64,000 bases of DNA from Gemmatimonadetes bacterium T265 (GTDB lineage Bacteria; Gemmatimonadota; Gemmatimonadetes; Gemmatimonadales; Gemmatimonadaceae), in NCBI GenBank assembly GCA_019973575.1, contig BPUI01000003.1, positions 372,001 through 436,000 on the forward strand, read 5' to 3'. The position numbers and the translations under genes were made by a program. Below, piece by piece: positions 1-64,000 of this stretch; the stretch's first letter is position 1; every line of letters starts with the position of its first letter. The notes under the pieces are model-generated. The model did no database searches and was not told where the DNA came from. It was given only the letters and a program-made list of their open reading frames with translations.

Positions 1-1185
1 ATGTGGCGCGCGATCGCGGCGACTGGTGCCGTGACTGGGTCCGTCCACGGGCGCGACGGAGATGGTGGGACGGCGTTCGTCCCGCTCGCGCGCGCGGAAC
101 ACGGCGGCGAGCACGCGGGCAGCGTCCAGATCCTGGCCACGCGCGGCACGGAGAAGCGGTCCCGGGCCGCGACCGCGGCGGACGCGCTCGGCGTCATGCG
201 CCGCGTCGCGGACGGGGAGCCGGTCGTCTACCCGGTCGCCGACGTGGCCGCGTGGTTCCCGGCGCTGCACCGGTACTACGTGAGGCAGGGCGCGCGCGTC
301 GTCGGCCACTTCCCCCTCCGCGTCGCCGGCACGGTCACGGGCTACCTCGGGCTGTCGTGGCGGACCGCCGAGCCGCCGAACGCGCGGGTGTTCGAGACGG
401 CCTGCGCGCTCGCCGTGCAGGCATCGCTCGCGCTGGAGATGCAGCGGCGCGCGGACGAGGCGCGCGTGGCGGCCGTCGCCGCCGAGCGGCAGGCGGCGGC
501 CGCCGCGCTCGCGGACGAGCACGCGCGCCTCGCGCGCGAGGTGCACGACACGCTCGCGCAGGGCCTCGCCGGGATCGTGATGCAGCTCGGCGCCGCGCGC
601 GCCAAGCTCGGCCCCGCCTACGCCGCGGCCGCCCCGCAGCTCGACCTCGTCGATGGGCTCGCGCGCGACACGCTGGCCGTCGCCCGGCGCACGATCACCG
701 TCCTTCGGCCCGGCGCGCCCGGACACGAGGACCTCGAGGCCGGCCTCCGCCGGGTCGTGGCCGAGTGTGGGAGAGCGCGTGCCGGGCGGGTCACGCTCGC
801 GGCGTCGGGCGTGGCGCCGGCGGCGCTTCCCCGCCGAGCCTCGGCGGAGGTGGAATACGAGCTGCTGCGGATCGCGCAGGCCGCCCTCGCCAACGCCGTG
901 CAACACGCCCGCGCGGCGCACGTCGCCGTCACGCTCGACTACGGGCCGGACCACCCTCCAGAGCGCTCGGCAGTCGTCGCGCCGGCCCTCCAGCTCGCGG
1001 TGGCGGACGACGGGGTGGGGTTCGACCCGGCCACGCCGAGGCCGGGCCGCTTCGGCCTGGTCGGGATGCGCGAGCGGGCCGCGCGGGTCGGCGCCGCCCT
1101 CACGCTCGTGACCGCCCCGGGCGAGGAGACCGAGGTCGTCGTCGTCTGGCCGGGGCCGCCCGCAGCGCCCGGGGGCGCGCCGTGA
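1..1185 (+). CDS. Sensor histidine kinase, GAF plus HisKA_3 (5' end may be cut)
   Basis: This is a two-component sensor kinase that would autophosphorylate and pass phosphate to the adjoining response regulator. A GAF-like sensory region covers roughly residues 20-145, followed by a short coiled segment. The HisKA_3 dimerisation box has the motif REVHDTLAQGL with the phospho-accepting His at about 182, and the HATPase domain shows DDGVGFDP and GRFGLVGMRERA near the C-terminus. This is the NarL/LiaS/DesK-type kinase family. No membrane segment is visible, but the reading frame is open at the first base of the window, so the true start may lie upstream. Its TGA overlaps the GTG start of the regulator, which implies translational coupling. 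Confidence 0.9.
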   Translation: MWRAIAATGAVTGSVHGRDGDGGTAFVPLARAEHGGEHAGSVQILATRGTEKRSRAATAADALGVMRRVADGEPVVYPVADVAAWFPALHRYYVRQGARVVGHFPLRVAGTVTGYLGLSWRTAEPPNARVFETACALAVQASLALEMQRRADEARVAAVAAERQAAAAALADEHARLAREVHDTLAQGLAGIVMQLGAARAKLGPAYAAAAPQLDLVDGLARDTLAVARRTITVLRPGAPGHEDLEAGLRRVVAECGRARAGRVTLAASGVAPAALPRRASAEVEYELLRIAQAALANAVQHARAAHVAVTLDYGPDHPPERSAVVAPALQLAVADDGVGFDPATPRPGRFGLVGMRERAARVGAALTLVTAPGEETEVVVVWPGPPAAPGGAP

Positions 1186-1841
1186 CGGCGACGTTCGGGA
1201 CGTTAGGCGGCGCGGTCGGCCGGCGCATCCGCGTGCTCGTGGCCGACGACCACGCGATCGTGCGCCAGGGCGTCGTGACCGTGCTGCGCGACGCGCCGGG
1301 GATCGCGGTCGTGGCGGAGGCCGCCGACGGCGCGGCCGCGGTCGCGCGCTACGCCGAACACCGGCCCGACGTCGCGCTCGTCGACCTCGAGATGCCGGGG
1401 CTGGACGGGGCCGACGTAGTCGCGGCGGTGCGCGCCCGCTACCCCGACGCGCGGTTCATCCTCCTCACCACGTACGACGCGGACGACGACATCGAGCGCG
1501 CGCTCCGGGCCGGCGCGAAGGCGTACCTGCTCAAGGACGTCGACCCGCAGGAGCTCGTCGCCTGCGTGCGCGCCGTCGACCAGGGACGCGCGTGGGCCTC
1601 GCCCGCGGTCGCGGCCAAGCTGGCCACCCGCCTCACGCGCGTGGAGCTGACGCCGCGCGAGCGGACCGTCCTGCGCGAGCTCGCCGCGGGCAAGAGCAAC
1701 AAGGAGATCGCCGCGGCGCTCGGCATCGTCGAAAGCACGGTCAAGCTCCACGTCACGCACCTGTACGAAAAGCTCGGCGTGTCGAGCCGCACCGAGGCCC
1801 TCGCGGCCGCCGTCGGCCGCGGACTCGTCCGGCTGCCGTAG
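1182..1841 (+). CDS. LuxR/NarL-family response regulator
   Basis: This 219-residue DNA-binding response regulator partners the kinase just upstream. The receiver domain begins at RIRVLVADDH, with the acidic pair at 22-23, the phosphorylatable Asp at about 68 (LVDLEMPG) and Lys in YLLKDV. A LuxR-type helix-turn-helix follows (LTPRERTVLRELAAGKSNKEIA). I chose the GTG at 1182 because it overlaps the kinase stop as GTGA and leaves a short N-terminal tail; the open frame upstream is only a high-GC shadow. The copy of GTTAGGC at 1202 encodes Leu-Gly in that tail. The regulated genes cannot be told from the sequence. Confidence 0.92.
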   Translation: MTATFGTLGGAVGRRIRVLVADDHAIVRQGVVTVLRDAPGIAVVAEAADGAAAVARYAEHRPDVALVDLEMPGLDGADVVAAVRARYPDARFILLTTYDADDDIERALRAGAKAYLLKDVDPQELVACVRAVDQGRAWASPAVAAKLATRLTRVELTPRERTVLRELAAGKSNKEIAAALGIVESTVKLHVTHLYEKLGVSSRTEALAAAVGRGLVRLP

Positions 1842-2132
1842 CCGGCCCGGTCGCGCCGAGCACGGGTATCCCACGTCCATTGCGCCATCCACGGGCCACC
1901 GGCGGGGTCCCGGCGGGTCGCGCCGCCTAACGCTCGATGCCGTCAGGCGACGCCGATCGCGGTCCGGAGAGGACGTCTCCCAACCGGGCGACGACGTTCC
2001 GGCAGATGAGCGCGCAGCCGAGGTGGCGGACGGCGCGGTGCATCGCCACCGGGTGTTCGCGACTCCGCCCGATCGCCCCGGCCCGTGTGCGCCGAGACGA
2101 TCGGCCGACCGACCGCGAGATCCACGTCGCTG

Positions 2133-2651
2133 TTACGGGCCCGAGCTCGCACCCCGGGCGACGAGCAGCTCGTCCAGCTGATCGAACGTCTCGACCATGG
2201 CATCGGCGGCTCCGGTGCCGGCAGCGTCGAGCGCGTCCTTCGACGGATAGCGCTCGTGCAGGACCACCAGCGTCTTGCCGCCCTGTTCCTCGAAGGTCAC
2301 CGTGGTGACCGGCCCGCCCTCGCCGCCTTCTTCGTTGGTCCACGCGAGGCGCGAGTGCGGCTGCACTTCGACGTACGTGCCGAAAAACGCGGCAGGCTCG
2401 GGGCCACCGTGGTCGAATACCAATCGGTACTTGCCTCCGACCCGGGCATCCACCTCGCAGGACAGCAAGGTCATGCCCATCGACTTGGGCACCCACCACC
2501 GCTCGAGCAGCTCGGCCTTGGTAAATGCCTCGAACACGAGGCGTGCCGGGCCGTTGATGGTCCGCGTGACCACCACCTCGCGGTCCGACGTCCGTTCCAC
2601 CGTGGTGCGGTTCGTCACGGGGCCGGGCCTACTGTCGATACGTGCGTTCAT
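2133..2651 (-). CDS. SRPBCC-domain (AHSA1-like) protein
   Basis: This 172-residue protein has the START/SRPBCC hydrophobic-pocket fold. The motifs VFEAFTKAELLERWWVPK near residue 40 and GGKYRLVF in the middle are typical of the AHSA1 subfamily. Members often follow an ArsR repressor and bind or shield small hydrophobic ligands, but the ligand here is unknown. The ATG at 2651 lies in ATGA, overlapping the stop of the ArsR gene by 4 bases, so the two genes form an operon. A longer open frame upstream of this ATG lies within the regulator and is not used. The C-terminal DQLDELLVARG tail is usual for the family. Confidence 0.9.
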   Translation of the reverse strand: MNARIDSRPGPVTNRTTVERTSDREVVVTRTINGPARLVFEAFTKAELLERWWVPKSMGMTLLSCEVDARVGGKYRLVFDHGGPEPAAFFGTYVEVQPHSRLAWTNEEGGEGGPVTTVTFEEQGGKTLVVLHERYPSKDALDAAGTGAADAMVETFDQLDELLVARGASSGP

Positions 2652-2995
2652 CGCGCTGCTCCTTGTCGTGTCAGGTCCTCGACCACCGTATCCAACGCGT
2701 CGAAGCGTGCGTCCCAGCGCTGGCGGTACCGCTCGAGCCACGCCGTCTCTTCCGCCAATCGGCGCGGGCCCAGCCGGCACGTCCGCACGCGCCCGATTTT
2801 CTTCGTGGTGACGAGCCCCGCCTGCTCCAGCACGCCGACGTGCTTCTTCATGCCCGTGAGCGTCATGTGGAACTTCTCGGCGAGCTCCGTGATCGACGCG
2901 TCGGCTCGTCCGAGCTGCTCCAGCACGCCGCGCCGCGTGACGTCCGAGAGCGCGGCGAACGACGTATCAAGGCGGGTCGTCGGATACTGAACCAT
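2648..2995 (-). CDS. ArsR-family transcriptional regulator
   Basis: This is a 115-residue winged helix-turn-helix repressor. Its core, ALSDVTRRGVLEQLGRADASI followed by TELAEKFHMTLTGMKKHVGVL, matches the ArsR family that pairs with SRPBCC proteins. It lacks the CxC metal site of true arsenic sensors, so it probably senses another cue or acts with its partner protein. The ATG at 2995 gives the expected start just before the first helix. It is the first gene of a two-gene operon, and the downstream SRPBCC gene overlaps it by 4 bases. A second, separate pair of the same design lies at 47796-48757. Confidence 0.9.
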   Translation of the reverse strand: MVQYPTTRLDTSFAALSDVTRRGVLEQLGRADASITELAEKFHMTLTGMKKHVGVLEQAGLVTTKKIGRVRTCRLGPRRLAEETAWLERYRQRWDARFDALDTVVEDLTRQGAAR

Positions 2996-3307
2996 CTGGT
3001 GCAGTATGTAACGCACGCGCTCGCGGCCTGCAAGGGGCGGCCGCGGAGAACGATGCGTCCGGCGATCGCCGCAGCGCGTGCGCATCCGTGACCGGTCGGA
3101 CCACCATCGCTCCCTCTACTGCGACGACGTCCCGGCCGAACGGCCGCATCGTGACGGCCCTCTTTGCCGGTTTCTCGGAGGACGTTGCACAACCGCTCAA
3201 GTTGTCAAACGTCCACTGACGCTGGCCGCGACGAGAAGACCGCCGGCCGCGCGGTCGACGGCCCGCGCGACGCGCGGCGGGCCGAGCGGCGCGCCCGCGC
3301 GGCCGGA
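2996..3307. other. Gene-free stretch upstream of the ArsR gene
   Basis: This stretch of about 310 bases has no credible gene. It separates the ArsR-SRPBCC operon from the 3' end of the LysE remnant. It must contain the ArsR promoter, but I see no convincing -35/-10 pair or operator. Confidence 0.5.
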
Positions 3308-3528
3308 CTAGGGCAGCAGGGCCGTGAAGAACAGCAACGCCCTGGGGTTCGCCGCCTGCGTCGCGAAGCCCCGCGCCAGCGCCGCCGGGCCTGCCGCTTG
3401 GGTGCGCGGCGCGGCCCGTGGCCGAGCGCCTGGGTGACGACGCACAGCACCGCCGGGCCCGGGGTAGCGCAGACCAGCACGTCGGTGAGGGCGAACGCGA
3501 CGAGCGGCCCGAGTGTCGCCCCCGTCAC
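3308..3528 (-). pseudogene. LysE/RhtB translocator remnant
   Basis: Two pieces of a LysE-family amino-acid exporter survive in different frames. From the GTG at 3528 the first ~40 residues read like the family N-terminus (LVAFALTDVLVCATPGPAVL). After an internal deletion and frameshift, the frame ending at 3308 carries FATQAANPRALLFFTALLP, the family's central NPKA segment, and then stops. A normal LysE protein is about 205 residues with 5-6 membrane helices, so most of the gene is missing. It cannot make a working exporter. It adjoins an isochorismatase remnant in the same orientation. Confidence 0.75.
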
Positions 3529-3810
3529 CGCGCGCCAACCTCGGCGGGGGCGCCGCGCAGAGCGCCGAGCAGAACGTCGGTCGTGACGACGGTCGCGAAC
3601 TCGCCGTGCAGGTCGCCGAGCGCCACCGCGTGCACCAGCGCGGCCGGGGACGTCCGCCCGTCCGGGCCCGTGCGGTCGAACGTCGCCGTGGCGTCCGAGA
3701 CGAGGTAGGTCACGAAGCCGAGGTTGCCGGCCATGCGCGTCGTGGTCGAGACGCAGTGGTTGGTCGTGAGCCCCACGACCACGAGCGTGTCGACGCCCGC
3801 GCGGCAGTCC
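3525..3810 (-). pseudogene. Isochorismatase-family hydrolase, C-terminal remnant
   Basis: The last ~95 residues of a cysteine hydrolase remain. GVDTLVVVGLTTNHCVSTTTR includes the catalytic Cys, and NLGFVTYLVSDATATFD followed by a C-terminal helix completes the fold. The N-terminal half with the catalytic Asp and Lys is absent; upstream on this strand the sequence instead carries a LysR fragment on the opposite strand. The open frame continues without a start or any family similarity. Its end overlaps the LysE remnant start by 4 bases, suggesting the two were once an operon. Intact members hydrolyse amides or vinyl ethers; this one should be inactive. Confidence 0.72.
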
Positions 3811-4182
3811 GTGACTCCGGCGCTCAAGCTGCGGCAGTGCCGGGCGCTGATCGCCGTCGCGGACCACGGCGGCCCGACCCGCGCCGCGGCCGCGCTTGGC
3901 GTCGCCCAGTCGACCGTGTCCGAAGCGCTCCTCGCGCTCGAACGCGTCGTGGGGGGGCCGCTCCTCGCGCACGGCGGGGCGCGGGGGGCGCGGACGCGCC
4001 TAACGCCCGCGGGCGCGGCGCTCCTGCCCCACGCCCGCGCCCTGCTCGGCGCCGCCGACGCGGCGCTCGCGGCCGCCCGCGCGGCGGCCGGGGACGCCCC
4101 GCTCCGGGCCGCGCTCGGCGCGTCCGAGTCGGTGAGCACCTACGTGCTGCCGCCGCTCCTGGCGGCGCTCCGCCACGTCCGT
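3811..4182 (+). pseudogene. LysR-type regulator, N-terminal remnant
   Basis: From the GTG at 3811 the frame reads a LysR helix-turn-helix: LRQCRALIAVADHGGPTRAA, then LGVAQSTVSEALLALERVVG, and the LTPAGAALLPHARALL linker helix. Similarity stops near 4182 (LPPLLAALRHV), and the inducer-binding domain of about 200 residues is missing. The open frame runs on to 4902 but that part is antisense to the cupin gene. A lone HTH could in theory still bind DNA, but the truncation among other broken genes argues for a pseudogene. It abuts the truncated isochorismatase, as if one deletion removed the middle of a LysR-hydrolase-exporter locus. Confidence 0.72.
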
Positions 4183-4224
4183 GAGTCTTCGCGCCTCGCG
4201 TCTCACCGCGGTGGCCGGCTCGGA

Positions 4225-4761
4225 TTACCCGGCCTGCAGCGGCGGGCCGAGGAACTCGACGTGCCACCGCCGCCCGAACGCGTTCAGCGCCTCCCGGTCG
4301 GGCGCGCCGCCGCGCAACGCCTCGGCCAGCCCGCGGAAGAAGGCGGCGGCGTCGAGCCCGGGCAGGAGCTGGACGAGGAGCCGCCCCGGCCGCTCGCCGA
4401 CGTTGACGAAGGCGTGGGCGGCCCCCGCCGGGACGCTCACCACGTCCCCCGCCTCGGCGGGGAACCGCCGGCCCTCAACCTCGAAGCGGTAGCGGCCATC
4501 CAGTACGTAGAAGACCTCGGCCTCCCGGTGCGCGTGGAGTGGCGGGCCGCAGCCGGGGGCGTGCGTGGACTCGAAGCACGTCAGCGCGCCCCCGGTCGCC
4601 TCGGGCGGGACGCGCACGAGGAGTTCGAGCCCGAGCTGTGGGATCGCGATGGGCGTCTCGTGGCACCGTGTCGAATGCAGGACTCGAGGTGCCGCCATCG
4701 GCGGGCCGCCATTCGGCAGGAGGCCGGGTCGGACGGGATCGCGGGCAAAACGGGTCGGCAT
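4225..4761 (-). CDS. Cupin-domain protein
   Basis: This is a single-domain cupin of up to 178 residues. The first cupin motif includes PPLHAHREAEVFYVLDG, giving the His, His and Glu metal ligands, and the second includes GDVVSVPAGAAHAFVNVG, giving the last His. The fold often binds a metal and may be an isomerase, dioxygenase or sensor; substrate cannot be inferred. Two starts are possible: the ATG at 4761, with GGAG about a dozen bases upstream, or the ATG at 4698 closer to the domain. The gene is monocistronic, flanked by the LysR remnant and by a hairpin-rich spacer. Confidence 0.85.
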   Translation of the reverse strand: MPTRFARDPVRPGLLPNGGPPMAAPRVLHSTRCHETPIAIPQLGLELLVRVPPEATGGALTCFESTHAPGCGPPLHAHREAEVFYVLDGRYRFEVEGRRFPAEAGDVVSVPAGAAHAFVNVGERPGRLLVQLLPGLDAAAFFRGLAEALRGGAPDREALNAFGRRWHVEFLGPPLQAG

Positions 4762-4852
4762 GGGCGCCTACGGGCTCCGGGTGAGCTGAGTGGCGGTCGC
4801 CCCCGAACGGGACAGCCCGGGACCGGCCGGCGGATACACCCGGTCCCATACG

Positions 4853-4914
4853 GAAATCGCCGACCCGCGCCGATTTCCCTCACGCCCGCACCCCGCGCGT
4901 GAAACGCGTGAGGG
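4853..4914. repeat. Two adjacent inverted repeats in a spacer
   Basis: GAAATCG (4853-4859) pairs with CGATTTC (4871-4877). Directly after it CCCTCACGC (4877-4885) pairs with GCGTGAGGG (4906-4914). The stems share base 4877, so they could form side by side or compete. They lie between the cupin start and the lipoprotein start and could be operators or an mRNA structure. No function is shown. Confidence 0.4.
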
Positions 4915-5027
4915 ACTCGGACGCCGTTCGGCGATTTGTGCGGTAGGGCGAGGCGCCCGCCCCGGCGGGGACGCGCGGGGCCGTCGCCCCGGCCGTCCCT
5001 TGACACCACCTCTCACCGAGCTCACCG

Positions 5028-5555
5028 ATGCGCTCCACCGCCGGCCTCCCTCGCCTGCTCGCCCCGCTTGCCGCGCTCGTCGGCGCGCTGTCACTCGCGG
5101 CCTGCGACCCCACCGCCGCGCAGAGCCCGGGCGCCTCGCGCGGCGGCGCGCCGGTGGCGTCCCGCGACGCCGACACCCCCGGGCCGCGCGAGCAGTCGGT
5201 GCTCGACGCCCTGCGGGCGTTCGAGCGGGCCGTCCTCGCCAGCGACACCGTCGCGCTCAAGCGCATCTGGGCGGAGGACTACACGTTCATCACCGCGCAG
5301 GGCGCGCTCGTCACCCGCGAGCAGCGGCTGGCCAACTTCCGCTCGGGCGCGACCAGCGTCGCCCAGGCCGTGAACCAGCGCGAGATCACGGTGCGCATCG
5401 ACGGCGACGACGCCGTGGTGCAGCAGCGGTTCGACCTGCGCGGCCGGTTCGGCGGGCGCGAGACCGACACGGACGTGCGCTGCACTTTCGTGTGGCGCTG
5501 GCGCGCCGGCCGCTGGCAGATGGTCACCGACCAGCTCACCCCGGTGCTCCCGTGA
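5028..5555 (+). CDS. Lipoprotein with DUF4440 / SnoaL-like domain
   Basis: This 175-residue protein begins with a signal peptide ending in the lipobox-like ALSLAAC, so it is probably anchored in the cell envelope. Residues ~60-170 form an NTF2-like (DUF4440) cone fold: a helix with LDALRAFERAVLASDTVALK, WAEDYTFITAQG, and a final sheet with CTFVWRWRAGRWQMV. Such domains occur in enzymes and in binding proteins; no catalytic residue identifies a reaction. The ATG at 5028 gives a proper basic n-region. The gene stands alone. A related secreted DUF4440 protein lies at 54493-54990. Confidence 0.87.
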   Translation: MRSTAGLPRLLAPLAALVGALSLAACDPTAAQSPGASRGGAPVASRDADTPGPREQSVLDALRAFERAVLASDTVALKRIWAEDYTFITAQGALVTREQRLANFRSGATSVAQAVNQREITVRIDGDDAVVQQRFDLRGRFGGRETDTDVRCTFVWRWRAGRWQMVTDQLTPVLP

Positions 5556-5645
5556 CGCGCGGGGACGGCCAGTCCGCGGCGGCCCGAGGGTCACTCCGTT
5601 AGGCGCCCCGCGGCGATCTCGTGCAGTGCGGCGATCACCCGCGCC

Positions 5646-6488
5646 TCACGATCCAGCGGTCCCGGGTGCCCCCTCCGGTGGGCCGCCCGGTCGGCGCGCC
5701 AGGTACGCCCACCGGGTCAGCCGCCGCGCGGCCGAGAGCGCGTGGACGCAGGCGAGGAACGCCTGCAGCCCGTCGAAGTTGGCCGCTCCCTCGCGCGCGA
5801 CGAGGGCATCGCGGTGGCGCTCGCGCGCGGCGCGCCACCGCGCGGCGACCTGCTCGGCGTTCGCGGTCACGTCGTCCGCGCGCACGCGCTCGAACCCCGC
5901 CGCCGCGAGGAGCCGCTCGTTGAGCCCCGGCGGCACGAAGTAGTAGCGCCCGATCGCGCTACGGGCGGCCAGCTCCTGGTCCGACACCACGCCCGTGACG
6001 ACCATCGCGTCGGTGTAGAGCACCCGCCCGCCCGGGCGCAGCACGCGGCACCAGTCGCGGAGCACCGCGCCGCGGTCGGCGAGGTGGCACATCGCGTCGT
6101 TCGACACCACGGCGTCGAAGGTGTCGTCGGCGAACGGGAGCGGGCGGCTCGCGTCGAGGGCCTGGAACTGGACGCGGTCCCCGACGCCCGCCGCGCGCGC
6201 GAGCGCCTCGGCGGTGGCCACGCCGTGCGCATTGACGTCGACCCCGGTCACCCGACACCCCGCCGCCCGCGCGAGGTAGACGGCCGGACCGCCCGAGCCG
6301 CTCCCCACTTCGAGCACGTGCGCGGCGGGGGTGAGGTCGAGCCGGGCGATGAAGCCCCGCCACTCGTCGGCGGTGAGCCAGCTGCTCTGGCCCAGGTCCT
6401 CGCCGTAGGTCTCGGCCCGCACGGCCGACTCGGCGGCCGCGGCGAAGTTGCGGTACGAAGTGTCGTAGAGGTCGACGCGGGCGGGCAC
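5646..6488 (-). CDS. Class I SAM-dependent methyltransferase
   Basis: The 280-residue protein carries the Rossmann methyltransferase motifs in order: motif I HVLEVGSGSGGPAVYLAR (~residues 57-74), the acidic TGVDVN after the second strand, ALDASRPLPFADDTFDAVVS, and RVLRPGGRVLYTDAM. The N-terminal YDTSYRNFAA and LGQSSWLT segments resemble small-molecule N-methyltransferases of the sarcosine/phosphoethanolamine type, but the acceptor is not certain. The C-terminal ~60 residues form a helical cap. It is transcribed alone. The GTTAGGC copy at 5598 lies in the short spacer between this gene's end and the lipoprotein end. Confidence 0.87.
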   Translation of the reverse strand: MPARVDLYDTSYRNFAAAAESAVRAETYGEDLGQSSWLTADEWRGFIARLDLTPAAHVLEVGSGSGGPAVYLARAAGCRVTGVDVNAHGVATAEALARAAGVGDRVQFQALDASRPLPFADDTFDAVVSNDAMCHLADRGAVLRDWCRVLRPGGRVLYTDAMVVTGVVSDQELAARSAIGRYYFVPPGLNERLLAAAGFERVRADDVTANAEQVAARWRAARERHRDALVAREGAANFDGLQAFLACVHALSAARRLTRWAYLARRPGGPPEGAPGTAGS

Positions 6489-6601
6489 GGGGCACCTCGG
6501 GGGTGGGAGCGGAGGCGACGGCTACACGCTTCCAGACCGCAGACAGCGCACCACGCGCGGCGCCCGGACCTCATCGTGCGGTCCGGGCGCAGCGCGGCGG
6601 G

Positions 6602-7465
6602 TTAGCAGCCGAGGGCGGTGCGGATCTGGGCGGCCTGGGCGAGCCACGCGTCGGCCGTGGCCGCCGGGATCGCCGAGGCCGCGACCGCCTGGCGCAGCTG
6701 CGTCGTGGCCTGGGTCGGCGTGAGCGCCGTCATCGTGAGTACGACGGACGCCGCGTCGGCGTAGGTCGCGTTCCCGGCCTGGTCGGCGGCGAGCGTGCAG
6801 GGGCCTGCGGCCAGGAGCGTGACCGTGGTGCCCGTCAGCGTGCACACAGCCGGCGTCTGCGACGTGAGCGCGGGCGTGAGGCCCGAGGTGGCCGCGGCGC
6901 TCGCGGCGTAGGTGGCGCCGACGTAGGCGGGGCTCGGCGGCGCGCTCGTGAACGTGACCGTCTGCGCGGCCTTGGCGACCGTGACCGTCGCGCTGTAGCT
7001 GGCCGTGTCGCCGTCCTGGTCGATCACCTTGCCGCGCACGGTGAGCGGGCCGGCGACCGCCGGCGTGCAACTCGCGGTGGCGCTGGCCGACGCGGCGGCG
7101 TAGGTGCCGGTGCCGCAGTCGAACGCGTAGGTGAGCGTGGTGGCCTGCGGGTAGCCCGGCACCTGCGCGTTAGTGAGCGCGAGCGTTAACGCCTGGCCGG
7201 CCGCGGCCGTGGCCGGCGCCTTGAACGTCGCCGCCGGGTACACGCGCGTTGTCGTCGTCGGCACGGTCGCCTGGCCGGAGGAGTTGTTCCCCCAGCAGGT
7301 GACCGCCCCGCCGGTGACCACGGCGCAGGTGTGGGACTTGCCCGCGCTCACCTGCGTGTACGCGATGGGCACGGTGGCGAGGTAGGCGCGGGGCGCGCCG
7401 GGGGCGATGGCGGCGGGGGCGGTGACCTGGTCTGCACACGCGGGCGCGAGGCCGGCGAGCGCCAC
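6602..7465 (-). CDS. Secreted RCC1-like / Ig-like protein
   Basis: This exported protein of about 287 residues is predicted to act outside the cell. It has one RCC1 (regulator of chromosome condensation) repeat, VSAGKSHTCAVVTGGAVTCWG, followed by two repetitive Ig/PKD-like beta segments rich in Ala, Thr and paired Cys (FDCGTGTYAAASASATASC, TPAVCTLTGTTV), and a helical end closing in ALGC. The listed GTG start leaves a hydrophobic stretch ending in APAC; the frame stays open upstream with more hydrophobic and basic codons, so the true start may be tens of residues earlier. Intact RCC1 propellers have seven blades, so this is either a minimal or decayed form. Role unknown. Confidence 0.65.
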   Translation of the reverse strand: MALAGLAPACADQVTAPAAIAPGAPRAYLATVPIAYTQVSAGKSHTCAVVTGGAVTCWGNNSSGQATVPTTTTRVYPAATFKAPATAAAGQALTLALTNAQVPGYPQATTLTYAFDCGTGTYAAASASATASCTPAVAGPLTVRGKVIDQDGDTASYSATVTVAKAAQTVTFTSAPPSPAYVGATYAASAAATSGLTPALTSQTPAVCTLTGTTVTLLAAGPCTLAADQAGNATYADAASVVLTMTALTPTQATTQLRQAVAASAIPAATADAWLAQAAQIRTALGC

Positions 7466-7856
7466 GGCGGCGAGCGCGGCGGGGCGGCCGACGGTCCCGA
7501 GGCCGGAGAGGCCGCGGACGCGGCGGGACGCACGCCGGCGGGCCAGGAGGCGCGAGACGCCGGCGGCGAGCGCCGCCCGTGCCCCGCGGAGCGGGCCCGC
7601 GTGAGTCGGCGCGGGCGTGAACTCGAGTTGCAGGCCGAACGCGGACCGTTCGCGAGCCCCGGCACGCGCGCGGGCGTCGCGAGCGCGGTCGGGGGCGTGT
7701 GCCCGGTGCGGGCGCGGTCGGGTGGGTCCGCGGCGGGGGCGGTGGACGGCGCGGGGCCGAAGGCGAGACGAGGCACGGGGGGGGTGGACAATGGGTGAGG
7801 GGACGAATCGCGGGCGGGTCCGGTCGCTGGGCAGACCAGGCGCGCGGCCCTATCTT
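7466..7856. other. Gene-free stretch before the mobile element
   Basis: About 390 very GC-rich bases hold no credible gene apart from a possible N-terminal extension of the RCC1-like gene. The last 8 bases before the element (cctatctt) are not repeated on its other side. Confidence 0.5.
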
Positions 7857-7880
7857 GGGCAGTAATATACTTGACACACC
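7857..7880. repeat. Left inverted repeat of the IS1595-family element
   Basis: It starts GGGCAGTAATATACTTG and matches the inverse of 11341-11364 at 21 of 24 bases. A TTGACA box at 7871-7876 lies inside it, with TGTAAC at 7892-7897 as a weak -10, so the transposase promoter probably starts within the repeat. Confidence 0.85.
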
Positions 7881-8611
7881 CGGCCTAACGTTGTAACTTG
7901 GGGGCATGGAGAACGCAAGCGGTGCCCCCGACACCCTGCTCGACGCGATCCGCTACTTCGCGGACCCCGACGTGAGCCTGTCCTTCGTGGCTGACCTGCG
8001 CTGGCCGGACGGCGTGACGTGCCCGGTCTGCGCGGGCAAGGAAGTCTCCTTCCTTTCGACGCGCCGTATCTGGAAGTGCAAGGCGTGCAAGAAGCAGTTC
8101 TCCGTGAAGGTCGGGACCATCTTCGAGGACAGCCCCATTGGCCTCGACAAGTGGCTCCCCGCGCTCTGGATGCTCGCCAACTGCAGGAACGGGATGAGCT
8201 CCTACGAACTCGCCCGCGCGCTCGGCGTCACGCAAAAGACCGCGTGGTTCATGCTGCACCGCATCCGGCTCGCCATGCAGACCGGCACGTTCCAGACGCT
8301 GAGCGGGACCGTCGAAGTGGACGAGACCTACATCGGCGGCAAAGCGCGCAACGTGCACGCCGACAAGCGGGCCGAGCGCATCATAGGCACCGGCGGTGCG
8401 GGCAAGACCGTCGTCATGGGCCTCTTGGAGCGGCACGGCGAAGGCTCGGCCTCCACCGTGCGGACGCTGGTCGTGGAGGACACGCGCCGCAAGACCCTCG
8501 CGCCGCGCGTTAGGGAGCACGTCGTCCCCGGCTCCGAACTGGATACTGGAGTTGCCCCGCTGAAACGGACGCCTCGATAAGCTCTGCTATGCTGCAGGGC
8601 GGAGGTGGACG

Positions 8612-8938
8612 ATGGCGGGAGAGCCGAAGACGCGGCGCGCGTTCAGTGCCGAATTCAAGATCGAAGCGTTGCGCCGGATGGCGGAGCGGCGCGCAGCCGG
8701 GGTGTCGCTGAAGCAGATCGGCCGCGAGCTGGATGTACGAGACGACCTGCTGCGGAAGTGGCAGCGCCAAGCCAAGGAGCGCGCCGGGGCGCCGCCCGCC
8801 GACGTGTTCCCCGGGCAGGGGCGGTTGCCGGCGGACGAGGCCGAGTTGAAGCGCCTGGAACGGGAGAACGCGCGGCTGAAGCAGGAGGTCGCGTTTCTAA
8901 AAACCGCGGCGGTGTACTTCGCGAGGGAGTCGCGGTGA
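8612..8938 (+). CDS. IS3-family transposase OrfA
   Basis: This 108-residue protein supplies the DNA-binding part of the IS3 transposase. It has the expected helix-turn-helix (FSAEFKIEALRRMAERRAAG then VSLKQIGRELDVRDDLLRKW) and a C-terminal leucine-rich coiled coil (AELKRLERENARLKQEVAFL) for assembling with OrfB. Its TGA overlaps the GTG of orfB. A run of five A (CTAAAAAC, 8897-8904) near its end is a plausible -1 slippage site; slipping on AAA continues as NRGGVLREGV into the orfB frame and would make the OrfAB fusion that acts as transposase in this family. Confidence 0.92.
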   Translation: MAGEPKTRRAFSAEFKIEALRRMAERRAAGVSLKQIGRELDVRDDLLRKWQRQAKERAGAPPADVFPGQGRLPADEAELKRLERENARLKQEVAFLKTAAVYFARESR

Positions 8939-9825
8939 GCGACAAGTACGCCGTGATCGCGGCCGAGCGCGGGACGTACCCCGTGCGATGGATGTGCGCG
9001 CTGTTGGGCGTGAGCGTGGCCGGCTTCTACGGCGCACAGCGCCGGCCGCCGGGCACGCGCGCCGCCGCGGACGAGCGGGTGCGGGTGGAGGTGCGCGCCG
9101 CACACGCGAAGAGTCACCGGCGCTACGGGGCGCCGCGAGTGCATCGCGAGCTGCGCGCGGCCGGCGTACGCGTCGCCAAGAAGCGCGTCGCGCGGCTCAT
9201 GCGCGAGGACGGCCTCGTGGCGCGCCGCGCGCAGCGCCGCGTACGCACGACCGACTCGGCGCATGCGCACCCGGTCGCGCCGAACGTGGTGGCGCGCGAC
9301 TTCGCGGTCGCGGACCAGCCCGGGCTCGACCGCGTTTGGGTCGCCGATTTCACGTACATCCCCACGCGCGAGGGCTGGCTGTTCCTGGCGGTCGTGCTCG
9401 ACCTGGCGAGCCGCCGCGTGGTGGGGTGGGCGGTGCGCGAGACGATGGAGACCGAGCTCGTGCTCGCGGCCCTGCATGCGGCGCTCGCCGACCGGCGCCC
9501 CGCGCCCGGGCTCGTGTGTCACTCGGATCGTGGGTCGCAATACGCGAGCGCGGCCTACCAGGTGCTGCTCGCTGCGTCTGGCGCGGTGCCGAGCATGAGC
9601 GCAAAAGGCGATTGCTACGATAATGCTGTTGCCGAGGCCTTCTTCGCGACGCTCGAACACGAGCTACTGGCTGATGTCACCTTCGTGTCGCGCGCGGCGG
9701 CGCGGCCCGCGATCTTCGACTTCCTCTTCTGGTACAACGGCGAGCGGCGCCACTCGAGCCTCGACTACGTGAGTCCCGTCGCCTATGAGCAGCACCTGAC
9801 CGCGCGCCCCGCGCGAGCAGCCTAA
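8935..9825 (+). CDS. IS3-family transposase OrfB (DDE integrase)
   Basis: This ~296-residue catalytic subunit has an HTH_21-type start (VRWMCALLGVSVAGFY), the region KSHRRYGAPRVHRELR, and an rve integrase core. The catalytic triad is visible: Asp in VWVADFTYIPT, Asp in VCHSDRGSQYAS and Glu in AVAEAFFATLEHELL, followed by YNGERRHSSLDY. The motif set places it near the IS3/IS51 group. Translation may begin at GTG 8935, overlapping the orfA stop, or arise by -1 frameshift from orfA; the open frame extends upstream to 8605 in phase with the second model. It looks full length and uninterrupted. Confidence 0.93.
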   Translation: MSDKYAVIAAERGTYPVRWMCALLGVSVAGFYGAQRRPPGTRAAADERVRVEVRAAHAKSHRRYGAPRVHRELRAAGVRVAKKRVARLMREDGLVARRAQRRVRTTDSAHAHPVAPNVVARDFAVADQPGLDRVWVADFTYIPTREGWLFLAVVLDLASRRVVGWAVRETMETELVLAALHAALADRRPAPGLVCHSDRGSQYASAAYQVLLAASGAVPSMSAKGDCYDNAVAEAFFATLEHELLADVTFVSRAAARPAIFDFLFWYNGERRHSSLDYVSPVAYEQHLTARPARAA

Positions 9826-10225
9826 ACTCCGCGTCCGTTCCTCGGGGTCAGCTCCATACCGACGCGCTCGCGTCCTACGCCGGTCTTGACGCCGAGTACG
9901 TCCACAAGGTCGTGGATCACGCCGAGTGCTACGTGAAGGACAACGTGCATACGAACGGCCTGGAGAACTTCTGGAGCCTCTTGAAGCGCGGCATCAAGGG
10001 CACGTACGTCGCGGTCGAGCCGTTCCACCTGTTCCGGTACCTGGACGAGCAGGCGCGGCGGTACAACGAGCGGAAGTGGAACGATGCGCAGCGGTTCGTG
10101 TCCGTGCTGCGCGACGTGGTAGGCGAGCGCGTGACGTACGCGGCCCTCACCGGCGCCGACGTGTTGCCGGCGCGACCGTGACGCCGTGAACAAGCCGCAG
10201 CAGCGGCGCGGCAAACGAGGCAAGT

Positions 10226-10366
10226 ATGACGAAGCCCCGCAAGGCTCCGGCGCCCGAGAAGGCGCCGGAGCCGTCGGCGTTCGACCGCATGCGTGACCTC
10301 ACGCGGCGCATCGTCGCGGTGTCGAAGTCGGAACTACCGAAGGCTCCTTCCAAGCGGAAGGATTAG
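10226..10366 (+). CDS. Small passenger protein of the IS1595 element (46 aa)
   Basis: The ATG at 10226 follows a good ribosome site (GAGG five bases upstream) and begins 44 bases after the transposase stop. The product is short, basic and Pro/Lys-rich, with the core FDRMRDLTRRIVAVSKSEL. I recall similar small F..-K.ILSVSK.EL proteins downstream of IS1595-type transposases, but no function is known to me. Its stop overlaps the stop of the convergent passenger gene by 4 bases. It is too short for usual gene-length limits, but start, spacing and context support it. Confidence 0.6.
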   Translation: MTKPRKAPAPEKAPEPSAFDRMRDLTRRIVAVSKSELPKAPSKRKD

Positions 10367-11325
10367 GGTGGCCCGGCGGCCAAACGCGCCATGAACTCGC
10401 GGACGTGGGTGTATACGCTTTGCGCTTGGTGTACGTCGTACGAGTCCCGCGCGTGCGATACATGGTTCCGCCACGCGTCCTTGAAGGCATGCAGTTCGGC
10501 CTTCACCTGCGAGTAGAACGCGATCTGTCGTGCCGCCGCACTCTTGCCACGCGTCCGCTTGCGCAATTGCGCAAGCTTTCCGTCAATCGCGCCGAGAATG
10601 TCTCCCCATTCTGCGAGTTCATGCGGAACGGTGACGCGTATCTTCTGCTTGTCGTGGGGATTGCCCTTAGTCTTAACTACTCGGACGCGTAGCCCGTCCG
10701 CCCCGGCCGCCGCTCGGAGCCCGAACTCCGCGACACGCATGAGGTGAAAGACGCAGGCAGTGGGCAAGCCTAACGCTAGGCACCTGCCAGCCTCTCGGAT
10801 GTCGGGCTCAGTGTCGGGGTACTTGCCGACTACAGATTTCCATTCGACCAAGGGCTCCTCGTAGAGCGGCGCGAGGCTTCGCGGCACGTGGTAAAGCCTG
10901 AACCGCGAGAGATCGCGGACGGCCGCTAGGCGTACTCCGGCCAAGGCTTCCGCCGCCTCACCGACCGTGCTTCCGGGCCCTACGTGGTGCCGTGCGTACG
11001 CGACCTGGAATTGCACGCCTTCAAGGTCATCGCCGCCCAGTCGTGCGTGGGCGGCAAGGATATCCAGCTCGCGTCGAACCATCTCGGCGTGTTGCTCTCC
11101 GACGGCATCCCCGCCCTCCCCTTGTTTCTCGGCTTCACGTAGTTGCCGCTCATGAAGCGAGAGCGCGACCAGCGTCGTCGAGTAGAAGCTTGCGTAGACT
11201 CTTAGCATGTCCCACAAGCTCACGAGTTGGTGAGCCTGAACGCGCGCCGCGAAGTCGGCCGCGTGCGCGGGATCGGGCGCCATGCCCGCGCAATCCCATC
11301 CGGTGCTCACCTCAGCGGGGATCAT
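10363..11325 (-). CDS. IS1595 passenger protein with C-terminal HEPN-like motif
   Basis: This protein of 320 residues (306 from the alternative ATG at 11283) lies wholly inside the IS1595 element and points against the transposase. I do not recognise a named family. The N-terminal half is helical and rich in His, Glu and Ala. The C-terminal third ends in YSQVKAELHAFKDAWRNHVS followed by HARDSYD; RNHVSH fits the R-x4-H signature of HEPN ribonucleases, and helices around it fit the fold. A GGGGGTG stretch just upstream supports the ATG at 11325. The gene uses less GC-extreme codons than its neighbours, in line with transfer on the element. It could be a cargo defence or stability protein, but that is inference. 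Confidence 0.75.
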   Translation of the reverse strand: MIPAEVSTGWDCAGMAPDPAHAADFAARVQAHQLVSLWDMLRVYASFYSTTLVALSLHERQLREAEKQGEGGDAVGEQHAEMVRRELDILAAHARLGGDDLEGVQFQVAYARHHVGPGSTVGEAAEALAGVRLAAVRDLSRFRLYHVPRSLAPLYEEPLVEWKSVVGKYPDTEPDIREAGRCLALGLPTACVFHLMRVAEFGLRAAAGADGLRVRVVKTKGNPHDKQKIRVTVPHELAEWGDILGAIDGKLAQLRKRTRGKSAAARQIAFYSQVKAELHAFKDAWRNHVSHARDSYDVHQAQSVYTHVREFMARLAAGPP

Positions 11326-11340
11326 ACAGCACCCCCGCTA

Positions 11341-11364
11341 GGTGAGGCAAGTATATTATTGCCC
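11341..11364. repeat. Right inverted repeat of the IS1595-family element
   Basis: Read on the minus strand it starts GGGCAATAATATACTTG. It lies just upstream of the passenger gene start and so may provide that gene's promoter region. Confidence 0.85.
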
Positions 11365-11940
11365 TCACGAGCGCGTCGACGCTCTCCGTCATCCTCGTCA
11401 CGCGAGGGAAGCTCGCCGAAGCCGAGCGTCTGCAGCGCGAGGTGCTCGCCGCCCGCCGCCGCCTGCTCGGCGACACGGCCCGCGACGTGGCCGGCAGCCT
11501 GTTCGTGCTCGGGCGGACGCGGCGCCTGCGCGGGGACCGCGCGGGGGCGACGCGGCTCCTCGCGCGGTCGCTCGCGACGTACGACCGCGTGAGCGGCGCC
11601 CGGGACCCGGACGCGCGCGCGGTGCTCGCGGAGTTGGCGGCCGTCGCGCACCAGCGCGGGCGGACCGCGGACGCCCTGGGCTTCGCGGCGCGCCTGCGCC
11701 TCAGGCGCGGCGAGCCGGTCTGGGACGCTGGCCCCTCCCAGGACCTGGCCACGCTCGCCGGCATCCTGCAGGAGGACGGCGACTGCCGCGGCGCGCTGCC
11801 GCTCTACCGGCGCGCGCGCGCCGCGTACGCCGCGCGCCACGGGCCGGCGTTAGGCGGACTCGCGCCTAACGACCCGCGCCTCGCGGCGCTGCGCGCGGGG
11901 GAGGCGGCGTGCGCCGCGCCCCGGGTCGCTGACCTCACAC
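11365..11940 (+). pseudogene. TPR-repeat protein, C-terminal remnant
   Basis: The frame is open from the right end of the IS1595 element and has no start of its own. It shows tetratricopeptide-like helices: GKLAEAERLQREVLAARRRL, TARDVAGSLFVLGRTRRLRG, ATLAGILQEDGDCRGALPLY. This resembles the C-terminal TPR tail of protein kinases common in this kind of genome. The 5' part is missing, apparently lost together with the target duplication of the element. Similarity fades near 11940; the open frame runs on to 12203 antisense to an esterase remnant. Two GTTAGGC-type motifs lie 8 bases apart at 11850 and 11864. Confidence 0.65.
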
Positions 11941-12351
11941 GGCCGCCCCGGGCCGGCGCCGCGCCGCGAGGTGTTCGCGCAGGAACGCGCCCGCGTGGTC
12001 CAGCGCCGCGCCCGCGGCCTCGAGCACGCCGACGTTCGACGGAAACACGTGCGCCATGCCCTGCCACACGTGGCATTCCGCGGCCGCACCGGCGGCCGCG
12101 CAGCGGGCCGCGGAGCGGCGGGCGTCGTCGAGCAGCACCTCGTCCTCGCCGACGTGCACCAGCACCGGCGGCAGGCCGGCCACGTCGCCGAAGAGCGGCG
12201 TGATTCGCGGGTCGCGGCGGTCGCGTGAGCCCGGGACCCCGCCGACCGCCGCCGGCACGAACGCGATCGGCGGGTGCGACGCGATCACGCCGGGTATCGT
12301 GCGCACGGCGGCGCGGTCCGCCGCGGACGCGGGGTGGTAGCTCTCGGCCAC
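11935..12351 (-). pseudogene. Alpha/beta hydrolase (esterase), C-terminal remnant
   Basis: The 139-residue frame holds only the last part of a hormone-sensitive-lipase-like esterase. It has DPRITPLFGDVAGLPPVLVH, then VGEDEVLLDDARR with the likely catalytic Asp, and WQGMAHVFPSNVGV with the catalytic His. The nucleophile elbow GxSxG and the oxyanion HGG motif, which would lie upstream, are absent. The first ~35 residues do not resemble the family. It therefore cannot be an active esterase. It sits between the TPR remnant and the stop of the SDR gene, in the SDR direction, and may once have followed that gene. Confidence 0.7.
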
Positions 12352-12372
12352 GGCGTCCTACCGGCGCCGGCG

Positions 12373-13122
12373 TTAGGCGGGGTTGATCGTGTGGAACGCG
12401 GCGTCGTACCGGCCTTCGGCCTCCGCGTAGCGCTGGAACTTGACGCGCTCGACGTAGACGGCCGGCGCGTCGGGGGTGGCCCGCAGCAGCGCCATGCTCT
12501 CCCGGACGTAGTCGTCGAGCGGCATCGCGCGCGGGTTCGCCCGCTGGCCCGGCGTCAGGTCCGTCGCGACGAGCGGCGGCGCGAGCTCGATGACCTGCAC
12601 CGAGGTGTCGCGCAGCTGATGGCGCAGCGACTCCGTGTACGAGTGAAGGGCGGCCTTGGTCGCGCTGTACGTCGGCGTGTCGGCGCGGGGGACGAACGCG
12701 AGCCCGGAGGTGACGTTGACGACGGCGGCCGCCGGCTGCCGGCGCAGGTGCGGCAGGAGCGCGGCCGTCAGCCGGATCGGGCCGAGCAGGTTGGCGGCGA
12801 TCGTCGCCTCGGCGTCGGCCAGGTCCACCGCGTCGGCCCGCAGATCTTCCGCGCGCATGATGCCCGCGTTGTTGATCAGGACGTTGAGCGCCGGGTAGTC
12901 CGCGACCAGCTGCTCGGCGAACGTGCGGACCGCGTCCGGGTCCCCGACGTCGAGGACGCGGGCGGTCATCCCCGGGTTGGCGGCGGTCACCCCGTCGAGC
13001 GTCTCGCGGCGGCGGCCCGCAACGACGACCTGGTTGCCTGCGGCGTGAAACGCTTCGGCGAATGCCCGGCCGATGCCGGACCCGCCGCCCGTGATCAGTA
13101 TCGTATTCCCCGAAATGTTCAT
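12373..13122 (-). CDS. Short-chain dehydrogenase/reductase (DltE-like)
   Basis: This 249-residue NAD(P)-dependent oxidoreductase has the classical SDR motifs: TGGGSGIG at residues 12-19 for cofactor binding, NNAG after the fourth strand, a Ser in VNVTSGL and the YSATKAAL active site (Tyr and Lys). The C-terminal stretch after the active site matches DltE/YciK-like members of unknown substrate. The ATG at 13122 gives a canonical N-terminus. It is divergent from a truncated HxlR regulator, an arrangement common for HxlR-controlled SDR genes. Its TAA stop lies inside a GTTAGGC motif (12372). A TATAAC box about 9 bases upstream of the start may belong to its promoter or leader. Confidence 0.9.
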   Translation of the reverse strand: MNISGNTILITGGGSGIGRAFAEAFHAAGNQVVVAGRRRETLDGVTAANPGMTARVLDVGDPDAVRTFAEQLVADYPALNVLINNAGIMRAEDLRADAVDLADAEATIAANLLGPIRLTAALLPHLRRQPAAAVVNVTSGLAFVPRADTPTYSATKAALHSYTESLRHQLRDTSVQVIELAPPLVATDLTPGQRANPRAMPLDDYVRESMALLRATPDAPAVYVERVKFQRYAEAEGRYDAAFHTINPA

Positions 13123-13235
13123 CGTGTGCGTTATAGAGGACGTGTGGGTGTTCCGTGTCCACCGAGTTAGCTTCGCCGGTATCCAGTCGGAAGAAGGCAC
13201 CGGAAAGTGCAGTAGTTACCTGATGGAGAGTGTCG

Positions 13236-13541
13236 ATGACCGCAGACCTAAAGCCCCACCCCGGGCCGTCCGCCGGCAGTGAGGACGCGGCCACGGTGGA
13301 GGCGCTCGTCCGCGAGTTGGTCGGCGGCATCAGCCCGAAGATGCTCACCCAGACGGTGCGGCAGATGGAGCGCGACGGGCTCCTGGTGCGCACGGTCCAC
13401 CCGGTGATCCCGCCCCGGGTCGAGTACCGCCTGACGGACCTCGGGCACACCCTCGCCGCGGCGTTCTGCGGCGTGTGGCACTGGGCGGAGGCGAACCGCG
13501 CCCGGGTGGAAGCGGCGCGCCGCGCGTTCGACGCGCGGTGA
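13236..13541 (+). pseudogene. HxlR-family regulator with deleted N-terminal HTH region
   Basis: The 101-residue product ends like a normal HxlR repressor: [20 protein letters not shown], then [20 protein letters not shown] and a C-terminal helix. Before this, a complete family member has about 40 residues with CPV...GGKWT.LIL..L..GP.RFNEL; these are missing and replaced by a stretch [13 protein letters not shown]. The first recognition helices are thus lost while the wing and dimer regions remain. The ATG at 13236 has a GGAG ribosome site and GTG at 13230 is an alternative, so a short protein may be made. I call it a probable pseudogene. It diverges from the SDR gene. Confidence 0.6.
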
Positions 13542-13552
13542 TGGCGCGTTAG

Positions 13553-13745
13553 GCGCCCGGGGAGGCAGTTCCTCTAGGTGTTCTTCCAGGGCAGCCAGGT
13601 CGAAGAGCGTGCGACCCGGCTCGAGCTCGACCAGGAGGTCGACGTCGCTCCCCGGGCGCTCCTCCCCGCGCGCCACAAAGCCAAAGACGCGCACGTCCCG
13701 GGCCCCGCTCGCGGCGGCGGCGGCGCGGATCTCGGCGTCGGGCAC
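13553..13745 (-). pseudogene. Minimal nucleotidyltransferase (MntA-like) remnant
   Basis: About 60 residues of a minimal nucleotidyltransferase are visible: VRVFGFVARGEERPGSDVDL followed by LVELEPGRTLFDLAALEEHL. In active enzymes the motif is GSxARG...SDxDL; here the Ser is Phe, and the frame breaks out of similarity after LEELP with the third catalytic Asp missing. Intact proteins of this kind are antitoxin-type AMP-transferases paired with HEPN toxins. No HEPN partner is adjacent. It is most likely a dead fragment, ending next to a GTTAGGC copy at 13548. Confidence 0.65.
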
Positions 13746-13752
13746 TCAGTTC

Positions 13753-13793
13753 GGCAGCCGTAGGCCCCCGCTTTCGCGGGGGCCACGGCTGCC
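13753..13793. repeat. Long perfect hairpin (18-bp arms, one bulged A)
   Basis: GGCAGCCGT (13753-13761), a bulged A, then GGCCCCCGC (13763-13771) pair exactly with GCGGGGGCC (13776-13784) and ACGGCTGCC (13785-13793) around a TTTC loop. A GCCTAAC motif overlaps its right edge. There is no T tract, so a classical terminator is unlikely. It looks like a REP/palindromic intergenic element; only this copy is in the window. Confidence 0.75.
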
Positions 13794-14005
13794 TAACACA
13801 AGCGCGCTTTGCCCTGATTCCTGGCGCCCCGACAGCAGTTGCAAACCCGCTCCGACAACGGGATTGGGTCTCGATCCTCGTCCGCGCCCCGAAGCTGCCG
13901 AACCAGTGAGGCGCGCTGATTACCTGCTCGGCACCGACCGACGCTGGCCCTGGCGCGCGGCTGTCGGCCGAGCTGACGCGGGGGCAGGTTGGTGGCGAAC
14001 GGCCG

Positions 14006-14503
14006 TCAGGCGGGGTGCGCCACGAGTTGCTCCATCAGCTCGGCCGCGCGCGCGAGCAGCAGTCGCTCGTCGCTGGCGAGGTCCGCGATCCGGCGCTCCA
14101 GCGCGGCGACCCGCCGGGCCCGCCCCGCCGCGAGCACCCGGCGCCCCTTGGCTGTGGCTATCACGCGCGTCGCCCGGCCGTCGTGCGGGTCGGGCGCGCG
14201 GGTGACGAGCCCCTCACCCTCGAGCGCCTGGACGAGCCGCGTGATCGTCGGCGCGCGCACCTGCTCGGCCGCGGCCAGCGCGCCGAGGGTGAGCGGCCCG
14301 GCGGCGACGACGACCGACAGCGCGGAGAGCTGCGGGCCGCCCAGCCCGCTGCGGTCGTCCTCGCGCCGCAGCCAGCGCAGGAGGTGGATGGCCGCCGAGT
14401 GCAGCCGGTCGGCCGTGTCCGCGGACGCCGGAGCCGCCGGCCCCGACGGGGATACGGCCACACGGACGACCGCATCGGCCGGCCTTGCGCTACGCGGGGA
14501 CAT
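14006..14503 (-). CDS. MarR-family transcriptional regulator
   Basis: This 165-residue winged-helix regulator has the MarR core: LGGPQLSALSVVVAAGPLTL, LAAAEQVRAPTITRLVQALE as recognition helix, and LVTRAPDPHDGRATRVIATA as the wing with the usual DxRA signature. The N-terminal ~25 residues are a flexible Pro/Ala tail. It diverges from a VOC-domain gene with 77 bases between the starts, so it probably controls that gene and itself. A small palindrome at 14522-14532 is the likely operator. The ligand is unknown. Confidence 0.9.
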   Translation of the reverse strand: MSPRSARPADAVVRVAVSPSGPAAPASADTADRLHSAAIHLLRWLRREDDRSGLGGPQLSALSVVVAAGPLTLGALAAAEQVRAPTITRLVQALEGEGLVTRAPDPHDGRATRVIATAKGRRVLAAGRARRVAALERRIADLASDERLLLARAAELMEQLVAHPA

Positions 14504-14521
14504 GACGCATCATCGCCGGAG

Positions 14522-14532
14522 TTACTTAGTAA
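14522..14532. promoter_or_regulatory. Candidate MarR operator
   Basis: TTACT-T-AGTAA is a perfect 5-1-5 palindrome in an AT-rich patch within the divergent MarR/VOC spacer, 18 bases upstream of the MarR start. Location and symmetry suggest a binding site for the regulator. Confidence 0.5.
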
Positions 14533-14580
14533 AGCTAAACGTTGTGAGCCGCACGCCACCCAGAACAGGAGCGACGAACG

Positions 14581-15000
14581 ATGGCGAACACCGAAGCGCT
14601 GCACGAGGGGCCCGCCGCGCTGCGGGGCATCAAGCAGATCGCCGTCGTCGCCCGCGACGTCGGGCGCGCCACCCGCTTCTACCGCGACGTCCTCGGCCTG
14701 CGGCTGCTGTTCGAGGCCCCGCCGCAGCTGGCGTTCTTCGACTGCGGCGGCGTGCGCCTCATGGTGAGCCCGCCGGAGGGCGAAGCCGTGGACCGGGCCT
14801 CGTCGCTGCTCTACTTCGACGTGGCCGACATCCGGGCGGCGCACGACGCGCTCGCCGGCCGGGGAGCCGAGTTCCTGGGCACGCCGCACAAAATCGCCGA
14901 GGTGGGCGACCGCGACGTGTGGTTGGCCGAGCTGCGCGACAGCGAGGGGAACCGCCTCGCGCTCATGAGCGAGGTGCCCCGCGCCGCCAGGCCCGCGTAG
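14581..15000 (+). CDS. VOC-superfamily (glyoxalase-like) protein
   Basis: This 139-residue protein has the paired beta-alpha-beta-beta-beta modules of the vicinal oxygen chelate fold: GIKQIAVVARDVGRATRFYR then DVLGLRLLFEAPPQLAFFDC in the first half, and LYFDVADIRAAHDALAGRGA with ELRDSEGNRLALMSE in the second. The final Glu-containing ELRDSEGN matches the metal-site strand of this family. It may be a small dioxygenase, a lyase or a resistance protein; nothing fixes the substrate. It is divergent from the MarR gene and probably under its control. The ATG at 14581 is well placed. Confidence 0.9.
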   Translation: MANTEALHEGPAALRGIKQIAVVARDVGRATRFYRDVLGLRLLFEAPPQLAFFDCGGVRLMVSPPEGEAVDRASSLLYFDVADIRAAHDALAGRGAEFLGTPHKIAEVGDRDVWLAELRDSEGNRLALMSEVPRAARPA

Positions 15001-15060
15001 TCCCGTCGGGCCGTCGCCGCGCGAGCGCGGGTCGCAGGACGCGAACGTGCGGCGCCGGCG

Positions 15061-17151
15061 CTACCGCGGGATCACCGGCAGCACCACGTGCGACGGGTGC
15101 GCCGCGTCGTGCACGAGCCGCTGGTGCGCCACGACGAACGTGCTGTCGCGCTCGTTGTTGCCGCCCGTGTTCAGGTTCCGGTCGTACTTCGGGAACAGCG
15201 CCGAGGAGACGCTCACCCGGATCCGGTGGCCGGGTTCGAACACGCGCGACGTGAACCACAGATCGACGTCGTACCGCTCGACGCGCCCGGGGGTGAGCAG
15301 CACCTCCCGGTCGAACCCGTGGCGGAAGCGCGCGCGTGCGAGGCCGTCCTGCACGCGCTCGGCGTGTCCGTCGGGGAACACGTCGAGCAGCATCACGTCC
15401 CAGTCGGTGTCCCGGGCGTCGGTCGCCGCCCAGAGCGCGGCCGACATCTGGCCGACGACCTCGACCGGCTTCGTGAGCGGACGCGACGTGAACACCAGCG
15501 CGTCGCGGCGCGAGGCATTGAGCGCCGTGTAGTCCTCGTTGAGCGACGTCTCGAGTTCGCGCGAGTCGATGAGGAAGGGGGTCGGGTCGGCCGGGTCGTA
15601 GGTGAACGCGTCGGCCGCCGCGCCGGCCGGCGGCACGGTATCGAGCACGCCGTCACCCAGACTGGTGTTGGCCCGACCGCCGGACGTCACGTACCACCTG
15701 GTCGGGACCGCGCGGGCGAGCGGCCACGCCGCTTCCCTGCGCCAGACGTTGTCGCCGAACACGAACACGTCCACCGGCGGCTCGCGGTCGACGCCGTTGT
15801 CCTTGCCTAACACATAGTGGTCGAACCACCGGAGCTGCAGGCGCCGCGTGTCGACGCGCGACTGCGGCCCGAAGTCGCCGGCCACGTAGTCGACGCCCTT
15901 GTGCGCGCCGGGGCCCATGACGAGCCGGATGAGCGGATGCCCCGGCACCCGGTTCAGCGCGTTCGTGTAGTCGACCGGCCCGCGCGAATCGTCGTACCAC
16001 CCGGAGATCTGCAGCACGGGCGCCCGCACGTGCGCGATGTTCGTCGTGACGGCGTGGGCGCGCCAGTACGCGTCGAGCGTGGGATGCGCGATCCACCGGT
16101 CCCACAGCGGCACGTCGCCGCAGCCGAGCTGCTGTGGGAGGTCGCTCAGTGGCAGGTGCCGCATCGCCGCGCCGATGTCCAGATCGCCGATGTCCTGCAG
16201 CGTGCGCGCGCGCATCAGGCACGCCCACGCGACGTTGATCGGCGAGAACACCATGTCTTCGTAGGGCACGATGCGCCACGGATCGCCGGTCGCGGCCGAG
16301 GGCGCGATCGCCGCGAGGTGCGGCGGCGCGCTCACCGCGGCGTACCACGCGAGCCGGCCCTCGTCGGAGTGTCCGATCATCCCGACGCGGCCGTTCGCGC
16401 CGGGCAGCCGGGCCGCCCATTCCACGGCGTCGTAGCCGTCGCGGACGTCGGTGTCGTAGTCGCCGAAGTCGCGGCCGTCCGAGGCGTCCCGGCCGCGCAC
16501 GTGTTGCGCGACGAAGATGTAGCCGCGCGACGCCCAGTACCGGCCGGCCGGATGGAGGATGCGCGTGTACGGCGTGCGCTGGAGCACGACGCCGAACGGT
16601 CCGGCGCCGACGGGACGGGCGAGGTAGCTCGCCAACCGCGCGCCGTCGCGCGTCGTCATGAAGACCAGCGTGTCCTCGGTGACCGCGTACTGCGAGTCGG
16701 ACACGGCGCCCGGCCACAGCGCGTAGTTCCGCTCCACGACGAACGGCGTCGCGCGCCGGACGAGCCGGATCTGCCGGCCGGCGGGGCGCCCGCCCGCGAG
16801 CAGCACGCCCGTGAGCGTGTCGCCGTGCCACGCCGCGGCGACGGCCTGATCGCCCGCGCCGCTCAGCAGCACCGAGTCGGACCGCGCGACGACCCCGGTG
16901 ACGTCGAGGATCGGCTCGCCGGTGCGCCGACGGATCGAGCCCACGGGCGCCGAATCGCGTGCGGCGAAGTGCGCGAACCCCATGCGCCGCCACCCCTGGA
17001 AGCCGGGGCGCGCGGTCGAGCCGCTCGCCAGGTAGACGTCCCAGTCGCCCGCGAGCGCCGGCGGGCCGGCCGGCACCGCGGACAGGGCGGCGCCGCCGAG
17101 GCCGACCGCGACGAGCGCGCGGCGCGAACGGGCGAGGAGGGCACGCAACAT
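15061..17151 (-). CDS. CocE/NonD-family alpha/beta hydrolase, exported
   Basis: This 696-residue protein belongs to the X-Pro dipeptidyl-peptidase S15 / CocE family, which hydrolyses acyl esters or amides. A signal-peptide-like start (RRALVAVGLGGAALSAVPAG) suggests export. After a ~135-residue N-terminal beta region, the catalytic domain has LVFMTTRDGARLASYLARP and RVGMIGHSDEGRLAWY with the nucleophile Ser near 262; the C-terminal jelly roll contains FTSRPLTKPVEVVGQM and RIRVSVSSALFPKYDRN. Family members usually show GxSYxG at the elbow, and GHSDEG here is unusual. The ATG at 17151 is the sensible start, although the open frame runs to 17463. It diverges from the creatininase operon. Confidence 0.88.
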   Translation of the reverse strand: MLRALLARSRRALVAVGLGGAALSAVPAGPPALAGDWDVYLASGSTARPGFQGWRRMGFAHFAARDSAPVGSIRRRTGEPILDVTGVVARSDSVLLSGAGDQAVAAAWHGDTLTGVLLAGGRPAGRQIRLVRRATPFVVERNYALWPGAVSDSQYAVTEDTLVFMTTRDGARLASYLARPVGAGPFGVVLQRTPYTRILHPAGRYWASRGYIFVAQHVRGRDASDGRDFGDYDTDVRDGYDAVEWAARLPGANGRVGMIGHSDEGRLAWYAAVSAPPHLAAIAPSAATGDPWRIVPYEDMVFSPINVAWACLMRARTLQDIGDLDIGAAMRHLPLSDLPQQLGCGDVPLWDRWIAHPTLDAYWRAHAVTTNIAHVRAPVLQISGWYDDSRGPVDYTNALNRVPGHPLIRLVMGPGAHKGVDYVAGDFGPQSRVDTRRLQLRWFDHYVLGKDNGVDREPPVDVFVFGDNVWRREAAWPLARAVPTRWYVTSGGRANTSLGDGVLDTVPPAGAAADAFTYDPADPTPFLIDSRELETSLNEDYTALNASRRDALVFTSRPLTKPVEVVGQMSAALWAATDARDTDWDVMLLDVFPDGHAERVQDGLARARFRHGFDREVLLTPGRVERYDVDLWFTSRVFEPGHRIRVSVSSALFPKYDRNLNTGGNNERDSTFVVAHQRLVHDAAHPSHVVLPVIPR

Positions 17152-17263
17152 TCGGCGGGCGGGGTTGGAAGGTGCGACGGTCACGTGCACGGGTCCTCGT
17201 GCTCCTGCGCGAGGGGACGGACGCGTAAGTTGTCGGCTCCCCGTCCCCGGAGCGAGCGGCGCC

Positions 17264-17974
17264 GTGCGCATCAGCGACATGAACTGGATGCAGGTGGAGG
17301 AGTACCTGCGACACGACGACCGCGCCGTGCTCCCGCTCGGCAGCACCGAGCAGCACAGCCACCTGCGGCTCACCGTGGACTGCATTCTCCCCGAGCGCGT
17401 GGCCGCCGAGGCCGCCGAACCGCTCGGCGTTCCGGTGTTCCCGGTGCTGGCGTACGGCGTCACGCCCTACTTCCGCGAGTTCCCGGGCTCGATCTCGCTG
17501 CGCGTCGAGACGCACCTGCGCGTGGTGCGCGACATCCTCGACAGTCTGGCGCACAGCGGCTTCCGTCGCATCCTCGTCGTCAACGGGCACGGGGGCAACG
17601 GCGCGGCGCAGCAGTTCGCGCAGGAGTGGGCTGCCGACCACGCGGGCTGCCGCGTGATCTTCCACAACTGGTGGAGCGCGCCGCACACCTGGGCCAAGGT
17701 GCGGGCTACCGACCCCGTCGCCTCGCACGGCTCGTGGATGGAGAACTTCCCGTGGACGCGCCTGCCCGGCGTCGACGTGCCCGCGGTGCGGCGGTCGATG
17801 GTCGACCTCGACCGCGTGCGCGCGCTCGACCCGGTGGCGCTCCGCGCCTACCTGGGCGACGGCAACTTCGGCGGCTGGCACCAGCGCCCGGACGAGGACA
17901 TGCTCGCCATCTGGCGGGTCGCCGTCGACGAGACGCGGGCGTTGCTCGCGGGTTCGTGGGGCGACGAGGCCTAA
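17264..17974 (+). CDS. Creatininase-family amidohydrolase
   Basis: This 236-residue metalloenzyme has the creatininase fold: LPLGSTEQHSHLRLTVDC near residue 27 gives the Glu and His metal ligands, VNGHGGNGAAQQF the central His, and SHGSWMENFPWTRLPG the later ligands. The family includes creatininase, MftE-type peptidases and cyclic-amide or keto-sugar hydrolases. The GTG at 17264, with GGAG upstream, is preferred; an in-frame ATG lies at 17279. It begins an operon of four genes with a 14-base gap to the next gene and overlaps thereafter. Its TAA stop is part of a GTTAGGC-type motif (17969). The company of two dehydrogenases and a permease suggests uptake and opening of a small amide or lactone. 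Confidence 0.88.
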   Translation: MRISDMNWMQVEEYLRHDDRAVLPLGSTEQHSHLRLTVDCILPERVAAEAAEPLGVPVFPVLAYGVTPYFREFPGSISLRVETHLRVVRDILDSLAHSGFRRILVVNGHGGNGAAQQFAQEWAADHAGCRVIFHNWWSAPHTWAKVRATDPVASHGSWMENFPWTRLPGVDVPAVRRSMVDLDRVRALDPVALRAYLGDGNFGGWHQRPDEDMLAIWRVAVDETRALLAGSWGDEA

Positions 17975-17988
17975 CGGAGCCCGCGGCG

Positions 17989-19014
17989 ATGCGGTGGCTC
18001 GTGTGGGGCGCGGGCGCGATCGGCGGCACGCTGGGCGCGCACCTCGCGCGGGCCGGCCACGACGTGACGCTGGTCGACGCGGACGGCGCGCACGTCGAGG
18101 CCGTCAACCGCGGCGGGATCCGGATCACCGGCCCGGTCTCGGCGTTCACCGCCGGCGTTCCCGCGTTCACGCCCGGGTCGGTGGCCGGCGCGTGGGACAC
18201 GGTCGTCCTCGCGACCAAGGCGCAGCACACCGAGGCCGCCGCGCGCGCGCTGCGGCCGCACCTGGGCGCCGCCGGGTGCGTCATTTCGGCGCAGAATGGG
18301 CTCAACGAACTCGCGATCGCCGAGCTCGTCGGCGCCGAGCGGACCGTCGGCGCGTTCGTCAACTTCGGCGCGGACTACCTCGAACCCGGCGTAATCCACT
18401 ACGGCGGCCGCGGCGCGGTGGTCGTCGGCGAGATCGACGGACGCGTGACGCCCCGGGCGCTCGCGGTCCGCGACGCGTGGCGCGACTTCGACGACCGGGC
18501 CGTCGCCACGCCCAACATCTGGGGCTACCTGTGGGGCAAGGAGGCGTACGGCGCGATGCTCTTCGCCACGGCCCTGACCAACGCGTCGATCGCCGACGCC
18601 CTCGCCCTGCCGGCGTACCGCGACCTCTACATCGCGCTCGCGCGGGAGATGCTCGCCGTGGCCGCCGCGCGCGGGGTCACGCCCGAGGCGTTCGACGGGT
18701 TCGATCCGGCCGCGTACCTGCCGTCGGCCCCGCCCGGGGCCGCGGCGCGCTCGCTCGAGGATCTCGTCGCCTTCAACCGCCGCTCGGCCAAGACGCACAG
18801 CGGCATCTGGCGCGACCTCGCCGTGCGGAAGCGCCGCACGGAAGTCGACGCCCAACTCGGGATCGTGGTCGCGCTCGGCCAGCAGGCGGGCATCCCGACG
18901 CCGCTCACCGCGCGGCTCGTCGCGCTGATCCACGACGTCGAGACCGGCACCCGCGCGCAGTCGCTCGACACGCTGGCCGCGCTCGCCGCCGCCCCGGACG
19001 CGGGCGCCGCATGA
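17989..19014 (+). CDS. Ketopantoate reductase-family (ApbA/PanE-like) oxidoreductase
   Basis: This 341-residue NAD(P)-dependent 2-ketoacid reductase homologue starts with the Rossmann fingerprint WGAGAIGGTLGAHLARAG. It also has VVLATKAQHTEAAARALRPH, ISAQNGLNE and, in the C-terminal helical domain, the catalytic Lys context LWGKEAYGAMLFATALTNAS. Genuine PanE makes pantoate for coenzyme A, but placement in a catabolic operon between a creatininase-like hydrolase and an SDR suggests another hydroxyacid or ketone substrate. The ATG at 17989 is 14 bases after the previous stop, and the gene end overlaps the SDR start as ATGA. Confidence 0.87.
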   Translation: MRWLVWGAGAIGGTLGAHLARAGHDVTLVDADGAHVEAVNRGGIRITGPVSAFTAGVPAFTPGSVAGAWDTVVLATKAQHTEAAARALRPHLGAAGCVISAQNGLNELAIAELVGAERTVGAFVNFGADYLEPGVIHYGGRGAVVVGEIDGRVTPRALAVRDAWRDFDDRAVATPNIWGYLWGKEAYGAMLFATALTNASIADALALPAYRDLYIALAREMLAVAAARGVTPEAFDGFDPAAYLPSAPPGAAARSLEDLVAFNRRSAKTHSGIWRDLAVRKRRTEVDAQLGIVVALGQQAGIPTPLTARLVALIHDVETGTRAQSLDTLAALAAAPDAGAA

Positions 19015-19778
19015 GCCGCACGTTCGAGGGGCGGACGGCCGTCGTCACGGGCGCGGCGCACGGCCTCGGCCGCGCGATCGCGGTCGCGCTGGCCGAACGC
19101 GGCGCGCACGTGTGGGCCTGCGACGTGCTCGCGGACGAGCTGCCCGAGACGCGGCGGCTCTGCGGGGCCGCGAGCGGCGCGTGCGCGGCGCGCGTCGTCG
19201 ACGTGTGCGACAAGCGCGCCGTGGACGCGTTGGTCGCGGAGGCGGCCGCGGCGACGGGCCGGGTCGACGTCCTCGTGAACAACGCGGGCGGCGTGTTAGG
19301 CCAGGAGGGGCGGCCGCTCGAGGACGTCACGCCGGCGGAGTGGCAGGGCATCTTCGACGTGAACGTGACCGGCGCGTTCTACTGCGCGCAGGCCGTCGCC
19401 CCGGGGATGAAGGCCGCGCGCGGGGGCCGGATCGTCAACATCTCGAGCGGCGCCGGGCTGGGCGTCAGCCTCACCGGCATCCAGGCGTACGCGTCGGCGA
19501 AGGCCGCGCAGATCGGCCTCACGCGCCAGCTCGCGCACGAGTTAGGCCCGTGGGGCATCACGGTGAACAACGTCGCGCCGGGCTTCGTGCGCTCCAACCC
19601 GGCGACCGAGCGCCAGTGGGCGTCGTACGGCGAGGAGGGCCAGCGCGCCCTCGTCGACCAGATCGCGCTCCGGCGACTCGGCACGCCCGCGGACATCGCC
19701 CACGGCGTGCTCTTCTTCGCCTCCGACGAGGCGGGCTGGATCACCGGCCAGGTGCTCTCGATCGACGGCGGCAAGTGA
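19011..19778 (+). CDS. Short-chain dehydrogenase/reductase
   Basis: This 255-residue classical SDR carries TGAAHGLG for cofactor binding, NNAG, a catalytic Ser in VNISSGAG and the YASAKAAQIG active site with Tyr and Lys. The C-terminal LGTPADIAHGVLFFASDEAG and GQVLSIDGGK are typical of 3-oxoacyl-reductase-like or sugar-alcohol dehydrogenases. The ATG at 19011 overlaps the PanE-like stop (ATGA), and its TGA overlaps the ATG of the permease. It carries two TTA-GGC dicodons (19295, 19541) from the genome-wide motif. In this operon it probably oxidises or reduces an intermediate released by the hydrolase. Confidence 0.92.
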   Translation: MSRTFEGRTAVVTGAAHGLGRAIAVALAERGAHVWACDVLADELPETRRLCGAASGACAARVVDVCDKRAVDALVAEAAAATGRVDVLVNNAGGVLGQEGRPLEDVTPAEWQGIFDVNVTGAFYCAQAVAPGMKAARGGRIVNISSGAGLGVSLTGIQAYASAKAAQIGLTRQLAHELGPWGITVNNVAPGFVRSNPATERQWASYGEEGQRALVDQIALRRLGTPADIAHGVLFFASDEAGWITGQVLSIDGGK

Positions 19779-21265
19779 TGCGCGAGGCCCGCACGACGAA
19801 GGACCCGATGAACGACGAGCCGGCGCCCGCGCCGTCGCCCACGGCGGCGCTCGCCCGGGCCGAGGCGCGCGTGGAGGCGCACAGCGCGGCGCTGAAGAAG
19901 GAGCTCGGCGTCGGGGACCTCGTGCTCACGCAGATCCTCTTCATCGTCGGCCTCTCGTGGATCGGCGTCGCGGGCAAGCTCGGGCCGCCGCACGTCGTCT
20001 TCTGGCTGCTCGCGATCGTGCTCTTCTACCTGCCTTCGGCCGCGGTGGTGATGTACCTGAGCCGCCTGATGCCGCTCGAGGGCGGGCTGTACCAGTGGGC
20101 GAAGCTCGGCTTCAACGAGACGGTCGGCTTCCTGCTCGCGTGGAACCTGTGGCTGTACGTGATCGTGCACACGTCCGAAATCGGGCTGGAGTGCGCGACG
20201 TACCTCTCGTACGCGCTCGGACCGGGCGCGGCGTGGATGACGACGAGTACGTGGTTCGTGGCGCTGGCGACGGCGGTGCTGCTCGCGCTCATGGTCGCGG
20301 CGTCGACGGTCGGGCTGGCGGTCGGCAAGTGGGTGCACAACGCGGGCGGCGTCGTGATGCTCCTCGTCTTCGCCCTCCTGCTGGTCCTCCCCGTGCTCAG
20401 CCTCGCCACGGGCCACCTGCGCGCGTACCACCCGCTGCGGACGAGCGTCCCGCCGTTCTCGCTCTACAACCTGAACATTCTTGGGAAGATGGGTTTCGGG
20501 GCGCTCGGCGGGTTCGAGTACGTCGCGATCCTCGCCGGGGAGACCCGGTCGCCGGCGCGGGCTGTTAGGCGGTCGGTGCTCGTCGCGGCGCCGGTGATCG
20601 CGCTCATGTTCATCCTCGGGACGAGCACGGTGGTCGCGTTCATCCCGACGCGCGACATCGACCTCGTGGGTCCGCTGCCGCAGGTGCTGCGCGCGGGGTT
20701 CGGGCCGTTCGGGATCGCCGGGCAGCTCGTGACGGTCGCGATCCTGATGTCGCTCGCGATGCGCGTGGCGCAGACCAACGTGAGCTTCACCGCCGTGGCG
20801 CGCCTGCCGATGGTCGCGGGGTGGGACCGCCTGCTGCCGGCGTGGTTCAGCCGGCTGCACGCGACCTACCGCACGCCGGTCAACTCGATCGTGCTGGTCG
20901 GCGTGTGCGCGTTCGGCATCGCGCTGCTGAGCCTCGTCGGCGTGGGGCAGGCGGAGGCGTTCCAGCTCCTGTTCAACGCGAGCGGGATGTTCTACGCGCT
21001 GACCTACGTCGTGATGTTCGCGATCCCGCTGTTCGGGCTGCGCGGCGTCACGCCGAGGCCGCCGGCGTGGCTCAAGGTGGCGTCGGCCTCGGGGCTGCTC
21101 ATGACGGTGCTCAACGTCGTGCTGTCGGTGGTCCCGATCATCGCGGTGCGGAGCGTCGCCGCGTTCGCGTTCAAGATCTCACTCGTGATCGTGGCGGCGA
21201 ACGCGGTCGGCATCGGCGTCCTCGTCACGGCGAGGCGGCGGGCGGCGCAGGGGGCGACGACGTGA
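19778..21265 (+). CDS. APC-superfamily amino acid/amine permease
   Basis: This 495-residue inner-membrane transporter has about 12 hydrophobic segments. The first helices, LTQILFIVGLSWIGVAGKLG and VFWLLAIVLFYLPSAAVVMY, and the GGLYQWAKLGFNETVGFLLA segment fit the amino acid-polyamine-organocation family. GFEYVAILAGETRSPARAV matches the helix 6-7 region of these carriers. A ~45-residue cytoplasmic N-tail precedes them. The ATG at 19778 overlaps the SDR stop, and an internal ATG at 19808 is an alternative. As last gene of the operon it would import the amine, amide or amino acid that the upstream enzymes process. Confidence 0.9.
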   Translation: MREARTTKDPMNDEPAPAPSPTAALARAEARVEAHSAALKKELGVGDLVLTQILFIVGLSWIGVAGKLGPPHVVFWLLAIVLFYLPSAAVVMYLSRLMPLEGGLYQWAKLGFNETVGFLLAWNLWLYVIVHTSEIGLECATYLSYALGPGAAWMTTSTWFVALATAVLLALMVAASTVGLAVGKWVHNAGGVVMLLVFALLLVLPVLSLATGHLRAYHPLRTSVPPFSLYNLNILGKMGFGALGGFEYVAILAGETRSPARAVRRSVLVAAPVIALMFILGTSTVVAFIPTRDIDLVGPLPQVLRAGFGPFGIAGQLVTVAILMSLAMRVAQTNVSFTAVARLPMVAGWDRLLPAWFSRLHATYRTPVNSIVLVGVCAFGIALLSLVGVGQAEAFQLLFNASGMFYALTYVVMFAIPLFGLRGVTPRPPAWLKVASASGLLMTVLNVVLSVVPIIAVRSVAAFAFKISLVIVAANAVGIGVLVTARRRAAQGATT

Positions 21266-21271
21266 GGACGA

Positions 21272-21300
21272 CGCCCCCGGGGCCGCGCCCCCGGGGCCGC
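21272..21300. terminator. Tandem GC-rich palindromes between convergent genes
   Basis: The 14-base unit CGCCCCCGGGGCCG occurs twice back to back, and each copy is self-complementary around CCCGGG. It fills the 37-base gap between the convergent permease and phosphoesterase stops. No T tract follows, so terminator action is only plausible. Confidence 0.35.
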
Positions 21301-21302
21301 GG

Positions 21303-22676
21303 TCAGGGCGCCGTCTGGGAGAAGTCGAAGGCCGCGAGCATGTTCGCCGCGTTCGCGTCGTGCGTCCCGAGCGGCTGGAGCCCGTAGCGCTTCTCGATGA
21401 GGGCGAGGATCGACGCGGTCTCGTACGTCGTGTGGTCGACGTAGCCCCTCTTCGCGAACGGCGAGATGACCAGCGCCGGGACGCGCGTCCCCGGGCCCCA
21501 CCGGTCGACCGTCGGGGGCGCGACGTGGTCCCAGAAGCCGCCGTTCTCGTCGTAGGTGATCACGATCGCGGCGTCCTTCCAGTTGGGCCCGTTGCGCACC
21601 GCGTCGACGAGCTGCAGCACGTGGTTTTCGCCGGTGAGGATGTCGGCGTAGCCCGGGTGCTCGTTGTTCACGCCTAACGGTTTGACGAACGAGACGGCCG
21701 GGAGCGTGCCGGCCCGCGCGGCGGCCAGGAAGTCGGTCTCGTCCTTCAGGTGCGCGGCCTTGGCCGCGGTGCCGTCGGCGTAGGTGGCGAAGTAGGCGAA
21801 CGGCTGGTGGTGGAACTGGAACGTCGGGTCGGGCGTGCCGGCCATCGCGTTGTTCCACCCGCCCGCGTACCACGCCCAGCTCACGTTCTTGCCCGACAGC
21901 CGGTCGCCGATCGTCGGCATCGTCTGGCTCGGGACGAGGTTCGCCGCGGGCGCGCTCGCCGGGTGCGGCGCGTTCACCGAGTACGCGGTGTTCACGACGT
22001 AGCCGTCGGGCGTGACCGCGCCGTCGGCGAGGAGCGCGCCGTTCGCGTCGAGCTTGGCGACCATGCCCGCGGGCGCGCCGGGGAACGTCGGCGCCGCGGC
22101 GGCGATGAGGTAGATGTGGTTCAGGAACGAGCCGCCGAACGCCGAGTGGAAGAAGTGGTCGGCGAGCGTGTACTTCGCCGCCTCGGCCGCGAGCGGGAGC
22201 TGCGCGGTGTGGTAGTAGCCGAGCGAGAGGCCCTTGGCGTCGCTCACCGCGACGTAGCGGTCCATCTTGCCGCCGTCGATCTGCTGCTGCTCCTGGTAGA
22301 AGCGGTGCACGAGGTCGCGCGTCGGCGTCGAGGGCGGCACGTACTGGCCGATGTCGAACGGCGCGTTGGCGAGCGTCGTCGGCAGCGGCGAGCCCGTGAC
22401 CTGCGGCAGCGTCGTGTACGCCTGGCCGTTGGGGTCGAGCTGGGTGGCGCGCGCGGCGCCGGTGCTCAGCCCCTCGGCGCCGGCGAACTCGCCGTAGGTG
22501 TTGTCGAACGAGCGGTTCTCGAGGTAGATGACGACGAGGTGGTTGACCTTCGAGACGTCGGCCGAGGCGGCGACGGACGGCGAGGTGCTGTCGTTGCAGG
22601 CGGCGAAGGCGAGCGCCGCGGCGGCGAGGGCGCCGACGGCCGGGCCGGCCGGGCGGGGCGTGAGGCGGACGGTCAT
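21303..22676 (-). CDS. Lipoprotein acid phosphatase / phospholipase C-family phosphoesterase
   Basis: This 457-residue protein of the AcpA / non-specific phospholipase C family (alkaline phosphatase-like fold) has a signal peptide ending in the lipobox-like ALAFAAC. Near the start of the mature part it shows [19 protein letters not shown], the family metal and nucleophile region, and later [36 protein letters not shown] and [20 protein letters not shown]. It should remove phosphate or phospho-headgroups outside the cytoplasm. The ATG at 22676 overlaps the stop of the upstream peroxidase gene by 4 bases, so the pair is co-transcribed. Confidence 0.9.
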
Positions 22677-24709
22677 GGGACGGGTGGCTGGACGGTTGGG
22701 TGTGTCGGGACGGCGGCGCGCGCGGCGGTCGGCTCGGCCGGCGGCGGGTCGGCGAGCGCGCGGAGGAAGGCGACGAGCGCGCGGCGGTCGCGCCCGGTGA
22801 GGTGGAGGGGGTCGCGGGGCAGGGTCTGGTTGGGCACGTCGGCGCCGAGGCCCACGCCCCCGCCGCGGTCGTAGAAGTCGAGCACGTCGTCGAGCGTGCG
22901 GAGCGCGCCGTTGTGCATGAACGGCCCGCCTAACACGGCGCCCGCCGCGGCGCCGCGCACCGACGGCGTCGTGAACGCGTGGAGGTGCCCGTCGAGGTGG
23001 TCGCGCGCGGCGCGGCCGGAGTCGGGATCGACGCGCGCCCGCGTCGTGCGGCCGCCGCCGCCGCGCGCGTAGCGCTCGGGGACGCCGACCACCTCGACGT
23101 CGGAGCGCGCGAAGTCGGGCGGCGCGGTGCCGTTGAAGAGCGGCGCGAAGTGGCACGTCCCGCAGCGCGCGCGCCCCATGAACAGGTTGAAGCCGCGCCG
23201 CTCGTCCGGCGCGAGCGCCGCGCCGGCGTCGCCCCGCACGGCGCGGTCGAAGCGCGAATCGAAGCGGCCTAACGAACGGACGTAGGCGGCGAGCGCCTGC
23301 CGCACGGCGCGCGGCGTGACGGCGGCCGGCGCCGGCAGGCCGTCCGCCCGCAGGCCGTCCGCCGGCAGGCCCTCCGCCACGGCGAAGCGGCGCCGGTACT
23401 CCGCGCTCCGCCCGAGGCGCGCGGCGGCCGCCGCGGCCGAGCCGCCCATCTCCGCGGGGCTCGCGAGCACGCTGTCGACCTGCGCCTCGAGCGTGGCGGC
23501 GCGCGCGTCGGCGAACTGCGCGGGCTGCCACGCGGCGTACGCGAGGCGCGGCGTGTGGCGCAGGGTGCGACCGCCGGCGCCCGCGAGCCCCGCCGCGCGC
23601 GCCCGCCCGTCGGTGAACCCGCGCGCGGGCACGTGGCACGACGCGCACGCGCGCGTCCCGTCGCCCGAGAGCGCGGGCTCGGCGAACAGGGCGCGGCCGA
23701 GCGCAACCCACGCCGCGGTCGGCCGGGGCGCGTCGGCGTCGGCGTAGGCCAGCGCGTCGAACGCGCGCGCGTCGTACACGCTCGCGACGGTCCGCGGCCA
23801 CGCCCGCCGCAGCGCGACGTCCGGCGCCGGGACGCGCGCGGCCAGGGCCGCGAGCGCGGCGAACGCCGGGTTCGCGTACCCGGTCACGAACGCGAACCGG
23901 TCGAAGGCGGCGAAGTCGGGGTGCGCGCGCAGGTAGGCGGCGGCCGCGGCGAGGCGCGCGTCGGCCGAGCGCGCGTCGGCGCGGGCGGCCGGGGCCGCGG
24001 CCGCGACGTCGGCGACGAGCGCGCGCGCGCCGTCGAGCGCGGCCGCGGCGTCCGCCGTCGCGCCGGCGACCGCGCCGGGCGACGCGCCCGCGTCGACGCC
24101 CGCGATGCCTAACGTGCTCACCCGGGCGAGCTCGAGGCGCGCGACGTCGACGAGCTGCGCGTCGGCCGCCGCGAGGTACGGCAGCCCCGCGCGGAACGGC
24201 GCCACGGCCGCCCGCATGCGCGCGAGCTCGGCGCCGGCGTCGTGGCGCGCAGCGGGGGTGGCCCCGAAGACGTGCGCCTCGAGCCGCGCGAAGCCGTGCG
24301 CGACGACGCGCCCCGCGTCGGGGTTGTCGTCCCCCTCCTCGGCCTCCGTCCCGTCGAGCGCCGCCGCGACCGGCGGCGCGAAGTAGGCGAGCACGCCTTC
24401 GAGCCGCTTGTAGGCGTGCCGCGCGTCGCGGTACGCGGCGCGCCGCGCGGCGGGCGCGGCGGCCCGCGCGAGGCGCGCGAGGGCGGCGTCGAGCGTGTCG
24501 AGCCCGCCCGCGACGCGGCCGCGCAGCCGCGCCGAGAGCGCGGCGTCGACGCTCCAGAGCGGCGCGCCGGCGACGGCGACCGATCGGTGCGTGAGGCGCG
24601 CGGGGTCGCGCCGGGGGTGCGGGCGGGCGGCCGTCCAGCCGCCGGCGCCGAGGCAGGCGCCGAGGAGGAGCGCGCCGGCCGCGCGGGCAGGCCGGGTGGG
24701 GCGGAACAT
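22673..24709 (-). CDS. Di-heme cytochrome c peroxidase (MauG-like) with helical N-terminal extension
   Basis: This 678-residue periplasmic protein has two heme c sites: CASCH in [16 protein letters not shown] and CGTCH in [34 protein letters not shown] near the end is diagnostic of bacterial cytochrome c peroxidases and MauG. The first ~340 residues form an Ala-rich helical region; [20 protein letters not shown] and [12 protein letters not shown] resemble the imelysin-like extension seen in some Bacteroidota peroxidases. A signal segment ([15 protein letters not shown]) follows the ATG at 24709. It overlaps the phosphoesterase gene at its 3' end, which hints at a joint envelope role. Substrate and electron donor are unknown. 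Confidence 0.87.
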
Positions 24710-24940
24710 GGGCAGGAGAGGAACCGTCCGGCGCCGCGGGCGCGGCCGACCCGCGCAGTCTGCCCGGACTCCGTCGCGGGCCGCCGACGGCCGGGTAACG
24801 GTCGTGTCGCGGACCCGGCGGTCACCAGGCAACCGCGGCGCACGCTCGATGCGTTCGTCCGCGCGTTCGCCTCCGCGTTCGCCGCGTTGCCCTCACGCCG
24901 GGCACGGCCGCGACCCGCGCCACCCACACGAGATCGATCC

Positions 24941-25957
24941 GTGAAGATCATCGCCCTCGAAGAGCACCTCGTCACGCCCGCCGTCCGCACCGCCTGGGGC
25001 GCGCTGCCGCCCGAGCGCCGGGACCCGAACGCCACGTCGCCGCTGCTCGGCCAGGTCGCGGCGCAGCTCGAAGACCTCGGCGACCGGCGCCTGCGCGACA
25101 TGGACGACGCGGGCGTGGACGTGCAGGTGCTCTCGCTCACCTCGCCCGGCACGCAGGGCCTCGACCCCGCCGACGCCGTCCCGCTCGCGCGCGACGCCAA
25201 CGACGTGATCGCGGCCACCGTCGCCAGGCGCCCGGACCGCTTCGCGGGCTTCGCCACGCTCCCCACCCCCGACCCCGCCGCCGCCGCGCGCGAGCTGGAG
25301 CGCGCGGTCACGACGTTAGGCATGAAGGGCGCGCTGGTCTTCGGGCGGTCGTGGGGGCCGGGCGGCCGGGAGCGGAACGCCGACGCGCCCGAGTTCGACG
25401 ACGTCTACGCTACCGCCGCGCGACTCGGCGCGCCGCTCTATCTCCACCCGCAGACGCCCGCGGCCCCCGTGCGCGACGCGTACTACGGCGGGTTCGGGCC
25501 GGAGGTCGACGTCGCCTTCGCCACGGCCGGCATCGGGTGGCACTACGAGACCGGCGTCCAGCTCCTGCGCCTCGTGTTCGCCGGCGTCTTCGACCGCCAC
25601 CCCGGGCTGCAGGTCATCGCCGGGCACTGGGGCGAGGTGGTGCTCTTCTACCTCGAGCGCATCGCGATGCTCGACAAGGCGGGGCTCAAGCTCGAGCGCC
25701 CGGTCGCGGACTACTTCCGGCAAAACGTGTACTACACGCCGAGCGGGATCTTCAGCCAGGAGTACCTGGAGCGGACGGTCCGGATCGTCGGGGCCGAGCG
25801 GGTGTTGTTCGCGGTCGACTACCCGTTCATCCCCGTGCCCAAGGGCGGCGCGCGGACCTTCCTCGAGCAGTCGTCGCTCTCCGCCGCCGACCGGGAGCTG
25901 GTCGCGCACGGGAACTGGGAGCGCCTGACCGCGGGGCGGCCCGCGGCGGCGGCGTGA
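24941..25957 (+). CDS. Amidohydrolase 2-family decarboxylase-like enzyme
   Basis: This 338-residue TIM-barrel metal enzyme belongs to the ACMSD branch. The N-terminal ALEEHLVTP replaces the DxH motif just as in 2,3-dihydroxybenzoate and gamma-resorcylate decarboxylases. LYLHPQTP and QVIAGHWGEVVLFYLER give the metal-binding His residues, and LFAVDYPFIP the catalytic Asp. It may decarboxylate an aromatic acid or hydrolyse a related lactone. The GTG at 24941 starts VKIIALEEH, which is the family N-terminus; the frame upstream is noncoding. It is a single gene diverging from the peroxidase operon and convergent with the glycosidase operon. Confidence 0.9.
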   Translation: MKIIALEEHLVTPAVRTAWGALPPERRDPNATSPLLGQVAAQLEDLGDRRLRDMDDAGVDVQVLSLTSPGTQGLDPADAVPLARDANDVIAATVARRPDRFAGFATLPTPDPAAAARELERAVTTLGMKGALVFGRSWGPGGRERNADAPEFDDVYATAARLGAPLYLHPQTPAAPVRDAYYGGFGPEVDVAFATAGIGWHYETGVQLLRLVFAGVFDRHPGLQVIAGHWGEVVLFYLERIAMLDKAGLKLERPVADYFRQNVYYTPSGIFSQEYLERTVRIVGAERVLFAVDYPFIPVPKGGARTFLEQSSLSAADRELVAHGNWERLTAGRPAAAA

Positions 25958-25970
25958 CCGCCGGCGCCGC

Positions 25971-27311
25971 CTACACCTCGGTCTTCAGCATCGCCGGCCC
26001 GGTCGTCGTCGTGAACATCTCCCCGTGCGGCACGATCGTGATCCGCCCGAACTCCTCGAGCAGCGCGCGGTACGCGGCCGCGACGGGGCGCGGCCGGCGG
26101 TCGAGGTCGTAGAGCCCGCACGGGTTCACGCGGTTGTTCTGTTGCGTGAGCGCCGTGTCCCAGTCGACCTGGTCGGTGAGCGAGTACCAGGTGAAGCCTA
26201 ACACCGGCACGCCGTCGGCCCGCATGCGGAGCACGTTTACCCACTGCTTCCAGAGCCACGTCGGCGCCTCGCCGGCGTCGAACACGTTGGTCTCGGTGTG
26301 CATCACGGGCTTCTTGTAGCGCCCGTAGTACTCCTTCGTGGTCAGGTACCAGCCGAGCACGTCCTCGGCCATCAGGCTCCGGCCGTCGGGCGGAAGGATC
26401 GTCTCGTTCCGCCCGTAGTAGTCGTTGCCCATGACCTGGTAGCCGGGCGGCTCGCCGCGCATGAACCACTCGTACTCGTCGCGCGTGAGGCCGTTGTCGG
26501 CCAGGTAGAGGCCGACGTCGGCGTCGGGCGCGTGGGCGTAGAGCAGGTCGAGCGGGACGAAGCGCTGCTTGTTGCGGAGCGTGACCGCGCGCGTGGGCTC
26601 GGAGCGCGCCTCGTGCGTGTACTCGGCGCTCTCGCTCTGCACGACCACGCAGTCGGGGCGGTGCGTGGCGATGCGCTGCGTGGCGAGGATGCTCGCCGCG
26701 GTGGCGTGCTTGATCGCCGTGACGAACGCGCGGTCGCTCCGCAGCTGCTCGTTCCACGCGCCGTCGAGCGCGCTCATGCGCGCGGTCACGTAGATCTCGT
26801 TGACCGGCGTGTAGTAGCGCACCCAGGGATAGCGCGCGGCCACCGCGCCGGCGTAGTCGGCGAAGTGCACCGGCAGCTCGGGGTTCTGGAAGTCGCCGAT
26901 CCAGTCGGGCACGCCGAAGTGCAGGAGGTCGAGGATCGGCGTGATGCCTAACCGCCGCATCGCGCCCATCACCTCGTCGGCGAAGCCCCAGTCGAACCGG
27001 CCCGGGCCCCGGTGGACCGCGTAGTAGGGCAGCCCGTAGCGCAGCACCTGCAGCCCGAGCTCGCGCACGAGCCCGAGGTCCTCCTCCCAGCACTCGTAGT
27101 GCCGGCACTCGCGCAGCTGGTCGCGCCGCACCCGCCCGCCCTCGATCGTCGGGTACGAGCACTCGACGCCGGTGGCGAACATGAAGTTGCCGGCCCCGCC
27201 GGTGGGGAGCCCCTGGCCGTGCGCGCCGGCCGCGCCGCCGTACTGGTCGCCGGCGTAGTCGCCGTCGCCCAGCGTGCGGCGGACGACGTCGAGGAAGCCG
27301 GGCGGGGCCAC
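25971..27311 (-). CDS. Glycoside hydrolase family 1-like enzyme
   Basis: This 446-residue TIM-barrel glycosidase has the acid/base Glu at about 172 in YYTPVNEIYV, the nucleophile Glu at about 340 in PVMHTETNVFD, and LLHFGVPDWIGDF earlier in the barrel. These deviate from the usual TFNEP and TENG of GH1 beta-glucosidases but keep the order and spacing. It starts with GTG directly after the GMC oxidoreductase stop, so it is the third gene of an operon. No signal peptide is seen. It probably cleaves an oxidised or plain beta-glycoside made available by its operon partners; GH1-like classification is by motif only. Confidence 0.85.
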   Translation of the reverse strand: MAPPGFLDVVRRTLGDGDYAGDQYGGAAGAHGQGLPTGGAGNFMFATGVECSYPTIEGGRVRRDQLRECRHYECWEEDLGLVRELGLQVLRYGLPYYAVHRGPGRFDWGFADEVMGAMRRLGITPILDLLHFGVPDWIGDFQNPELPVHFADYAGAVAARYPWVRYYTPVNEIYVTARMSALDGAWNEQLRSDRAFVTAIKHATAASILATQRIATHRPDCVVVQSESAEYTHEARSEPTRAVTLRNKQRFVPLDLLYAHAPDADVGLYLADNGLTRDEYEWFMRGEPPGYQVMGNDYYGRNETILPPDGRSLMAEDVLGWYLTTKEYYGRYKKPVMHTETNVFDAGEAPTWLWKQWVNVLRMRADGVPVLGFTWYSLTDQVDWDTALTQQNNRVNPCGLYDLDRRPRPVAAAYRALLEEFGRITIVPHGEMFTTTTGPAMLKTEV

Positions 27312-28895
27312 TCAGCCCTCGCCGCGGCGGGCGCGCTCGAGGAAGCGGTCCGCGGTGCGGAGCGCGAGCGCCATGATCGTGAGCGCGGGGTTCACCGCGA
27401 GCGCGCTCGGGAAGGTGGAGTTGTCGCTGATGTAGAGGTTGGGCACGTCGAAGCTCCGTCCGTCGGCGTCGACCACGGCCGCGGCGCCGTCGCGCCCCAT
27501 GCGGCAGGTGCCGATCAGGTGCGCGTTGCGCGCGAACGCCCACACGTCGCGCGCGCCGGCCGCGTCCCACACGGCCCGCATCACCCGCTCGGCGTGCGCG
27601 GTGAGCCGCCGCTCGTTCTCGCCGTTGGTGAACGTGACGCGCGGCTTGGGCAGCCCGCGCGCGTCCAACTCGGCCGAGAGCTCGACGCAGTTCCCCGCGT
27701 GCGGCAGGCACTCGCCGAGGATGTTGATACCCGCCGTGTGGTTGTAGCCGCGCATGTGCTCGCGGAGCGCGTCGCCCCACAGCCCGCGCCCGCGCGCGAG
27801 CTGCGAGGCGTACGTCACCGGCATCACGCCGATCGACTGCAGCAGGTAGCCGCCCGCGAAGTCCGCGTCCGGCGGGCGGTGCGTGTCCTCGGAGATGAGC
27901 GCGCCCGGGATCCCCTTGTACGGGCGCACGTCCTCCGCGAACCGCGCCCAGAGCTGGAGCCCCGTGTGGGCCATGAAGTGGCGCCCGACCTGCCCGCTCG
28001 AGTTGGCGAGGCCGTGGAGGAGCAGCAGCCGCGGCGTCTCGACCGCGCCCGCGGCGAGGAACACCGCCCGGCAGCGCTGGCGCCGCTCGACGCCGCCGTC
28101 CGGCCCGCCCGCGACGTAGACCACGCCGGTCACGCGCCCCGCCCCGTCGCGCTCGAAGCCGGTCACGAAGCACCCCGGCCGCACCTCCGCCCCGTGGCGC
28201 TCGGCGAGCGGGACGAACGTGACGTCCGTGCTCGCCTTCGCGCCCACGCTGCACCCCGCCTGACAGAACCCGCGGTTCGTGCACGCGGCCCGCCACCCCA
28301 CGCCGTCGCGGAAGTACGGCGCGGAGAGCGCCGCGTTGGGCGCGGGCGCGGTCCGGATGCCGAACGCATCGCAGCCGCGCGCCATGAGCCGCGCCGCGCC
28401 GTTCGCGGGCAGCGGGGCGAGCGGGTACGCGGCCCGCCGCGGCGGCCCCCACGGGTAGTCCGGCGGCCCCGACACGCCGAGGAACGCCTCGAGCTCGTCG
28501 TAGTAGGGCTCGAGGTCGTCGTAGCCTAACGGCCAGTCCTCCCCCACGCCGAACTCGGCGCGCAGGCGGAAGTCGTCGGCCTGCGCGCGCGGGGTGTAGG
28601 CGGTGAAGTGGAGCGTCGAGCCGCCGACGCCGTTGCCGGAGTTGTTGTTGCCCAGCGGCACCGGGTCGCCGCCCGCGCTGAGCCGCTCGTCGGTCCAGAA
28701 GAGCTTCGCCTGCTCGCGCTCGTCGGTGGCGAAGTCGCGCGCCGGGTCCCACCGGCGCCCCGCCTCGAGCGCGACGACGTGGAGCCCCGCCGCGGCGAGG
28801 CGCGCGAGCACCGGCGCGCCGCCCGCGCCGGTGCCGACCACGACGGCGTCGACCACCTCGCCGTCGGCGTAGCGCCGCGGGGGCGCGTCAGCCAC
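27312..28895 (-). CDS. GMC-family FAD oxidoreductase
   Basis: This 527-residue flavoenzyme has the FAD-binding GTGAGGAPVLARLAAAGLHV near residue 21 and GGSTLHFTAYTPRA. A cysteine-rich CTNRGFCQAGCSVGAKAS segment matches gluconate-2-dehydrogenase-like large subunits. The C-terminal catalytic region has HLIGTCRMG and NPALTIMALALR, giving the usual His and Asn. It oxidises an alcohol group, likely of a sugar or polyol. Its start overlaps the end of the subunit 3-like gene by 8 bases, and the glycosidase follows immediately, so oxidase and small subunit are probably made together. No Tat signal is apparent on either protein. Confidence 0.9.
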   Translation of the reverse strand: MADAPPRRYADGEVVDAVVVGTGAGGAPVLARLAAAGLHVVALEAGRRWDPARDFATDEREQAKLFWTDERLSAGGDPVPLGNNNSGNGVGGSTLHFTAYTPRAQADDFRLRAEFGVGEDWPLGYDDLEPYYDELEAFLGVSGPPDYPWGPPRRAAYPLAPLPANGAARLMARGCDAFGIRTAPAPNAALSAPYFRDGVGWRAACTNRGFCQAGCSVGAKASTDVTFVPLAERHGAEVRPGCFVTGFERDGAGRVTGVVYVAGGPDGGVERRQRCRAVFLAAGAVETPRLLLLHGLANSSGQVGRHFMAHTGLQLWARFAEDVRPYKGIPGALISEDTHRPPDADFAGGYLLQSIGVMPVTYASQLARGRGLWGDALREHMRGYNHTAGINILGECLPHAGNCVELSAELDARGLPKPRVTFTNGENERRLTAHAERVMRAVWDAAGARDVWAFARNAHLIGTCRMGRDGAAAVVDADGRSFDVPNLYISDNSTFPSALAVNPALTIMALALRTADRFLERARRGEG

Positions 28896-29589
28896 GCGCG
28901 GCGGCGCCTAACGGCCGCGGCTCGACGGGCCGCGGCTCGCGCGGGTCGACCACGTCGAGCCCGAGCGCGCGCCACGCCGGCACGTCCGCCATCCCCGCGT
29001 AGCCGATCTCCTCCTGCGCGAGCGGGTGGCTGTAGTAGCACTCGCACGCCTCGGCGAGCAGCTCCTCGAACCACCGCGCGGCGGGCCCGCCGGCCCACCC
29101 GGGGACGCCTAGCGGGTCGTCGCCCACCGCGCCGCGCTGCGCGGCGCCGAGCGCCGCGTCCCGGGCCGCGCCGTCGAGGGCGGCGAAGGGCGCGCCGAAC
29201 GTGGCCCGCGCGTGCGCGTCGAGCGCGGCGAGCCCGCGCCGGTACGCCTCGGCGTCCGCGGGGAGCACCGCGTAGCGCCAGCCGTCGCCCGGGCCGTCGG
29301 CGAGGCGCGCGTCGATCATCGCCGCGACGTCGACCGGCGGGTCGCCGTCGGGCGTGCCTCGGTCCGGCTGCGGGACGAGCCGCGCACACGCGGCGCGGAG
29401 GACGGCGTACGCGTCCGCGTCGAGCGCGCGCGGCGCCGCGGCGCCCGGGTCATCCGCCAGGCGGGCGCGCAGGGCGGCGCGCGTCGCGGGGGTGACGTGG
29501 TCGGTGTCGAGCAGCGCGCGCACGGTCCCGCGCGGGTACACCGGCGGTTCGGTCACGTCGTGTGGGTGCGGGACGGGGGTGGTGGACAT
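28888..29589 (-). CDS. Gluconate 2-dehydrogenase subunit 3-family protein
   Basis: This 233-residue protein fits the small-subunit family that accompanies GMC oxidoreductases. It has the start LLDTDHVTPATRAALRARLA, then YAVLRAACARLVPQPDRG near residue 63, WFEELLAEACECYYSHPLAQ and EEIGYAGMADVPAWRALGLD near the C-terminus. Related proteins often carry a Tat signal that exports the flavoenzyme; this one does not visibly have it, so the complex may be cytoplasmic. It is first in the operon subunit 3 - GMC - GH1. It ends with a TTA-GGC dicodon of the genome-wide motif (28906). Confidence 0.85.
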   Translation of the reverse strand: MSTTPVPHPHDVTEPPVYPRGTVRALLDTDHVTPATRAALRARLADDPGAAAPRALDADAYAVLRAACARLVPQPDRGTPDGDPPVDVAAMIDARLADGPGDGWRYAVLPADAEAYRRGLAALDAHARATFGAPFAALDGAARDAALGAAQRGAVGDDPLGVPGWAGGPAARWFEELLAEACECYYSHPLAQEEIGYAGMADVPAWRALGLDVVDPREPRPVEPRPLGAAARG

Positions 29590-29599
29590 AAGCGGGGCG

Positions 29600-30472
29600 T
29601 TAGTCGCTCGCCGAAAGGCGGCCGCCGGTCACGTGCACCAGACTGCCGGTCATGAAGCTGCCGTCGGCGGAGGCGAGCAGGACGTAGGCCGGGGCGAGCT
29701 CTTCCGGCTGCCCCGGACGTCCCAACGCGACTTCGTGCCCGAAGTGTTCCACCTCCCCGGGCGGCATGGTCGCCGGGATGTTGGGGGTCCACACGGGGCC
29801 CGGCACCACGCAGTTGACCCGGATGCCGCGCGGGCCGAGGTAGAGGGCGAGCGACTTGGTGAAGCTGTGGATGGCCCCCTTCGTCGCCGTGTAGTCGACG
29901 AGGATCGGCAGCCCCGTGAGGCCGACGATGCTCCCGGTGTTGATGATCGCGTCGCCCGCGCCGAGGTGCGGCAGCGCGGCCTGCGCCATGTGGAAGTAGC
30001 CGTAGATGTTGGTCTTGAACGTCCGGTCCCACTGCTCGGCGGTGACGTCCTCGAACCGCGCCTGGGCCTGCTGGAAGGCGGCGTTGTTGACGAGGACGTT
30101 GAGCCGGCCGAACGTCGCGACGGCGCGCGCGACGGCGTCCTGACAGGCCTCCTGCTCGCGGACGTCGGCCTTGAGCACGAGGCACTCCCGGCCCCGCGCC
30201 TCGACCATGCGGCGCGTCTCCTCGGCGTCGGCGTCGGTCTCGTTGTAGACGATGGCGACGTCGGCGCCCTCGAGCGCGTAGGCGACGGCCACCGCGCGGC
30301 CGATCCCCGAGTCGCCGCCGGTGATGAGCGCCGCCTTGCCGGCGAGCTTCCCCGCCGGCCGGTAGTCGCGGAAGTCCGAGACCGGCGCGGGGCGCAGGTC
30401 CGACTGGCGCGCGGGATACGGAAGCTGCTGGCCGGGGATCTCGGCCGCGGTCGGGCGCCGGGGCTCGGACAC
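29600..30472 (-). CDS. SDR-family oxidoreductase, YghA/YdaD-type
   Basis: This 290-residue SDR has an N-terminal extension of about 45 residues, including PGQQLPYPARQSDLRP, that is typical of YghA/YdaD-like general-stress dehydrogenases. The cofactor motif TGGDSGIG, the NNAA of the fourth strand (usually NNAG), the Ser of NTGSIVGL and the YTATKGAI active site are all present. The C-terminus EELAPAYVLLASADGSFMTG is conserved. It probably reduces or oxidises a sugar or aldehyde with NADP. It ends 10 bases before the next gene downstream on the same strand, so it may be co-transcribed with the subunit 3-GMC-GH1 genes. Confidence 0.92.
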   Translation of the reverse strand: MSEPRRPTAAEIPGQQLPYPARQSDLRPAPVSDFRDYRPAGKLAGKAALITGGDSGIGRAVAVAYALEGADVAIVYNETDADAEETRRMVEARGRECLVLKADVREQEACQDAVARAVATFGRLNVLVNNAAFQQAQARFEDVTAEQWDRTFKTNIYGYFHMAQAALPHLGAGDAIINTGSIVGLTGLPILVDYTATKGAIHSFTKSLALYLGPRGIRVNCVVPGPVWTPNIPATMPPGEVEHFGHEVALGRPGQPEELAPAYVLLASADGSFMTGSLVHVTGGRLSASD

Positions 30473-30560
30473 GGAGGGCGGGGTGTAAGGTGAACGCCGC
30501 GGCGGGACGCCCGGGGTGCGGCACCGCGCCGCCGCGCATCGACCGTGCCGGGGCGGCTGC

Positions 30561-30980
30561 CTAACGCCCCCCGCCCGCGGCGCGCACGAACACGGTGAGC
30601 CGGTGCCCGTCCGGGTCGCGGCCGTCGAACCCCCGCGCCCAGCCCATGACGTTCACACCCTCCGCCGCGCCGCCGGCCGCCGCGACGCGCGCGCGCGCCG
30701 GCTCGAGCGCGGCCTCGTCGGCGAGCTCGAAGCCCAGCTCCACCCCGCCGAGCCGGTCGAGCGGCTCGCCCATCGCCGCGGCGTCCTGCAGGGTGAGCGT
30801 GCACCCGCTCCCCGCGTCGAGCAGCACGAAGTGCGGCGGGGCCGACCGCGGGTCGTCGCGCAGGCCGAGCGCGTCGACGTAGAAGCGGCGGGCACGCTCG
30901 GGGTCGCGCACGAACAGGTTGACGTTGGCCAGCGATGCGCGGCCAGCGGGCGGTTCGGGGCGTGGCACGGTGTCCGACAT
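30561..30980 (-). CDS. VOC-family protein
   Basis: This 139-residue glyoxalase-fold protein has LANVNLFVRDPERARRFYVD then ALGLRDDPRSAPPHFVLLDA in the first module and VELGFELADEAALEPARARV with GFDGRDPDGHRLTVFVRA in the second. The DPDGH strand is where many family members bind metal. It is followed by the oxidoreductase genes on the same strand. Its TAG stop is formed by the GTTAGGC motif at 30559. Specific function unknown. Confidence 0.88.
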   Translation of the reverse strand: MSDTVPRPEPPAGRASLANVNLFVRDPERARRFYVDALGLRDDPRSAPPHFVLLDAGSGCTLTLQDAAAMGEPLDRLGGVELGFELADEAALEPARARVAAAGGAAEGVNVMGWARGFDGRDPDGHRLTVFVRAAGGGR

Positions 30981-31073
30981 GGGGCGCAGGAGCGTGGGGT
31001 GGCGGGCGCGGGCGGAGTCTGGGCGCCCGATCGGGCGAACGGCCCGATCGGAGGGAGCGTACGCGGACGCGAG

Positions 31074-31946
31074 TCAGCCGTCTTGCAGAAACGCGACGTC
31101 CGGCGCGGGCGATCCCTCGTCCGGTGCACCGCGCGCGGCGGCCGCCGCGTCGAGCAGCGCCCGCGCGCGGACGACTCTGGCCGCCCACCGGCGCGGCGGC
31201 TCGCCCGCGAACGTGGTGAACTCGCGCGTGAGGTGCGCCTGGTCGGCGTACCCGCACTCGGCCGCGAGCGCCGCGAGTCCCGTCGCCGGCGCGGCCCACA
31301 GCCGGTCGCGCGCGCGCTCGAACCGCGCCCGCCGCGCGTAGCCTTTCGGCGTGACGCCGGCGCGGGCCCGGAACTGGCGCTCGAGCTGCCGCGGCGTGCG
31401 CCCCGCCGCCGCGGCCGCCGCGCCGACGCCGCCCCCGCCCGCCGCCCCGCCTAACGCTCGGCCGGCCCGCCGGACGGCGGCCGGCACCGGCGGAAGGCCG
31501 GCCGCGAGCGCGAGCAGGAACTCCTGCAGCAGGCCGAGCGCCGCGCCGACGTCGCCGGCGTCGAGCCGCGCGGCGATCGCGTCGGCGAGCGGGGCGTGGG
31601 CCGGGTGCAGCGCGCGCACGCCGCCGCCCAACGGGCCGTCGAGGACCGACACGAGCAGCGGCGCGACGTTCCACGCGTCGCACCGCGCCGCGACCGCCCG
31701 GACCGTGCCGCGCGCTCGCAGCCGCACCGGCCCGTCGAGCAGCCCGACGACGTACGCGCGCGGGAGTTCCCGCGGCGCTGCCGCGTCGGCCACGGTGAAG
31801 CGGGCGTCCGCCGTGAAGACCAGCTCGACGTAGCGGTCCGGGAGGAGGTCGAACGTGTCGGCCGGGGGCGTGAACGTGCGCTCCACGGACCAGAGGCACC
31901 GCACGTACGCGCGGAGCGCGGGAGGGGCGGGGTGTTCGGCGCGCAC
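31074..31946 (-). CDS. AraC-family transcriptional regulator
   Basis: This 290-residue regulator has an N-terminal DUF6597-like sensor domain (LRAYVRCLWSVERTF, LLPDRYVELVFTADARF) and a C-terminal AraC double HTH: RTPRQLERQFRARAGVTPKG and LAALAAECGYADQAHLTREF. The tail ends in VAFLQDG, a common ending in this subgroup. It lies 93 bases upstream of the VOC gene on the same strand and may control it. The stretch GRALGGAAGGGGVGAAAAAA between the two domains is a low-complexity linker. A second gene of the same subgroup, at 50000-50533, has lost its HTH. Confidence 0.88.
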   Translation of the reverse strand: MRAEHPAPPALRAYVRCLWSVERTFTPPADTFDLLPDRYVELVFTADARFTVADAAAPRELPRAYVVGLLDGPVRLRARGTVRAVAARCDAWNVAPLLVSVLDGPLGGGVRALHPAHAPLADAIAARLDAGDVGAALGLLQEFLLALAAGLPPVPAAVRRAGRALGGAAGGGGVGAAAAAAGRTPRQLERQFRARAGVTPKGYARRARFERARDRLWAAPATGLAALAAECGYADQAHLTREFTTFAGEPPRRWAARVVRARALLDAAAAARGAPDEGSPAPDVAFLQDG

Positions 31947-31978
31947 GGTGGGGGAGCGGAGGTCGGCCTGCGCGCCGG

Positions 31979-32491
31979 TCAGAGCTCGCCGGCCATCGCC
32001 GCGAGCTTCGCCACGGTGTTCAGGTTGCGCGCGGTGCCCGCCCGCGCCGCCGGGACCACGAGCCGCGAAGTGCCCATCCCGTCGCGGTACGCGACGTAGA
32101 CCTCGCGGGCGCCGAGCGCCAGCCGCTCGCTCGTGCGGTGCCGCACGTGGTCGAGCACGTCGGCGGGGGGCGCCGCGTCGAGGAAGATCGCGACCGTGCC
32201 GTTAGGCGCCGCGTCGGGGAACGGGTTCGCCGCGAGCACGGCCGCCATCTCGACCGCGGTGCGCACGAGCACCCCGACGGGCTTGCCCGCGTACGCCCCC
32301 AGCTGCGCCTCGAGCGCCGCCTTCACGCCCGCCTCGTCCAGCGCACTCGCGAACACGGCGTTGCCGGAGGCGATGTACGTGCGCACCCGCGCGAAGCCGG
32401 CGGCCTCGCACATCGCCGCCAGTTCGGCCATCGGCAGCTTGCCGGTGCCGCCCACGTTCACGGCGCGCAGCAGGGCGACGAAGGCCGTCAT
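31979..32491 (-). CDS. DUF1697-family protein
   Basis: This 170-residue protein matches DUF1697: TAFVALLRAVNVGGTGKLPM at the start, VRTYIASGNAVFAS, and in the C-terminal third VYVAYRDGMGTSRL and ARNLNTVAKLAAMA. The family is widespread and structurally ferredoxin-like, with no assigned activity. The ATG at 32491 overlaps the stop of a 40-residue reading frame (32488-32610). It may be translated with that frame and lies just upstream of the AraC gene on the same strand. Confidence 0.9.
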   Translation of the reverse strand: MTAFVALLRAVNVGGTGKLPMAELAAMCEAAGFARVRTYIASGNAVFASALDEAGVKAALEAQLGAYAGKPVGVLVRTAVEMAAVLAANPFPDAAPNGTVAIFLDAAPPADVLDHVRHRTSERLALGAREVYVAYRDGMGTSRLVVPAARAGTARNLNTVAKLAAMAGEL

Positions 32492-32610
32492 CGGCCGGCA
32501 CGGGCTCGGAGCGTGCGGCGCACCCGCTCGGGCGCGTCCTCGACCGTGGCCTCGTCGGGGAGCTCCTGGACGGCGCGGAGGGCGAGCTGCTTGGCGGTGG
32601 CTTCGGCCAT
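32488..32610 (-). CDS. Small antitoxin-like protein (40 aa), possibly truncated
   Basis: From the ATG at 32610 the frame reads MAEATAKQLALRAVQEL then PDEATVEDAPERVRRTL and stops after 40 residues, overlapping the DUF1697 start as ATGA. The segment LPDEATVEDA is characteristic of a group of ~70-residue antitoxin-like proteins that continue with a LYxRQKIExGL helix; that part is missing. It is therefore either a minimal leader peptide or a cut antitoxin. The nearby YefM-YoeB pair shows that such modules occur here. Confidence 0.5.
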   Translation of the reverse strand: MAEATAKQLALRAVQELPDEATVEDAPERVRRTLRARAGR

Positions 32611-32788
32611 GGGGACCTCGGGCGGGCGAAGGATGGCCGAGAAGGTACCGCCCCGGCCCGAGCTGCGAGTCGTCGGCGCGTGTCGTCGGTCGCGTACGAT
32701 GGCGTTCGCGGGCGGGCAGGAGCGTCGCCGGTACTCGGCAGCCCCAACGCCGTGTTAGCGAGCCACGGGCGCCGCCGTCGGACCGGCC

Positions 32789-33067
32789 TCAATCGTGATA
32801 ACGCGCCTGCAGGAACTCGACCCGGTCGTCGAACACCTCGCACACGAGGCGGTCCGCCTCCGTGACCCGCCGCGACCAGACGTTCCCGCCCAGGTGCTTC
32901 AGCGGCTCCGGCTTGCCGAGCCCGCCGAACGGATCACGCATCACCGCCTCCATCAGGTCCAGCACGCGGAGCGCCACCTTGCGGTTCGTGTCCACCCAGG
33001 AGCGCAGGTCGTCGCGGCACTCGTCCTGGAGCACCGCCACGCGCTTCGGCTGGGCGCGCGGGCTCAC
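32789..33067 (-). CDS. yoeB: YoeB-family mRNA interferase toxin
   Basis: This 92-residue RelE-superfamily toxin should cut mRNA at the ribosomal A site when free of its antitoxin. Its second half has the YoeB signature GKPEPLKHLGGNVWSRRVTE followed by ADRLVCEV, with the catalytic Glu and Arg contexts, and it ends in LQARYHD with a His near the C-terminus. The His of the usual EHRLVY motif is Asp here (EADRLV), which deserves attention. The GTG start lies 7 bases after the antitoxin stop, as expected for a yefM-yoeB operon. Confidence 0.9.
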   Translation of the reverse strand: MSPRAQPKRVAVLQDECRDDLRSWVDTNRKVALRVLDLMEAVMRDPFGGLGKPEPLKHLGGNVWSRRVTEADRLVCEVFDDRVEFLQARYHD

Positions 33068-33074
33068 GCCCGGC

Positions 33075-33374
33075 TCACGCGGCCGCGTCCGACACCGCGT
33101 CCAAGCCGAGCTCGCGCCGGAGCGCCGCGAGGTCCGCCGGCGGCGTGCCCCCGCGGCGGGCGCGCATGAGCGCCGTGAGCAGGCGGGCCGCGTTGGCCGG
33201 CGAGCGGAGCAGGTACGCGGTCTCGCGCAGGCTCGCCAGCTCGGCCGCGGGGGTCAGCGCCATGTCCTCGTGGCCGCGGCGCGCGATGACGGCGACCTCG
33301 CGCGTGTCCTCGACCTCGTCCAGCACCTCGGCGAGGTGGTCCCGGGCGTGGCTGTAGCTGATCTTGAGCGCCAT
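33075..33374 (-). CDS. yefM: YefM-family (Phd/YefM) antitoxin
   Basis: This 99-residue antitoxin has the Phd/YefM fold: ISYSHARDHLAEVLDEVEDT forms the DNA-binding N-terminal part, VAVIARRGHEDMALTPAAEL the dimer strand, and SLRETAYLLRSPANAARLL the toxin-wrapping helix. It should neutralise the YoeB toxin encoded next and repress the operon. The C-terminal ~25 residues (LRRELGLDAVS) extend beyond typical length. The ATG at 33374 is set by the family N-terminus. A near-perfect 23-bp palindrome 27 bases upstream is the likely operator. Confidence 0.9.
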   Translation of the reverse strand: MALKISYSHARDHLAEVLDEVEDTREVAVIARRGHEDMALTPAAELASLRETAYLLRSPANAARLLTALMRARRGGTPPADLAALRRELGLDAVSDAAA

Positions 33375-33400
33375 CGAGTGTGCCTCCGAAGTCGGGGTGA

Positions 33401-33423
33401 CTTGCACAGGAACTCTGTCCAAG
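33401..33423. promoter_or_regulatory. Palindromic operator upstream of yefM-yoeB
   Basis: CTTGCACAG (33401-33409), five spacer bases, then CTGTCCAAG (33415-33423) form an inverted repeat matching at 8 of 9 positions. On the minus strand a TTGACG box at 33434-33439 lies just upstream with a weak CAGAGT 17 bases later, so the repeat overlaps the likely -10. This fits autorepression by the antitoxin. Confidence 0.6.
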
Positions 33424-33660
33424 TACCCGGCCGTCGTCAAGCCGGCGCTGCCCGAGCCGGGCTGTCGGCGTGCGGCTTGCCAACGACGAGTTGAAGCTGT
33501 CAAGTACGCGGGGACGCCCGCGCGCCCCCGCGGTCGTTCCCGCACGCGTACCGCGGCGCGCCCCGGGGGGTTGCAGCGTAACTTTTGCGTTAGGCGGCGA
33601 CCACGACGAGCCGTCCATCGCGCGACGACGGCTCGGCGGCGCCGCTCGTCCGTCGCCCGC

Positions 33661-36600
33661 TCACGCGCCGCCGAGCCACTCGAGCAGCTGCGCCTGCGCC
33701 GCGGGGCTGCCGAAGAACTCCGTGTGGGCCACGCTCTCCGCGCCCGCGAGCACGCGGTGGTCGTCGATCGGGAAGAACCCCGACCCGTTCGCGTGCCACA
33801 CGCCGTCGGCCGGCACCACGAGGTCGTTCGCGCCGTCGAAGACGCCGTCCATGAGGCGGTCGGCGAGCATCGCCCGGAGCCCCGGCGCGCTCGGCGTGTA
33901 GTCGGAGGCGAGCGCGAAGTAGCGCGCCGTGCCGTCGCGCGCGCCCGCGTTGAGCGCCCGCGCGTACGGGCCGCCCGGGCACATCGACTGGAGGCCCGGC
34001 AGGCCCTTGGCCACGCCGACGGCCAGCTGCTTGGCCACGGTCACCACGCCCTGGAGCACCTCCTTCGACGCGGGGTCCGGGAAGACGTTGAGCACCGTGG
34101 CGTAGGTGTCGATGAGCGCGCCCATCCGGTCGGCGTCGGCGAGCACCGTGCCCGCGTTCGGCGCGCCCACGAACACCACCTTCCCCACGCGCACCCGGCG
34201 CGCGCCGAGCGTGAGCTCGGACTGGCGCTCGGCGAGCCGGCGGCTCACCAGGCCGCCCCGCGAGTGGCACACGATGTCGAGGTCGAGCGCGACGTCGGGG
34301 GGGAGGTGCCGCACGAAGCGTTCGACGTTCGCGGACGGGTCCTCGGAGAGCGTGTAGTGGTCGAAGGCGAACAGCCGCCCGCCGTACCGCTCGGAGAGGG
34401 CGGTCATCACGGCGCGGGGCAGGCCGCCGAAGGCCGAGTGCGCGCGGCTGAACGTGCCGTGCACGAAGAGGAGCGCCCGCCCCGCGCCGAGCCCGCGCCA
34501 GCGCTCCGCGTTGATGACGGTGCCCCGCTCGGACGTGTAGTCGTCGGGGCCGAAGGTGCGGATCCGGTATGGGCGGTACGCCGCCTCCCAGCGCGCCGCG
34601 TAGTCCTCGCCGACCGCGCCGACCAGCGGGTCGAGCAGCGGGAAGACGACGTGTTTGAGGACGAACCGGGCCGCGCCGGGCACCGGGACGAAGCGGCCGT
34701 CGGGCTCCGCGTCGGGCGGCGCGGGGCGCGCCGGGACGCGGAACGTGCGCACGCCCGCCGCGCCGGCCCCGCCGCCGCGACCCGCGGGCCCCACGTCCTC
34801 CGCGAAGTGGAACGACACCCGGCCTAACGCGTCCTCGCTCACGAGGAGCTGCCCGTAGCCGGGCCCCGCGTCGGCCACCGCGACGTCGACCGCGCCGGGC
34901 GCGCCGTCGCGCGCGTCCGCGGCCCGCGCACGGCCGGCCGGCGCGGGCGCGGCGGTCACCACGATCGCCTCCCGCACGACCGCGCCCGCGCTGCCGAGCG
35001 CCCGGGCGAGCGGGTCCGGCAGCGACGCGCCGTGGGGGCCGGAGGAGTCGTCAGCTACAGCCTCGGGCGCCGCGCCGGCGGGCGTCGGCGGCCCGAGCGC
35101 GGCCTCGCCGGCGACGCCGGCCGCGGTCAGCGTGACCGAGCCGACGGCGACCGCCGCGCCCTCGGCGAGCGCGACGCGGCTGCGCCGCCGGACCACCACG
35201 GCACGGTCCACGGTCGTCCAGTCGTCGCCCGCCGCGGGCGGCGGATCGTCGTCCTCGACGGCGTCGCGGGTCGCCGCGCCCGTCGCCGCGCGCAGCAGGC
35301 GCTCGAGCGCCGGCCGGCGGCGCGCCGCGTCAGCATCCCCGACCCGGTCGACCCCGCGCACGCCCTGCTGCGTGAGGAACGAGAAGTCCACGGGCTCCCG
35401 GGTCACGAACAGCCGAAATACCTCGTCGCCCTCCGCGACGGCCGCCGGGCCCGCCCCCGGCTCGAACGGGAACCCGGCGGGCAGGACCAGCTTCCACCCC
35501 CGGCGCTCGGGCTGCCGGCCCGTGATGTCGAACGTCACGCCCGGGCCGACCGCGTCCTCGGCGCCCGGCGGCGGGTACAGGACGCCGATGTAGCCGCTCG
35601 GCCCCACGTCCACCAGGCTGATGTGAACCGGTTGGTCGGAGTGGTTCGTGACGCGGAACCCGACGCGATCTCCCTCCTCATACACGACGCGCCCACCCGG
35701 CCCGGACTCGGTCTCCGCCCACAGGCCGTCGGGCGTGCGACGGAGGAGCTCGAGCGTGAGCCGGCCGCGCAGCGCGCTCGCCGGGTCCGGGTTCACGAGG
35801 GCCAGCGCGCGCCGGCGCCGCGCGAGCGTCTCGAGGTTCGCGACGACCTCGTCGCGCGCGTCGGACGGCTTGGGCGGCGCGAGCAGCTGCCCGTCCGCGC
35901 CGACGAGGGCCCACGCGGGCGCGGCGAGCGGACCGAGCTGCGGCACCGGGTCCGCGGCACCCGCCGCGGAACGCGGGGGCAGCAGGGCGAGCCGCGCGTC
36001 GGCCGCGGCGGCGACGAGCGCGAGCAGCGGCGAGGCCGCGACGCGCCCCCGCACGCCGGCGTCGGCCGCCGCGGGGCCGACGAGGGCGACCGTTAGGCGC
36101 GCGAGGCCGGGCGCGGGCGCGGCCTCGACGGCGCGCGCGCCGGGCACCACCGCGCCCGAGACGACGCGCGCCGCCGAGGCCGCGGCGCCGACCGCCACGA
36201 GCTCGACCTCGCCTAACGGTACCGCGCCGCCGGCGGCCTTCGCGCCCGGCGGGTAGACGGCGTAGCGCGCGCCGGCCGCCGCACCGAGCGCGGCGCCGGT
36301 GGCGAGCGTGACCCGGTCGCCCGCGGTCCCGCCGCCGTCGACGGCCAGCACGCGCACGTGCCGCACCGGCGCGGCGTCGCGCACGCCGAGCACCTCGCGG
36401 TCGACGCGTCCCTCCAGCTGCGGGTGCTGCCGCGGGTACGCGGCCGTGACGCGCGCGGCCGTGCGCTCGAACACGTCGCGGTACGTGGCGCCTGGCGCGA
36501 GCGCGCGCAGCTCCTGCACGAGGAAGTACGTGAGCGCGCCGTGCACCACCGGCGCGCCCCCGGACGCGGCAGGCGCGCGGTACTCGAACGAGCGCTCCTC

Positions 36601-37314
36601 GTCGCGGCAGCCCGCGACGAGCACGTACCCGCCGTCGACCGGCGCGAGCCCGCCGCCGGTGTCGCCGCCGCCGCCCGCGTCGCGGGTGGCCCGCGTCGCC
36701 GCGGCCCGCGCCAGACCCGCCCGCCGGTCCGACGGGATCGGGGACGGCGGCAACTCGCCCGCGGGGCGCGTGTCGGGTTCGACGCCCCGCGAGCGCGCGG
36801 CGCCGTCGTCGGGCACGTCGCGCGTGATCGTGCCCGAGTGGCACGCGTCGACGATCACCGTCACGTACGGCGTGCGCTCGGCGAGCGCTGCCAGCCGCAG
36901 CGCGATCTCGTCGTCGGTGATGTCGCGGTTGGGCCGGGACTCGCCGCCCCACGCCCGCCCGTCGCGCCCCGAGTCGACCGGGACGAGCGTGCTGTCCATC
37001 CCGCTCGGCTCGTCGCCCTCGCGGTCCGTCATCTGCGAGCCGTGCCCCGCGTAGTAGAACACGACCGCGTCGTTAGACATCGTCTCGGCGACCAGCCGGT
37101 CCAGGGCGGCGAGGACGCCGTCGCGCGTCGCCTCGGCGTCGACGAGCACCCGGACCCGGTCGCCCGGAAAGTCGAAGACGTCGACGAGGAGCCGTTCCAT
37201 CGCGCGCGCGTCGTTGACGCACCCCGCGAGGGGCCTGACGTGCTCGTAAGCGTCGATGCCGACGAGCAGGGCACGCCGGCCCGCGGCCGGGGCGGAGGGG
37301 AGCACGGGCGGCAC
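33661..37314 (-). CDS. Caspase-domain protein with DUF4384-like region and C-terminal lipase fold
   Basis: This 1217-residue protein joins a protease and a hydrolase. Residues ~12-290 form a peptidase C14 (orthocaspase) domain with catalytic His at 91 (VFYYAGHGSQM) and Cys at 158 (VIVDACHSGT). An Arg/Gly/Pro-rich insert (~165-225) separates the p20-like and p10-like parts, where processing could occur. A DUF4384-like segment, GDRVGFRVTNHSDQPVHISL then VDVGPSGYIGVLYPPP, sits mid-protein. The C-terminal ~290 residues are an alpha/beta hydrolase: LLFVHGTFSRAHS, CHSRGG with Ser about 1018, Asp about 1164 and His about 1197. No signal peptide is visible. Its GTG lies 4 bases after the stop of the TPR-CHAT gene, so the two proteases are co-expressed. 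Confidence 0.88.
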   Translation of the reverse strand: MPPVLPSAPAAGRRALLVGIDAYEHVRPLAGCVNDARAMERLLVDVFDFPGDRVRVLVDAEATRDGVLAALDRLVAETMSNDAVVFYYAGHGSQMTDREGDEPSGMDSTLVPVDSGRDGRAWGGESRPNRDITDDEIALRLAALAERTPYVTVIVDACHSGTITRDVPDDGAARSRGVEPDTRPAGELPPSPIPSDRRAGLARAAATRATRDAGGGGDTGGGLAPVDGGYVLVAGCRDEERSFEYRAPAASGGAPVVHGALTYFLVQELRALAPGATYRDVFERTAARVTAAYPRQHPQLEGRVDREVLGVRDAAPVRHVRVLAVDGGGTAGDRVTLATGAALGAAAGARYAVYPPGAKAAGGAVPLGEVELVAVGAAASAARVVSGAVVPGARAVEAAPAPGLARLTVALVGPAAADAGVRGRVAASPLLALVAAAADARLALLPPRSAAGAADPVPQLGPLAAPAWALVGADGQLLAPPKPSDARDEVVANLETLARRRRALALVNPDPASALRGRLTLELLRRTPDGLWAETESGPGGRVVYEEGDRVGFRVTNHSDQPVHISLVDVGPSGYIGVLYPPPGAEDAVGPGVTFDITGRQPERRGWKLVLPAGFPFEPGAGPAAVAEGDEVFRLFVTREPVDFSFLTQQGVRGVDRVGDADAARRRPALERLLRAATGAATRDAVEDDDPPPAAGDDWTTVDRAVVVRRRSRVALAEGAAVAVGSVTLTAAGVAGEAALGPPTPAGAAPEAVADDSSGPHGASLPDPLARALGSAGAVVREAIVVTAAPAPAGRARAADARDGAPGAVDVAVADAGPGYGQLLVSEDALGRVSFHFAEDVGPAGRGGGAGAAGVRTFRVPARPAPPDAEPDGRFVPVPGAARFVLKHVVFPLLDPLVGAVGEDYAARWEAAYRPYRIRTFGPDDYTSERGTVINAERWRGLGAGRALLFVHGTFSRAHSAFGGLPRAVMTALSERYGGRLFAFDHYTLSEDPSANVERFVRHLPPDVALDLDIVCHSRGGLVSRRLAERQSELTLGARRVRVGKVVFVGAPNAGTVLADADRMGALIDTYATVLNVFPDPASKEVLQGVVTVAKQLAVGVAKGLPGLQSMCPGGPYARALNAGARDGTARYFALASDYTPSAPGLRAMLADRLMDGVFDGANDLVVPADGVWHANGSGFFPIDDHRVLAGAESVAHTEFFGSPAAQAQLLEWLGGA

Positions 37315-37318
37315 GGCG

Positions 37319-40306
37319 TCAGGTGTTAGGCGTGGCGGGGTCGGACGGGCGCAGCGCGATCGGCCCCCACTGGCCGATGCACACGAACGCGCCCCAGCGG
37401 CGGACGTCGCCGTGGCGGCGCCGCATCTCCAGCTTGGCCTCGTGCAGCGCGACCGCGACGCCGCGCTCCGGCGTGAGCCGCCCGTAGAAGGCCTTCATGA
37501 GGTCGCGCGTCTCCGCGTCGGGCACGCTCCACAGCCCCGCGACCACGCGCTCCGCCCCGGCGGCCTCGAACGACCGGGCGAGGCTCGCGAGGCCCTCGCC
37601 GCGGTCGACCTCGCCGAGCCCCGTCTTGCACGCGGAGAGCACGACGAGCTCGGTCCCTCGCAGGTCGAGCGATCCCACCTCGTCCGCCGTGAGCACGCCC
37701 GCGTCGCCGCCGTCGGCCGGCCGCGCATTCGCCCCGGCGAACGCGAGCCCGGTGCGCAGGAGCGGGGCGTCGGCCAGCCGCCCACCCGCCGCCGACGCCC
37801 CGAGCGCGAAGCCGTGCGTGGCGAGGTGTACGGCGAACGGGCCGTGCGCCTCGCGCAACCGCGCCGCCGTCGCCGACGCGTCGAGCGCCGGTTCGACGCC
37901 GAACGCCGCGGCCACGGCTTCCGCCTCCGCCCGCGTCCCCGGGAGCGGGGTGAACCGGAACGCCGACCCGGCTGGGCCCGCGGCGCCGAGGTCGTAGTCG
38001 GGCGCGCCGATGACCACGGCCACGGCGCACGGCGGGCTCTCGGCCGGCGACGGCGGCCGCGCCACGCGCTCCGCGTTCAACATCGAGGCCGACCACGCCG
38101 AGGACACGTAGCTCACGCAGTACTGCTCGATCAGGTCCCCGCCGGCGTCGCCCGGCAGACACTCGAGTGGCAGCGCCCACAAGGGACCGTCGGGCGACAC
38201 GACGAGTCGGGTGCGGCCGCCGAACATCGCGACCAGCGGGTCGAAGATGCGCTCGCGCAGGCGCGTCCCCACGGACGCGGGGCCGTCGTCGATCCCGCCG
38301 CGGCCCTCGTGCGCGTCCTCCGGATCGAGCACCGCGTCGCGGACCGCCTCCAGATCGCCCGTGACCCCGGCGCGAAACCGCGCCACGAGGTCGTCGACCG
38401 GCTCGGCCTCGCCGAGGTCGACGAGGCGCCAGTCGGTCGTGCGGGACGGGATCACGAACGCGGCGTACCGCGCGGGCCGCGCCGCGGCGTCGCCGGGCCA
38501 GCGCGGCGGCTGGTGGCGGACGTACTCGACGTAGACGGCCCCCTCCGGGACGCACATCGACACCGACAACGGGTTGGGCGCCTCCGCGGCGGCCTGCACC
38601 GCGACCCCGCCCGCGCGGAAGAGCAGCTCGGCGTCTAACGCCTCCTCCTCGCCCGCGAGCGCGTCCAGGCGCGCGACGTCGCCCGGCGCGACGTCGCCCG
38701 ACGCGTCGCCGCCCGACGCGTCGCGCGTCAGCTGCAACGCCAGGCGGGTGACCGCGGCCCGGACGGCCGCCAGCCGCCCGCTGAGCGCCGCGACGTCCGG
38801 GTCGCGCGCCGCCCGCTCGGCGACGTCGCGCGCCGCCTGCCGTTCGATGTTGGTGTTGAGGCCCTTGCGCTGCGTGACGACCGCGAACGCGCCCCCGACC
38901 GCCTGCGGATCGTCGTGGGTGAATTCGGCCGCGAGCGCGACCAGGGCGTCGGCGCGCCGGCGCGCACCGGCCAGCAGCACCCGGCGCCGGCGCGACGTGC
39001 TCGCGCCCAGCTGCCGCGACGCGAGCCGCGAGTCGCGGACCGTCGCCCGCGACAGGCAGGCGACGGCGAACTGCGGACGCCGCGCCGCGAGCTCGACGTC
39101 GGCGAGCAGCTCGTCCAACGCGCTCGCCGACGGGTGGTCGCGTTCCCGCGCGTCGAGCAGCGGGCGGTAGTAGGCGTCGAACAGCTCGTACGCCGCCTGC
39201 CAGTAGCCGCGGTCGAGGGCCAACCGCCCCAGCCGGAGGAGCAGGCGCCAGCCGGTGTCCGGCGTGACGGCCCCGCCCGGCGCGCGCGTGGCCGGGTCGT
39301 CGAGCAGCTCGCGGTAGCGCCGGATCGCGTCCTCGGGGTCCGCCCGCTCCGCCGCGCGCGCCTCGACCTCCCGGCGCGAGGTCCCGGCGGCCTCGCCGAC
39401 GGCCGCGAGCGCGTCGTGGCAGGCGAGCGCGCCCTCGGCGTCGAACGCGTCGAGGTCCGCCTCGTACAACCCGCGCAGGCCGTCGACGCGCGCGTCGAGG
39501 TGGTCGGACGCGGGCAGCTCGGCGAGCGCCGCGCGCAGGAGCCGCCGCCCCTCGTCGCGCTCGCCGAGGGCGAGCCGCGCCATGCCTAACGCGACGCGGG
39601 CCGGGGCGCGCCACCCCGCGCCGCCGGGCGCGTCCGCCGAGCGGCGCCGCACGGACTCCGCGGCCAGGTAGGCGTCCGCGGACGCGCCGGCGGCCGCCGC
39701 GACCCGCGCGAAAATCAGAAAGAGCGACGCCTCGCCGGCGAAATCGTCGTCGGCTTCCGCAGAGCGACGCGCCACGTCCAGCGCGGGCTCGAGGATGCGC
39801 CGCGCGAGCTCGGGGCGGCGGGTCGCGGCCGCGGCCCCGGCGAAGCCGACGAGGAAGTCGAGATACGCGTAGCGCTCCGCGGCCGTGTACGCGAAGCGCC
39901 GGCCGTCGAGGTACCGCTCGCGCGCTCGGACGATCGTCGCGTGGCCGACCTCGTCGGGCGTGGGGTCGCGGAGCGCGCCCTCGGGCGTGCGGGCGTAGTG
40001 GTCCATGAGGTCGCGCAGCACGCGCCCCGACGCCGGCGGGTCGAGGTCGCGCGCGTACGCCTCGATCGCACGGTGGACCGCCCGGACGGCCTGGACGGCC
40101 GGGAGCGCGTCGCGGGCGAGCAGGTCCGGCGACCCGTCGTTCCCGGCAGGCGGCGCGACGCCGTCCGCGGCCCGCGCGAGCAGCGCGGCCGCGGACGCGA
40201 ACTGGCGATCCTGCACCAGCGCCCGGGCCTCCGCGACGAGGCGCATGAAGAGCGCGTCGCCGTGGTCCGCGGGGCCGAGGGATCCGGGAGTATCAGGCGC
40301 ACGCAT
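37319..40306 (-). CDS. TPR-CHAT protease
   Basis: This 995-residue protein has a long helical N-terminal part resembling degenerate TPR repeats (LARRILEPALDVARRSAEA, LGERDEGRRLLRAALAELPA, YWQAAYELFDAYYRPLLDAR). The C-terminal ~350 residues form a CHAT domain, a separase/caspase-related cysteine protease: RLVVSPDGPLWALPLECLPG, VHLATHGFALG with catalytic His about 831, and ELVVLSACKTGLGEVDRGEG with catalytic Cys about 893, then GAERVVAGLWSVPDAETRDL. No signal or membrane segment is seen. It is the first gene of an operon with the caspase-lipase gene. Known bacterial TPR-CHAT proteins act in CRISPR-linked and other cell-death defences; a similar role here is inference. Confidence 0.9.
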   Translation of the reverse strand: MRAPDTPGSLGPADHGDALFMRLVAEARALVQDRQFASAAALLARAADGVAPPAGNDGSPDLLARDALPAVQAVRAVHRAIEAYARDLDPPASGRVLRDLMDHYARTPEGALRDPTPDEVGHATIVRARERYLDGRRFAYTAAERYAYLDFLVGFAGAAAATRRPELARRILEPALDVARRSAEADDDFAGEASLFLIFARVAAAAGASADAYLAAESVRRRSADAPGGAGWRAPARVALGMARLALGERDEGRRLLRAALAELPASDHLDARVDGLRGLYEADLDAFDAEGALACHDALAAVGEAAGTSRREVEARAAERADPEDAIRRYRELLDDPATRAPGGAVTPDTGWRLLLRLGRLALDRGYWQAAYELFDAYYRPLLDARERDHPSASALDELLADVELAARRPQFAVACLSRATVRDSRLASRQLGASTSRRRRVLLAGARRRADALVALAAEFTHDDPQAVGGAFAVVTQRKGLNTNIERQAARDVAERAARDPDVAALSGRLAAVRAAVTRLALQLTRDASGGDASGDVAPGDVARLDALAGEEEALDAELLFRAGGVAVQAAAEAPNPLSVSMCVPEGAVYVEYVRHQPPRWPGDAAARPARYAAFVIPSRTTDWRLVDLGEAEPVDDLVARFRAGVTGDLEAVRDAVLDPEDAHEGRGGIDDGPASVGTRLRERIFDPLVAMFGGRTRLVVSPDGPLWALPLECLPGDAGGDLIEQYCVSYVSSAWSASMLNAERVARPPSPAESPPCAVAVVIGAPDYDLGAAGPAGSAFRFTPLPGTRAEAEAVAAAFGVEPALDASATAARLREAHGPFAVHLATHGFALGASAAGGRLADAPLLRTGLAFAGANARPADGGDAGVLTADEVGSLDLRGTELVVLSACKTGLGEVDRGEGLASLARSFEAAGAERVVAGLWSVPDAETRDLMKAFYGRLTPERGVAVALHEAKLEMRRRHGDVRRWGAFVCIGQWGPIALRPSDPATPNT

Positions 40307-40450
40307 GGACGACGCGGGGTGGTATAGCGGCGGGTGCCGGCGCCGGCGGGCACGGGCGGCGCATGGATCGCCGCGGGCGCGCCATTATGCGTACGGCGGC
40401 GCGATTACGATAGACACTCGCGGCGCCGCCCTACCCAACACCCTACCCCG

Positions 40451-40960
40451 ATGTCCGAACACCGCGCCCGCATCCGCTGGGAGCACGACGGCGGCCCGTT
40501 CGCCAGGCGGCAATACTCCCGCGCACACGCGTGGGCCTTCGACGGCGGTGTCACGGTCCCCGCGTCCGCGGCGCCGTCCGGGGTGCCCGTTCCGTACGCG
40601 GACCCGGCCGCCGTCGATCCCGAGGAAGCGTTCGTGGCGGCGATCGCGAGCTGCCACATGCTCACGTTCCTCTTCGTCGCCGCGACGGCGGGCTTCGTGG
40701 TGCGGCACTACGAGGACGAGGCCGTGGGCCGCATGACGAAGAACGCCGACGGCGTGCTCTGGGTGAGCCACGTCGAGCTGGCCCCCAGGATCGCGTACGC
40801 CGACGGCGCCGCGGCGACGCCCGACCAGGAGGCCGACCTGCACCACCGCGCCCACGACGGCTGTTACATCGCCAACTCGGTGCGCACCGCGGTCACGGTG
40901 CGCGGGGTCGCGACGCGGGCGGCCGCACGCGCGCCTCACGAATTTTCGAGCGACTTGTAG
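40451..40960 (+). CDS. OsmC-family peroxiredoxin-like protein
   Basis: This 169-residue protein of the OsmC/Ohr superfamily reduces organic hydroperoxides with two cysteines. The peroxidatic Cys lies in AIASCHMLTFLFVAATAGFV and the second in AHDGCYIANSVRTAV, as expected. The start RARIRWEHDGGPFARRQYSR and the GVPVPYADPAAVDPEEAFVA segment match the YhfA-like OsmC branch. The ATG at 40451 is preceded by an ordinary spacer divergent from the CHAT gene. Its last 25 bases overlap the 3' end of a convergent acetyltransferase gene. Confidence 0.92.
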   Translation: MSEHRARIRWEHDGGPFARRQYSRAHAWAFDGGVTVPASAAPSGVPVPYADPAAVDPEEAFVAAIASCHMLTFLFVAATAGFVVRHYEDEAVGRMTKNADGVLWVSHVELAPRIAYADGAAATPDQEADLHHRAHDGCYIANSVRTAVTVRGVATRAAARAPHEFSSDL

Positions 40961-41535
40961 TCTGTAAGCGATTTGTAGAAGAACGTCGCGTCGCACGGCC
41001 GGCCGTCCGGCCAGAGGGCGTAGTCCGGCACCACCCCGACCCGCGTCCAGCCCAGCCGCGCGTAGAGCCGCTCCGCGTCGCTCCCGGTCACGGTGTCGAG
41101 CACGAGCAGCGTCCGCCCCGCGTCCCGCGCCGCCGCCTCGGCCGCGCGCATCAGGCGCGCACCGACGCCGCGCCGGCGCGCCGCCCGGCGGACCAACATC
41201 TTCGCCACGTCGCCCCGGTGCGGCTGGTTCTCGGGCCACGCGAAGACCACCTGCACTGTCCCCAGCACGGCGCCCGTCGCGCGGTCCTCGGCCACGAGCA
41301 GGATCCGGTCGCCGGCCCCGACGCCGGACGCGACACCGGTCCAGAAGGCGTCCGCCGTCTCGCGCGCGAGCGGCGCCATGAAGCTGACCGACGCGCCGCC
41401 CGCGACGCAGTCGAGCAGCACGTCGGCGAGCGCCGCGGCCCGGTCGCGCGCCTCCACTGCGGTGAGCCGGCGCACGACGGTCGACGCGTCGGCGGACGCC
41501 GGGTCGGGGTCGGACGTGCTCACGGGGTCGGTCAC
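40936..41535 (-). CDS. GNAT-family N-acetyltransferase
   Basis: This 199-residue acetyltransferase has the acetyl-CoA core KMLVRRAARRRGVGARLMRA (motif A, the RxxGxG/A loop) and a C-terminal LLVLDTVTGSDAERLYARLG with WTRVGVVPDYALWPDG. This pattern is close to GNAT enzymes that modify small amines or antibiotics such as streptothricin or fosmidomycin-like compounds, but substrate is unproven. The GTG at 41535 overlaps the stop of the XRE-cupin regulator as GTGA, which suggests that regulator controls it. It converges on and overlaps osmC-like by 25 bases. Confidence 0.9.
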   Translation of the reverse strand: MTDPVSTSDPDPASADASTVVRRLTAVEARDRAAALADVLLDCVAGGASVSFMAPLARETADAFWTGVASGVGAGDRILLVAEDRATGAVLGTVQVVFAWPENQPHRGDVAKMLVRRAARRRGVGARLMRAAEAAARDAGRTLLVLDTVTGSDAERLYARLGWTRVGVVPDYALWPDGRPCDATFFYKSLTDYKSLENS

Positions 41536-42185
41536 GGCAGGCGTCCTCCGAGATGCGCGCCGCCCGGTCCGGCGGGCGCGGGGTCGGTGGTCAGGGCGAC
41601 GACGTAGCGGGCGGGCCGGTCCTCGGGGTTGTGGAACGCGACGGGCTGCTCGAGGCGCATGGCGAGGCAGTCCCCGACGTCGAGCGCGTACGTGCGGTCG
41701 CCCACGGTGAGCGCGACGGCGCCCTCCAACACCCACACTTGTTGGCTCACGCCGACGGCGCGCGCCGTCCCGGGCGTGTCGTAGGCGACGCGCGCGCGGG
41801 CCGGCAGCACGACTTCGACGAGCTCGATGGGCGACGGGAAGCCCGGCGGCGAGAGGTTCCGGCGCACGTATCCCGTCGCCGGGTCGCGCCAGGCGAGTTG
41901 ATCGGCGCGCCGCGAGACGGGCGATGCGTCGGCGCGGGCCTCGTCGGCGAAAAGCGAGGCAACGGTCACGCCGAGCCCCGCCGCGAGTCGGTCGAGCACC
42001 GTCGCGGTCGGACTGCTTTCGGCGCGCTCGACGAGCGAGATCATCGCGCGACTCACGCCGGCGCGCGACGCCAGACCGTCGAGCGTGAGCCCGCGCGCGG
42101 CCCGGAGCTGACGCAGTCGCGTCGCGAGACGCGTATGTATGTCCGGAGGCGACAGGTCCACTATGCTGGATATAACGTCTACCAT
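41532..42185 (-). CDS. XRE-family regulator with C-terminal cupin
   Basis: This regulator of about 217 residues has an HTH_3 domain (RLRQLRAARGLTLDGLASRA, GVSRAMISLVERAESSPTAT) followed by a cupin sensor (VSQQVWVLEGAVALTVGD, LDVGDCLAMRLEQPVAFHNP). Proteins of this plan often regulate a neighbouring acetyltransferase, as here, where the stop overlaps the GNAT start. The ATG at 42185 is the first; a GTG ten codons later (VDLSPPD) is equally possible, since the region between holds AT-rich TATAAC and TATGCT boxes that could be promoter elements of this or the divergent GNAT gene. Confidence 0.88.
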   Translation of the reverse strand: MVDVISSIVDLSPPDIHTRLATRLRQLRAARGLTLDGLASRAGVSRAMISLVERAESSPTATVLDRLAAGLGVTVASLFADEARADASPVSRRADQLAWRDPATGYVRRNLSPPGFPSPIELVEVVLPARARVAYDTPGTARAVGVSQQVWVLEGAVALTVGDRTYALDVGDCLAMRLEQPVAFHNPEDRPARYVVALTTDPAPAGPGGAHLGGRLP

Positions 42186-42266
42186 CCAGGAGTCAACCCG
42201 CGTTTGGTCGACGATCGCGCGGCGAGGTGCCCGCACAGTCTCGCTGCTCCTCGTGTAACGTGCGGC

Positions 42267-42830
42267 ATGCGCCCCGACCGGCCGGAACGCGTCCCCGCCC
42301 TCGACACCGCACGTCTGATCCTGCGCGGCCACACCCTCGACGACGTCGCCGAGTGCGGCGCGATGTGGGCGGACCCCGCCGTCACGCAGCACATCGGCGG
42401 GCGGCCGTTCTCCGAAGAGGAGGTCTGGGCGCGGGTGCTGCGCTACGCGGGCCTCTGGGCGCTGCTCGGCTACGGGTACTGGCTGGTGCGGGAGCGGGCG
42501 TCCGGCCGCTTCGTGGGCGAGGTCGGGCTGGCCGACTTCCGCCGTGACCTCACGCCCGCGCTCGGCGGCGCGCCGGAGGTCGGCTGGGCGCTCGCGACGT
42601 GGGCGCACGGACGCGGGTTCGCGACGGAAGCCGTGCGCGCCGCCCTGGCCTGGAGCGACGCCTACCTGCGGCCGGCGCGGACCGTCTGCCTGATCGCCCC
42701 CGCGAACGCGGGGTCGATCCGGGTCGCCGCGAAATGCGGGTACCACGAAGCCGCACGCACCACCTACAAGGGGGCGGACGCGATCGTCCTCGCGCGCGAC
42801 GCCGCGTCGCGTCAGGCGTCGACGCGTTAG
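42267..42830 (+). CDS. GNAT-family (RimJ/RimL-like) N-acetyltransferase
   Basis: This 187-residue enzyme resembles the RimJ/RimL branch of acetyltransferases. ALDTARLILRGHTLDDVAEC is the usual start, EVGWALATWAHGRGFATEAV contains the acetyl-CoA loop, and LIAPANAGSIRVAAKCGYHE is the characteristic N-x-x-S motif near the end. It acetylates a protein N-terminus or a small amine. The ATG at 42267 is favoured; the frame is open upstream only by chance. It is divergent from the XRE-cupin gene. Its TAG stop is formed by the GTTAGGC motif at 42826. Confidence 0.9.
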   Translation: MRPDRPERVPALDTARLILRGHTLDDVAECGAMWADPAVTQHIGGRPFSEEEVWARVLRYAGLWALLGYGYWLVRERASGRFVGEVGLADFRRDLTPALGGAPEVGWALATWAHGRGFATEAVRAALAWSDAYLRPARTVCLIAPANAGSIRVAAKCGYHEAARTTYKGADAIVLARDAASRQASTR

Positions 42831-42891
42831 GCACGGGCGCTCAGGCGGTGGCGCGCCCTGGACGGGCGCGGGACGGCGTGCCCGCGCCGCC

Positions 42892-43830
42892 TCATTCCGC
42901 AACGTCCGCGGCGTTCCGGCCAGAGCACGCGGCGATCACCTCGGCGGCCAACGCATCCGGCGCCTCGTCCGGCACGAAGTGGCCGACGTCGGGCAGGGCG
43001 ACCGCGCGCGCGTGCGGCAGCGCGTTCTGCCAGCGCGCCAGGTAGGCCGGGCCGAACGCCGGGTCCCGCATCCCCCAGACGAGTCGCACGGGCACGGCGG
43101 CCAGTCGCGCGCGGCGCTCCCAGAGTCCGTCGTACCACGGTCCGGAGTCGAGCAGCGCGCGCGCGAGCGCCCAAAGCGGCGCCCGCGTGGCCGCGTCCGG
43201 GAAGGGCGCCAGGTACTGTGCGTGGACCGCCGGCGTGAGGCAGGCGCGGTCGGCGAACCCGGCGGGGAGCAACCAGCGCGGCGAGGCGTTCAGGCGCGTG
43301 TAGAGGAAGCGCCCGAGGGGGCCCGCGGCGAGGCGGCTCCCGCGCGCGATGCGCGGGTCGCCGTCGAGCGCCCACCCCCACGTGTTGAGCAGCACGAGCC
43401 GCGCGATGCGCGCCGGGCGGTCGAGCGCATACGCGAGCCCGATCGGACCGCCAAAGTCGTGGAGCACGAGCGTGATCGCGCGCAGGTCGAGGGCGTCGAG
43501 GAGCGCGGCGAGCCGGCGCGCGTGCGCCTCGGGGCGGTAGTCCGCGTCGGCGGGGTGGCCCGAGAGCCCGAAGCCGAGGTGGTCGGGGGCGATCACGCGG
43601 TGGCCGGCGGCGACGAGCCGCGGGATCAACCGCCGGTAAAGGAACGACCAGGTGGGCGTGCCGTGCACGAGCACCACCGGCGGTCCGGTGCCTTCGTCAA
43701 CGTACGACAGCCGGCCCTCACCGCTGTCGAACGCGCGGGGCCGGAATGGGTACGCCGCGACGTCCACCCAGGCGGGAAGGTCGGAGCGCGCGGGAACGGG
43801 CGCCTCCGTTGGAGCCGTGACGTCAGGCAT
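42892..43830 (-). CDS. Alpha/beta hydrolase, haloalkane dehalogenase-like
   Basis: This 312-residue hydrolase resembles haloalkane dehalogenases: VVLVHGTPTWSFLYRRLIPR holds the oxyanion region, ITLVLHDFGGPIGLAYAL has Asp at about 125 as nucleophile instead of Ser, and LPDVGHFVPDEAPDAL gives the general-base His. The Trp that normally follows the nucleophile and binds halide is Phe here (HDFG rather than HDWG), so dehalogenase activity is uncertain and it may be an epoxide or ester hydrolase. The ATG at 43830 overlaps the TetR stop by 8 bases, so the TetR protein probably controls it. Confidence 0.87.
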   Translation of the reverse strand: MPDVTAPTEAPVPARSDLPAWVDVAAYPFRPRAFDSGEGRLSYVDEGTGPPVVLVHGTPTWSFLYRRLIPRLVAAGHRVIAPDHLGFGLSGHPADADYRPEAHARRLAALLDALDLRAITLVLHDFGGPIGLAYALDRPARIARLVLLNTWGWALDGDPRIARGSRLAAGPLGRFLYTRLNASPRWLLPAGFADRACLTPAVHAQYLAPFPDAATRAPLWALARALLDSGPWYDGLWERRARLAAVPVRLVWGMRDPAFGPAYLARWQNALPHARAVALPDVGHFVPDEAPDALAAEVIAACSGRNAADVAE

Positions 43831-44437
43831 GGGCGTCCTCTGGTCGGGGCGGCGGGCTGGCCGTGCCGAGCACGGCCACGAGACGCTCGGCGACAACGTC
43901 GAGCGGGTAGTTCGTGGGGTCGAGCGCGAAATGCTGGGCGACGCCGTCGATGGCGGCGAAGAGGAGCCGCGCCGCGACTGCCGGGTCGGGGCAGTGTGTG
44001 TCGCGTAAGTGTCCCTCGAGTGTACTCTGAATGCCGTTCGTCCATACGGCGAGCGCAGGGCCGAGTGCCGCGATGACGTCGGGCTGCTGGCGCACGCCGT
44101 AGACGAGTTGCCAGAACGGGAGGTGCGCGCGCACCGTGTCGAACGCCGAGCGGACGAGGCGTGCGAGGCGTTCGGCGGGCGGCGCGTCGACAGCGGCCGC
44201 GGCGAACGACACCTGGACGTCGGCCATGCTGCGGCGGAAGACCGCGGCGAGCAGGGCGTGCTTGCCCGGGTAGTAGTTGTAGAGCAGCCCCTGCGCGACG
44301 CCCGCCTCGCGTGCCACGTCGCGCACGGTCGCGCGGGCGTAGCCCTGGCGGGCGAAGACGCGGAGGGCGGCGCGTTCGAGCCGCTCCTGGGCGTCGGCGC
44401 GCAGCGCTTCGAACTGCGCCGGAGTGCGAGGGCTCAT
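43823..44437 (-). CDS. TetR-family transcriptional regulator
   Basis: This 204-residue repressor has the TetR HTH (ALRVFARQGYARATVRDVAR then EAGVAQGLLYNYYPGKHALL). The C-terminal helical ligand domain includes FWQLVYGVRQQPDVIAALG. It is first in an operon with the dehalogenase-like hydrolase, which it overlaps by 8 bases. A divergent SnoaL-like gene starts 129 bases away. A palindrome GAACG-AC-CGTTC in the spacer, 18 bases from the start, is a likely operator. Confidence 0.9.
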   Translation of the reverse strand: MSPRTPAQFEALRADAQERLERAALRVFARQGYARATVRDVAREAGVAQGLLYNYYPGKHALLAAVFRRSMADVQVSFAAAAVDAPPAERLARLVRSAFDTVRAHLPFWQLVYGVRQQPDVIAALGPALAVWTNGIQSTLEGHLRDTHCPDPAVAARLLFAAIDGVAQHFALDPTNYPLDVVAERLVAVLGTASPPPRPEDAHA

Positions 44438-44454
44438 GGTGTAAATCTATGATC

Positions 44455-44466
44455 GAACGACCGTTC
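44455..44466. promoter_or_regulatory. Candidate TetR operator
   Basis: GAACG-AC-CGTTC is a perfect 5-2-5 inverted repeat 18 bases upstream of the TetR start in the divergent spacer. Its size and placement suit autorepression. Confidence 0.5.
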
Positions 44467-44566
44467 AACGCAAGATCGCGTGGTCATCACTCGGTGGCTT
44501 GGCGTCGGGTGTCGTTCGTGCGGTTGGCCTGGACGGCAGTTCCCACCCGTTCATCTCCACGTGCGC

Positions 44567-44998
44567 ATGTCCGTGCCACCCTCCGGCGCCTCGCCCCACG
44601 CAGCCGAGCAGCTGCCAATCGAGTTCTTCCGCCGCGTGTGGACCCCGCCGCACGACCTCGACGCGATCGACGATCTCATGGTCGAGGACTACGCGATCAC
44701 GACCGGGGGTGTCGTCGTGCGGGGCCGCGAGCCGTTCAAGCGTTGGGTGGCCGCGTTCCAACAACGCCTGCTCGGCGCGACCAACGAGACGCTCGAAGTC
44801 TTCGCGAACGCGGCCGGCGACCGCGTGGTCTCGCGCTGGGTCTGCCGGGGGCGGAACAACGGCATCTTCGACCTCCCGCCGGACGGGCGCGAGGTCGCGT
44901 TCACCGGCATCGCGATCTGGCGCGTGCGCGACGGGCGGCTCGCGGAGTGCTGGGTCGAGCGCGCGGCGTGGGAGGCGTACCGCGCGCTCGCCGGGTGA
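44567..44998 (+). CDS. SnoaL-like (NTF2-fold) ester cyclase-type protein
   Basis: This 143-residue protein has the SnoaL-like alpha+beta barrel: HDLDAIDDLMVEDYAITTGG, RGREPFKRWVAAFQQRLLGA, and the C-terminal VAFTGIAIWRVRDGRLAECW with VERAAWEAY. Such proteins are polyketide cyclases, isomerases or simple binding proteins. The ATG at 44567 gives the expected length; the frame opens earlier at 44480. It diverges from the TetR operon and might also be under that regulator. Confidence 0.85.
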   Translation: MSVPPSGASPHAAEQLPIEFFRRVWTPPHDLDAIDDLMVEDYAITTGGVVVRGREPFKRWVAAFQQRLLGATNETLEVFANAAGDRVVSRWVCRGRNNGIFDLPPDGREVAFTGIAIWRVRDGRLAECWVERAAWEAYRALAG

Positions 44999-45315
44999 GG
45001 CGGTGACGGGCGGGACGGCGTCGGACACGCTCCCACCCCGAGAGGCGCCGTCTGCTCACTGCGGCGGCGCGGTCACGAACACGGACGCCCCGAGAAGCCC
45101 GACCCGCGCCCGACGCGGGCGCCGCGCGCACCGCGGTGACGGCGGAATCGGCGTCGCAATCGGCTCACGCGGCCCGTCCGCTCACTCGGGCTCGCACGCC
45201 GCGGCGCGGCGGCGACTTGTTGACCACGTGCGCCGAACGTCCTATCATGGCGCCCTCCGGAGCCGCCGCATCGGGCGGCGCGCCCCGGGTCACGCCACGC
45301 CCGAGGGTGGGCCGC
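44999..45315. other. Spacer upstream of the sigma-kinase operon
   Basis: No gene is seen in these ~317 bases. The right part holds a good promoter (45220-45248); the rest shows nothing recognisable. Confidence 0.5.
45220..45248 (+). promoter_or_regulatory. Sigma70-type promoter for the ECF sigma-kinase operon
   Basis: TTGACC (45220-45225) and TATCAT (45243-45248) are separated by exactly 17 bases, close to the consensus. The -10 box covers the ATG at 45247, so translation should begin at the next in-frame ATG, 45316. This implies a leader of roughly 60 bases. Confidence 0.65.
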
Positions 45316-45945
45316 ATGACGGGAAATGCGACCAGCCGCCGGCCCGCCGAGCCTTGCCCGCTCGCGCCCGGCGCCGCGCCCGCGGTGACTGAACTGCTGG
45401 TCGCGTGGAACGCCGGCGACGTCGCCGCGCTCGACGCGCTCATGCCGGTGATCTACGCCGAGCTGCGCCGACAGGCCGCGCGCGCGATGCGCCGCGAGGC
45501 GGACGGGCACACGCTCGCGACCACCGGACTCGTCCACGAGGCCTACCTGCGCCTCGTCGAGCACGACCGCGTGCAGTGGCAGAACCGCGCGCAGTTCTTC
45601 GGCGTCGCCGCCCAGCTGATGCGGCGCATCCTCGTCGACCACGCGCGCGCCCACCACGCGGCCAAGCGCGGCGGCGCCGTCCACCGCGTGACGCTCAGCC
45701 ACGCGGACGACGTCGCCGCCGGTCCGTCCGCGGCCGACGACGCGGCCGAAGTGCTCGGCGTGCACACCGCGCTCGAGCGGCTCGCGGCGCTCGACCCGGA
45801 GCAGGCGCGCCTCGTCGAGTTGCGCTACTTCGGCGGCCTCACGATCGAGGAGACGGCCGGCGCGCTCGGCGTCTCGCCGGCCACGGTGAAGCGCGAGTGG
45901 GCGGTCGCGCGCGCGTGGCTCCGGCGGGAGCTGCAGGCGCGGTGA
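45316..45945 (+). CDS. ECF sigma factor (TIGR02999-like)
   Basis: This 209-residue RNA polymerase sigma factor is of the ECF type common in Acidobacteria, Planctomycetes and Gemmatimonadota. Region 2 contains LMPVIYAELRRQAARAMRRE and TTGLVHEAYLRLVEHDRVQW followed by FFGVAAQLMRRILVDHARA; region 4 has LDPEQARLVELRYFGGLTIE and ALGVSPATVKREWAVARAWL. The ATG at 45316 is chosen because the alternative at 45247 lies inside the -10 box. Its TGA overlaps the GTG of a Ser/Thr kinase gene, a common partnership in which the kinase may control the sigma factor. Confidence 0.92.
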   Translation: MTGNATSRRPAEPCPLAPGAAPAVTELLVAWNAGDVAALDALMPVIYAELRRQAARAMRREADGHTLATTGLVHEAYLRLVEHDRVQWQNRAQFFGVAAQLMRRILVDHARAHHAAKRGGAVHRVTLSHADDVAAGPSAADDAAEVLGVHTALERLAALDPEQARLVELRYFGGLTIEETAGALGVSPATVKREWAVARAWLRRELQAR

Positions 45946-47111
45946 CGGCCGGGCCCGCCCTGACGCCGGAGCGCTGGCGGGCGGTCAAGCGCGTGGTGCA
46001 GGACGCGCTCGCGCTCGCGCCCGCCGCCCGGCCGGCGCTCCTCGATCACGCGTGCGCGGGCGACGCGGCACTGCGGGCCGAGGCGGAGTCGCTGCTCGCC
46101 GCGGCCGAGCCGCCGGCCGGCGATCGCGGCACGAGCTTCCTCGACCGCCCCGCCGCGGCCGTCCTCGGCGCCGGCTGGGCCGGGACGGCCGACGACGCGA
46201 CCCGAGACGCGACCCGAGACGCGACCGACGACGCGCGGGCCGCGGAGGCGCGACTCGCCGCGGCCCTCGCCGGCCGGTACGCGCTGCAGGGCGAGGTGGG
46301 GCGCGGCGGGATGGCGACCGTCTACCGCGCCCGCGACCTGCGCCGCCCGCGCCCGGTCGCGCTCAAGGTGATGCGCGCCGGACTCGCCGCGTCGCTCGGC
46401 GCGGGGCGCTTCCGGCGCGAGATCGCGATCGCCGCGCACCTGCGCCACCCGCACATCGTCCCGGTGCACGACTCCGGCGAGGCGGCGGGGCACCTCTGGT
46501 TCGCCATGCCGTACGTCGACGGGGAGAGTCTCCGGCACCGCTTGGACCGCGGCGGGCGGCTCGCGGTCGCCGACGCCGTCCGGATCGCGCGCGAGGTCGC
46601 CGCCGCGCTCGACTACGCGCACCGGCGCGGCGTCGTGCACCGCGACGTGAAGCCGGAGAACGTCCTGCTGGGCGGCGGCCGCGCGCTCGTCGCCGACTTC
46701 GGCATCGCGAAGGCGTTGGGCGACGCGCTGGGCGACGCGGAGCCGGGCGTCTACACCGGGACGGGGGCCGTGCTCGGCACGCCGGCCTACATGAGCCCCG
46801 AGCAGGCCGCGGGCGAGCGCGCGCTCGACGCGCGCACCGACGTCTACGCGTTAGGCCTCGTCCTCTACGAGATGCTCGCCGGCGCGCCGGCGTTCACGGG
46901 CGCGACGCCGGGGTCGCTCCTCGTGCAGCGCTTCGTCGCCGCGCCCCCGCCGCTCGCCGCGGCGCGCCCCGACGTGCCGCCAGCGTTAGGCGAGGCCGTC
47001 GCGCGGGCGGTGCAGCCCGCGCCCGCCGACCGGCACCCGACGGCGGCGGCGTTCGCGGAGGCGCTCGGCCGGGCGTCGGCCGTCGATGACCGCCCCGCCG
47101 AGCCGCCTTAG
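45942..47111 (+). CDS. Serine/threonine protein kinase (Hanks type)
   Basis: This 389-residue kinase has a ~105-residue N-terminal region with ALTPERWRAVKRVVQDALAL, a helix common in kinases that follow ECF sigma genes. The catalytic domain is complete: GEVGRGGMATVYRARD loop, Lys about 142 (VALKVM), HRDVKPEN with Asp about 235, ADFGIAK with Asp about 252, and GTPAYMSPEQAAGE. It ends shortly after the kinase fold, without the membrane segment and TPR or propeller tail such proteins often have. A short in-frame repeat encodes DATRDATRDATDDA in the linker. It is co-transcribed with the sigma factor. It ends 2 bases from the convergent clpP stop. Confidence 0.92.
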   Translation: MTAGPALTPERWRAVKRVVQDALALAPAARPALLDHACAGDAALRAEAESLLAAAEPPAGDRGTSFLDRPAAAVLGAGWAGTADDATRDATRDATDDARAAEARLAAALAGRYALQGEVGRGGMATVYRARDLRRPRPVALKVMRAGLAASLGAGRFRREIAIAAHLRHPHIVPVHDSGEAAGHLWFAMPYVDGESLRHRLDRGGRLAVADAVRIAREVAAALDYAHRRGVVHRDVKPENVLLGGGRALVADFGIAKALGDALGDAEPGVYTGTGAVLGTPAYMSPEQAAGERALDARTDVYALGLVLYEMLAGAPAFTGATPGSLLVQRFVAAPPPLAAARPDVPPALGEAVARAVQPAPADRHPTAAAFAEALGRASAVDDRPAEPP

Positions 47112-47113
47112 CG

Positions 47114-47743
47114 TTAGGCAGTAACCGCGGGCTGCTTGGTCTCGTCGACGAGCTCGCCGCGCCGCTCGACCACGTGGTCGACGATCCCGTACGCCCTCGC
47201 CTCCTCGGCCGAGAGGTAGAAGTCGCGGTCGAAGTCGCGCTCGATCCGCTCGAGCGGCTGCCCCGTGTGGCGCGCCATCAGCCCGTTGATCTGCGCGCGC
47301 AGGTGCAGCACCTCGCGCGCGCGGATCTCGACGTCGGCCGCCGTGCCCTGCGCCCCGCCCGAGGGCTGGTGCATCATGATCCGCGCGTGCGGCAGCGCCG
47401 ACCGTTTGCCCGCGCGCCCGCCCGCGAGCAGGAAGCACGCGGCGCTCGCCGCGAACCCCATGCAGAGCGTGTGCACCGGCGACGACATGCTCTGGATCGT
47501 GTCGTAGATCGCGAGCGCCGCGGTCACGCTCCCGCCGGGCGAGTTGATGTAGAGGTTGACGTCCTTCCCCGGGTTGTCGCTCTCCAGGAAGAGGAGCTGC
47601 GGGATGAGCACGTTCGCCACGTCGTCGGTGATCTCGGTGCCGAGGAAGACGATGCGGTCGAGCAGCAGGCGGGAGAAGATGTCGTACGTCCGCTCGCCGC
47701 GGGCGCTGCGTTCGATGACGTACGGGGTGTAGAGCGTCGACAT
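47114..47743 (-). CDS. clpP: ATP-dependent Clp protease proteolytic subunit
   Basis: This 209-residue serine peptidase forms the barrel of the Clp protease and degrades proteins fed by ClpX or ClpA-type unfoldases. The triad is intact: Ser about 100 in [15 protein letters not shown], His about 125 in [10 protein letters not shown] and Asp about 174 in [40 protein letters not shown] is the family hallmark. The GFAAS-AACF elbow differs slightly from the usual GMAASMGAF. The ATG at 47743 fits the N-terminal propeptide region. It is alone on the minus strand, without clpX or tig nearby, so it may be an additional paralogue. Its TAA stop lies in a GTTAGGC motif. Confidence 0.93.
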
Positions 47744-47795
47744 GACGGGCGCCTCGCGGGGCCGGGGGCCGGGTTGAGTTGTTAGGCGGTACGTG

Positions 47796-48362
47796 TTAGG
47801 CGGTGGCGCGGCGGCCCGGGCGCGCGGCCCGGGCGGGCGCGGCCCAGGCCGGCGCGGCGGGGCGCGCCGCCCAGGCGGGACGCAGGGCGGCGCGGGCGGA
47901 CGCGCGCAGCTGCGGGCCGGTGTGCGTGACCGTGACGCGCGTGCCCGGCGCGCCGCCCACCTCGACCGGCGCGAGGTCGTAGCGCACCGTCGACGGCCCG
48001 GCGTCCCCGTCCGCCTCCCACGTCGTCTCGATGGTCCGCGGCGGGTCGACGACGCGGTACTCCCCCCCGACCGTCCCCTCGCGCCCCGCCGCGTCGGTGG
48101 TCCGCGCCCGCCAGCGGCCACCCGGGCGGACGTCCGCGCGCCAGTCGCGCGCGCGCCCCTCGCCCCCGCCCCACCACGCCGCGAGCTCGGCGGGGTCGGT
48201 GAGCGCCTCGAACACGCGCTCGGGCGGGGCGGCGACGTCGACACTCGCGCGCGCGACGCCGCGCACGGGCCCGCCGCGCGCGGGCGAAGTCGCTTCGTTA
48301 GGCCGCCCGCCGGCGGGCGCGGGGGCGGGCGTCTGGTCCGGGTCCGGGTCGCGCGGCGTCAT
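47796..48362 (-). CDS. SRPBCC-domain (AHSA1-like) protein, second copy
   Basis: This 188-residue protein has the SRPBCC fold. [20 protein letters not shown] then [20 protein letters not shown] opens the domain, and [20 protein letters not shown] with [20 protein letters not shown] follows. A Pro-rich N-tail of ~40 residues and an Ala/Arg-rich C-tail flank it. It overlaps the upstream ArsR stop by ATGA, repeating the operon design at 2133-2995, though the two proteins differ clearly. Ligand unknown. Its TAA stop is inside a GTTAGGC motif (47795), and a further copy lies at 47781. Confidence 0.88.
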
Positions 48363-48757
48363 GAGGCTCCTGGCGGTGGGGGGTCGGCGTGGTCGGAACG
48401 CGGCGGGAGGGACGGCTCGGGCGACCGCTCGAAGTGGCGTTTGAGGCCGGCGAGGTTCGACTCCCAGAACGCCTGGTACGCGAGCGCCCAGCGCGCGACC
48501 TCGCCGAGCGGGGCGGGCGTGAGCGTGTAGACGCGCTGCCGGCCGTCGTCCCCCCCGCGCCGCTCGCGCACGAGCCGGGCCTCGCGCAGCACGCGGAGGT
48601 GCTTCGACACGGCCGGCCGGCTCAGCCGGAACCCCGCGTCCGCCAGCCCGGCCGTGAGCTCGGCCACCGGCGCCTCGCCCCGCCGCAGCCGGTCGAGCAG
48701 CGCGCGGCGCGTCGGGTCGGCGACGGCGTGGAAGGGGTCGAGTCGGGGCGCGGGCAC
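48359..48757 (-). CDS. ArsR-family transcriptional regulator, second copy
   Basis: This 132-residue winged-helix repressor has AVADPTRRALLDRLRRGEAP, LSRPAVSKHLRVLREARLVR and RVYTLTPAPLGEVARWALAY, the form linked with SRPBCC genes. No metal-binding CxC is seen. The C-terminal ~25 residues (ERSPEPSLPPRSDHADPPPP) are a disordered tail. Translation starts with GTG at 48757. It is first in a two-gene operon with a 4-base overlap. Just upstream the sequence becomes AT-richer (GATATACGTAACTCATAGGT), a likely promoter region. Confidence 0.9.
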   Translation of the reverse strand: MPAPRLDPFHAVADPTRRALLDRLRRGEAPVAELTAGLADAGFRLSRPAVSKHLRVLREARLVRERRGGDDGRQRVYTLTPAPLGEVARWALAYQAFWESNLAGLKRHFERSPEPSLPPRSDHADPPPPGAS

Positions 48758-48824
48758 GGCGATATACGTAACTCATAGGTTACGCATCGGCAACCCGCCC
48801 CAAGGGATGGTGCGCGGCGCCGCG

Positions 48825-49553
48825 TCAACCCGGGCGGTCCGCCCGCATGTACCGTTGCCGCTCCGCCGGCGCGAGCCGCTCCACCGCGTAGCGGAGCATC
48901 GTCCGCGGCATCGCCCCCGCGTGCGCGTCGAGAAACCGCGCGAGCGCGCCCGGGTCGCGCTTCCCCACCTCCCGCAGCATCCACCCCACGGCCTTGTGGA
49001 TCAGAGGGTGCCGGTCGGCGAGCAGGCGTGCCGCCAGGCGCAGCGTGTCCGCGCCCTCGCCGCGTCGGACGAAGTGGAACGTCGCGAGCACTGCGATGCG
49101 CCGCTCCCACACCGACGGCGACGCGGCGAGGTCGTCGAGCAGCCCCCGGTCGCGCGCCGCGAGGTGCGCGCCCACGACGTACGGCGCCGACGCGTCCACG
49201 AGGTCCCAGTTGTTGACCTGCGCGACGTGCGCCAGGTAGAACGCGAACACCACGTCGCGCGTCGCGCCGTCCCCGCGCGCGTACGCGTCGACGAGCACGA
49301 GGAGCGCGAGCAGGCGCTCCTCGTGTACCGGCGACCGCAGCAGCACCGCCACGTCGTCGAGCGCCAGACCGCGCGCCGCTCGGGCGAGGCGGCGCACGTC
49401 CGGCACGCGCACCCCGACGAACGTGTCCCCCGCCCCGTAGCCGCCGGGGTCCGCCTGAAAGAACCGGTGCAGGGCGCGCGCACGCCCGGCGTCGCCCGCG
49501 ACGCGCAGGCGGGCGCGGAGCTGCTCTACCGACGGCGGCGCGGCGGCACCCAC
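48825..49553 (-). CDS. DNA alkylation repair protein (AlkD-like)
   Basis: This 242-residue HEAT-repeat protein resembles AlkD glycosylases, which excise alkylated bases without flipping them. FVGVRVPDVRRLARAARGLA, LLRSPVHEERLLALLVLVDA, VNNWDLVDASAPYVVGAHLA (the conserved NNWD motif) and HKAVGWMLREVGKRDPGALA are all present. It is last in a run of four same-strand genes with gaps of 27, 1 and 7 bases (cupin, AraC remnant, VOC, this gene), so it may be co-transcribed. Direct alkyl-repair activity is inferred from the family. Confidence 0.92.
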   Translation of the reverse strand: MGAAAPPSVEQLRARLRVAGDAGRARALHRFFQADPGGYGAGDTFVGVRVPDVRRLARAARGLALDDVAVLLRSPVHEERLLALLVLVDAYARGDGATRDVVFAFYLAHVAQVNNWDLVDASAPYVVGAHLAARDRGLLDDLAASPSVWERRIAVLATFHFVRRGEGADTLRLAARLLADRHPLIHKAVGWMLREVGKRDPGALARFLDAHAGAMPRTMLRYAVERLAPAERQRYMRADRPG

Positions 49554-49560
49554 CGGAGCG

Positions 49561-49998
49561 TTAGGCCCCCGCGCCCGGCCGCGCCGGCACGTACGTCCCG
49601 AAGTTCCACACGTTCCCCTCGGGGTCCACGCAGCCGAAGTCGTGCGAGCCGTAGTCGGTGTCGTGCGGCGGCCGGACGACGCGCGCCCCCGCCGCGACCG
49701 CGCGCGCGTGGAGTGCGTCGACGCCGCCCGGCGTGCCGACCACCACGTACACGTGCGCCTCGCCGGGGCGCGTCGGCGGCACGCCGTCGTCCTTCAGCGA
49801 GCCGAGCATCACGCACGCGTCCCCGAACCAGAGTTCGGCGTGCGCGACGGTCCCGTCGGGCCCTTCGTAGACGGGGCCCGCCTCGGCGCCGAGCGCGTCG
49901 ACGAGCCACGCGACCGCGGCGTGCGCGTCGCGGTAGCGGACGCCGGGAATCGCGTGCGTGAAGCGGAGGGCCGGGGCGGCGGTGCGTGAGTCGCTCAT
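49561..49998 (-). CDS. VOC-family protein (PhnB-like)
   Basis: This 145-residue glyoxalase-fold protein starts ALRFTHAIPGVRYRDAHAAV, continues with HAELWFGDACVMLGSL, and has in the second module VDALHARAVAAGARVVRPPH then DTDYGSHDFGCVDPEGNVWN. These are typical of PhnB/YdfO-like VOC proteins of unassigned activity. The ATG at 49998 lies one base after the stop of the AraC remnant. Its TAA stop is within the GTTAGGC motif at 49560. The gene probably belonged to the AraC-type regulator's operon. Confidence 0.9.
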   Translation of the reverse strand: MSDSRTAAPALRFTHAIPGVRYRDAHAAVAWLVDALGAEAGPVYEGPDGTVAHAELWFGDACVMLGSLKDDGVPPTRPGEAHVYVVVGTPGGVDALHARAVAAGARVVRPPHDTDYGSHDFGCVDPEGNVWNFGTYVPARPGAGA

Positions 49999-49999
49999 C

Positions 50000-50533
50000 T
50001 CAGGGGTGGTAGGGGGGAGGCCGTCGGAACCCCCGACAGATAACCGCGCGGCGCCACGCCGTCTTGGAAAAACGTCCGCCCTCCCCCGCCCCGGCCGTCG
50101 TTAGGCGGGCTCGGCGAGGTTCGCCGAGCGCGGCGGTCGCGTCGAGTGGCCCCGCGAGCAGTGCGTACGCGCCGACCGGCGTGAGCCGCACGCCGAGCAC
50201 GCGGCACGCCCCGGGCGGCGCCTCGACGACGAGCGGGCCGACCTGCACGCCCGTGAGGCGCGCGACCGGGAACGGGTCGCCCGCGGACGGGCCGCCCGCG
50301 GACGGCTCGCCGGCCACCCCGACGTCGACCGGGCGGAAGCGCGGGCCCAGGTGGACGATCAGCTCGAGGTAGCCGCCCGGGAAGGTGCGCTCGCGCCGGA
50401 GCGCGACGCGCCCGTCGAAGTGCCACATCCCGCTCACCACACTGGCGAGCGACGGCGGCAGGTGCGGCGGGTCCCACGCGTGCAGCGTCCAGCGCCCGAG
50501 CGCGGAGTCGACGGTGGAGGCGGAGAGCCGCAC
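50000..50533 (-). pseudogene. AraC-type regulator with deleted HTH region
   Basis: The first ~145 residues match the DUF6597-like N-terminal domain of AraC regulators: LPPSLASVVSGMWHFDGRVA, ERTFPGGYLELIVHLGPRFR, VGVRLTPVGAYALLAGPLDA. Then the expected double HTH is missing. After the break a different frame reads GRTFFQDGVAPRGYLSG, like the FxQDG ending of the group (compare the tail of the gene at 31074). An internal deletion with frameshift explains this. A short in-frame repeat (SAGGPSAGDP) sits in the sensor part. The product could not bind DNA as an AraC protein. Confidence 0.7.
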
Positions 50534-50560
50534 GCGTCAGCCGAAGGAGCGCGTGTCGGG

Positions 50561-50962
50561 CTAGATCCAGACGTCGTTCGGCGCCGTCCGCTCGCCGCCG
50601 GCCTGCCCCGTGTTCACTACCCCGCGTGGCTCGACGAGCAGCAGCTTCACCTCCCGCGCCGCGAACGGCTTGTGCTCGACGCCGCGGGGCACGACGAACA
50701 GCTCCCCCGGCCGCACCACGACCGCGCCGTCGCGGAAGTCGATGCGCAGCTCCCCCTCGAGCACGAGGAACGCCTCGTCGGTCTCCGCGTGGTCGTGCCA
50801 GACGAAGTCGCCTTCGATGCGGACGACCTTGAACTGGTAGTCGTTCAGCTCGGCCACGACGCGCGGCGCCCACTGGCCGTCGATGAGCCCGGCCTTTGCC
50901 GCGAGGTTGATCGCCTGGTAGGGCGTCGTGGTCGCGTTCGCGTCCGTCGCGCGGCTCGACAT
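50561..50962 (-). CDS. Small cupin-domain protein
   Basis: This 133-residue single cupin has WHDHAETDEAFLVLEGELRI as motif 1, with two His and a Glu as ligands, and GELFVVPRGVEHKPFAAREV as motif 2 with the third His. KAGLIDGQWAPRVVAELNDY at the N-terminus is typical of a frequent small-cupin group next to AraC or VOC genes. It probably binds a metal and a small compound. It leads a run of four same-strand genes. The ATG at 50962 is a sound start. Confidence 0.9.
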   Translation of the reverse strand: MSSRATDANATTTPYQAINLAAKAGLIDGQWAPRVVAELNDYQFKVVRIEGDFVWHDHAETDEAFLVLEGELRIDFRDGAVVVRPGELFVVPRGVEHKPFAAREVKLLLVEPRGVVNTGQAGGERTAPNDVWI

Positions 50963-51130
50963 GAGGAAGAGGAGAGATGAAGTTCACGTCCGTCCCGCCC
51001 GCGCGCTCGGCAACCGCCGGGGCGCGGCATGCACCGGCCGAACGGGACAGGACGGCCGTACGTAACGATGATACAAGCGCGCGCCCCGTACGTTCGGACG
51101 TGCTGGGCCCCGTATTCCTCCCGACCGCCT

Positions 51131-54100
51131 ATGCGCCGTACCCCGTGTCGTCCGCCCGGTCCCCTGCCGCGCCGCTTCGCCCGGTGTGGTGGATGTCTGG
51201 TACTCACCGCGACACTGCTGACGATGCTGCTGACCGCACCGGCGACGCGGACGGGCACGGTCGCGCACGCGCAGCCCACGCCGCGCGGCGTGAATGGGGG
51301 CGGAGCGGGTGCGGTGGATCCACGCCTCTACGCCGGGCTGACGTGGCGGAACCTTGGCCCGTTTCGGGCGGGCCGCGTCGCCGCCGTCACCGGCGCGATC
51401 GGGCAGCCCGGGGTGTTCTACGCCGGGATGCCCGCGGGCGGCGTCTGGAAGACGACCAGCGCGGGCGCGACGTGGTACCCCGTGTTCGACAGCATCCGGC
51501 AGGTGTCCTCCATCGGTGCGATCGAGGCCGCCCCCTCCGACCCCAACGTCGTGTACGCCGGGACCGGCGACATGGCCGTCGGCGGCGCGATCAACGAGGG
51601 CAACGGCGTCTACGTGTCGCGCGACGCGGGGCGGAGCTGGCGGCACGTCGGGCTGGTCGGCTCCAAACAAATCCCGTCGATCCTCGTCGATCCGCGCGAC
51701 GCCAATACCGTGCTCGTCGCCGCACAGGGCGACCTGCACGCGCGCAGCGACGCCCGGGGGGTATTCCGCAGCACGGACGGCGGCACGACCTGGTCGCGCA
51801 CCCTGTTCGTCGACGACCGCACCGGCGTGCAGAAGCTCGCCCGCGCGTACGACGTGCCCGACGTGATCTTCGCGACCACCGTGCGCCACTACACGCCGCC
51901 CCGCGTCGCGGCGGCCGCGACGCCGGCGGCGCCGAGTCCGCCGCCGGAGGACGCCGCGCGCAGCGGCACCGCGCTGTACAAATCCACCGACGGCGGCGCG
52001 ACGTGGCACGAACTCACGGGCGGAGGCCTGCCACGACTCGCGGGACGCACCTCGGTCGCGGTCGCCATGCACACGCGCGGCGCCCGCGTCTTCCTCGTCA
52101 CGAACACGGGGCTGTTTCGGTCCGACGACGGCGGGTCGACCTGGCGACAGGTCGCGGCCGACGACGCGCGCATCCGCAACGGCCAGGGCGGCTACAACTG
52201 CGGCGTCTACGTCGACCCGCAGAACCCCGACGTGGTCTACACCATCGGGACGTCGAGCTACCGGTCGACGGACGGCGGCCTCACGTTCACGGGGTTCAAG
52301 GGCGCGCCCGGCGGCGACGACCCGCAGCAGCTCTGGATCGACCCGACCGACGGCCGGCGCATGCTGTTAGGCCTCGACCAGGGCGCGGTCGTGACCTTCG
52401 ACGGCGGCGCCGCGTGGAGTTCCTGGTACAACCAGTCGACGGAGCAGATCTACCACCTCTCGGCGGACAACTCCTTCCCCTACTGGGTCTACGGCACCCA
52501 GCAGGACGCGGGCGCGATCCGGACGCGCGCCCGCGGCAACCTCGGCGCGATCACGCCGCTCGACTGGAACCCGGTGCCCGGCTGGGAGTGGGGGACCATC
52601 GTCGCCGACCCGCGCGACCCGAACACGGTCTTCGCGAGCGGGAACGGCATCGTGCGCATCGCCTACCCGAGCGAGCAGTGGATCAACGTCAGCCCGTCGG
52701 CCGACCCCGCGGCGACGCTGCGGACGACGAGCTCGCAGCCCATCGCGTTCGCCCCGACCGGCCCGCACACGCTCCTCGCGGGCTTCCAGTCGCTCTGGTC
52801 GACCGCCGACGCCGGCGCCCACTGGCGCCGCATCAGCCCCGACCTCACCGTCCGCGCCGCCCCGGGGAGCACGATCGCCGACTCGACCGTCGGCACGCGC
52901 GGCGCCATCGAGTCGTTCTCGGCGTCTCCCGTTGCGGCCGGGACGATCTGGGTCGGCGCGAGCACCGGCCCCGTGCGCCTCACGCGGGACGGCGGGACGA
53001 CGTGGACCGACGTCTCCGTCCCGTCCGCGCCGGACGGACCGCGCGTGAACGTCGCCGTCGAAGCCTCCCACTTCGACGCGGCGACCGCGTACGTCGCCGT
53101 CGACGACCACGTCGCGGGGGACTACGGCGTGTACGTCTACCGCACGCGGGACGCCGGGCGGACGTGGACCGCGATCACGACGGGGCTGCCCGTCGGCGAG
53201 GTGAGCGGCAGCGTCGTGCGCGTGGTGCGCGAGGACCCGCAGCAGCGCGGACTGCTCTTCGCCGGCACCGAGAGTGGCGTGTTCGTCTCGTTCGACGACG
53301 GCGACCACTGGCAGTCGCTCGCGCTCAACCTGCCTAACACGTCCTACCGCGACCTCACGGTCAAGGACCACGACCTGATCGCGGCCACGTACGGCCGCGG
53401 CTTCTGGGTGTTGGACGACATCTCGACGCTGCGGCAGCTGGCCCGGGGCGGGGCCGCGATCGCGCGGGAGCCGGTGCATCTGTTCGCGCCGGGCGACGCC
53501 GTGCGCGTGCGGCGCAACGTGAACGCGGACACGCCGTTCCCGCCGGAGGTGCCGCAGGCGCCCAACCCGCCGGACGGCGTGATCGTCGACTACTGGCTCG
53601 CGCGGCCGGCCGCCCGCGTGGCCCTCGACGTGCTCGACAGCGTGGGCCGCGTCGTCCGGCACCTGTCGAGCACCCCCGAGCCGCCGGTCGCCGAGGCCGC
53701 GCGTCCGCCCCATCCGAACTTCTGGATCGCGCCGCCCCTGGCGCTCTCGACGGCCGCGGGGACGAACCGCACGCACTGGGACCTGCGCCACGACGCACCG
53801 CCGGCCTTCCATCACACCTACGAGATCAACGCCAACCCGGAGCGCACCCCGCCCTCGCCGGAAGGGGTCCTCGCCCTGCCCGGGGCCTACACGCTTCGCC
53901 TCACGGTGGACGGCCGCCGCGTGTCGCGGACCGTGACCGTGCGGCCCGACCCGCGGTCGACCACGCCACCCGAGGCGCTCCGCGCGCAACACGAGCTCCA
54001 ACTGCGCATCGCCGCGGCGCTCGCCGCGACGACGGCCGGGCGGGAGGAGGCGCTCGCGCTGCAGGCGCTGGTCCGGCAGGGCGCGGGACCGGGCGCCGCC

Positions 54101-54451
54101 GCGGACGTCGCGGCGGCGTCGACCGCGTTCAGTGCGCGCGTCGACACGGCGGTCGGCACCCTCGACCGCGGGCGGGGCCGCGCGCCGGGCGGCGGGCCGC
54201 CGCCCCCAAGCTTCACCGCACTCGACGCGGCCCTGACCGCCCAGCTCAACGCCCAGGACCTCGGCGATCTGGCCCCCACGCCCGCGGCGCTCGCCGCCTT
54301 CGCGCAGTCGTGCACGGAGCTCCAGGCCGCGACCGCCGCGTGGGCGTCCCTGCGCGGGTCGGCGCTCGACGAGGTGAACGCGACGCGGTCCGCCCGGCAC
54401 CTCGCGCCCATCCGGACGCCCGCCTCGCGGATCCCGGCCCCGCCGTGTTAG
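51131..54451 (+). CDS. Large secreted BNR/sortilin-like beta-propeller protein
   Basis: This 1106-residue exported protein begins with a signal peptide (RRFARCGGCLVLTATLLTML to a likely AHAQP cleavage site). The body has many BNR/Asp-box repeats typical of glycosidase or Vps10-type propellers: GVWKTTSAGATWYPVF, GVFRSTDGGTTWSRTL, ALYKSTDGGATWHELT, GLFRSDDGGSTWRQVA, YRTRDAGRTWTAIT and VSFDDGDHWQSLA. A C-terminal ~250-residue part with HLFAPGDAVRVRRN and NRTHWDLRHDAPPAF resembles the extra domain in these proteins. Such proteins are abundant in Gemmatimonadota and Acidobacteriota, with unclear activity. The ATG at 51131 puts the signal peptide in place; others lie upstream at 51029 and 51071. 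Its TAG stop lies in a GTTAGGC motif. Confidence 0.88.
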   Translation: MRRTPCRPPGPLPRRFARCGGCLVLTATLLTMLLTAPATRTGTVAHAQPTPRGVNGGGAGAVDPRLYAGLTWRNLGPFRAGRVAAVTGAIGQPGVFYAGMPAGGVWKTTSAGATWYPVFDSIRQVSSIGAIEAAPSDPNVVYAGTGDMAVGGAINEGNGVYVSRDAGRSWRHVGLVGSKQIPSILVDPRDANTVLVAAQGDLHARSDARGVFRSTDGGTTWSRTLFVDDRTGVQKLARAYDVPDVIFATTVRHYTPPRVAAAATPAAPSPPPEDAARSGTALYKSTDGGATWHELTGGGLPRLAGRTSVAVAMHTRGARVFLVTNTGLFRSDDGGSTWRQVAADDARIRNGQGGYNCGVYVDPQNPDVVYTIGTSSYRSTDGGLTFTGFKGAPGGDDPQQLWIDPTDGRRMLLGLDQGAVVTFDGGAAWSSWYNQSTEQIYHLSADNSFPYWVYGTQQDAGAIRTRARGNLGAITPLDWNPVPGWEWGTIVADPRDPNTVFASGNGIVRIAYPSEQWINVSPSADPAATLRTTSSQPIAFAPTGPHTLLAGFQSLWSTADAGAHWRRISPDLTVRAAPGSTIADSTVGTRGAIESFSASPVAAGTIWVGASTGPVRLTRDGGTTWTDVSVPSAPDGPRVNVAVEASHFDAATAYVAVDDHVAGDYGVYVYRTRDAGRTWTAITTGLPVGEVSGSVVRVVREDPQQRGLLFAGTESGVFVSFDDGDHWQSLALNLPNTSYRDLTVKDHDLIAATYGRGFWVLDDISTLRQLARGGAAIAREPVHLFAPGDAVRVRRNVNADTPFPPEVPQAPNPPDGVIVDYWLARPAARVALDVLDSVGRVVRHLSSTPEPPVAEAARPPHPNFWIAPPLALSTAAGTNRTHWDLRHDAPPAFHHTYEINANPERTPPSPEGVLALPGAYTLRLTVDGRRVSRTVTVRPDPRSTTPPEALRAQHELQLRIAAALAATTAGREEALALQALVRQGAGPGAAADVAAASTAFSARVDTAVGTLDRGRGRAPGGGPPPPSFTALDAALTAQLNAQDLGDLAPTPAALAAFAQSCTELQAATAAWASLRGSALDEVNATRSARHLAPIRTPASRIPAPPC

Positions 54452-54492
54452 GCCATCGTGCCCCGGGCGGCGGGACGGTCAGGGTACGTCCG

Positions 54493-54990
54493 TCACGGCG
54501 CGTTGGTCCGGACGCGCATCTCGGCCACGAGCCACCGCCGATCGGGCCCGCGCTGCCACCGCGCGCTGTACGGTCCGCTCACGCCCTGCTCCGGAATCTC
54601 CCACTCCCCCTCCTCGCTCGCCGTACTGTCGGACGCGACGCGGACCACGGACGGCCGCAGGGCATAGCTCGTGACGCCCACGTCCATCCACCCCGCGATG
54701 TAGGCCGCGATGGCGCGCTCTGGGGGGAACGCCCCCGCGTTGCCCGGCACCTCGAGCGTGGGGCGGGGCGCGAGCGCGCGGGCCATCGCCGCGCTGTCGC
54801 GGGCCGCGTGCGCGGCGGCGAAGACGCGTCGCGCGCTGTCGAGCTGCGCCTTCACCGCGGCCGTGTCGAGCGCGCCGCGTTGCGCGCGGGCCGGGGCCGC
54901 CGCCGCGACCAGGGCGGCGGCGAGAACCGCGGAGCGGCCGAGCCGTGCGGCCGACGCCGGACCACGGCGGGGTGGGCAGAAGGCAGCCAC
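54493..54990 (-). CDS. Secreted DUF4440-like protein
   Basis: This 165-residue protein has a clear signal peptide (RLGRSAVLAAALVAAAAPAR ending AQRG) and an NTF2-like DUF4440 domain: LDSARRVFAAAHAARDSAAM, IAAYIAGWMDVGVTSYALRP and RWQRGPDRRWLVAEMRVRTN. No catalytic residues can be named. It converges on the BNR-repeat gene, with 41 bases between the stops. It is similar in plan, not in detail, to the lipoprotein at 5028-5555. Confidence 0.87.
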   Translation of the reverse strand: MAAFCPPRRGPASAARLGRSAVLAAALVAAAAPARAQRGALDTAAVKAQLDSARRVFAAAHAARDSAAMARALAPRPTLEVPGNAGAFPPERAIAAYIAGWMDVGVTSYALRPSVVRVASDSTASEEGEWEIPEQGVSGPYSARWQRGPDRRWLVAEMRVRTNAP

Positions 54991-55229
54991 TGGTCAAGTC
55001 CTCCAGGGAAAGGGGATGCGCTGGTATCCGGGCCCGGGCGGCGAGTACGCCAGGGCCGCCGCGACCGCCGCGTGAAACAAACGCCCCGCGCTGCCTAACG
55101 CCAGAGTGCGACCGCGAGCCGTCCGCGCGCGCGCGCGCGATCGCGGGCGGCGGCGGGGCGGGGCGTCCGCCCGCGCCCGACACTTCGACGCCTCGTTAGG
55201 TGGCCGCCCACCAGAGCTCCGATCACGGC

Positions 55230-55985
55230 TCCGGCGTGGATGCGTTACGTCTGACGCCGCGGCTCGCGCGCCGGGGACCGCCGTTAGGCAACGCCGCCCC
55301 GGTCACCCCGCGGAGGTCGGGGACGGGGCGCCCGCTGAAGTGGCCGAACCGCTCCCGCGTCAGCAGCATGACGTACGCGTCCGGTGCAGGAGCGCGGCGA
55401 GCGCGTCCACGTCGTACCGCTCGAACGCCTCGACGTAGCGCGCGACGAGCCACGTCTGCTCGGCCGAGAGCGCCCGCGGCGCCACGGCGGGTTGTGGGCG
55501 GCGAGCGTCGCGCGGGCGCGCTGCGCGGCGCTGTTCACCGCCGCCACGCTCATCCCCAGACACGCCGCCGTCTCGGCCGCCGACCAGTCGAGCACCTGGG
55601 TGAGGAGCAGCACCGCGCGCGCCTCGGGGTCGCAGCCCGACGCGGCCGGCAGCGCCATCGCGTCCGGGATCGGCTCGACCCAGTGCGCGCGCGGGTGCTG
55701 GGTGAGCACGACGTCGTCGCGCACGACGCCCGGCGCGTCGGAGCACTCGATCGGGCGCACGCGCCGGCGCGCGCCCGCCGCCAGCGCGTCGAGGCAGACG
55801 TTGGTCGCGACGTGCGTGAGCCACGTCTGGAGCGAGGCCCGCGCCTCGAAGCGCCCGATCCCCTTCCAGGCCCGGAACATCGCCTCGTGCACCGCGTCCT
55901 CCGCGTCGACCACGGAGCCGAGCATGCGGTAGCAGTGGCCGGTGAGGGCGGGGCGGTACTGTTCGAACTGGAGAGCGGCGGACAT
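55230..55985 (-). pseudogene. ECF sigma factor (SigJ/ECF-SnoaL type), frameshifted
   Basis: The start is normal for an ECF sigma with a SnoaL tail: FEQYRPALTGHCYRMLGSVV, DAEDAVHEAMFRAWKGIGRF and TWLTHVATNVCLDALAAGAR; region 4 (LLTQVLDWSAAETAACLGMS) is also present. Near 55490 the frame changes: the expected linker ALSAEQTWLVARYVEAFERY then DVDALAALLH continues in a second frame, and DAYVMLLTRERFGHFSGRPV in a third. Between the second and third parts much of the SnoaL domain is missing. With at least two frameshifts and a deletion, the factor is unlikely to work as in its relatives, although a sigma part of ~170 residues could be produced. Confidence 0.72.
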
Positions 55986-56165
55986 GGGCCTACGGTACTA
56001 CCCCGCGGGAGGGCGCACCACGGGCGGACCGGCGCGCCGGGTCGTCACCGCCTGCCCGACGGGCGGCGCCCACACCTTCACGGCCGCGTAGGTACGGCGG
56101 CGTAAGTCCACGCGCGCCCCCCCCTCCACCGCCCTCCTCGGTCCGCCTAACGTTGCCGGCCGCCC

Positions 56166-57074
56166 TCAGTTCGTGACGACGAGCCCGATCGAGGTGGCCA
56201 CGAACTCGCCGGCCACCAGCTTCAGGTGGTGCCCCTGCCGGTAGTAGGGCGGGACGTCGTGGTACTGGTCGACCGCGCCCGCGCCCGGGTTGAGGTTCAG
56301 CGTGATCTGGTGCCCCGCCTTCCGCAGCCGGTCCGCGAGCGCGAGGATGTCCCGCCGCCGGTAGAGGACCGTCGGGAACCCGGTCATCGTCCGCGTGTTC
56401 GACAACACGTTGTACTCCGTCGTGTGCACCGCGACGCCGCCCGGCTTGAGGCAGCGCAGACTGTTCTCCACGAACCTCATCCCGGCCTTCAGGGAGCCGA
56501 GGTGCTCCAGCGAGCACGACGACCAGGTGAAGTCGAAATCCCGCAGGTCCGGGTCGATCCGGGTCATGTCCATCGCGCGGTAGGTGACCGCCCGCCGGAA
56601 CCGCTCGGGGTCGCAGATACCCGCACCGTTTAGCGCCTCCAGGGTGCTCGCGTGCTGGTCGCTCGCGACCCAGCCCGCGCTCTTCGCGTCCTCGACGGGC
56701 AGGTCGGTCGCGACGACCCGGCACCCCAGGTCCGCCATCACCGCCGTCAGCGGCTCGGTCCCGACCCCGAAGCCGAGGCCCCGCATGCCGTCGCGGAGCA
56801 GCCCGCGCTGCTGCAACACCTCGAGGATGTAGACCCACTCCCAGAGTTTGCGGTTGTAGCGGTGGTGCGCGGGGGCCGGGTCCATCTTCATCCGCAGGCA
56901 CCACGCGCGGTACAACGGCGACTCGCACTGCCCCTGGGTCGCCAGCTGCGAGACCGGGTGCTCCAGGGTGGGCTCGCCGCCATCCACCGGCCCGACGCGC
57001 CGCGGGAGCGACACGTTCGACACGCGGTCGCGGATGGCCTTCGCGACGGATTTCACGCGAGCAACGGATGTCAT
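56166..57074 (-). CDS. SAM-dependent methyltransferase of the glycan cluster
   Basis: This 302-residue protein is a class I methyltransferase. GMRGLGFGVGTEPLTAVMAD is motif I, CRVVATDLPVEDAKSAGWVA follows, and FTWSSCSLEHLGSLKAGMRF plus SLRCLKPGGVAVHTTEYNVL fill motifs II-III. The N-terminal ~85 residues, with YRAWCLRMKMDPAPAHHRYN, suggest a sugar or lipid acceptor as in surface polysaccharide clusters. It is divergent from the sugar kinase. The ATG at 57074 is preferred to the longer open frame. A GTTAGGC copy lies 15 bases beyond its stop (56145). Confidence 0.85.
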   Translation of the reverse strand: MTSVARVKSVAKAIRDRVSNVSLPRRVGPVDGGEPTLEHPVSQLATQGQCESPLYRAWCLRMKMDPAPAHHRYNRKLWEWVYILEVLQQRGLLRDGMRGLGFGVGTEPLTAVMADLGCRVVATDLPVEDAKSAGWVASDQHASTLEALNGAGICDPERFRRAVTYRAMDMTRIDPDLRDFDFTWSSCSLEHLGSLKAGMRFVENSLRCLKPGGVAVHTTEYNVLSNTRTMTGFPTVLYRRRDILALADRLRKAGHQITLNLNPGAGAVDQYHDVPPYYRQGHHLKLVAGEFVATSIGLVVTN

Positions 57075-57149
57075 GATCTCTGATGGTGCGGCGGCAGAGC
57101 GGGGCGCGCGCCGGCGGTCGAGGCCGGCCTGCACGCCCGCGCGGGGATC

Positions 57150-57165
57150 GTATCGGGATAGATAC
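57150..57165. repeat. Small inverted repeat in divergent spacer
   Basis: GTATC, six bases, GATAC forms a 5-6-5 inverted repeat in the spacer between the methyltransferase and the sugar kinase. An AT-richer patch follows. It may be an operator; there is no further support. Confidence 0.3.
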
Positions 57166-57322
57166 AACGGTCGCGGCTTTCTAGAAGACTCCTTTCGGTA
57201 GAGGTTGGAGCCATGGAGCGACTGTCACGACAGCAGCGGCTTCCACCGGAGGTGTGGGAGCGGACCGCCCGGCCGACGCGCGAAGTTCGCGCGCGCGCCC
57301 TGCCCCGCTCCGCCGCGCCCGC

Positions 57323-58315
57323 ATGACGCCGCGCGGCGCGGCGGCGCACCCGGAGGTCGTCACCGTCACCCCGAACCCGGCGCTCGACTGGGCGCTCGCC
57401 GTCCCCGACTTCATGCCCGGCGCGGTCAACCGCGTCACCGCGGAGCGGCTCACCGCAGGCGGCAAGGGAATCAACGTCGCCGCCGCGCTCGCCGGCTACG
57501 GCCATCGGGTGGCCGTGACCGGCCTCCTCGGCGACGCGAACGCGGGCGAGTTCGACGCCCTCTTTGCGCGCGCGGGCATCCGCGACGAGTGCGTCCGCGT
57601 GCGCGGCAACACGCGCGTCGCGATCAAGATCACCGACCCCACGCGCCGCCAGACGACCGACGTGAACGCGGCGGGACCGCCGGCGACCGCGGACGACCTT
57701 GCTCGACTGCTCGCCCGCGTGGCCGCGCTCGCGGCCGCGCCCACGCCGTGGTTCGTGCTCGCCGGCAGTCTGCCACCCGGCGTTCCGCCGACGCTCTACC
57801 GCGACCTCGTGCGCACGCTCACGGCCGCGGGCCACAGCGTCGTGCTCGACGCGAGCGGCGACGCGCTCCGCCACGCGCTCGACGCTCTGCCGGCCGAGGT
57901 CGCGGCGCACCCAGCCCCGACGGTCCTCAAGCCGAACGTCCACGAACTCGAGGCGCTCGTCGGCAGGCCGCTGCCGACGCGTGACGCCGTCGCCGCCGTC
58001 GCGCGCGCCTACCTCGCCCGCGGGGTCGAACTCGTCGCCGTCTCGCTCGGCGAGGACGGCGCGCTCTTCGTCGGCCGCGACGCGATCGTCCTGGCGCGCC
58101 CGCCGCAGGTCGCCGTGCGGACCACCGTGGGGGCGGGCGACGCGATGGTCGCCGGGATCCTCGCCGGGCGGCTCCGCGGCCTTCCGTTCGACGAGGTGGC
58201 CCGCCTCGCGACCGCGTTCGCCGTCCACGCGATCGCCGATGTGGAACCGGGCGCCTCGCCCGCGGCGGCCATCGACGCCTTACGCGACCGCGTCGAGGTG
58301 CGCGACCTCGGCTGA
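57323..58315 (+). CDS. PfkB-family sugar kinase (1-phosphofructokinase type)
   Basis: This 330-residue ribokinase-fold enzyme has TVTPNPALDWALAVPDFMPG and LTAGGKGINVAAALAGYGHR, the marks of the 1-phosphofructokinase/tagatose-6-phosphate kinase subgroup. FVLAGSLPPGVPPTLYRDLV, VLKPNVHELEALVGRP and the catalytic TVGAGDAMVAGILAGR follow. It would phosphorylate fructose 1-phosphate or a related sugar phosphate with ATP. No PTS genes are adjacent, so the physiological sugar is open. It has a TTA codon (about 58279) outside the GTTAGGC motif, the only clear such exception I noticed. Convergent with the first glycosyltransferase. Confidence 0.9.
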   Translation: MTPRGAAAHPEVVTVTPNPALDWALAVPDFMPGAVNRVTAERLTAGGKGINVAAALAGYGHRVAVTGLLGDANAGEFDALFARAGIRDECVRVRGNTRVAIKITDPTRRQTTDVNAAGPPATADDLARLLARVAALAAAPTPWFVLAGSLPPGVPPTLYRDLVRTLTAAGHSVVLDASGDALRHALDALPAEVAAHPAPTVLKPNVHELEALVGRPLPTRDAVAAVARAYLARGVELVAVSLGEDGALFVGRDAIVLARPPQVAVRTTVGAGDAMVAGILAGRLRGLPFDEVARLATAFAVHAIADVEPGASPAAAIDALRDRVEVRDLG

Positions 58316-58333
58316 TCCCCGCGCGGCTCCCGA

Positions 58334-59635
58334 TCAGAGCGCGCTGCGGTACGCCGCGACCGTCGCTTCGGCGTACCGCGCCCACGTGAACCGCTCCGCC
58401 CGCGCCAGCGCCCGCGCGGCCAGGTCGGCGCGCCGCGCCGGGTCGCGGTACACGTCGGCGATGGCCTGCGCGAGCGCGTCCGTGTCGCGCGGGTCCACCA
58501 TCAGCCCGGCGTCACCGACCACCTCGGGCAGCGACGACGTGTTGGACGTGATCACCGGCGTCCCGCACTGCATCGCCTCCAGGGGCGGCAGCCCGAAGCC
58601 CTCGTAGTAGGAGGGGAACGCGAACGCGAGCGCCCCGCTGTAGAGCGGCGCGAGGTCCTCGTCGTCCACGTAGCCGGCGAAGAGGATCCGGTCGCGCACG
58701 TCCCGCTGCCGGCCGATCTCCGCGCGAAGCTCCGCGTGCCCGTACTCCCGCGCACCTGTCAGCACCAAACGCAAGTCGGCGATGCGCTCCGCGCGCACCG
58801 CCTCCGCGAACGCGCGGACGAGGCGCGGCAGGTTCTTGTGCGGAAACATCGTCCCGACCGTCAGCACGTACGGCGCGTCGGGGATCCCGTACCGCGCCCG
58901 CACCGCGGCGATGTGTGCGGCGTCGCGGCACGGCCGGAAGCGCGCCGGGTCGGCCGCGAGGTACGTGACGCTCACCCGCTCCGGCGCGAACCCGGGGAAG
59001 GCGTCGAGGAAGTCGCGCCGCGTGTGCTCCGAGATCGTCAGGACGTGGTCGTCCGGCCCGATGCTCTCGAGGATCTCGCGCATCCACTCGACGCCGCCGA
59101 ACTCCGGGTAGATCACCGGGATCAGGTCGAGCACCGTCAGGAAGTACCGCACGCGCCGCGCGCGCGCGCCCCGGGGCGGCAGCGCGTTGAACGGCGAGTG
59201 GAACACGTCGGCCCGCGCGAGCGCGCCGCGGCCGCTCGCGCGGCTGACCGTGTCCAACGCCCGGTTGACGTCGCCGACGACGCGGTTCGCGAGCCGCATC
59301 GGCAGCGCGCCGGTCGCGCTCGCCCCCGTGCGGAGGTGCAGCTCGGCGGTCCGGTCGTACAGCCGTGAGCCGAGGAGCGCGCGCGCCGACACCGGGAACT
59401 CGACGCCGCGGAGCGCGGGGTCCCCGCCGACGTAGGCGAGCGCCGACGCGTGGTACACCTCGGTGCCGAGCGTGAGGCGCACCGCGGGCTCGGCGGCCAG
59501 CGCGCGGATGCTCTGTTCGATGACGCGGTAGATGCCCGCGCGCATCGAGGAGCGCCGCGGCCCCGCCTGCGCGCGGGCGAGGTACGAGATGTCGAGAAAA
59601 ACGCGGACCGGGTCGGATGGCAGGGCGGACGTCAC
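58334..59635 (-). CDS. GT4-family glycosyltransferase
   Basis: This 433-residue GT-B enzyme transfers a sugar from a nucleotide sugar to a growing surface glycan. The N-terminal half has a variable acceptor domain with VFLDISYLARAQAGPRRSSM and YFLTVLDLIPVIYPEFGGVE. The C-terminal donor half has [40 protein letters not shown] with the [11 protein letters not shown] motif, and [20 protein letters not shown]. It is paralogous to the enzymes at 61749 and 63073, with near-identical motifs in the donor half. It is the most downstream member of the minus-strand cluster. Confidence 0.92.
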   Translation of the reverse strand: MTSALPSDPVRVFLDISYLARAQAGPRRSSMRAGIYRVIEQSIRALAAEPAVRLTLGTEVYHASALAYVGGDPALRGVEFPVSARALLGSRLYDRTAELHLRTGASATGALPMRLANRVVGDVNRALDTVSRASGRGALARADVFHSPFNALPPRGARARRVRYFLTVLDLIPVIYPEFGGVEWMREILESIGPDDHVLTISEHTRRDFLDAFPGFAPERVSVTYLAADPARFRPCRDAAHIAAVRARYGIPDAPYVLTVGTMFPHKNLPRLVRAFAEAVRAERIADLRLVLTGAREYGHAELRAEIGRQRDVRDRILFAGYVDDEDLAPLYSGALAFAFPSYYEGFGLPPLEAMQCGTPVITSNTSSLPEVVGDAGLMVDPRDTDALAQAIADVYRDPARRADLAARALARAERFTWARYAEATVAAYRSAL

Positions 59636-59669
59636 GCGCGTGAAGGTAGTCCGGTCCGGTGCGCCGCCG

Positions 59670-60707
59670 TCACCGCCGGCTCAACAGCCGCTGGCTCAGC
59701 CGGGTGGCCGCCCGGACCGGCGCCGTGAGCCGCCACGACCGCGACGACCGCATGGCCGCCAGTTCACCGCGCAGGCGCTCGACCTCGGCCGACCCGTGGG
59801 CGACGCGGATCGACAGATCCGGCCGCACGCCGCCCGCCGTCTCGCGCCGCACCCCGAACCCGACTGCGGTCCCCTTCCACCCGACGTCCGGGATGATCGT
59901 CAGCGCGAACCCGCATCGCGCGAAGCACTCGGTGATGAACTCGGCCGACCAGCCGCTCTCCCACCATCCGAACTTCCGGATGCAGTAGACCGCGTCGGGG
60001 TGGAGCCGCAGCCCCCAGCTGTCCCACCACTCGCGGTTCATCGGCTCCCCGGCCCACATGATCTTGCCGCCCGGCTTGACGCGCCGCGCCAGACGCTCGA
60101 GCGTCGCCCACGGCCGCAAACTGTGGTGCAGGCACTCGTAAAAGAACACGAGGTCGTACTCACGGTCGTCGTCGAAGTCGTCGAAGTTCGACTCGACCGC
60201 CTCGATCGGCAAACCGAGCCGGGCGGCCCGGCGCCGCACGAGGTCGACGAAGAGCGGGTTGATGTCGACCGCCGTCACGCGCGTCCCGGCGAACGCCATC
60301 ATCTCCGAACTCAGCCCCCAGCCGCACCCCATATCGAGCACCGCCGCGGCGGGCGGCAGGTCGGCGATCATCAGGCACGCCTGGATCGCGCGCGCGTGCC
60401 CGGCGATGAAGCCCACGTCCGGGCTGTTGTAGGGGTTCTGTCCCGCCGCGTGCGCCGCGACGTCGAGCAGCGTCCGCTCGCCCTCCTCCTGGTTGATCTC
60501 CCGCCCCGCGATCTCCCGGTAGAGCGCGGCCTGCTGGTCGAAGTACGCGTCGGAGAACGGGTCGAGCGACCGGTCCACCCGCGTCGCGGGCACGTACGTG
60601 AAGCCGGCGAAGTACTCCTCGGTCGCCGCGGTCCCGAGTCCGCCCCGGCGGTCGCACTCCGCGACGAACTCGTCGAGGTCGGCCGCCCGCACCGTTCCAA
60701 CACCCAT
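59670..60707 (-). CDS. SAM-dependent methyltransferase of the glycan cluster
   Basis: This 345-residue enzyme has class I methyltransferase motifs: AVLDMGCGWGLSSEMMAFAG, RVTAVDINPLFVDLVRRRAA, YDLVFFYECLHHSLRPWATL and RVKPGGKIMWAGEPMN. The C-terminal tail, RLRGELAAMRSSRSWRLTAP with VRAATRL, is the membrane-proximal SxSWRLTxPLR sequence often seen on glycan-modifying enzymes and glycosyltransferases. It likely methylates a sugar of the surface polysaccharide. It lies 34 bases upstream of the GT4 gene on the same strand. Confidence 0.87.
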   Translation of the reverse strand: MGVGTVRAADLDEFVAECDRRGGLGTAATEEYFAGFTYVPATRVDRSLDPFSDAYFDQQAALYREIAGREINQEEGERTLLDVAAHAAGQNPYNSPDVGFIAGHARAIQACLMIADLPPAAAVLDMGCGWGLSSEMMAFAGTRVTAVDINPLFVDLVRRRAARLGLPIEAVESNFDDFDDDREYDLVFFYECLHHSLRPWATLERLARRVKPGGKIMWAGEPMNREWWDSWGLRLHPDAVYCIRKFGWWESGWSAEFITECFARCGFALTIIPDVGWKGTAVGFGVRRETAGGVRPDLSIRVAHGSAEVERLRGELAAMRSSRSWRLTAPVRAATRLSQRLLSRR

Positions 60708-60746
60708 GACGTCGGTAGGCTGAAGTGTGTCCGCGACTCGCGGTCG

Positions 60747-61664
60747 TTAGGCGATGGCCGGGTTGCGCCACACCTGGCACCCGTCCCTGTAAAGGCCGAG
60801 CTGGTTCGCCTCGTCCGTGTAGACGCACTGCTCGTCCGCCTCGAGCGTCCAGCCGTTCGCGCCCAGCTCGTCCCGGAGCTGCGCCTCGATGTCGCGGCCG
60901 TGCGTGCCGATCACGAGGCGATGCACCTTCTGCCGCAGCACACCGCGCGCACTCGCGACGACGTCGTACTCGTGGCCCTGGATGTCGATGTGAACCAGGT
61001 CCACGCGCGCGAAGTCGCGCAGGACGGTGGGGATCGAAAGGGACGGCACTCGGACCGTCGCCGCGCGCGGCGGCGCGGCAGCCGGTGCCCGCCCGAGTAG
61101 GCGCCGGAGCCCGTGGTACACGGGCCGAGCGACGCGGCGGAACGTCCACGGTTGCGGCTCCGTAAAGATCGCCGCGTCTCCCCACCTGACCGACGGTTCA
61201 TTATGCACCGGAAATTCAGCGACGCCGTCCGAGGTGCCGACGACCGCGTGCACGAGCCGGTGCCGGCGCGGGTCGATCCCGTTGTCGGCGAAATGCGTGT
61301 GCATGTACGCCACGTGGTCGGCAGACCCCTCGATGCCAACGAGCCGGACGTCATCGAGCCCCTTCGCACGAGCCGCAGATGCGAGCGAGACGAGCCACGG
61401 CCCCCACCCCGCGCCAAGCTCCACGACGACAAAAGGTACGCCCCGGCAGGCGTCGAGCACGGCGCGTAGCGCGCCGGCCCATTCGACCGTGCTCGCGTGG
61501 AAGTTGCCGTCGCCGGCAGGGTAGTCTTCCACGACGCCGCCAGCTTGCGGCAGGGTCGAGATATAGGCCGTCCGCGTCCGCGTCCCCAGGAAGTCGATGA
61601 AGAACCCGGGCTCGCCGGACCCTTCGTAACGTGGAAACGCGCGAATGATTTCGGCGTCAGTCAT
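60747..61664 (-). CDS. FkbM-family methyltransferase
   Basis: This 305-residue protein is of the FkbM type, which methylates sugar hydroxyls. VVVELGAGWGPWLVSLASAA is motif I, RLVGIEGSADHVAYMHTHFA motif II, and VDLVHIDIQGHEYDVVASAR the signature DIxGxE segment; KVHRLVIGTHGRDIEAQLRD follows. The ATG at 61664 is taken; TTG at 61670 is possible. It sits between two glycosyltransferase genes in the same orientation, so it probably decorates the product of that pathway. Its TAA stop is in a GTTAGGC motif (60746). Confidence 0.92.
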   Translation of the reverse strand: MTDAEIIRAFPRYEGSGEPGFFIDFLGTRTRTAYISTLPQAGGVVEDYPAGDGNFHASTVEWAGALRAVLDACRGVPFVVVELGAGWGPWLVSLASAARAKGLDDVRLVGIEGSADHVAYMHTHFADNGIDPRRHRLVHAVVGTSDGVAEFPVHNEPSVRWGDAAIFTEPQPWTFRRVARPVYHGLRRLLGRAPAAAPPRAATVRVPSLSIPTVLRDFARVDLVHIDIQGHEYDVVASARGVLRQKVHRLVIGTHGRDIEAQLRDELGANGWTLEADEQCVYTDEANQLGLYRDGCQVWRNPAIA

Positions 61665-61748
61665 CAGCAATCAATTGGAAGTGGCGGCGCGGCATCGTAA
61701 ACCGCGGCGGAAAACCCGCAACCTAGTGGCAGCCCGGTGCGCGGCGCG

Positions 61749-63056
61749 TCAGAGCGCCGCGCGGTAGGCGGCCACGGTGCGCTCGGCGAACCGCGCCCAC
61801 GTGAACGTCCCCGCCCGGGCGACCGCCCGCCGCGACAGCTCGGCACGCAGCGCCTCATCCCGGTACACCCGCAACAGCGCCTGCGCCAAGGCGTCGACGT
61901 CGTACGGGTCGACCATCAGCCCCGCGTCGCCGACCACCTCGGGCAGCGAGGCACGATCCCCCGTGATCACGGGCGTCCCACACTGCATCGCCTCCAGCGG
62001 CGGCAGCCCGAAACCCTCATAGTACGACGGGTACACGAACGCCAGCGCGCCGCTGTAGAGCGGGGCCAGGTCCTCGTCGTCCACGTAGCCCGCGAACCGG
62101 ATGCGGTCGCTCACCGCGCCTAACTGGTCGAGCTCGCGCAGGATCTCGTCGTACCCGCCGCCGCGGGCCCCGGCCAGCACCAGCCGCAGGTCGTCCACCC
62201 GTTCGGCGCGCACCAACTCCGCGAACGCCCGCAGCAGGCGCGGGATGTTCTTGTGCGGCGCGAGCGTGCTCAGCGACAGCAGGTACGGCCCGTCGGGCAG
62301 CGCGTACTTCGCGCGCACCGCGGCGAGCCGGGCCGGGTCTGCGGCCGGGTAAAAAATCGCCGGGTCGGCCGCGAGCGGCGTCACCGTCACCCGTTCGGGC
62401 GCGAGGGCCGGGTACGCCTCCAGCAGGTCGCGCTTGGTGTGCTCCGAAATGGCGAGCACGTGGTCGTCCGGCCCGATGCTGTCGGAAATGCGACGGTTCC
62501 AGCCCACCTCCCACGGCGCGACGATGTCCGGGAAGAGCTGTGGGATCAGGTCGAACACCGTGAGGAAGTAGCGAACGCCCCGCGCCCGGTGTGTCGCGGG
62601 CGGGAGCGGCAGGAGCGGCGAGTGGAACACGTCGCCCGCGCCGTGCGGCCCCCGCCCGAGCGACAGGGCGAGGCGGTCGAGGGTGCGGTTCGCGTCGGTC
62701 GCGAGCCGGTTGGCGACCCGGGCCGCCAACGCCCCGCCCCGCCCCGCCCCGCTCCGGACGTGCGAGGCGACGGCCCAGTCGCGGATCCGAGACTCGAGGC
62801 GGCGCCGGCCGAGCCCCGGAAACGGGAGGTCGCGCATCCCGGGGTGGTCCTCGACGTAGCCGAGGGCCAACTCCCAGTTCGCGTCCGCCGCCAGGGTGAC
62901 CGCGACGCCCGGCTCGGCCGCGACCGATTGGACAGTCTGCTCCACGACCCGATGCAGCCCCGTCCGGTGCGTGGAGCGCCGCGGCCCCTGGTGCACCTCG
63001 CCGAGGTGCGTGACGTCGAAGACGACGCGGATCGGGTCGACCGGCGGCCGTGACAT
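61749..63056 (-). CDS. GT4-family glycosyltransferase, paralogue 2
   Basis: This 435-residue GT-B glycosyltransferase has the same plan as its neighbours: IRVVFDVTHLGEVHQGPRRS at the start, YFLTVFDLIPQLFPDIVAPW, LLSLSTLAPHKNIPRLLRAF, and the donor site [20 protein letters not shown] followed by EAMQCGTPVITGDRASLPEV. It is clearly paralogous to 58334 and 63073 but differs most in the first half, which binds the acceptor. The ATG at 63056 gives a start like the paralogue; the open frame extends to 63098. It lies 84 bases upstream of the FkbM gene. Confidence 0.92.
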   Translation of the reverse strand: MSRPPVDPIRVVFDVTHLGEVHQGPRRSTHRTGLHRVVEQTVQSVAAEPGVAVTLAADANWELALGYVEDHPGMRDLPFPGLGRRRLESRIRDWAVASHVRSGAGRGGALAARVANRLATDANRTLDRLALSLGRGPHGAGDVFHSPLLPLPPATHRARGVRYFLTVFDLIPQLFPDIVAPWEVGWNRRISDSIGPDDHVLAISEHTKRDLLEAYPALAPERVTVTPLAADPAIFYPAADPARLAAVRAKYALPDGPYLLSLSTLAPHKNIPRLLRAFAELVRAERVDDLRLVLAGARGGGYDEILRELDQLGAVSDRIRFAGYVDDEDLAPLYSGALAFVYPSYYEGFGLPPLEAMQCGTPVITGDRASLPEVVGDAGLMVDPYDVDALAQALLRVYRDEALRAELSRRAVARAGTFTWARFAERTVAAYRAAL

Positions 63057-63072
63057 CCCCACGGCGCCCGGC

Positions 63073-64000
63073 CTAACGCGCATCGCGGTAGGTGGCAATC
63101 ACCCGGTCGGCGTAGCGCGCCCAGGTGAACGTCGCCGCCCGCTCCGCCGACCGCCGGGCCAGGTCGTCGCGCATCGCGCCGTCGCGGTAGACCTGCAGCA
63201 TGGCCTGCGCGAGCGCGTCGGAATCGCGCGGATCGACCAGAATGCCGGCGTCACCGACCACCTCGGGCATGGACGACGTGTTGGACGCGATCACCGGCGC
63301 GCCGCACTGCATGGCCTCGAGCGGCGGCAGCCCGAAGCCCTCGTACAACGAGGGGAACGCGAAGACGAGCGCCCCGCTGTAGAGCGGCGCGAGGTCCGCG
63401 TCGTCCACGTAGCCCGTGAAGACGATCCGGTCCTCGAGCCCGTCCAGCCGGCCGGCCTCGGCGAAAATCGCGTCGAACTTCCACCCCCGGTCGCCCGTGA
63501 GCACGAGGTGCAGGTCGTCGAGGCGCTCCGACCGGACCAGCGCCGCGAAGCTCCGGATGAGGTGCGCGATGTTCTTGCGCGGCTCGAGCGTGCCCACGCT
63601 CAGCACGTACGGCGCGTCCGGGATCCCGTAGCGCGCCCGAACCGCGGCCAGCCGGTCCGCGTCGGCCACGCGGTAGAACTTGCTGCCGTCGGCGGCGAGG
63701 TGACTCACCCGCACCCGCTCGGGCGCGATCGACGGGCGGGCCGCGAGGAGATCCTGGCGCGTGCTCTCCGACACCGTCAGCACGTGGTCGTCGGGCCCGA
63801 TGCTGTCGACGATCTCCCGAAGCCACTCCGGCGCGCCCGACCACGAGAACTCGGGGTGGATGAAGGCGATCAGGTCGTGGATCGTGAGCACGTAGCGCAC
63901 CCCCGGGAGCCGCCCCCCGCGCGGGGGGAGCGCGTACACCGGGGAGTGGAAGACGTCCGCCCGGGCGAGCGCGCCCAGCCCGACCCCGCCGAACCGGGCG
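63073..64000 (-). CDS. GT4-family glycosyltransferase, paralogue 3 (5' end outside window)
   Basis: About 309 C-terminal residues are inside the window. They include [80 protein letters not shown] and [20 protein letters not shown], matching the two downstream paralogues. The frame is open at the last base of the window, so the N-terminus lies beyond it. The GTG at 63939 is internal. Its TAG stop is formed by a GTTAGGC motif (63071), 14 bases before the start of paralogue 2. It belongs to the same polysaccharide cluster, which must extend further. Confidence 0.9.

What the first reader, a model, noticed from the sequence alone, without database searches (positions are those of the whole stretch)
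33661..40306. Two-protease operon: TPR-CHAT plus caspase-DUF4384-lipase
A 995-residue TPR-CHAT protease (His 831, Cys 893) is followed after 4 bases by a 1217-residue protein with an orthocaspase domain (His 91, Cys 158) and a complete C-terminal Ser-Asp-His hydrolase. CHAT and caspase proteases cooperate in known type III CRISPR and gasdermin-type defences. Here no CRISPR, SAVED or gasdermin is present, and the built-in lipase could be an effector that attacks membranes when the caspase part or the CHAT protease cuts it free. The combination with an adjacent toxin-antitoxin pair suggests a regulated-death or anti-phage module.
Basis: partly seen in the sequence, partly recalled or inferred. 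Interest (0 to 1): 0.87.

Follow-up and report, generated by a model that had tools for sequence, protein, structure and literature searches.

The report
Protease-coupled lipase cell-death module
Two adjacent bacterial genes encode a caspase-like (CHAT) protease and a caspase fused to a lipase; related lipases in several phyla nearly always travel with such proteases, and twice sit beside anti-phage genes, so this looks like a protease-controlled, membrane-attacking defence module that I could not find described.

Summary
The window (Gemmatimonadota-like, inferred from named homologues) encodes a 995-aa CHAT protein and, 4 bases on, a 1217-aa orthocaspase-DUF4384-hydrolase protein, with all catalytic residues in place. 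The 'TPR' label has no support. The hydrolase (Pfam DUF7379) models with pLDDT 88 and is closest to lipases and phospholipases. Of 38 DUF7379 loci from several phyla, 31 are tied to a clan-CD protease: 12 are caspase-fused, 3 are CHAT-fused, and 24 (some also fused) abut a CHAT, caspase or C11 gene. In 20 genomes tested, 12 have an abutting or fused CHAT against 0.07 expected by chance (P about 2e-25). Single-chain lipase-CHAT proteins lie beside an Avs2-like gene and in a Septu-like PtuA/PtuB operon; four other loci carry nSTAND1 sensors. A near-invariant Arg, usually Arg-Gly/Ser, precedes the lipase in a disordered linker: a plausible cut site. In this genome the partner CHAT comes from another CHAT lineage than usual. 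Activation by cleavage, lipase activity and phage defence remain untested. New variant of a known kind: protease-gated effectors.

The parts
37319..40306 (-). Gene 1: 995-aa CHAT protease; N-terminal ~600 aa without a recognised domain
   Evidence: GC3 0.96
37370..38272 (-). CHAT domain (residues 679-979)
   Evidence: Pfam PF12770 E 3.4e-63
37814..37816 (-). CHAT catalytic His831
   Evidence: invariant in alignment A3
37628..37630 (-). CHAT catalytic Cys893
   Evidence: invariant in alignment A3
33661..37314 (-). Gene 2: 1217-aa orthocaspase-DUF4384-lipase fusion, 4 bases after gene 1
   Evidence: full-length homologues in several phyla
36406..37278 (-). Caspase (Peptidase_C14) domain, residues 13-303
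   Evidence: Pfam E 2.4e-27; model closest to Arabidopsis metacaspase 4, Z 25.1, 3.5 A over 255 residues
37042..37044 (-). Caspase catalytic His91
   Evidence: conserved in all relatives with the column complete
36841..36843 (-). Caspase catalytic Cys158
   Evidence: conserved in all relatives
35521..35685 (-). DUF4384-like segment, residues 544-598 (weak)
   Evidence: Pfam E 9e-4, below curated cut-off
35266..35268 (-). Arg683 in a low-confidence linker, 12 of 12 full-length homologues, mostly followed by Asp or Gly: candidate cleavage site (inference)
34693..34695 (-). Arg874, just before the lipase domain, in 33 of 34 hydrolases, followed by Gly/Ser in 30: candidate cleavage site (inference; here followed by Phe)
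33949..34473 (-). Lipase-like alpha/beta-hydrolase core (DUF7379), residues 948-1122; catalytic Asp and His lie further C-terminal
   Evidence: Pfam E 2.3e-54; model m9783cabf23bd
34261..34263 (-). Hydrolase nucleophile Ser1018 (CHSRGG)
   Evidence: 38 of 38 homologues; invariant in A4
33823..33825 (-). Hydrolase Asp1164
   Evidence: 38 of 38; invariant in A4
33724..33726 (-). Hydrolase His1197
   Evidence: 38 of 38; invariant in A4

Best explanation
The locus is a two-gene protease-coupled lipase effector module of the bacterial regulated-death / anti-phage type. Likely mechanism: the CHAT protease is switched on by an unknown stress or infection signal. It cuts the caspase-lipase protein, or triggers its caspase domain, which cuts itself after conserved arginines in its linkers. 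The lipase domain is thereby released or unblocked and hydrolyses membrane lipids, killing or arresting the cell. Shown here: architecture, intact catalytic residues, lipase-like fold, strong conserved coupling to clan-CD proteases by adjacency and fusion, and occurrence of relatives with STAND sensors and beside Avs2-like and Septu-like genes. Inferred: the trigger, the direction of the cascade, cleavage at the conserved arginines, lipid substrate, cell death and phage defence.
For: (1) Coupling: of 38 hydrolase loci, 24 abut a same-strand CHAT/caspase/C11 gene, 3 are CHAT-fused, 12 caspase-fused (31 in all). CHAT abutting or fused in 12 of 20 genomes against 0.074 expected, P 2e-25. (2) Partners come from different CHAT lineages, so the link is re-made, not just inherited. 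(3) Catalytic residues: hydrolase S/D/H 38/38; caspase H/C in all complete caspases; CHAT H/C 26/29. (4) Fold: best matches are lipase BlEst2 (Z 19.0, 4.0 A over 229 residues), phospholipase PlaB (Z 17.7, 3.5 A, 221 residues) and family I lipases. (5) Context: nSTAND1 proteins beside L019, L128, L132, L139; lipase-CHAT fusion near an Avs2-like gene (PADLOC E 2e-89) in L142; another 36 bp from PtuA/PtuB-like genes on the Ruegeria pomeroyi megaplasmid. (6) Arg-Gly/Ser before the lipase in 30/34 and R683 in 12/12, in low-pLDDT linkers; C14B proteases cut after basic residues (PMC6426788). (7) Precedents: caspase-activated pro-nuclease Canu (PMC12799240), gasdermins cut by caspase-like proteases (PMC9612521), caspase always with a neighbouring alpha/beta-hydrolase gene in VMAP systems (PMC7159879).
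Against: No wet-lab data. The window's neighbours are metabolic genes, and 81 flanking proteins of relatives show only generic kinase-type matches among the PADLOC families listed. Seven of 38 hydrolases lack a fused or abutting protease. Three partner CHATs have lost His/Cys, so cleavage by CHAT cannot be the rule for them. In the window the residue after Arg874 is Phe, not Gly/Ser, and its [TS]R[GSD] count is at shuffle level. No recognisable sensor (STAND, TPR) was found in this genome's pair. A lipase-like fold does not prove lipase activity.
Confidence: 0.58

Rival explanations
1. A stress-response or developmental module: the proteases control a lipase used in lipid turnover or envelope remodelling, without killing or phage defence.
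For: Metabolic gene context in the window; no general defence-island signal around relatives; no phage or viral-contig homologues; several hydrolases without a protease partner.
Against: Two lipase-CHAT fusions beside Avs2-like and Septu-like genes, and nSTAND1 neighbours; patchy distribution (18 of 346 genomes of the phylum) argues against housekeeping.
Confidence: 0.2
2. The hydrolase is not a lipase but an acyl-protein thioesterase, esterase or serine peptidase acting on proteins or signalling molecules.
For: Weak Pfam match to palmitoyl-protein thioesterase (E 0.04); palmitoyl-protein thioesterase-2 among the structure matches (Z 16.2); the substrate cannot be read from the fold.
Against: Structure lists are dominated by lipases and a phospholipase; a helical, lid-like insertion (model residues 194-242).
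Confidence: 0.12
3. The hydrolase works upstream: it senses or processes a lipid or modified substrate and thereby activates the proteases, which are the true executioners.
For: Caspase fused on the same chain; pseudo-CHAT partners (L135, L137, L144) show that CHAT protease activity is dispensable in some pairs while the hydrolase triad is always kept.
Against: In the best-studied analogues the protease acts first and the degradative enzyme or pore last.
Confidence: 0.06
4. In this genome the CHAT gene is next to the caspase-lipase gene by chance, and the fused caspase alone serves the lipase.
For: The window CHAT is not from the lineages that usually partner the lipase, and 0 of 10 near CHAT homologues in the phylum neighbour a lipase or caspase.
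Against: 4-base spacing in one apparent operon; only CHAT in the genome; most caspase-fused relatives also carry another clan-CD protease next door.
Confidence: 0.04

Closest known systems
Canu caspase-nuclease systems and nuclease-protease pairs of Hachiman/AVAST/Lamassu (PMC12799240)
   Same: A protease paired with a degradative effector, repeatedly acquired by unrelated anti-phage systems; a caspase family member is involved.
   Different: Their effector is an MBL-fold nuclease gated by insertions; here it is a lipase-like alpha/beta-hydrolase, often on the same chain as the caspase or CHAT.
Bacterial gasdermin operons (PMC9612521)
   Same: Caspase-like/CHAT protease next to a membrane-attacking effector; cleavage after Leu or Arg, with an essential neighbouring Gly in one case.
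   Different: Effector is a pore former, not an enzyme; no gasdermin found here.
VMAP / GAP1-N1 conflict systems (PMC7159879)
   Same: Caspase domain consistently accompanied by an alpha/beta-hydrolase gene.
   Different: Those are MoxR-vWA or GTPase systems; no such gene lies by the pair here, and caspase and hydrolase are fused. Whether their hydrolase is DUF7379 was not tested.
Craspase TPR-CHAT Csx29 (PMC10028731)
   Same: CHAT protease coupled to a neighbouring target protein.
   Different: No Cas7-11, CRISPR array or Csx30; TPR repeats not detected in the window CHAT.
Fungal NLRs with SesB-like lipase; [quoted passage not shown]
   Same: Lipase-type and CHAT-type components in regulated cell death.
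   Different: Eukaryotic, separate systems; relation of SesB to DUF7379 not tested.
Metacaspase fused to GDSL lipase and amidase in Chitinophaga pinensis (PMC3501461)
   Same: Caspase homologue fused to a lipase-type enzyme.
   Different: Single case with a different (GDSL) domain; no CHAT pair reported.

Membership tests
CHAT proteases (PF12770) | CHAT domain above Pfam cut-off with His/Cys dyad | tested here: met
   214 bits against cut-off 24; H831, C893 invariant
TPR-CHAT proteases | TPR repeats before the CHAT domain | tested here: inconclusive
   no TPR family at E<=1; motif scan at shuffle level; structure of this part not modelled
Orthocaspases / metacaspases (C14B) | p20 fold with His/Cys dyad | tested here: met
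   Pfam C14 96.6 bits; metacaspase-4 Z 25.1; H91/C158
Orthocaspases / metacaspases (C14B) | cleavage after Arg/Lys | not testable with these tools
   needs an assay; conserved Arg in linkers is compatible
DUF7379 (PF24096) | domain above curated cut-off | tested here: met
   184.7 bits against 33
Lipases of the alpha/beta-hydrolase fold | fold with Ser-Asp-His triad | tested here: met
   triad invariant; lipases head both structure lists
Lipases of the alpha/beta-hydrolase fold | hydrolysis of lipids | not testable with these tools
   assay needed
Craspase (type III-E CRISPR) | CRISPR array and Cas7-11 with the CHAT gene | tested here: not met
   no CRISPR-like repeats in window 10000-64000; neighbours are metabolic genes
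Bacterial gasdermin systems | gasdermin gene next to the protease | tested here: not met
   none among the neighbours scanned with Pfam; the second gene is a caspase-lipase
VMAP ternary systems | MoxR ATPase, vWA and VMAP genes | tested here: not met
   none among the window neighbours
EACC1-caspase systems | EACC1-type caspase above NCBIfam cut-off | tested here: not met
   NF047832 52 bits against cut-off 140
Canu | caspase plus MBL-fold nuclease gene | tested here: not met
   no MBL nuclease among the neighbours
Known PADLOC defence systems | a system-level match | tested here: not met
   only the generic 'caspase' model matches P0001; none matches P0002

The most novel reading that the evidence does not exclude
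Protease-lipase pairs are an exchangeable bacterial cell-death cassette, parallel to protease-gasdermin and protease-nuclease pairs, that has been plugged into Avs2-like STAND, Septu-like and nSTAND1 systems. In this genome it forms a two-step cascade in which a CHAT initiator triggers a caspase that frees a membrane-degrading lipase carried on its own chain.
Probability: 0.35. Interest if true: 0.88.

Novelty: new variant of a known kind. Interest (0 to 1): 0.76.

Why it matters
Bacterial proteases that switch on killing effectors are known for gasdermin pores and, recently, nucleases. A conserved protease-lipase version in several phyla, in three arrangements (separate genes, lipase on the CHAT chain, lipase on the caspase chain) and with partners from several CHAT lineages, would add a third effector class, give a function to DUF7379, and provide natural protease-substrate pairs with predicted cut sites. 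The Avs2-like and Septu-like loci make it testable in laboratory hosts.

Tried and rejected
Toxin-antitoxin as part of the module: rejected; YefM/YoeB found in no other locus held. TPR in the CHAT protein: not supported. Craspase, gasdermin, VMAP, EACC1, Canu and PADLOC system membership: not met. Transmembrane anchoring: no clear TM helix (best Kyte-Doolittle 19-residue mean 1.83 in gene 2, 1.46 in gene 1). CRISPR array: none. Defence-island test on 81 flanking proteins: only kinase-type matches among the families listed, three proteins each; the list is cut at 25 of 187 families, so this is inconclusive rather than negative. Phage and viral-contig homologues: none. Papers on DUF7379: none held. 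Foreign origin by base composition: pair 78% GC, flanks 74.5%, no sign of an island. The residue-by-residue packing of the full-length model (is the lipase site blocked?) could not be examined, as no coordinates are given.

Full report
WHAT IS THERE. On the minus strand, gene 1 (37319-40306, 995 aa) is followed after 4 bases by gene 2 (33661-37314, 1217 aa). Both show strong third-position GC bias (0.96-0.97). Gene 1 ends in a CHAT domain (residues 679-979, E 3e-63). Gene 2 has an orthocaspase domain (13-303, E 2e-27), a weak DUF4384 segment (544-598, E 9e-4, below cut-off) and DUF7379 (948-1122, E 2e-54). The 'TPR' label is not supported: no TPR family at E<=1, no BLASTP similarity of the N-terminal 600 aa to other CHAT proteins, motif count at shuffle level. 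The genome (5.6 Mb, 6 contigs) has exactly one CHAT and one strong DUF7379 gene, and they are neighbours.

RELATIVES. Full-length homologues of gene 2 (best segments 42-48% identical, over about 1,200 aa) occur in another member of the order and in Acidobacteria, Gemmatimonadetes, Rhodothermaceae and Solirubrobacter records. A search with the hydrolase alignment in about 1,160 genomes of four phyla gave hits in 18 of 346 (own phylum), 8 of 257, 5 of 261 and 5 of 296 genomes: patchy, not housekeeping.

CONSERVED COUPLING. I took 38 hydrolase loci and scanned all six frames with CHAT, caspase and C11 profiles built here. 12 hydrolases are fused to a caspase, 3 to a CHAT domain on one chain (L142, L152, L154), and 24 abut (within 100 bp, same strand) a CHAT, caspase or C11 gene; 31 of 38 have at least one such tie. 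Two of the others have a protease further off or on the other strand (L143, L151); five have none. Some loci end at contig edges, so 31 may be an undercount. L145/L146 and L131/L133 are close relatives, so the loci are not all independent. In 20 of these genomes CHAT genes number 58 in 92.5 Mb, so 0.074 chance neighbours are expected and 12 are seen (P 2e-25).

PARTNER EXCHANGE. A tree of 74 CHAT domains puts most partners of stand-alone hydrolases in one clade (12 of 13 rows, support 100/100) and the partners of several caspase-fused hydrolases in another group (99/99). The window CHAT lies in neither but among generic CHATs. Ten near relatives of it in the phylum have no hydrolase or caspase within the stretches fetched. 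So this genome appears to carry the module with an exchanged protease.

SENSORS AND KNOWN DEFENCE GENES. nSTAND1 NTPases, with WD40 repeats or a caspase, lie beside the module in L019, L128, L132 and L139, and a TPR-S/caspase gene in L018. In L142 a single-chain DUF7379-CHAT protein lies 0.6 kb upstream, same strand, of a gene with weak similarity to prokaryotic viperins, a small gene and an Avs2-like STAND gene (PADLOC E 2e-89). On the Ruegeria pomeroyi DSS-3 megaplasmid the DUF7379-CHAT gene (SPO_RS20450) is 36 bp from a SIR2-AAA gene matching PtuA (E 6e-47), and the next gene matches PtuB (E 1e-66), with an IS5 transposase alongside. These two arrangements are the strongest anti-phage evidence. 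Against it, the window's own neighbours are metabolic, and 81 flanking proteins of relatives gave only kinase-type matches among the PADLOC families listed.

FOLD. The hydrolase domain models at mean pLDDT 87.7, pTM 0.86. Foldseek's best PDB matches are lipases (E 5e-9 and weaker). VIA-align puts lipase BlEst2 in its propeptide form (Z 19.0, 4.0 A, 229 residues) and phospholipase PlaB (Z 17.7, 3.5 A, 221 residues) on top, with family I lipases and Candida antarctica lipase B close behind. The caspase part matches metacaspase 4 (Z 25.1, 3.5 A, 255 residues).

POSSIBLE CUT SITES. The linkers of gene 2 have low model confidence. Within them R683 is present in 12 of 12 full-length homologues (mostly TR-D/G), and R874, directly before the lipase, in 12 of 12 and in 33 of 34 hydrolases overall, followed by Gly or Ser in 30 (my count from the sequences). 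Orthocaspases cut after basic residues (PMC6426788). These are predicted sites only; a structural role of the arginines is possible, and the window itself has Phe after R874.

MECHANISM. I infer a protease-gated lipase: CHAT senses a signal, cuts or triggers the caspase-lipase protein, and the freed lipase damages membranes. Direction, trigger and outcome are untested. Three partner CHATs lack catalytic residues, so in some pairs CHAT may act only as adaptor, or the hydrolase may be upstream.

COMPARISON. It works like Canu (PMC12799240), gasdermin operons (PMC9612521) and the caspase/alpha-beta-hydrolase neighbours of VMAP systems (PMC7159879), but belongs to none by the features tested. I found no paper on DUF7379 and no description of CHAT-lipase pairs in the searches made; the library lacks most subscription papers, so novelty is provisional.

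Noticed in passing
L142 (588-10200, minus strand): Single-chain DUF7379-CHAT protein upstream of a viperin-like gene, a small gene and an Avs2-like STAND gene.
   Followed up: partly
L185 (NC_006569.1 129335-136139): Ruegeria pomeroyi megaplasmid: DUF7379-CHAT gene heading PtuA-like (with SIR2) and PtuB-like genes, IS5 transposase alongside: an apparent Septu variant with a lipase-CHAT gene.
   Followed up: partly
L132 (480-13151): Two modules back to back on opposite strands: caspase-DUF4384 + CHAT + nSTAND1-WD40, and lipase + CHAT.
   Followed up: no
L135, L137, L144: Partner CHAT domains without the catalytic His/Cys, beside divergent hydrolases with intact triads.
   Followed up: no
L186, L187, L188 (Paracoccus yeei plasmids): Very long (1,789 aa) CHAT proteins with a hydrolase region, just downstream of a solute-binding-domain or hypothetical gene, conserved in several plasmids.
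   Followed up: no
L016 6882-8150; L139 7599-8861: C11 (clostripain) peptidase directly beside the caspase-lipase gene in two loci.
   Followed up: partly
window 32789-33545: YefM/YoeB-type toxin-antitoxin pair beside the module, not shared by other module loci.
   Followed up: yes
window 25971-29589: Apparent operon of GH1-like, GMC oxidoreductase and gluconate 2-dehydrogenase subunit 3 genes.
   Followed up: no
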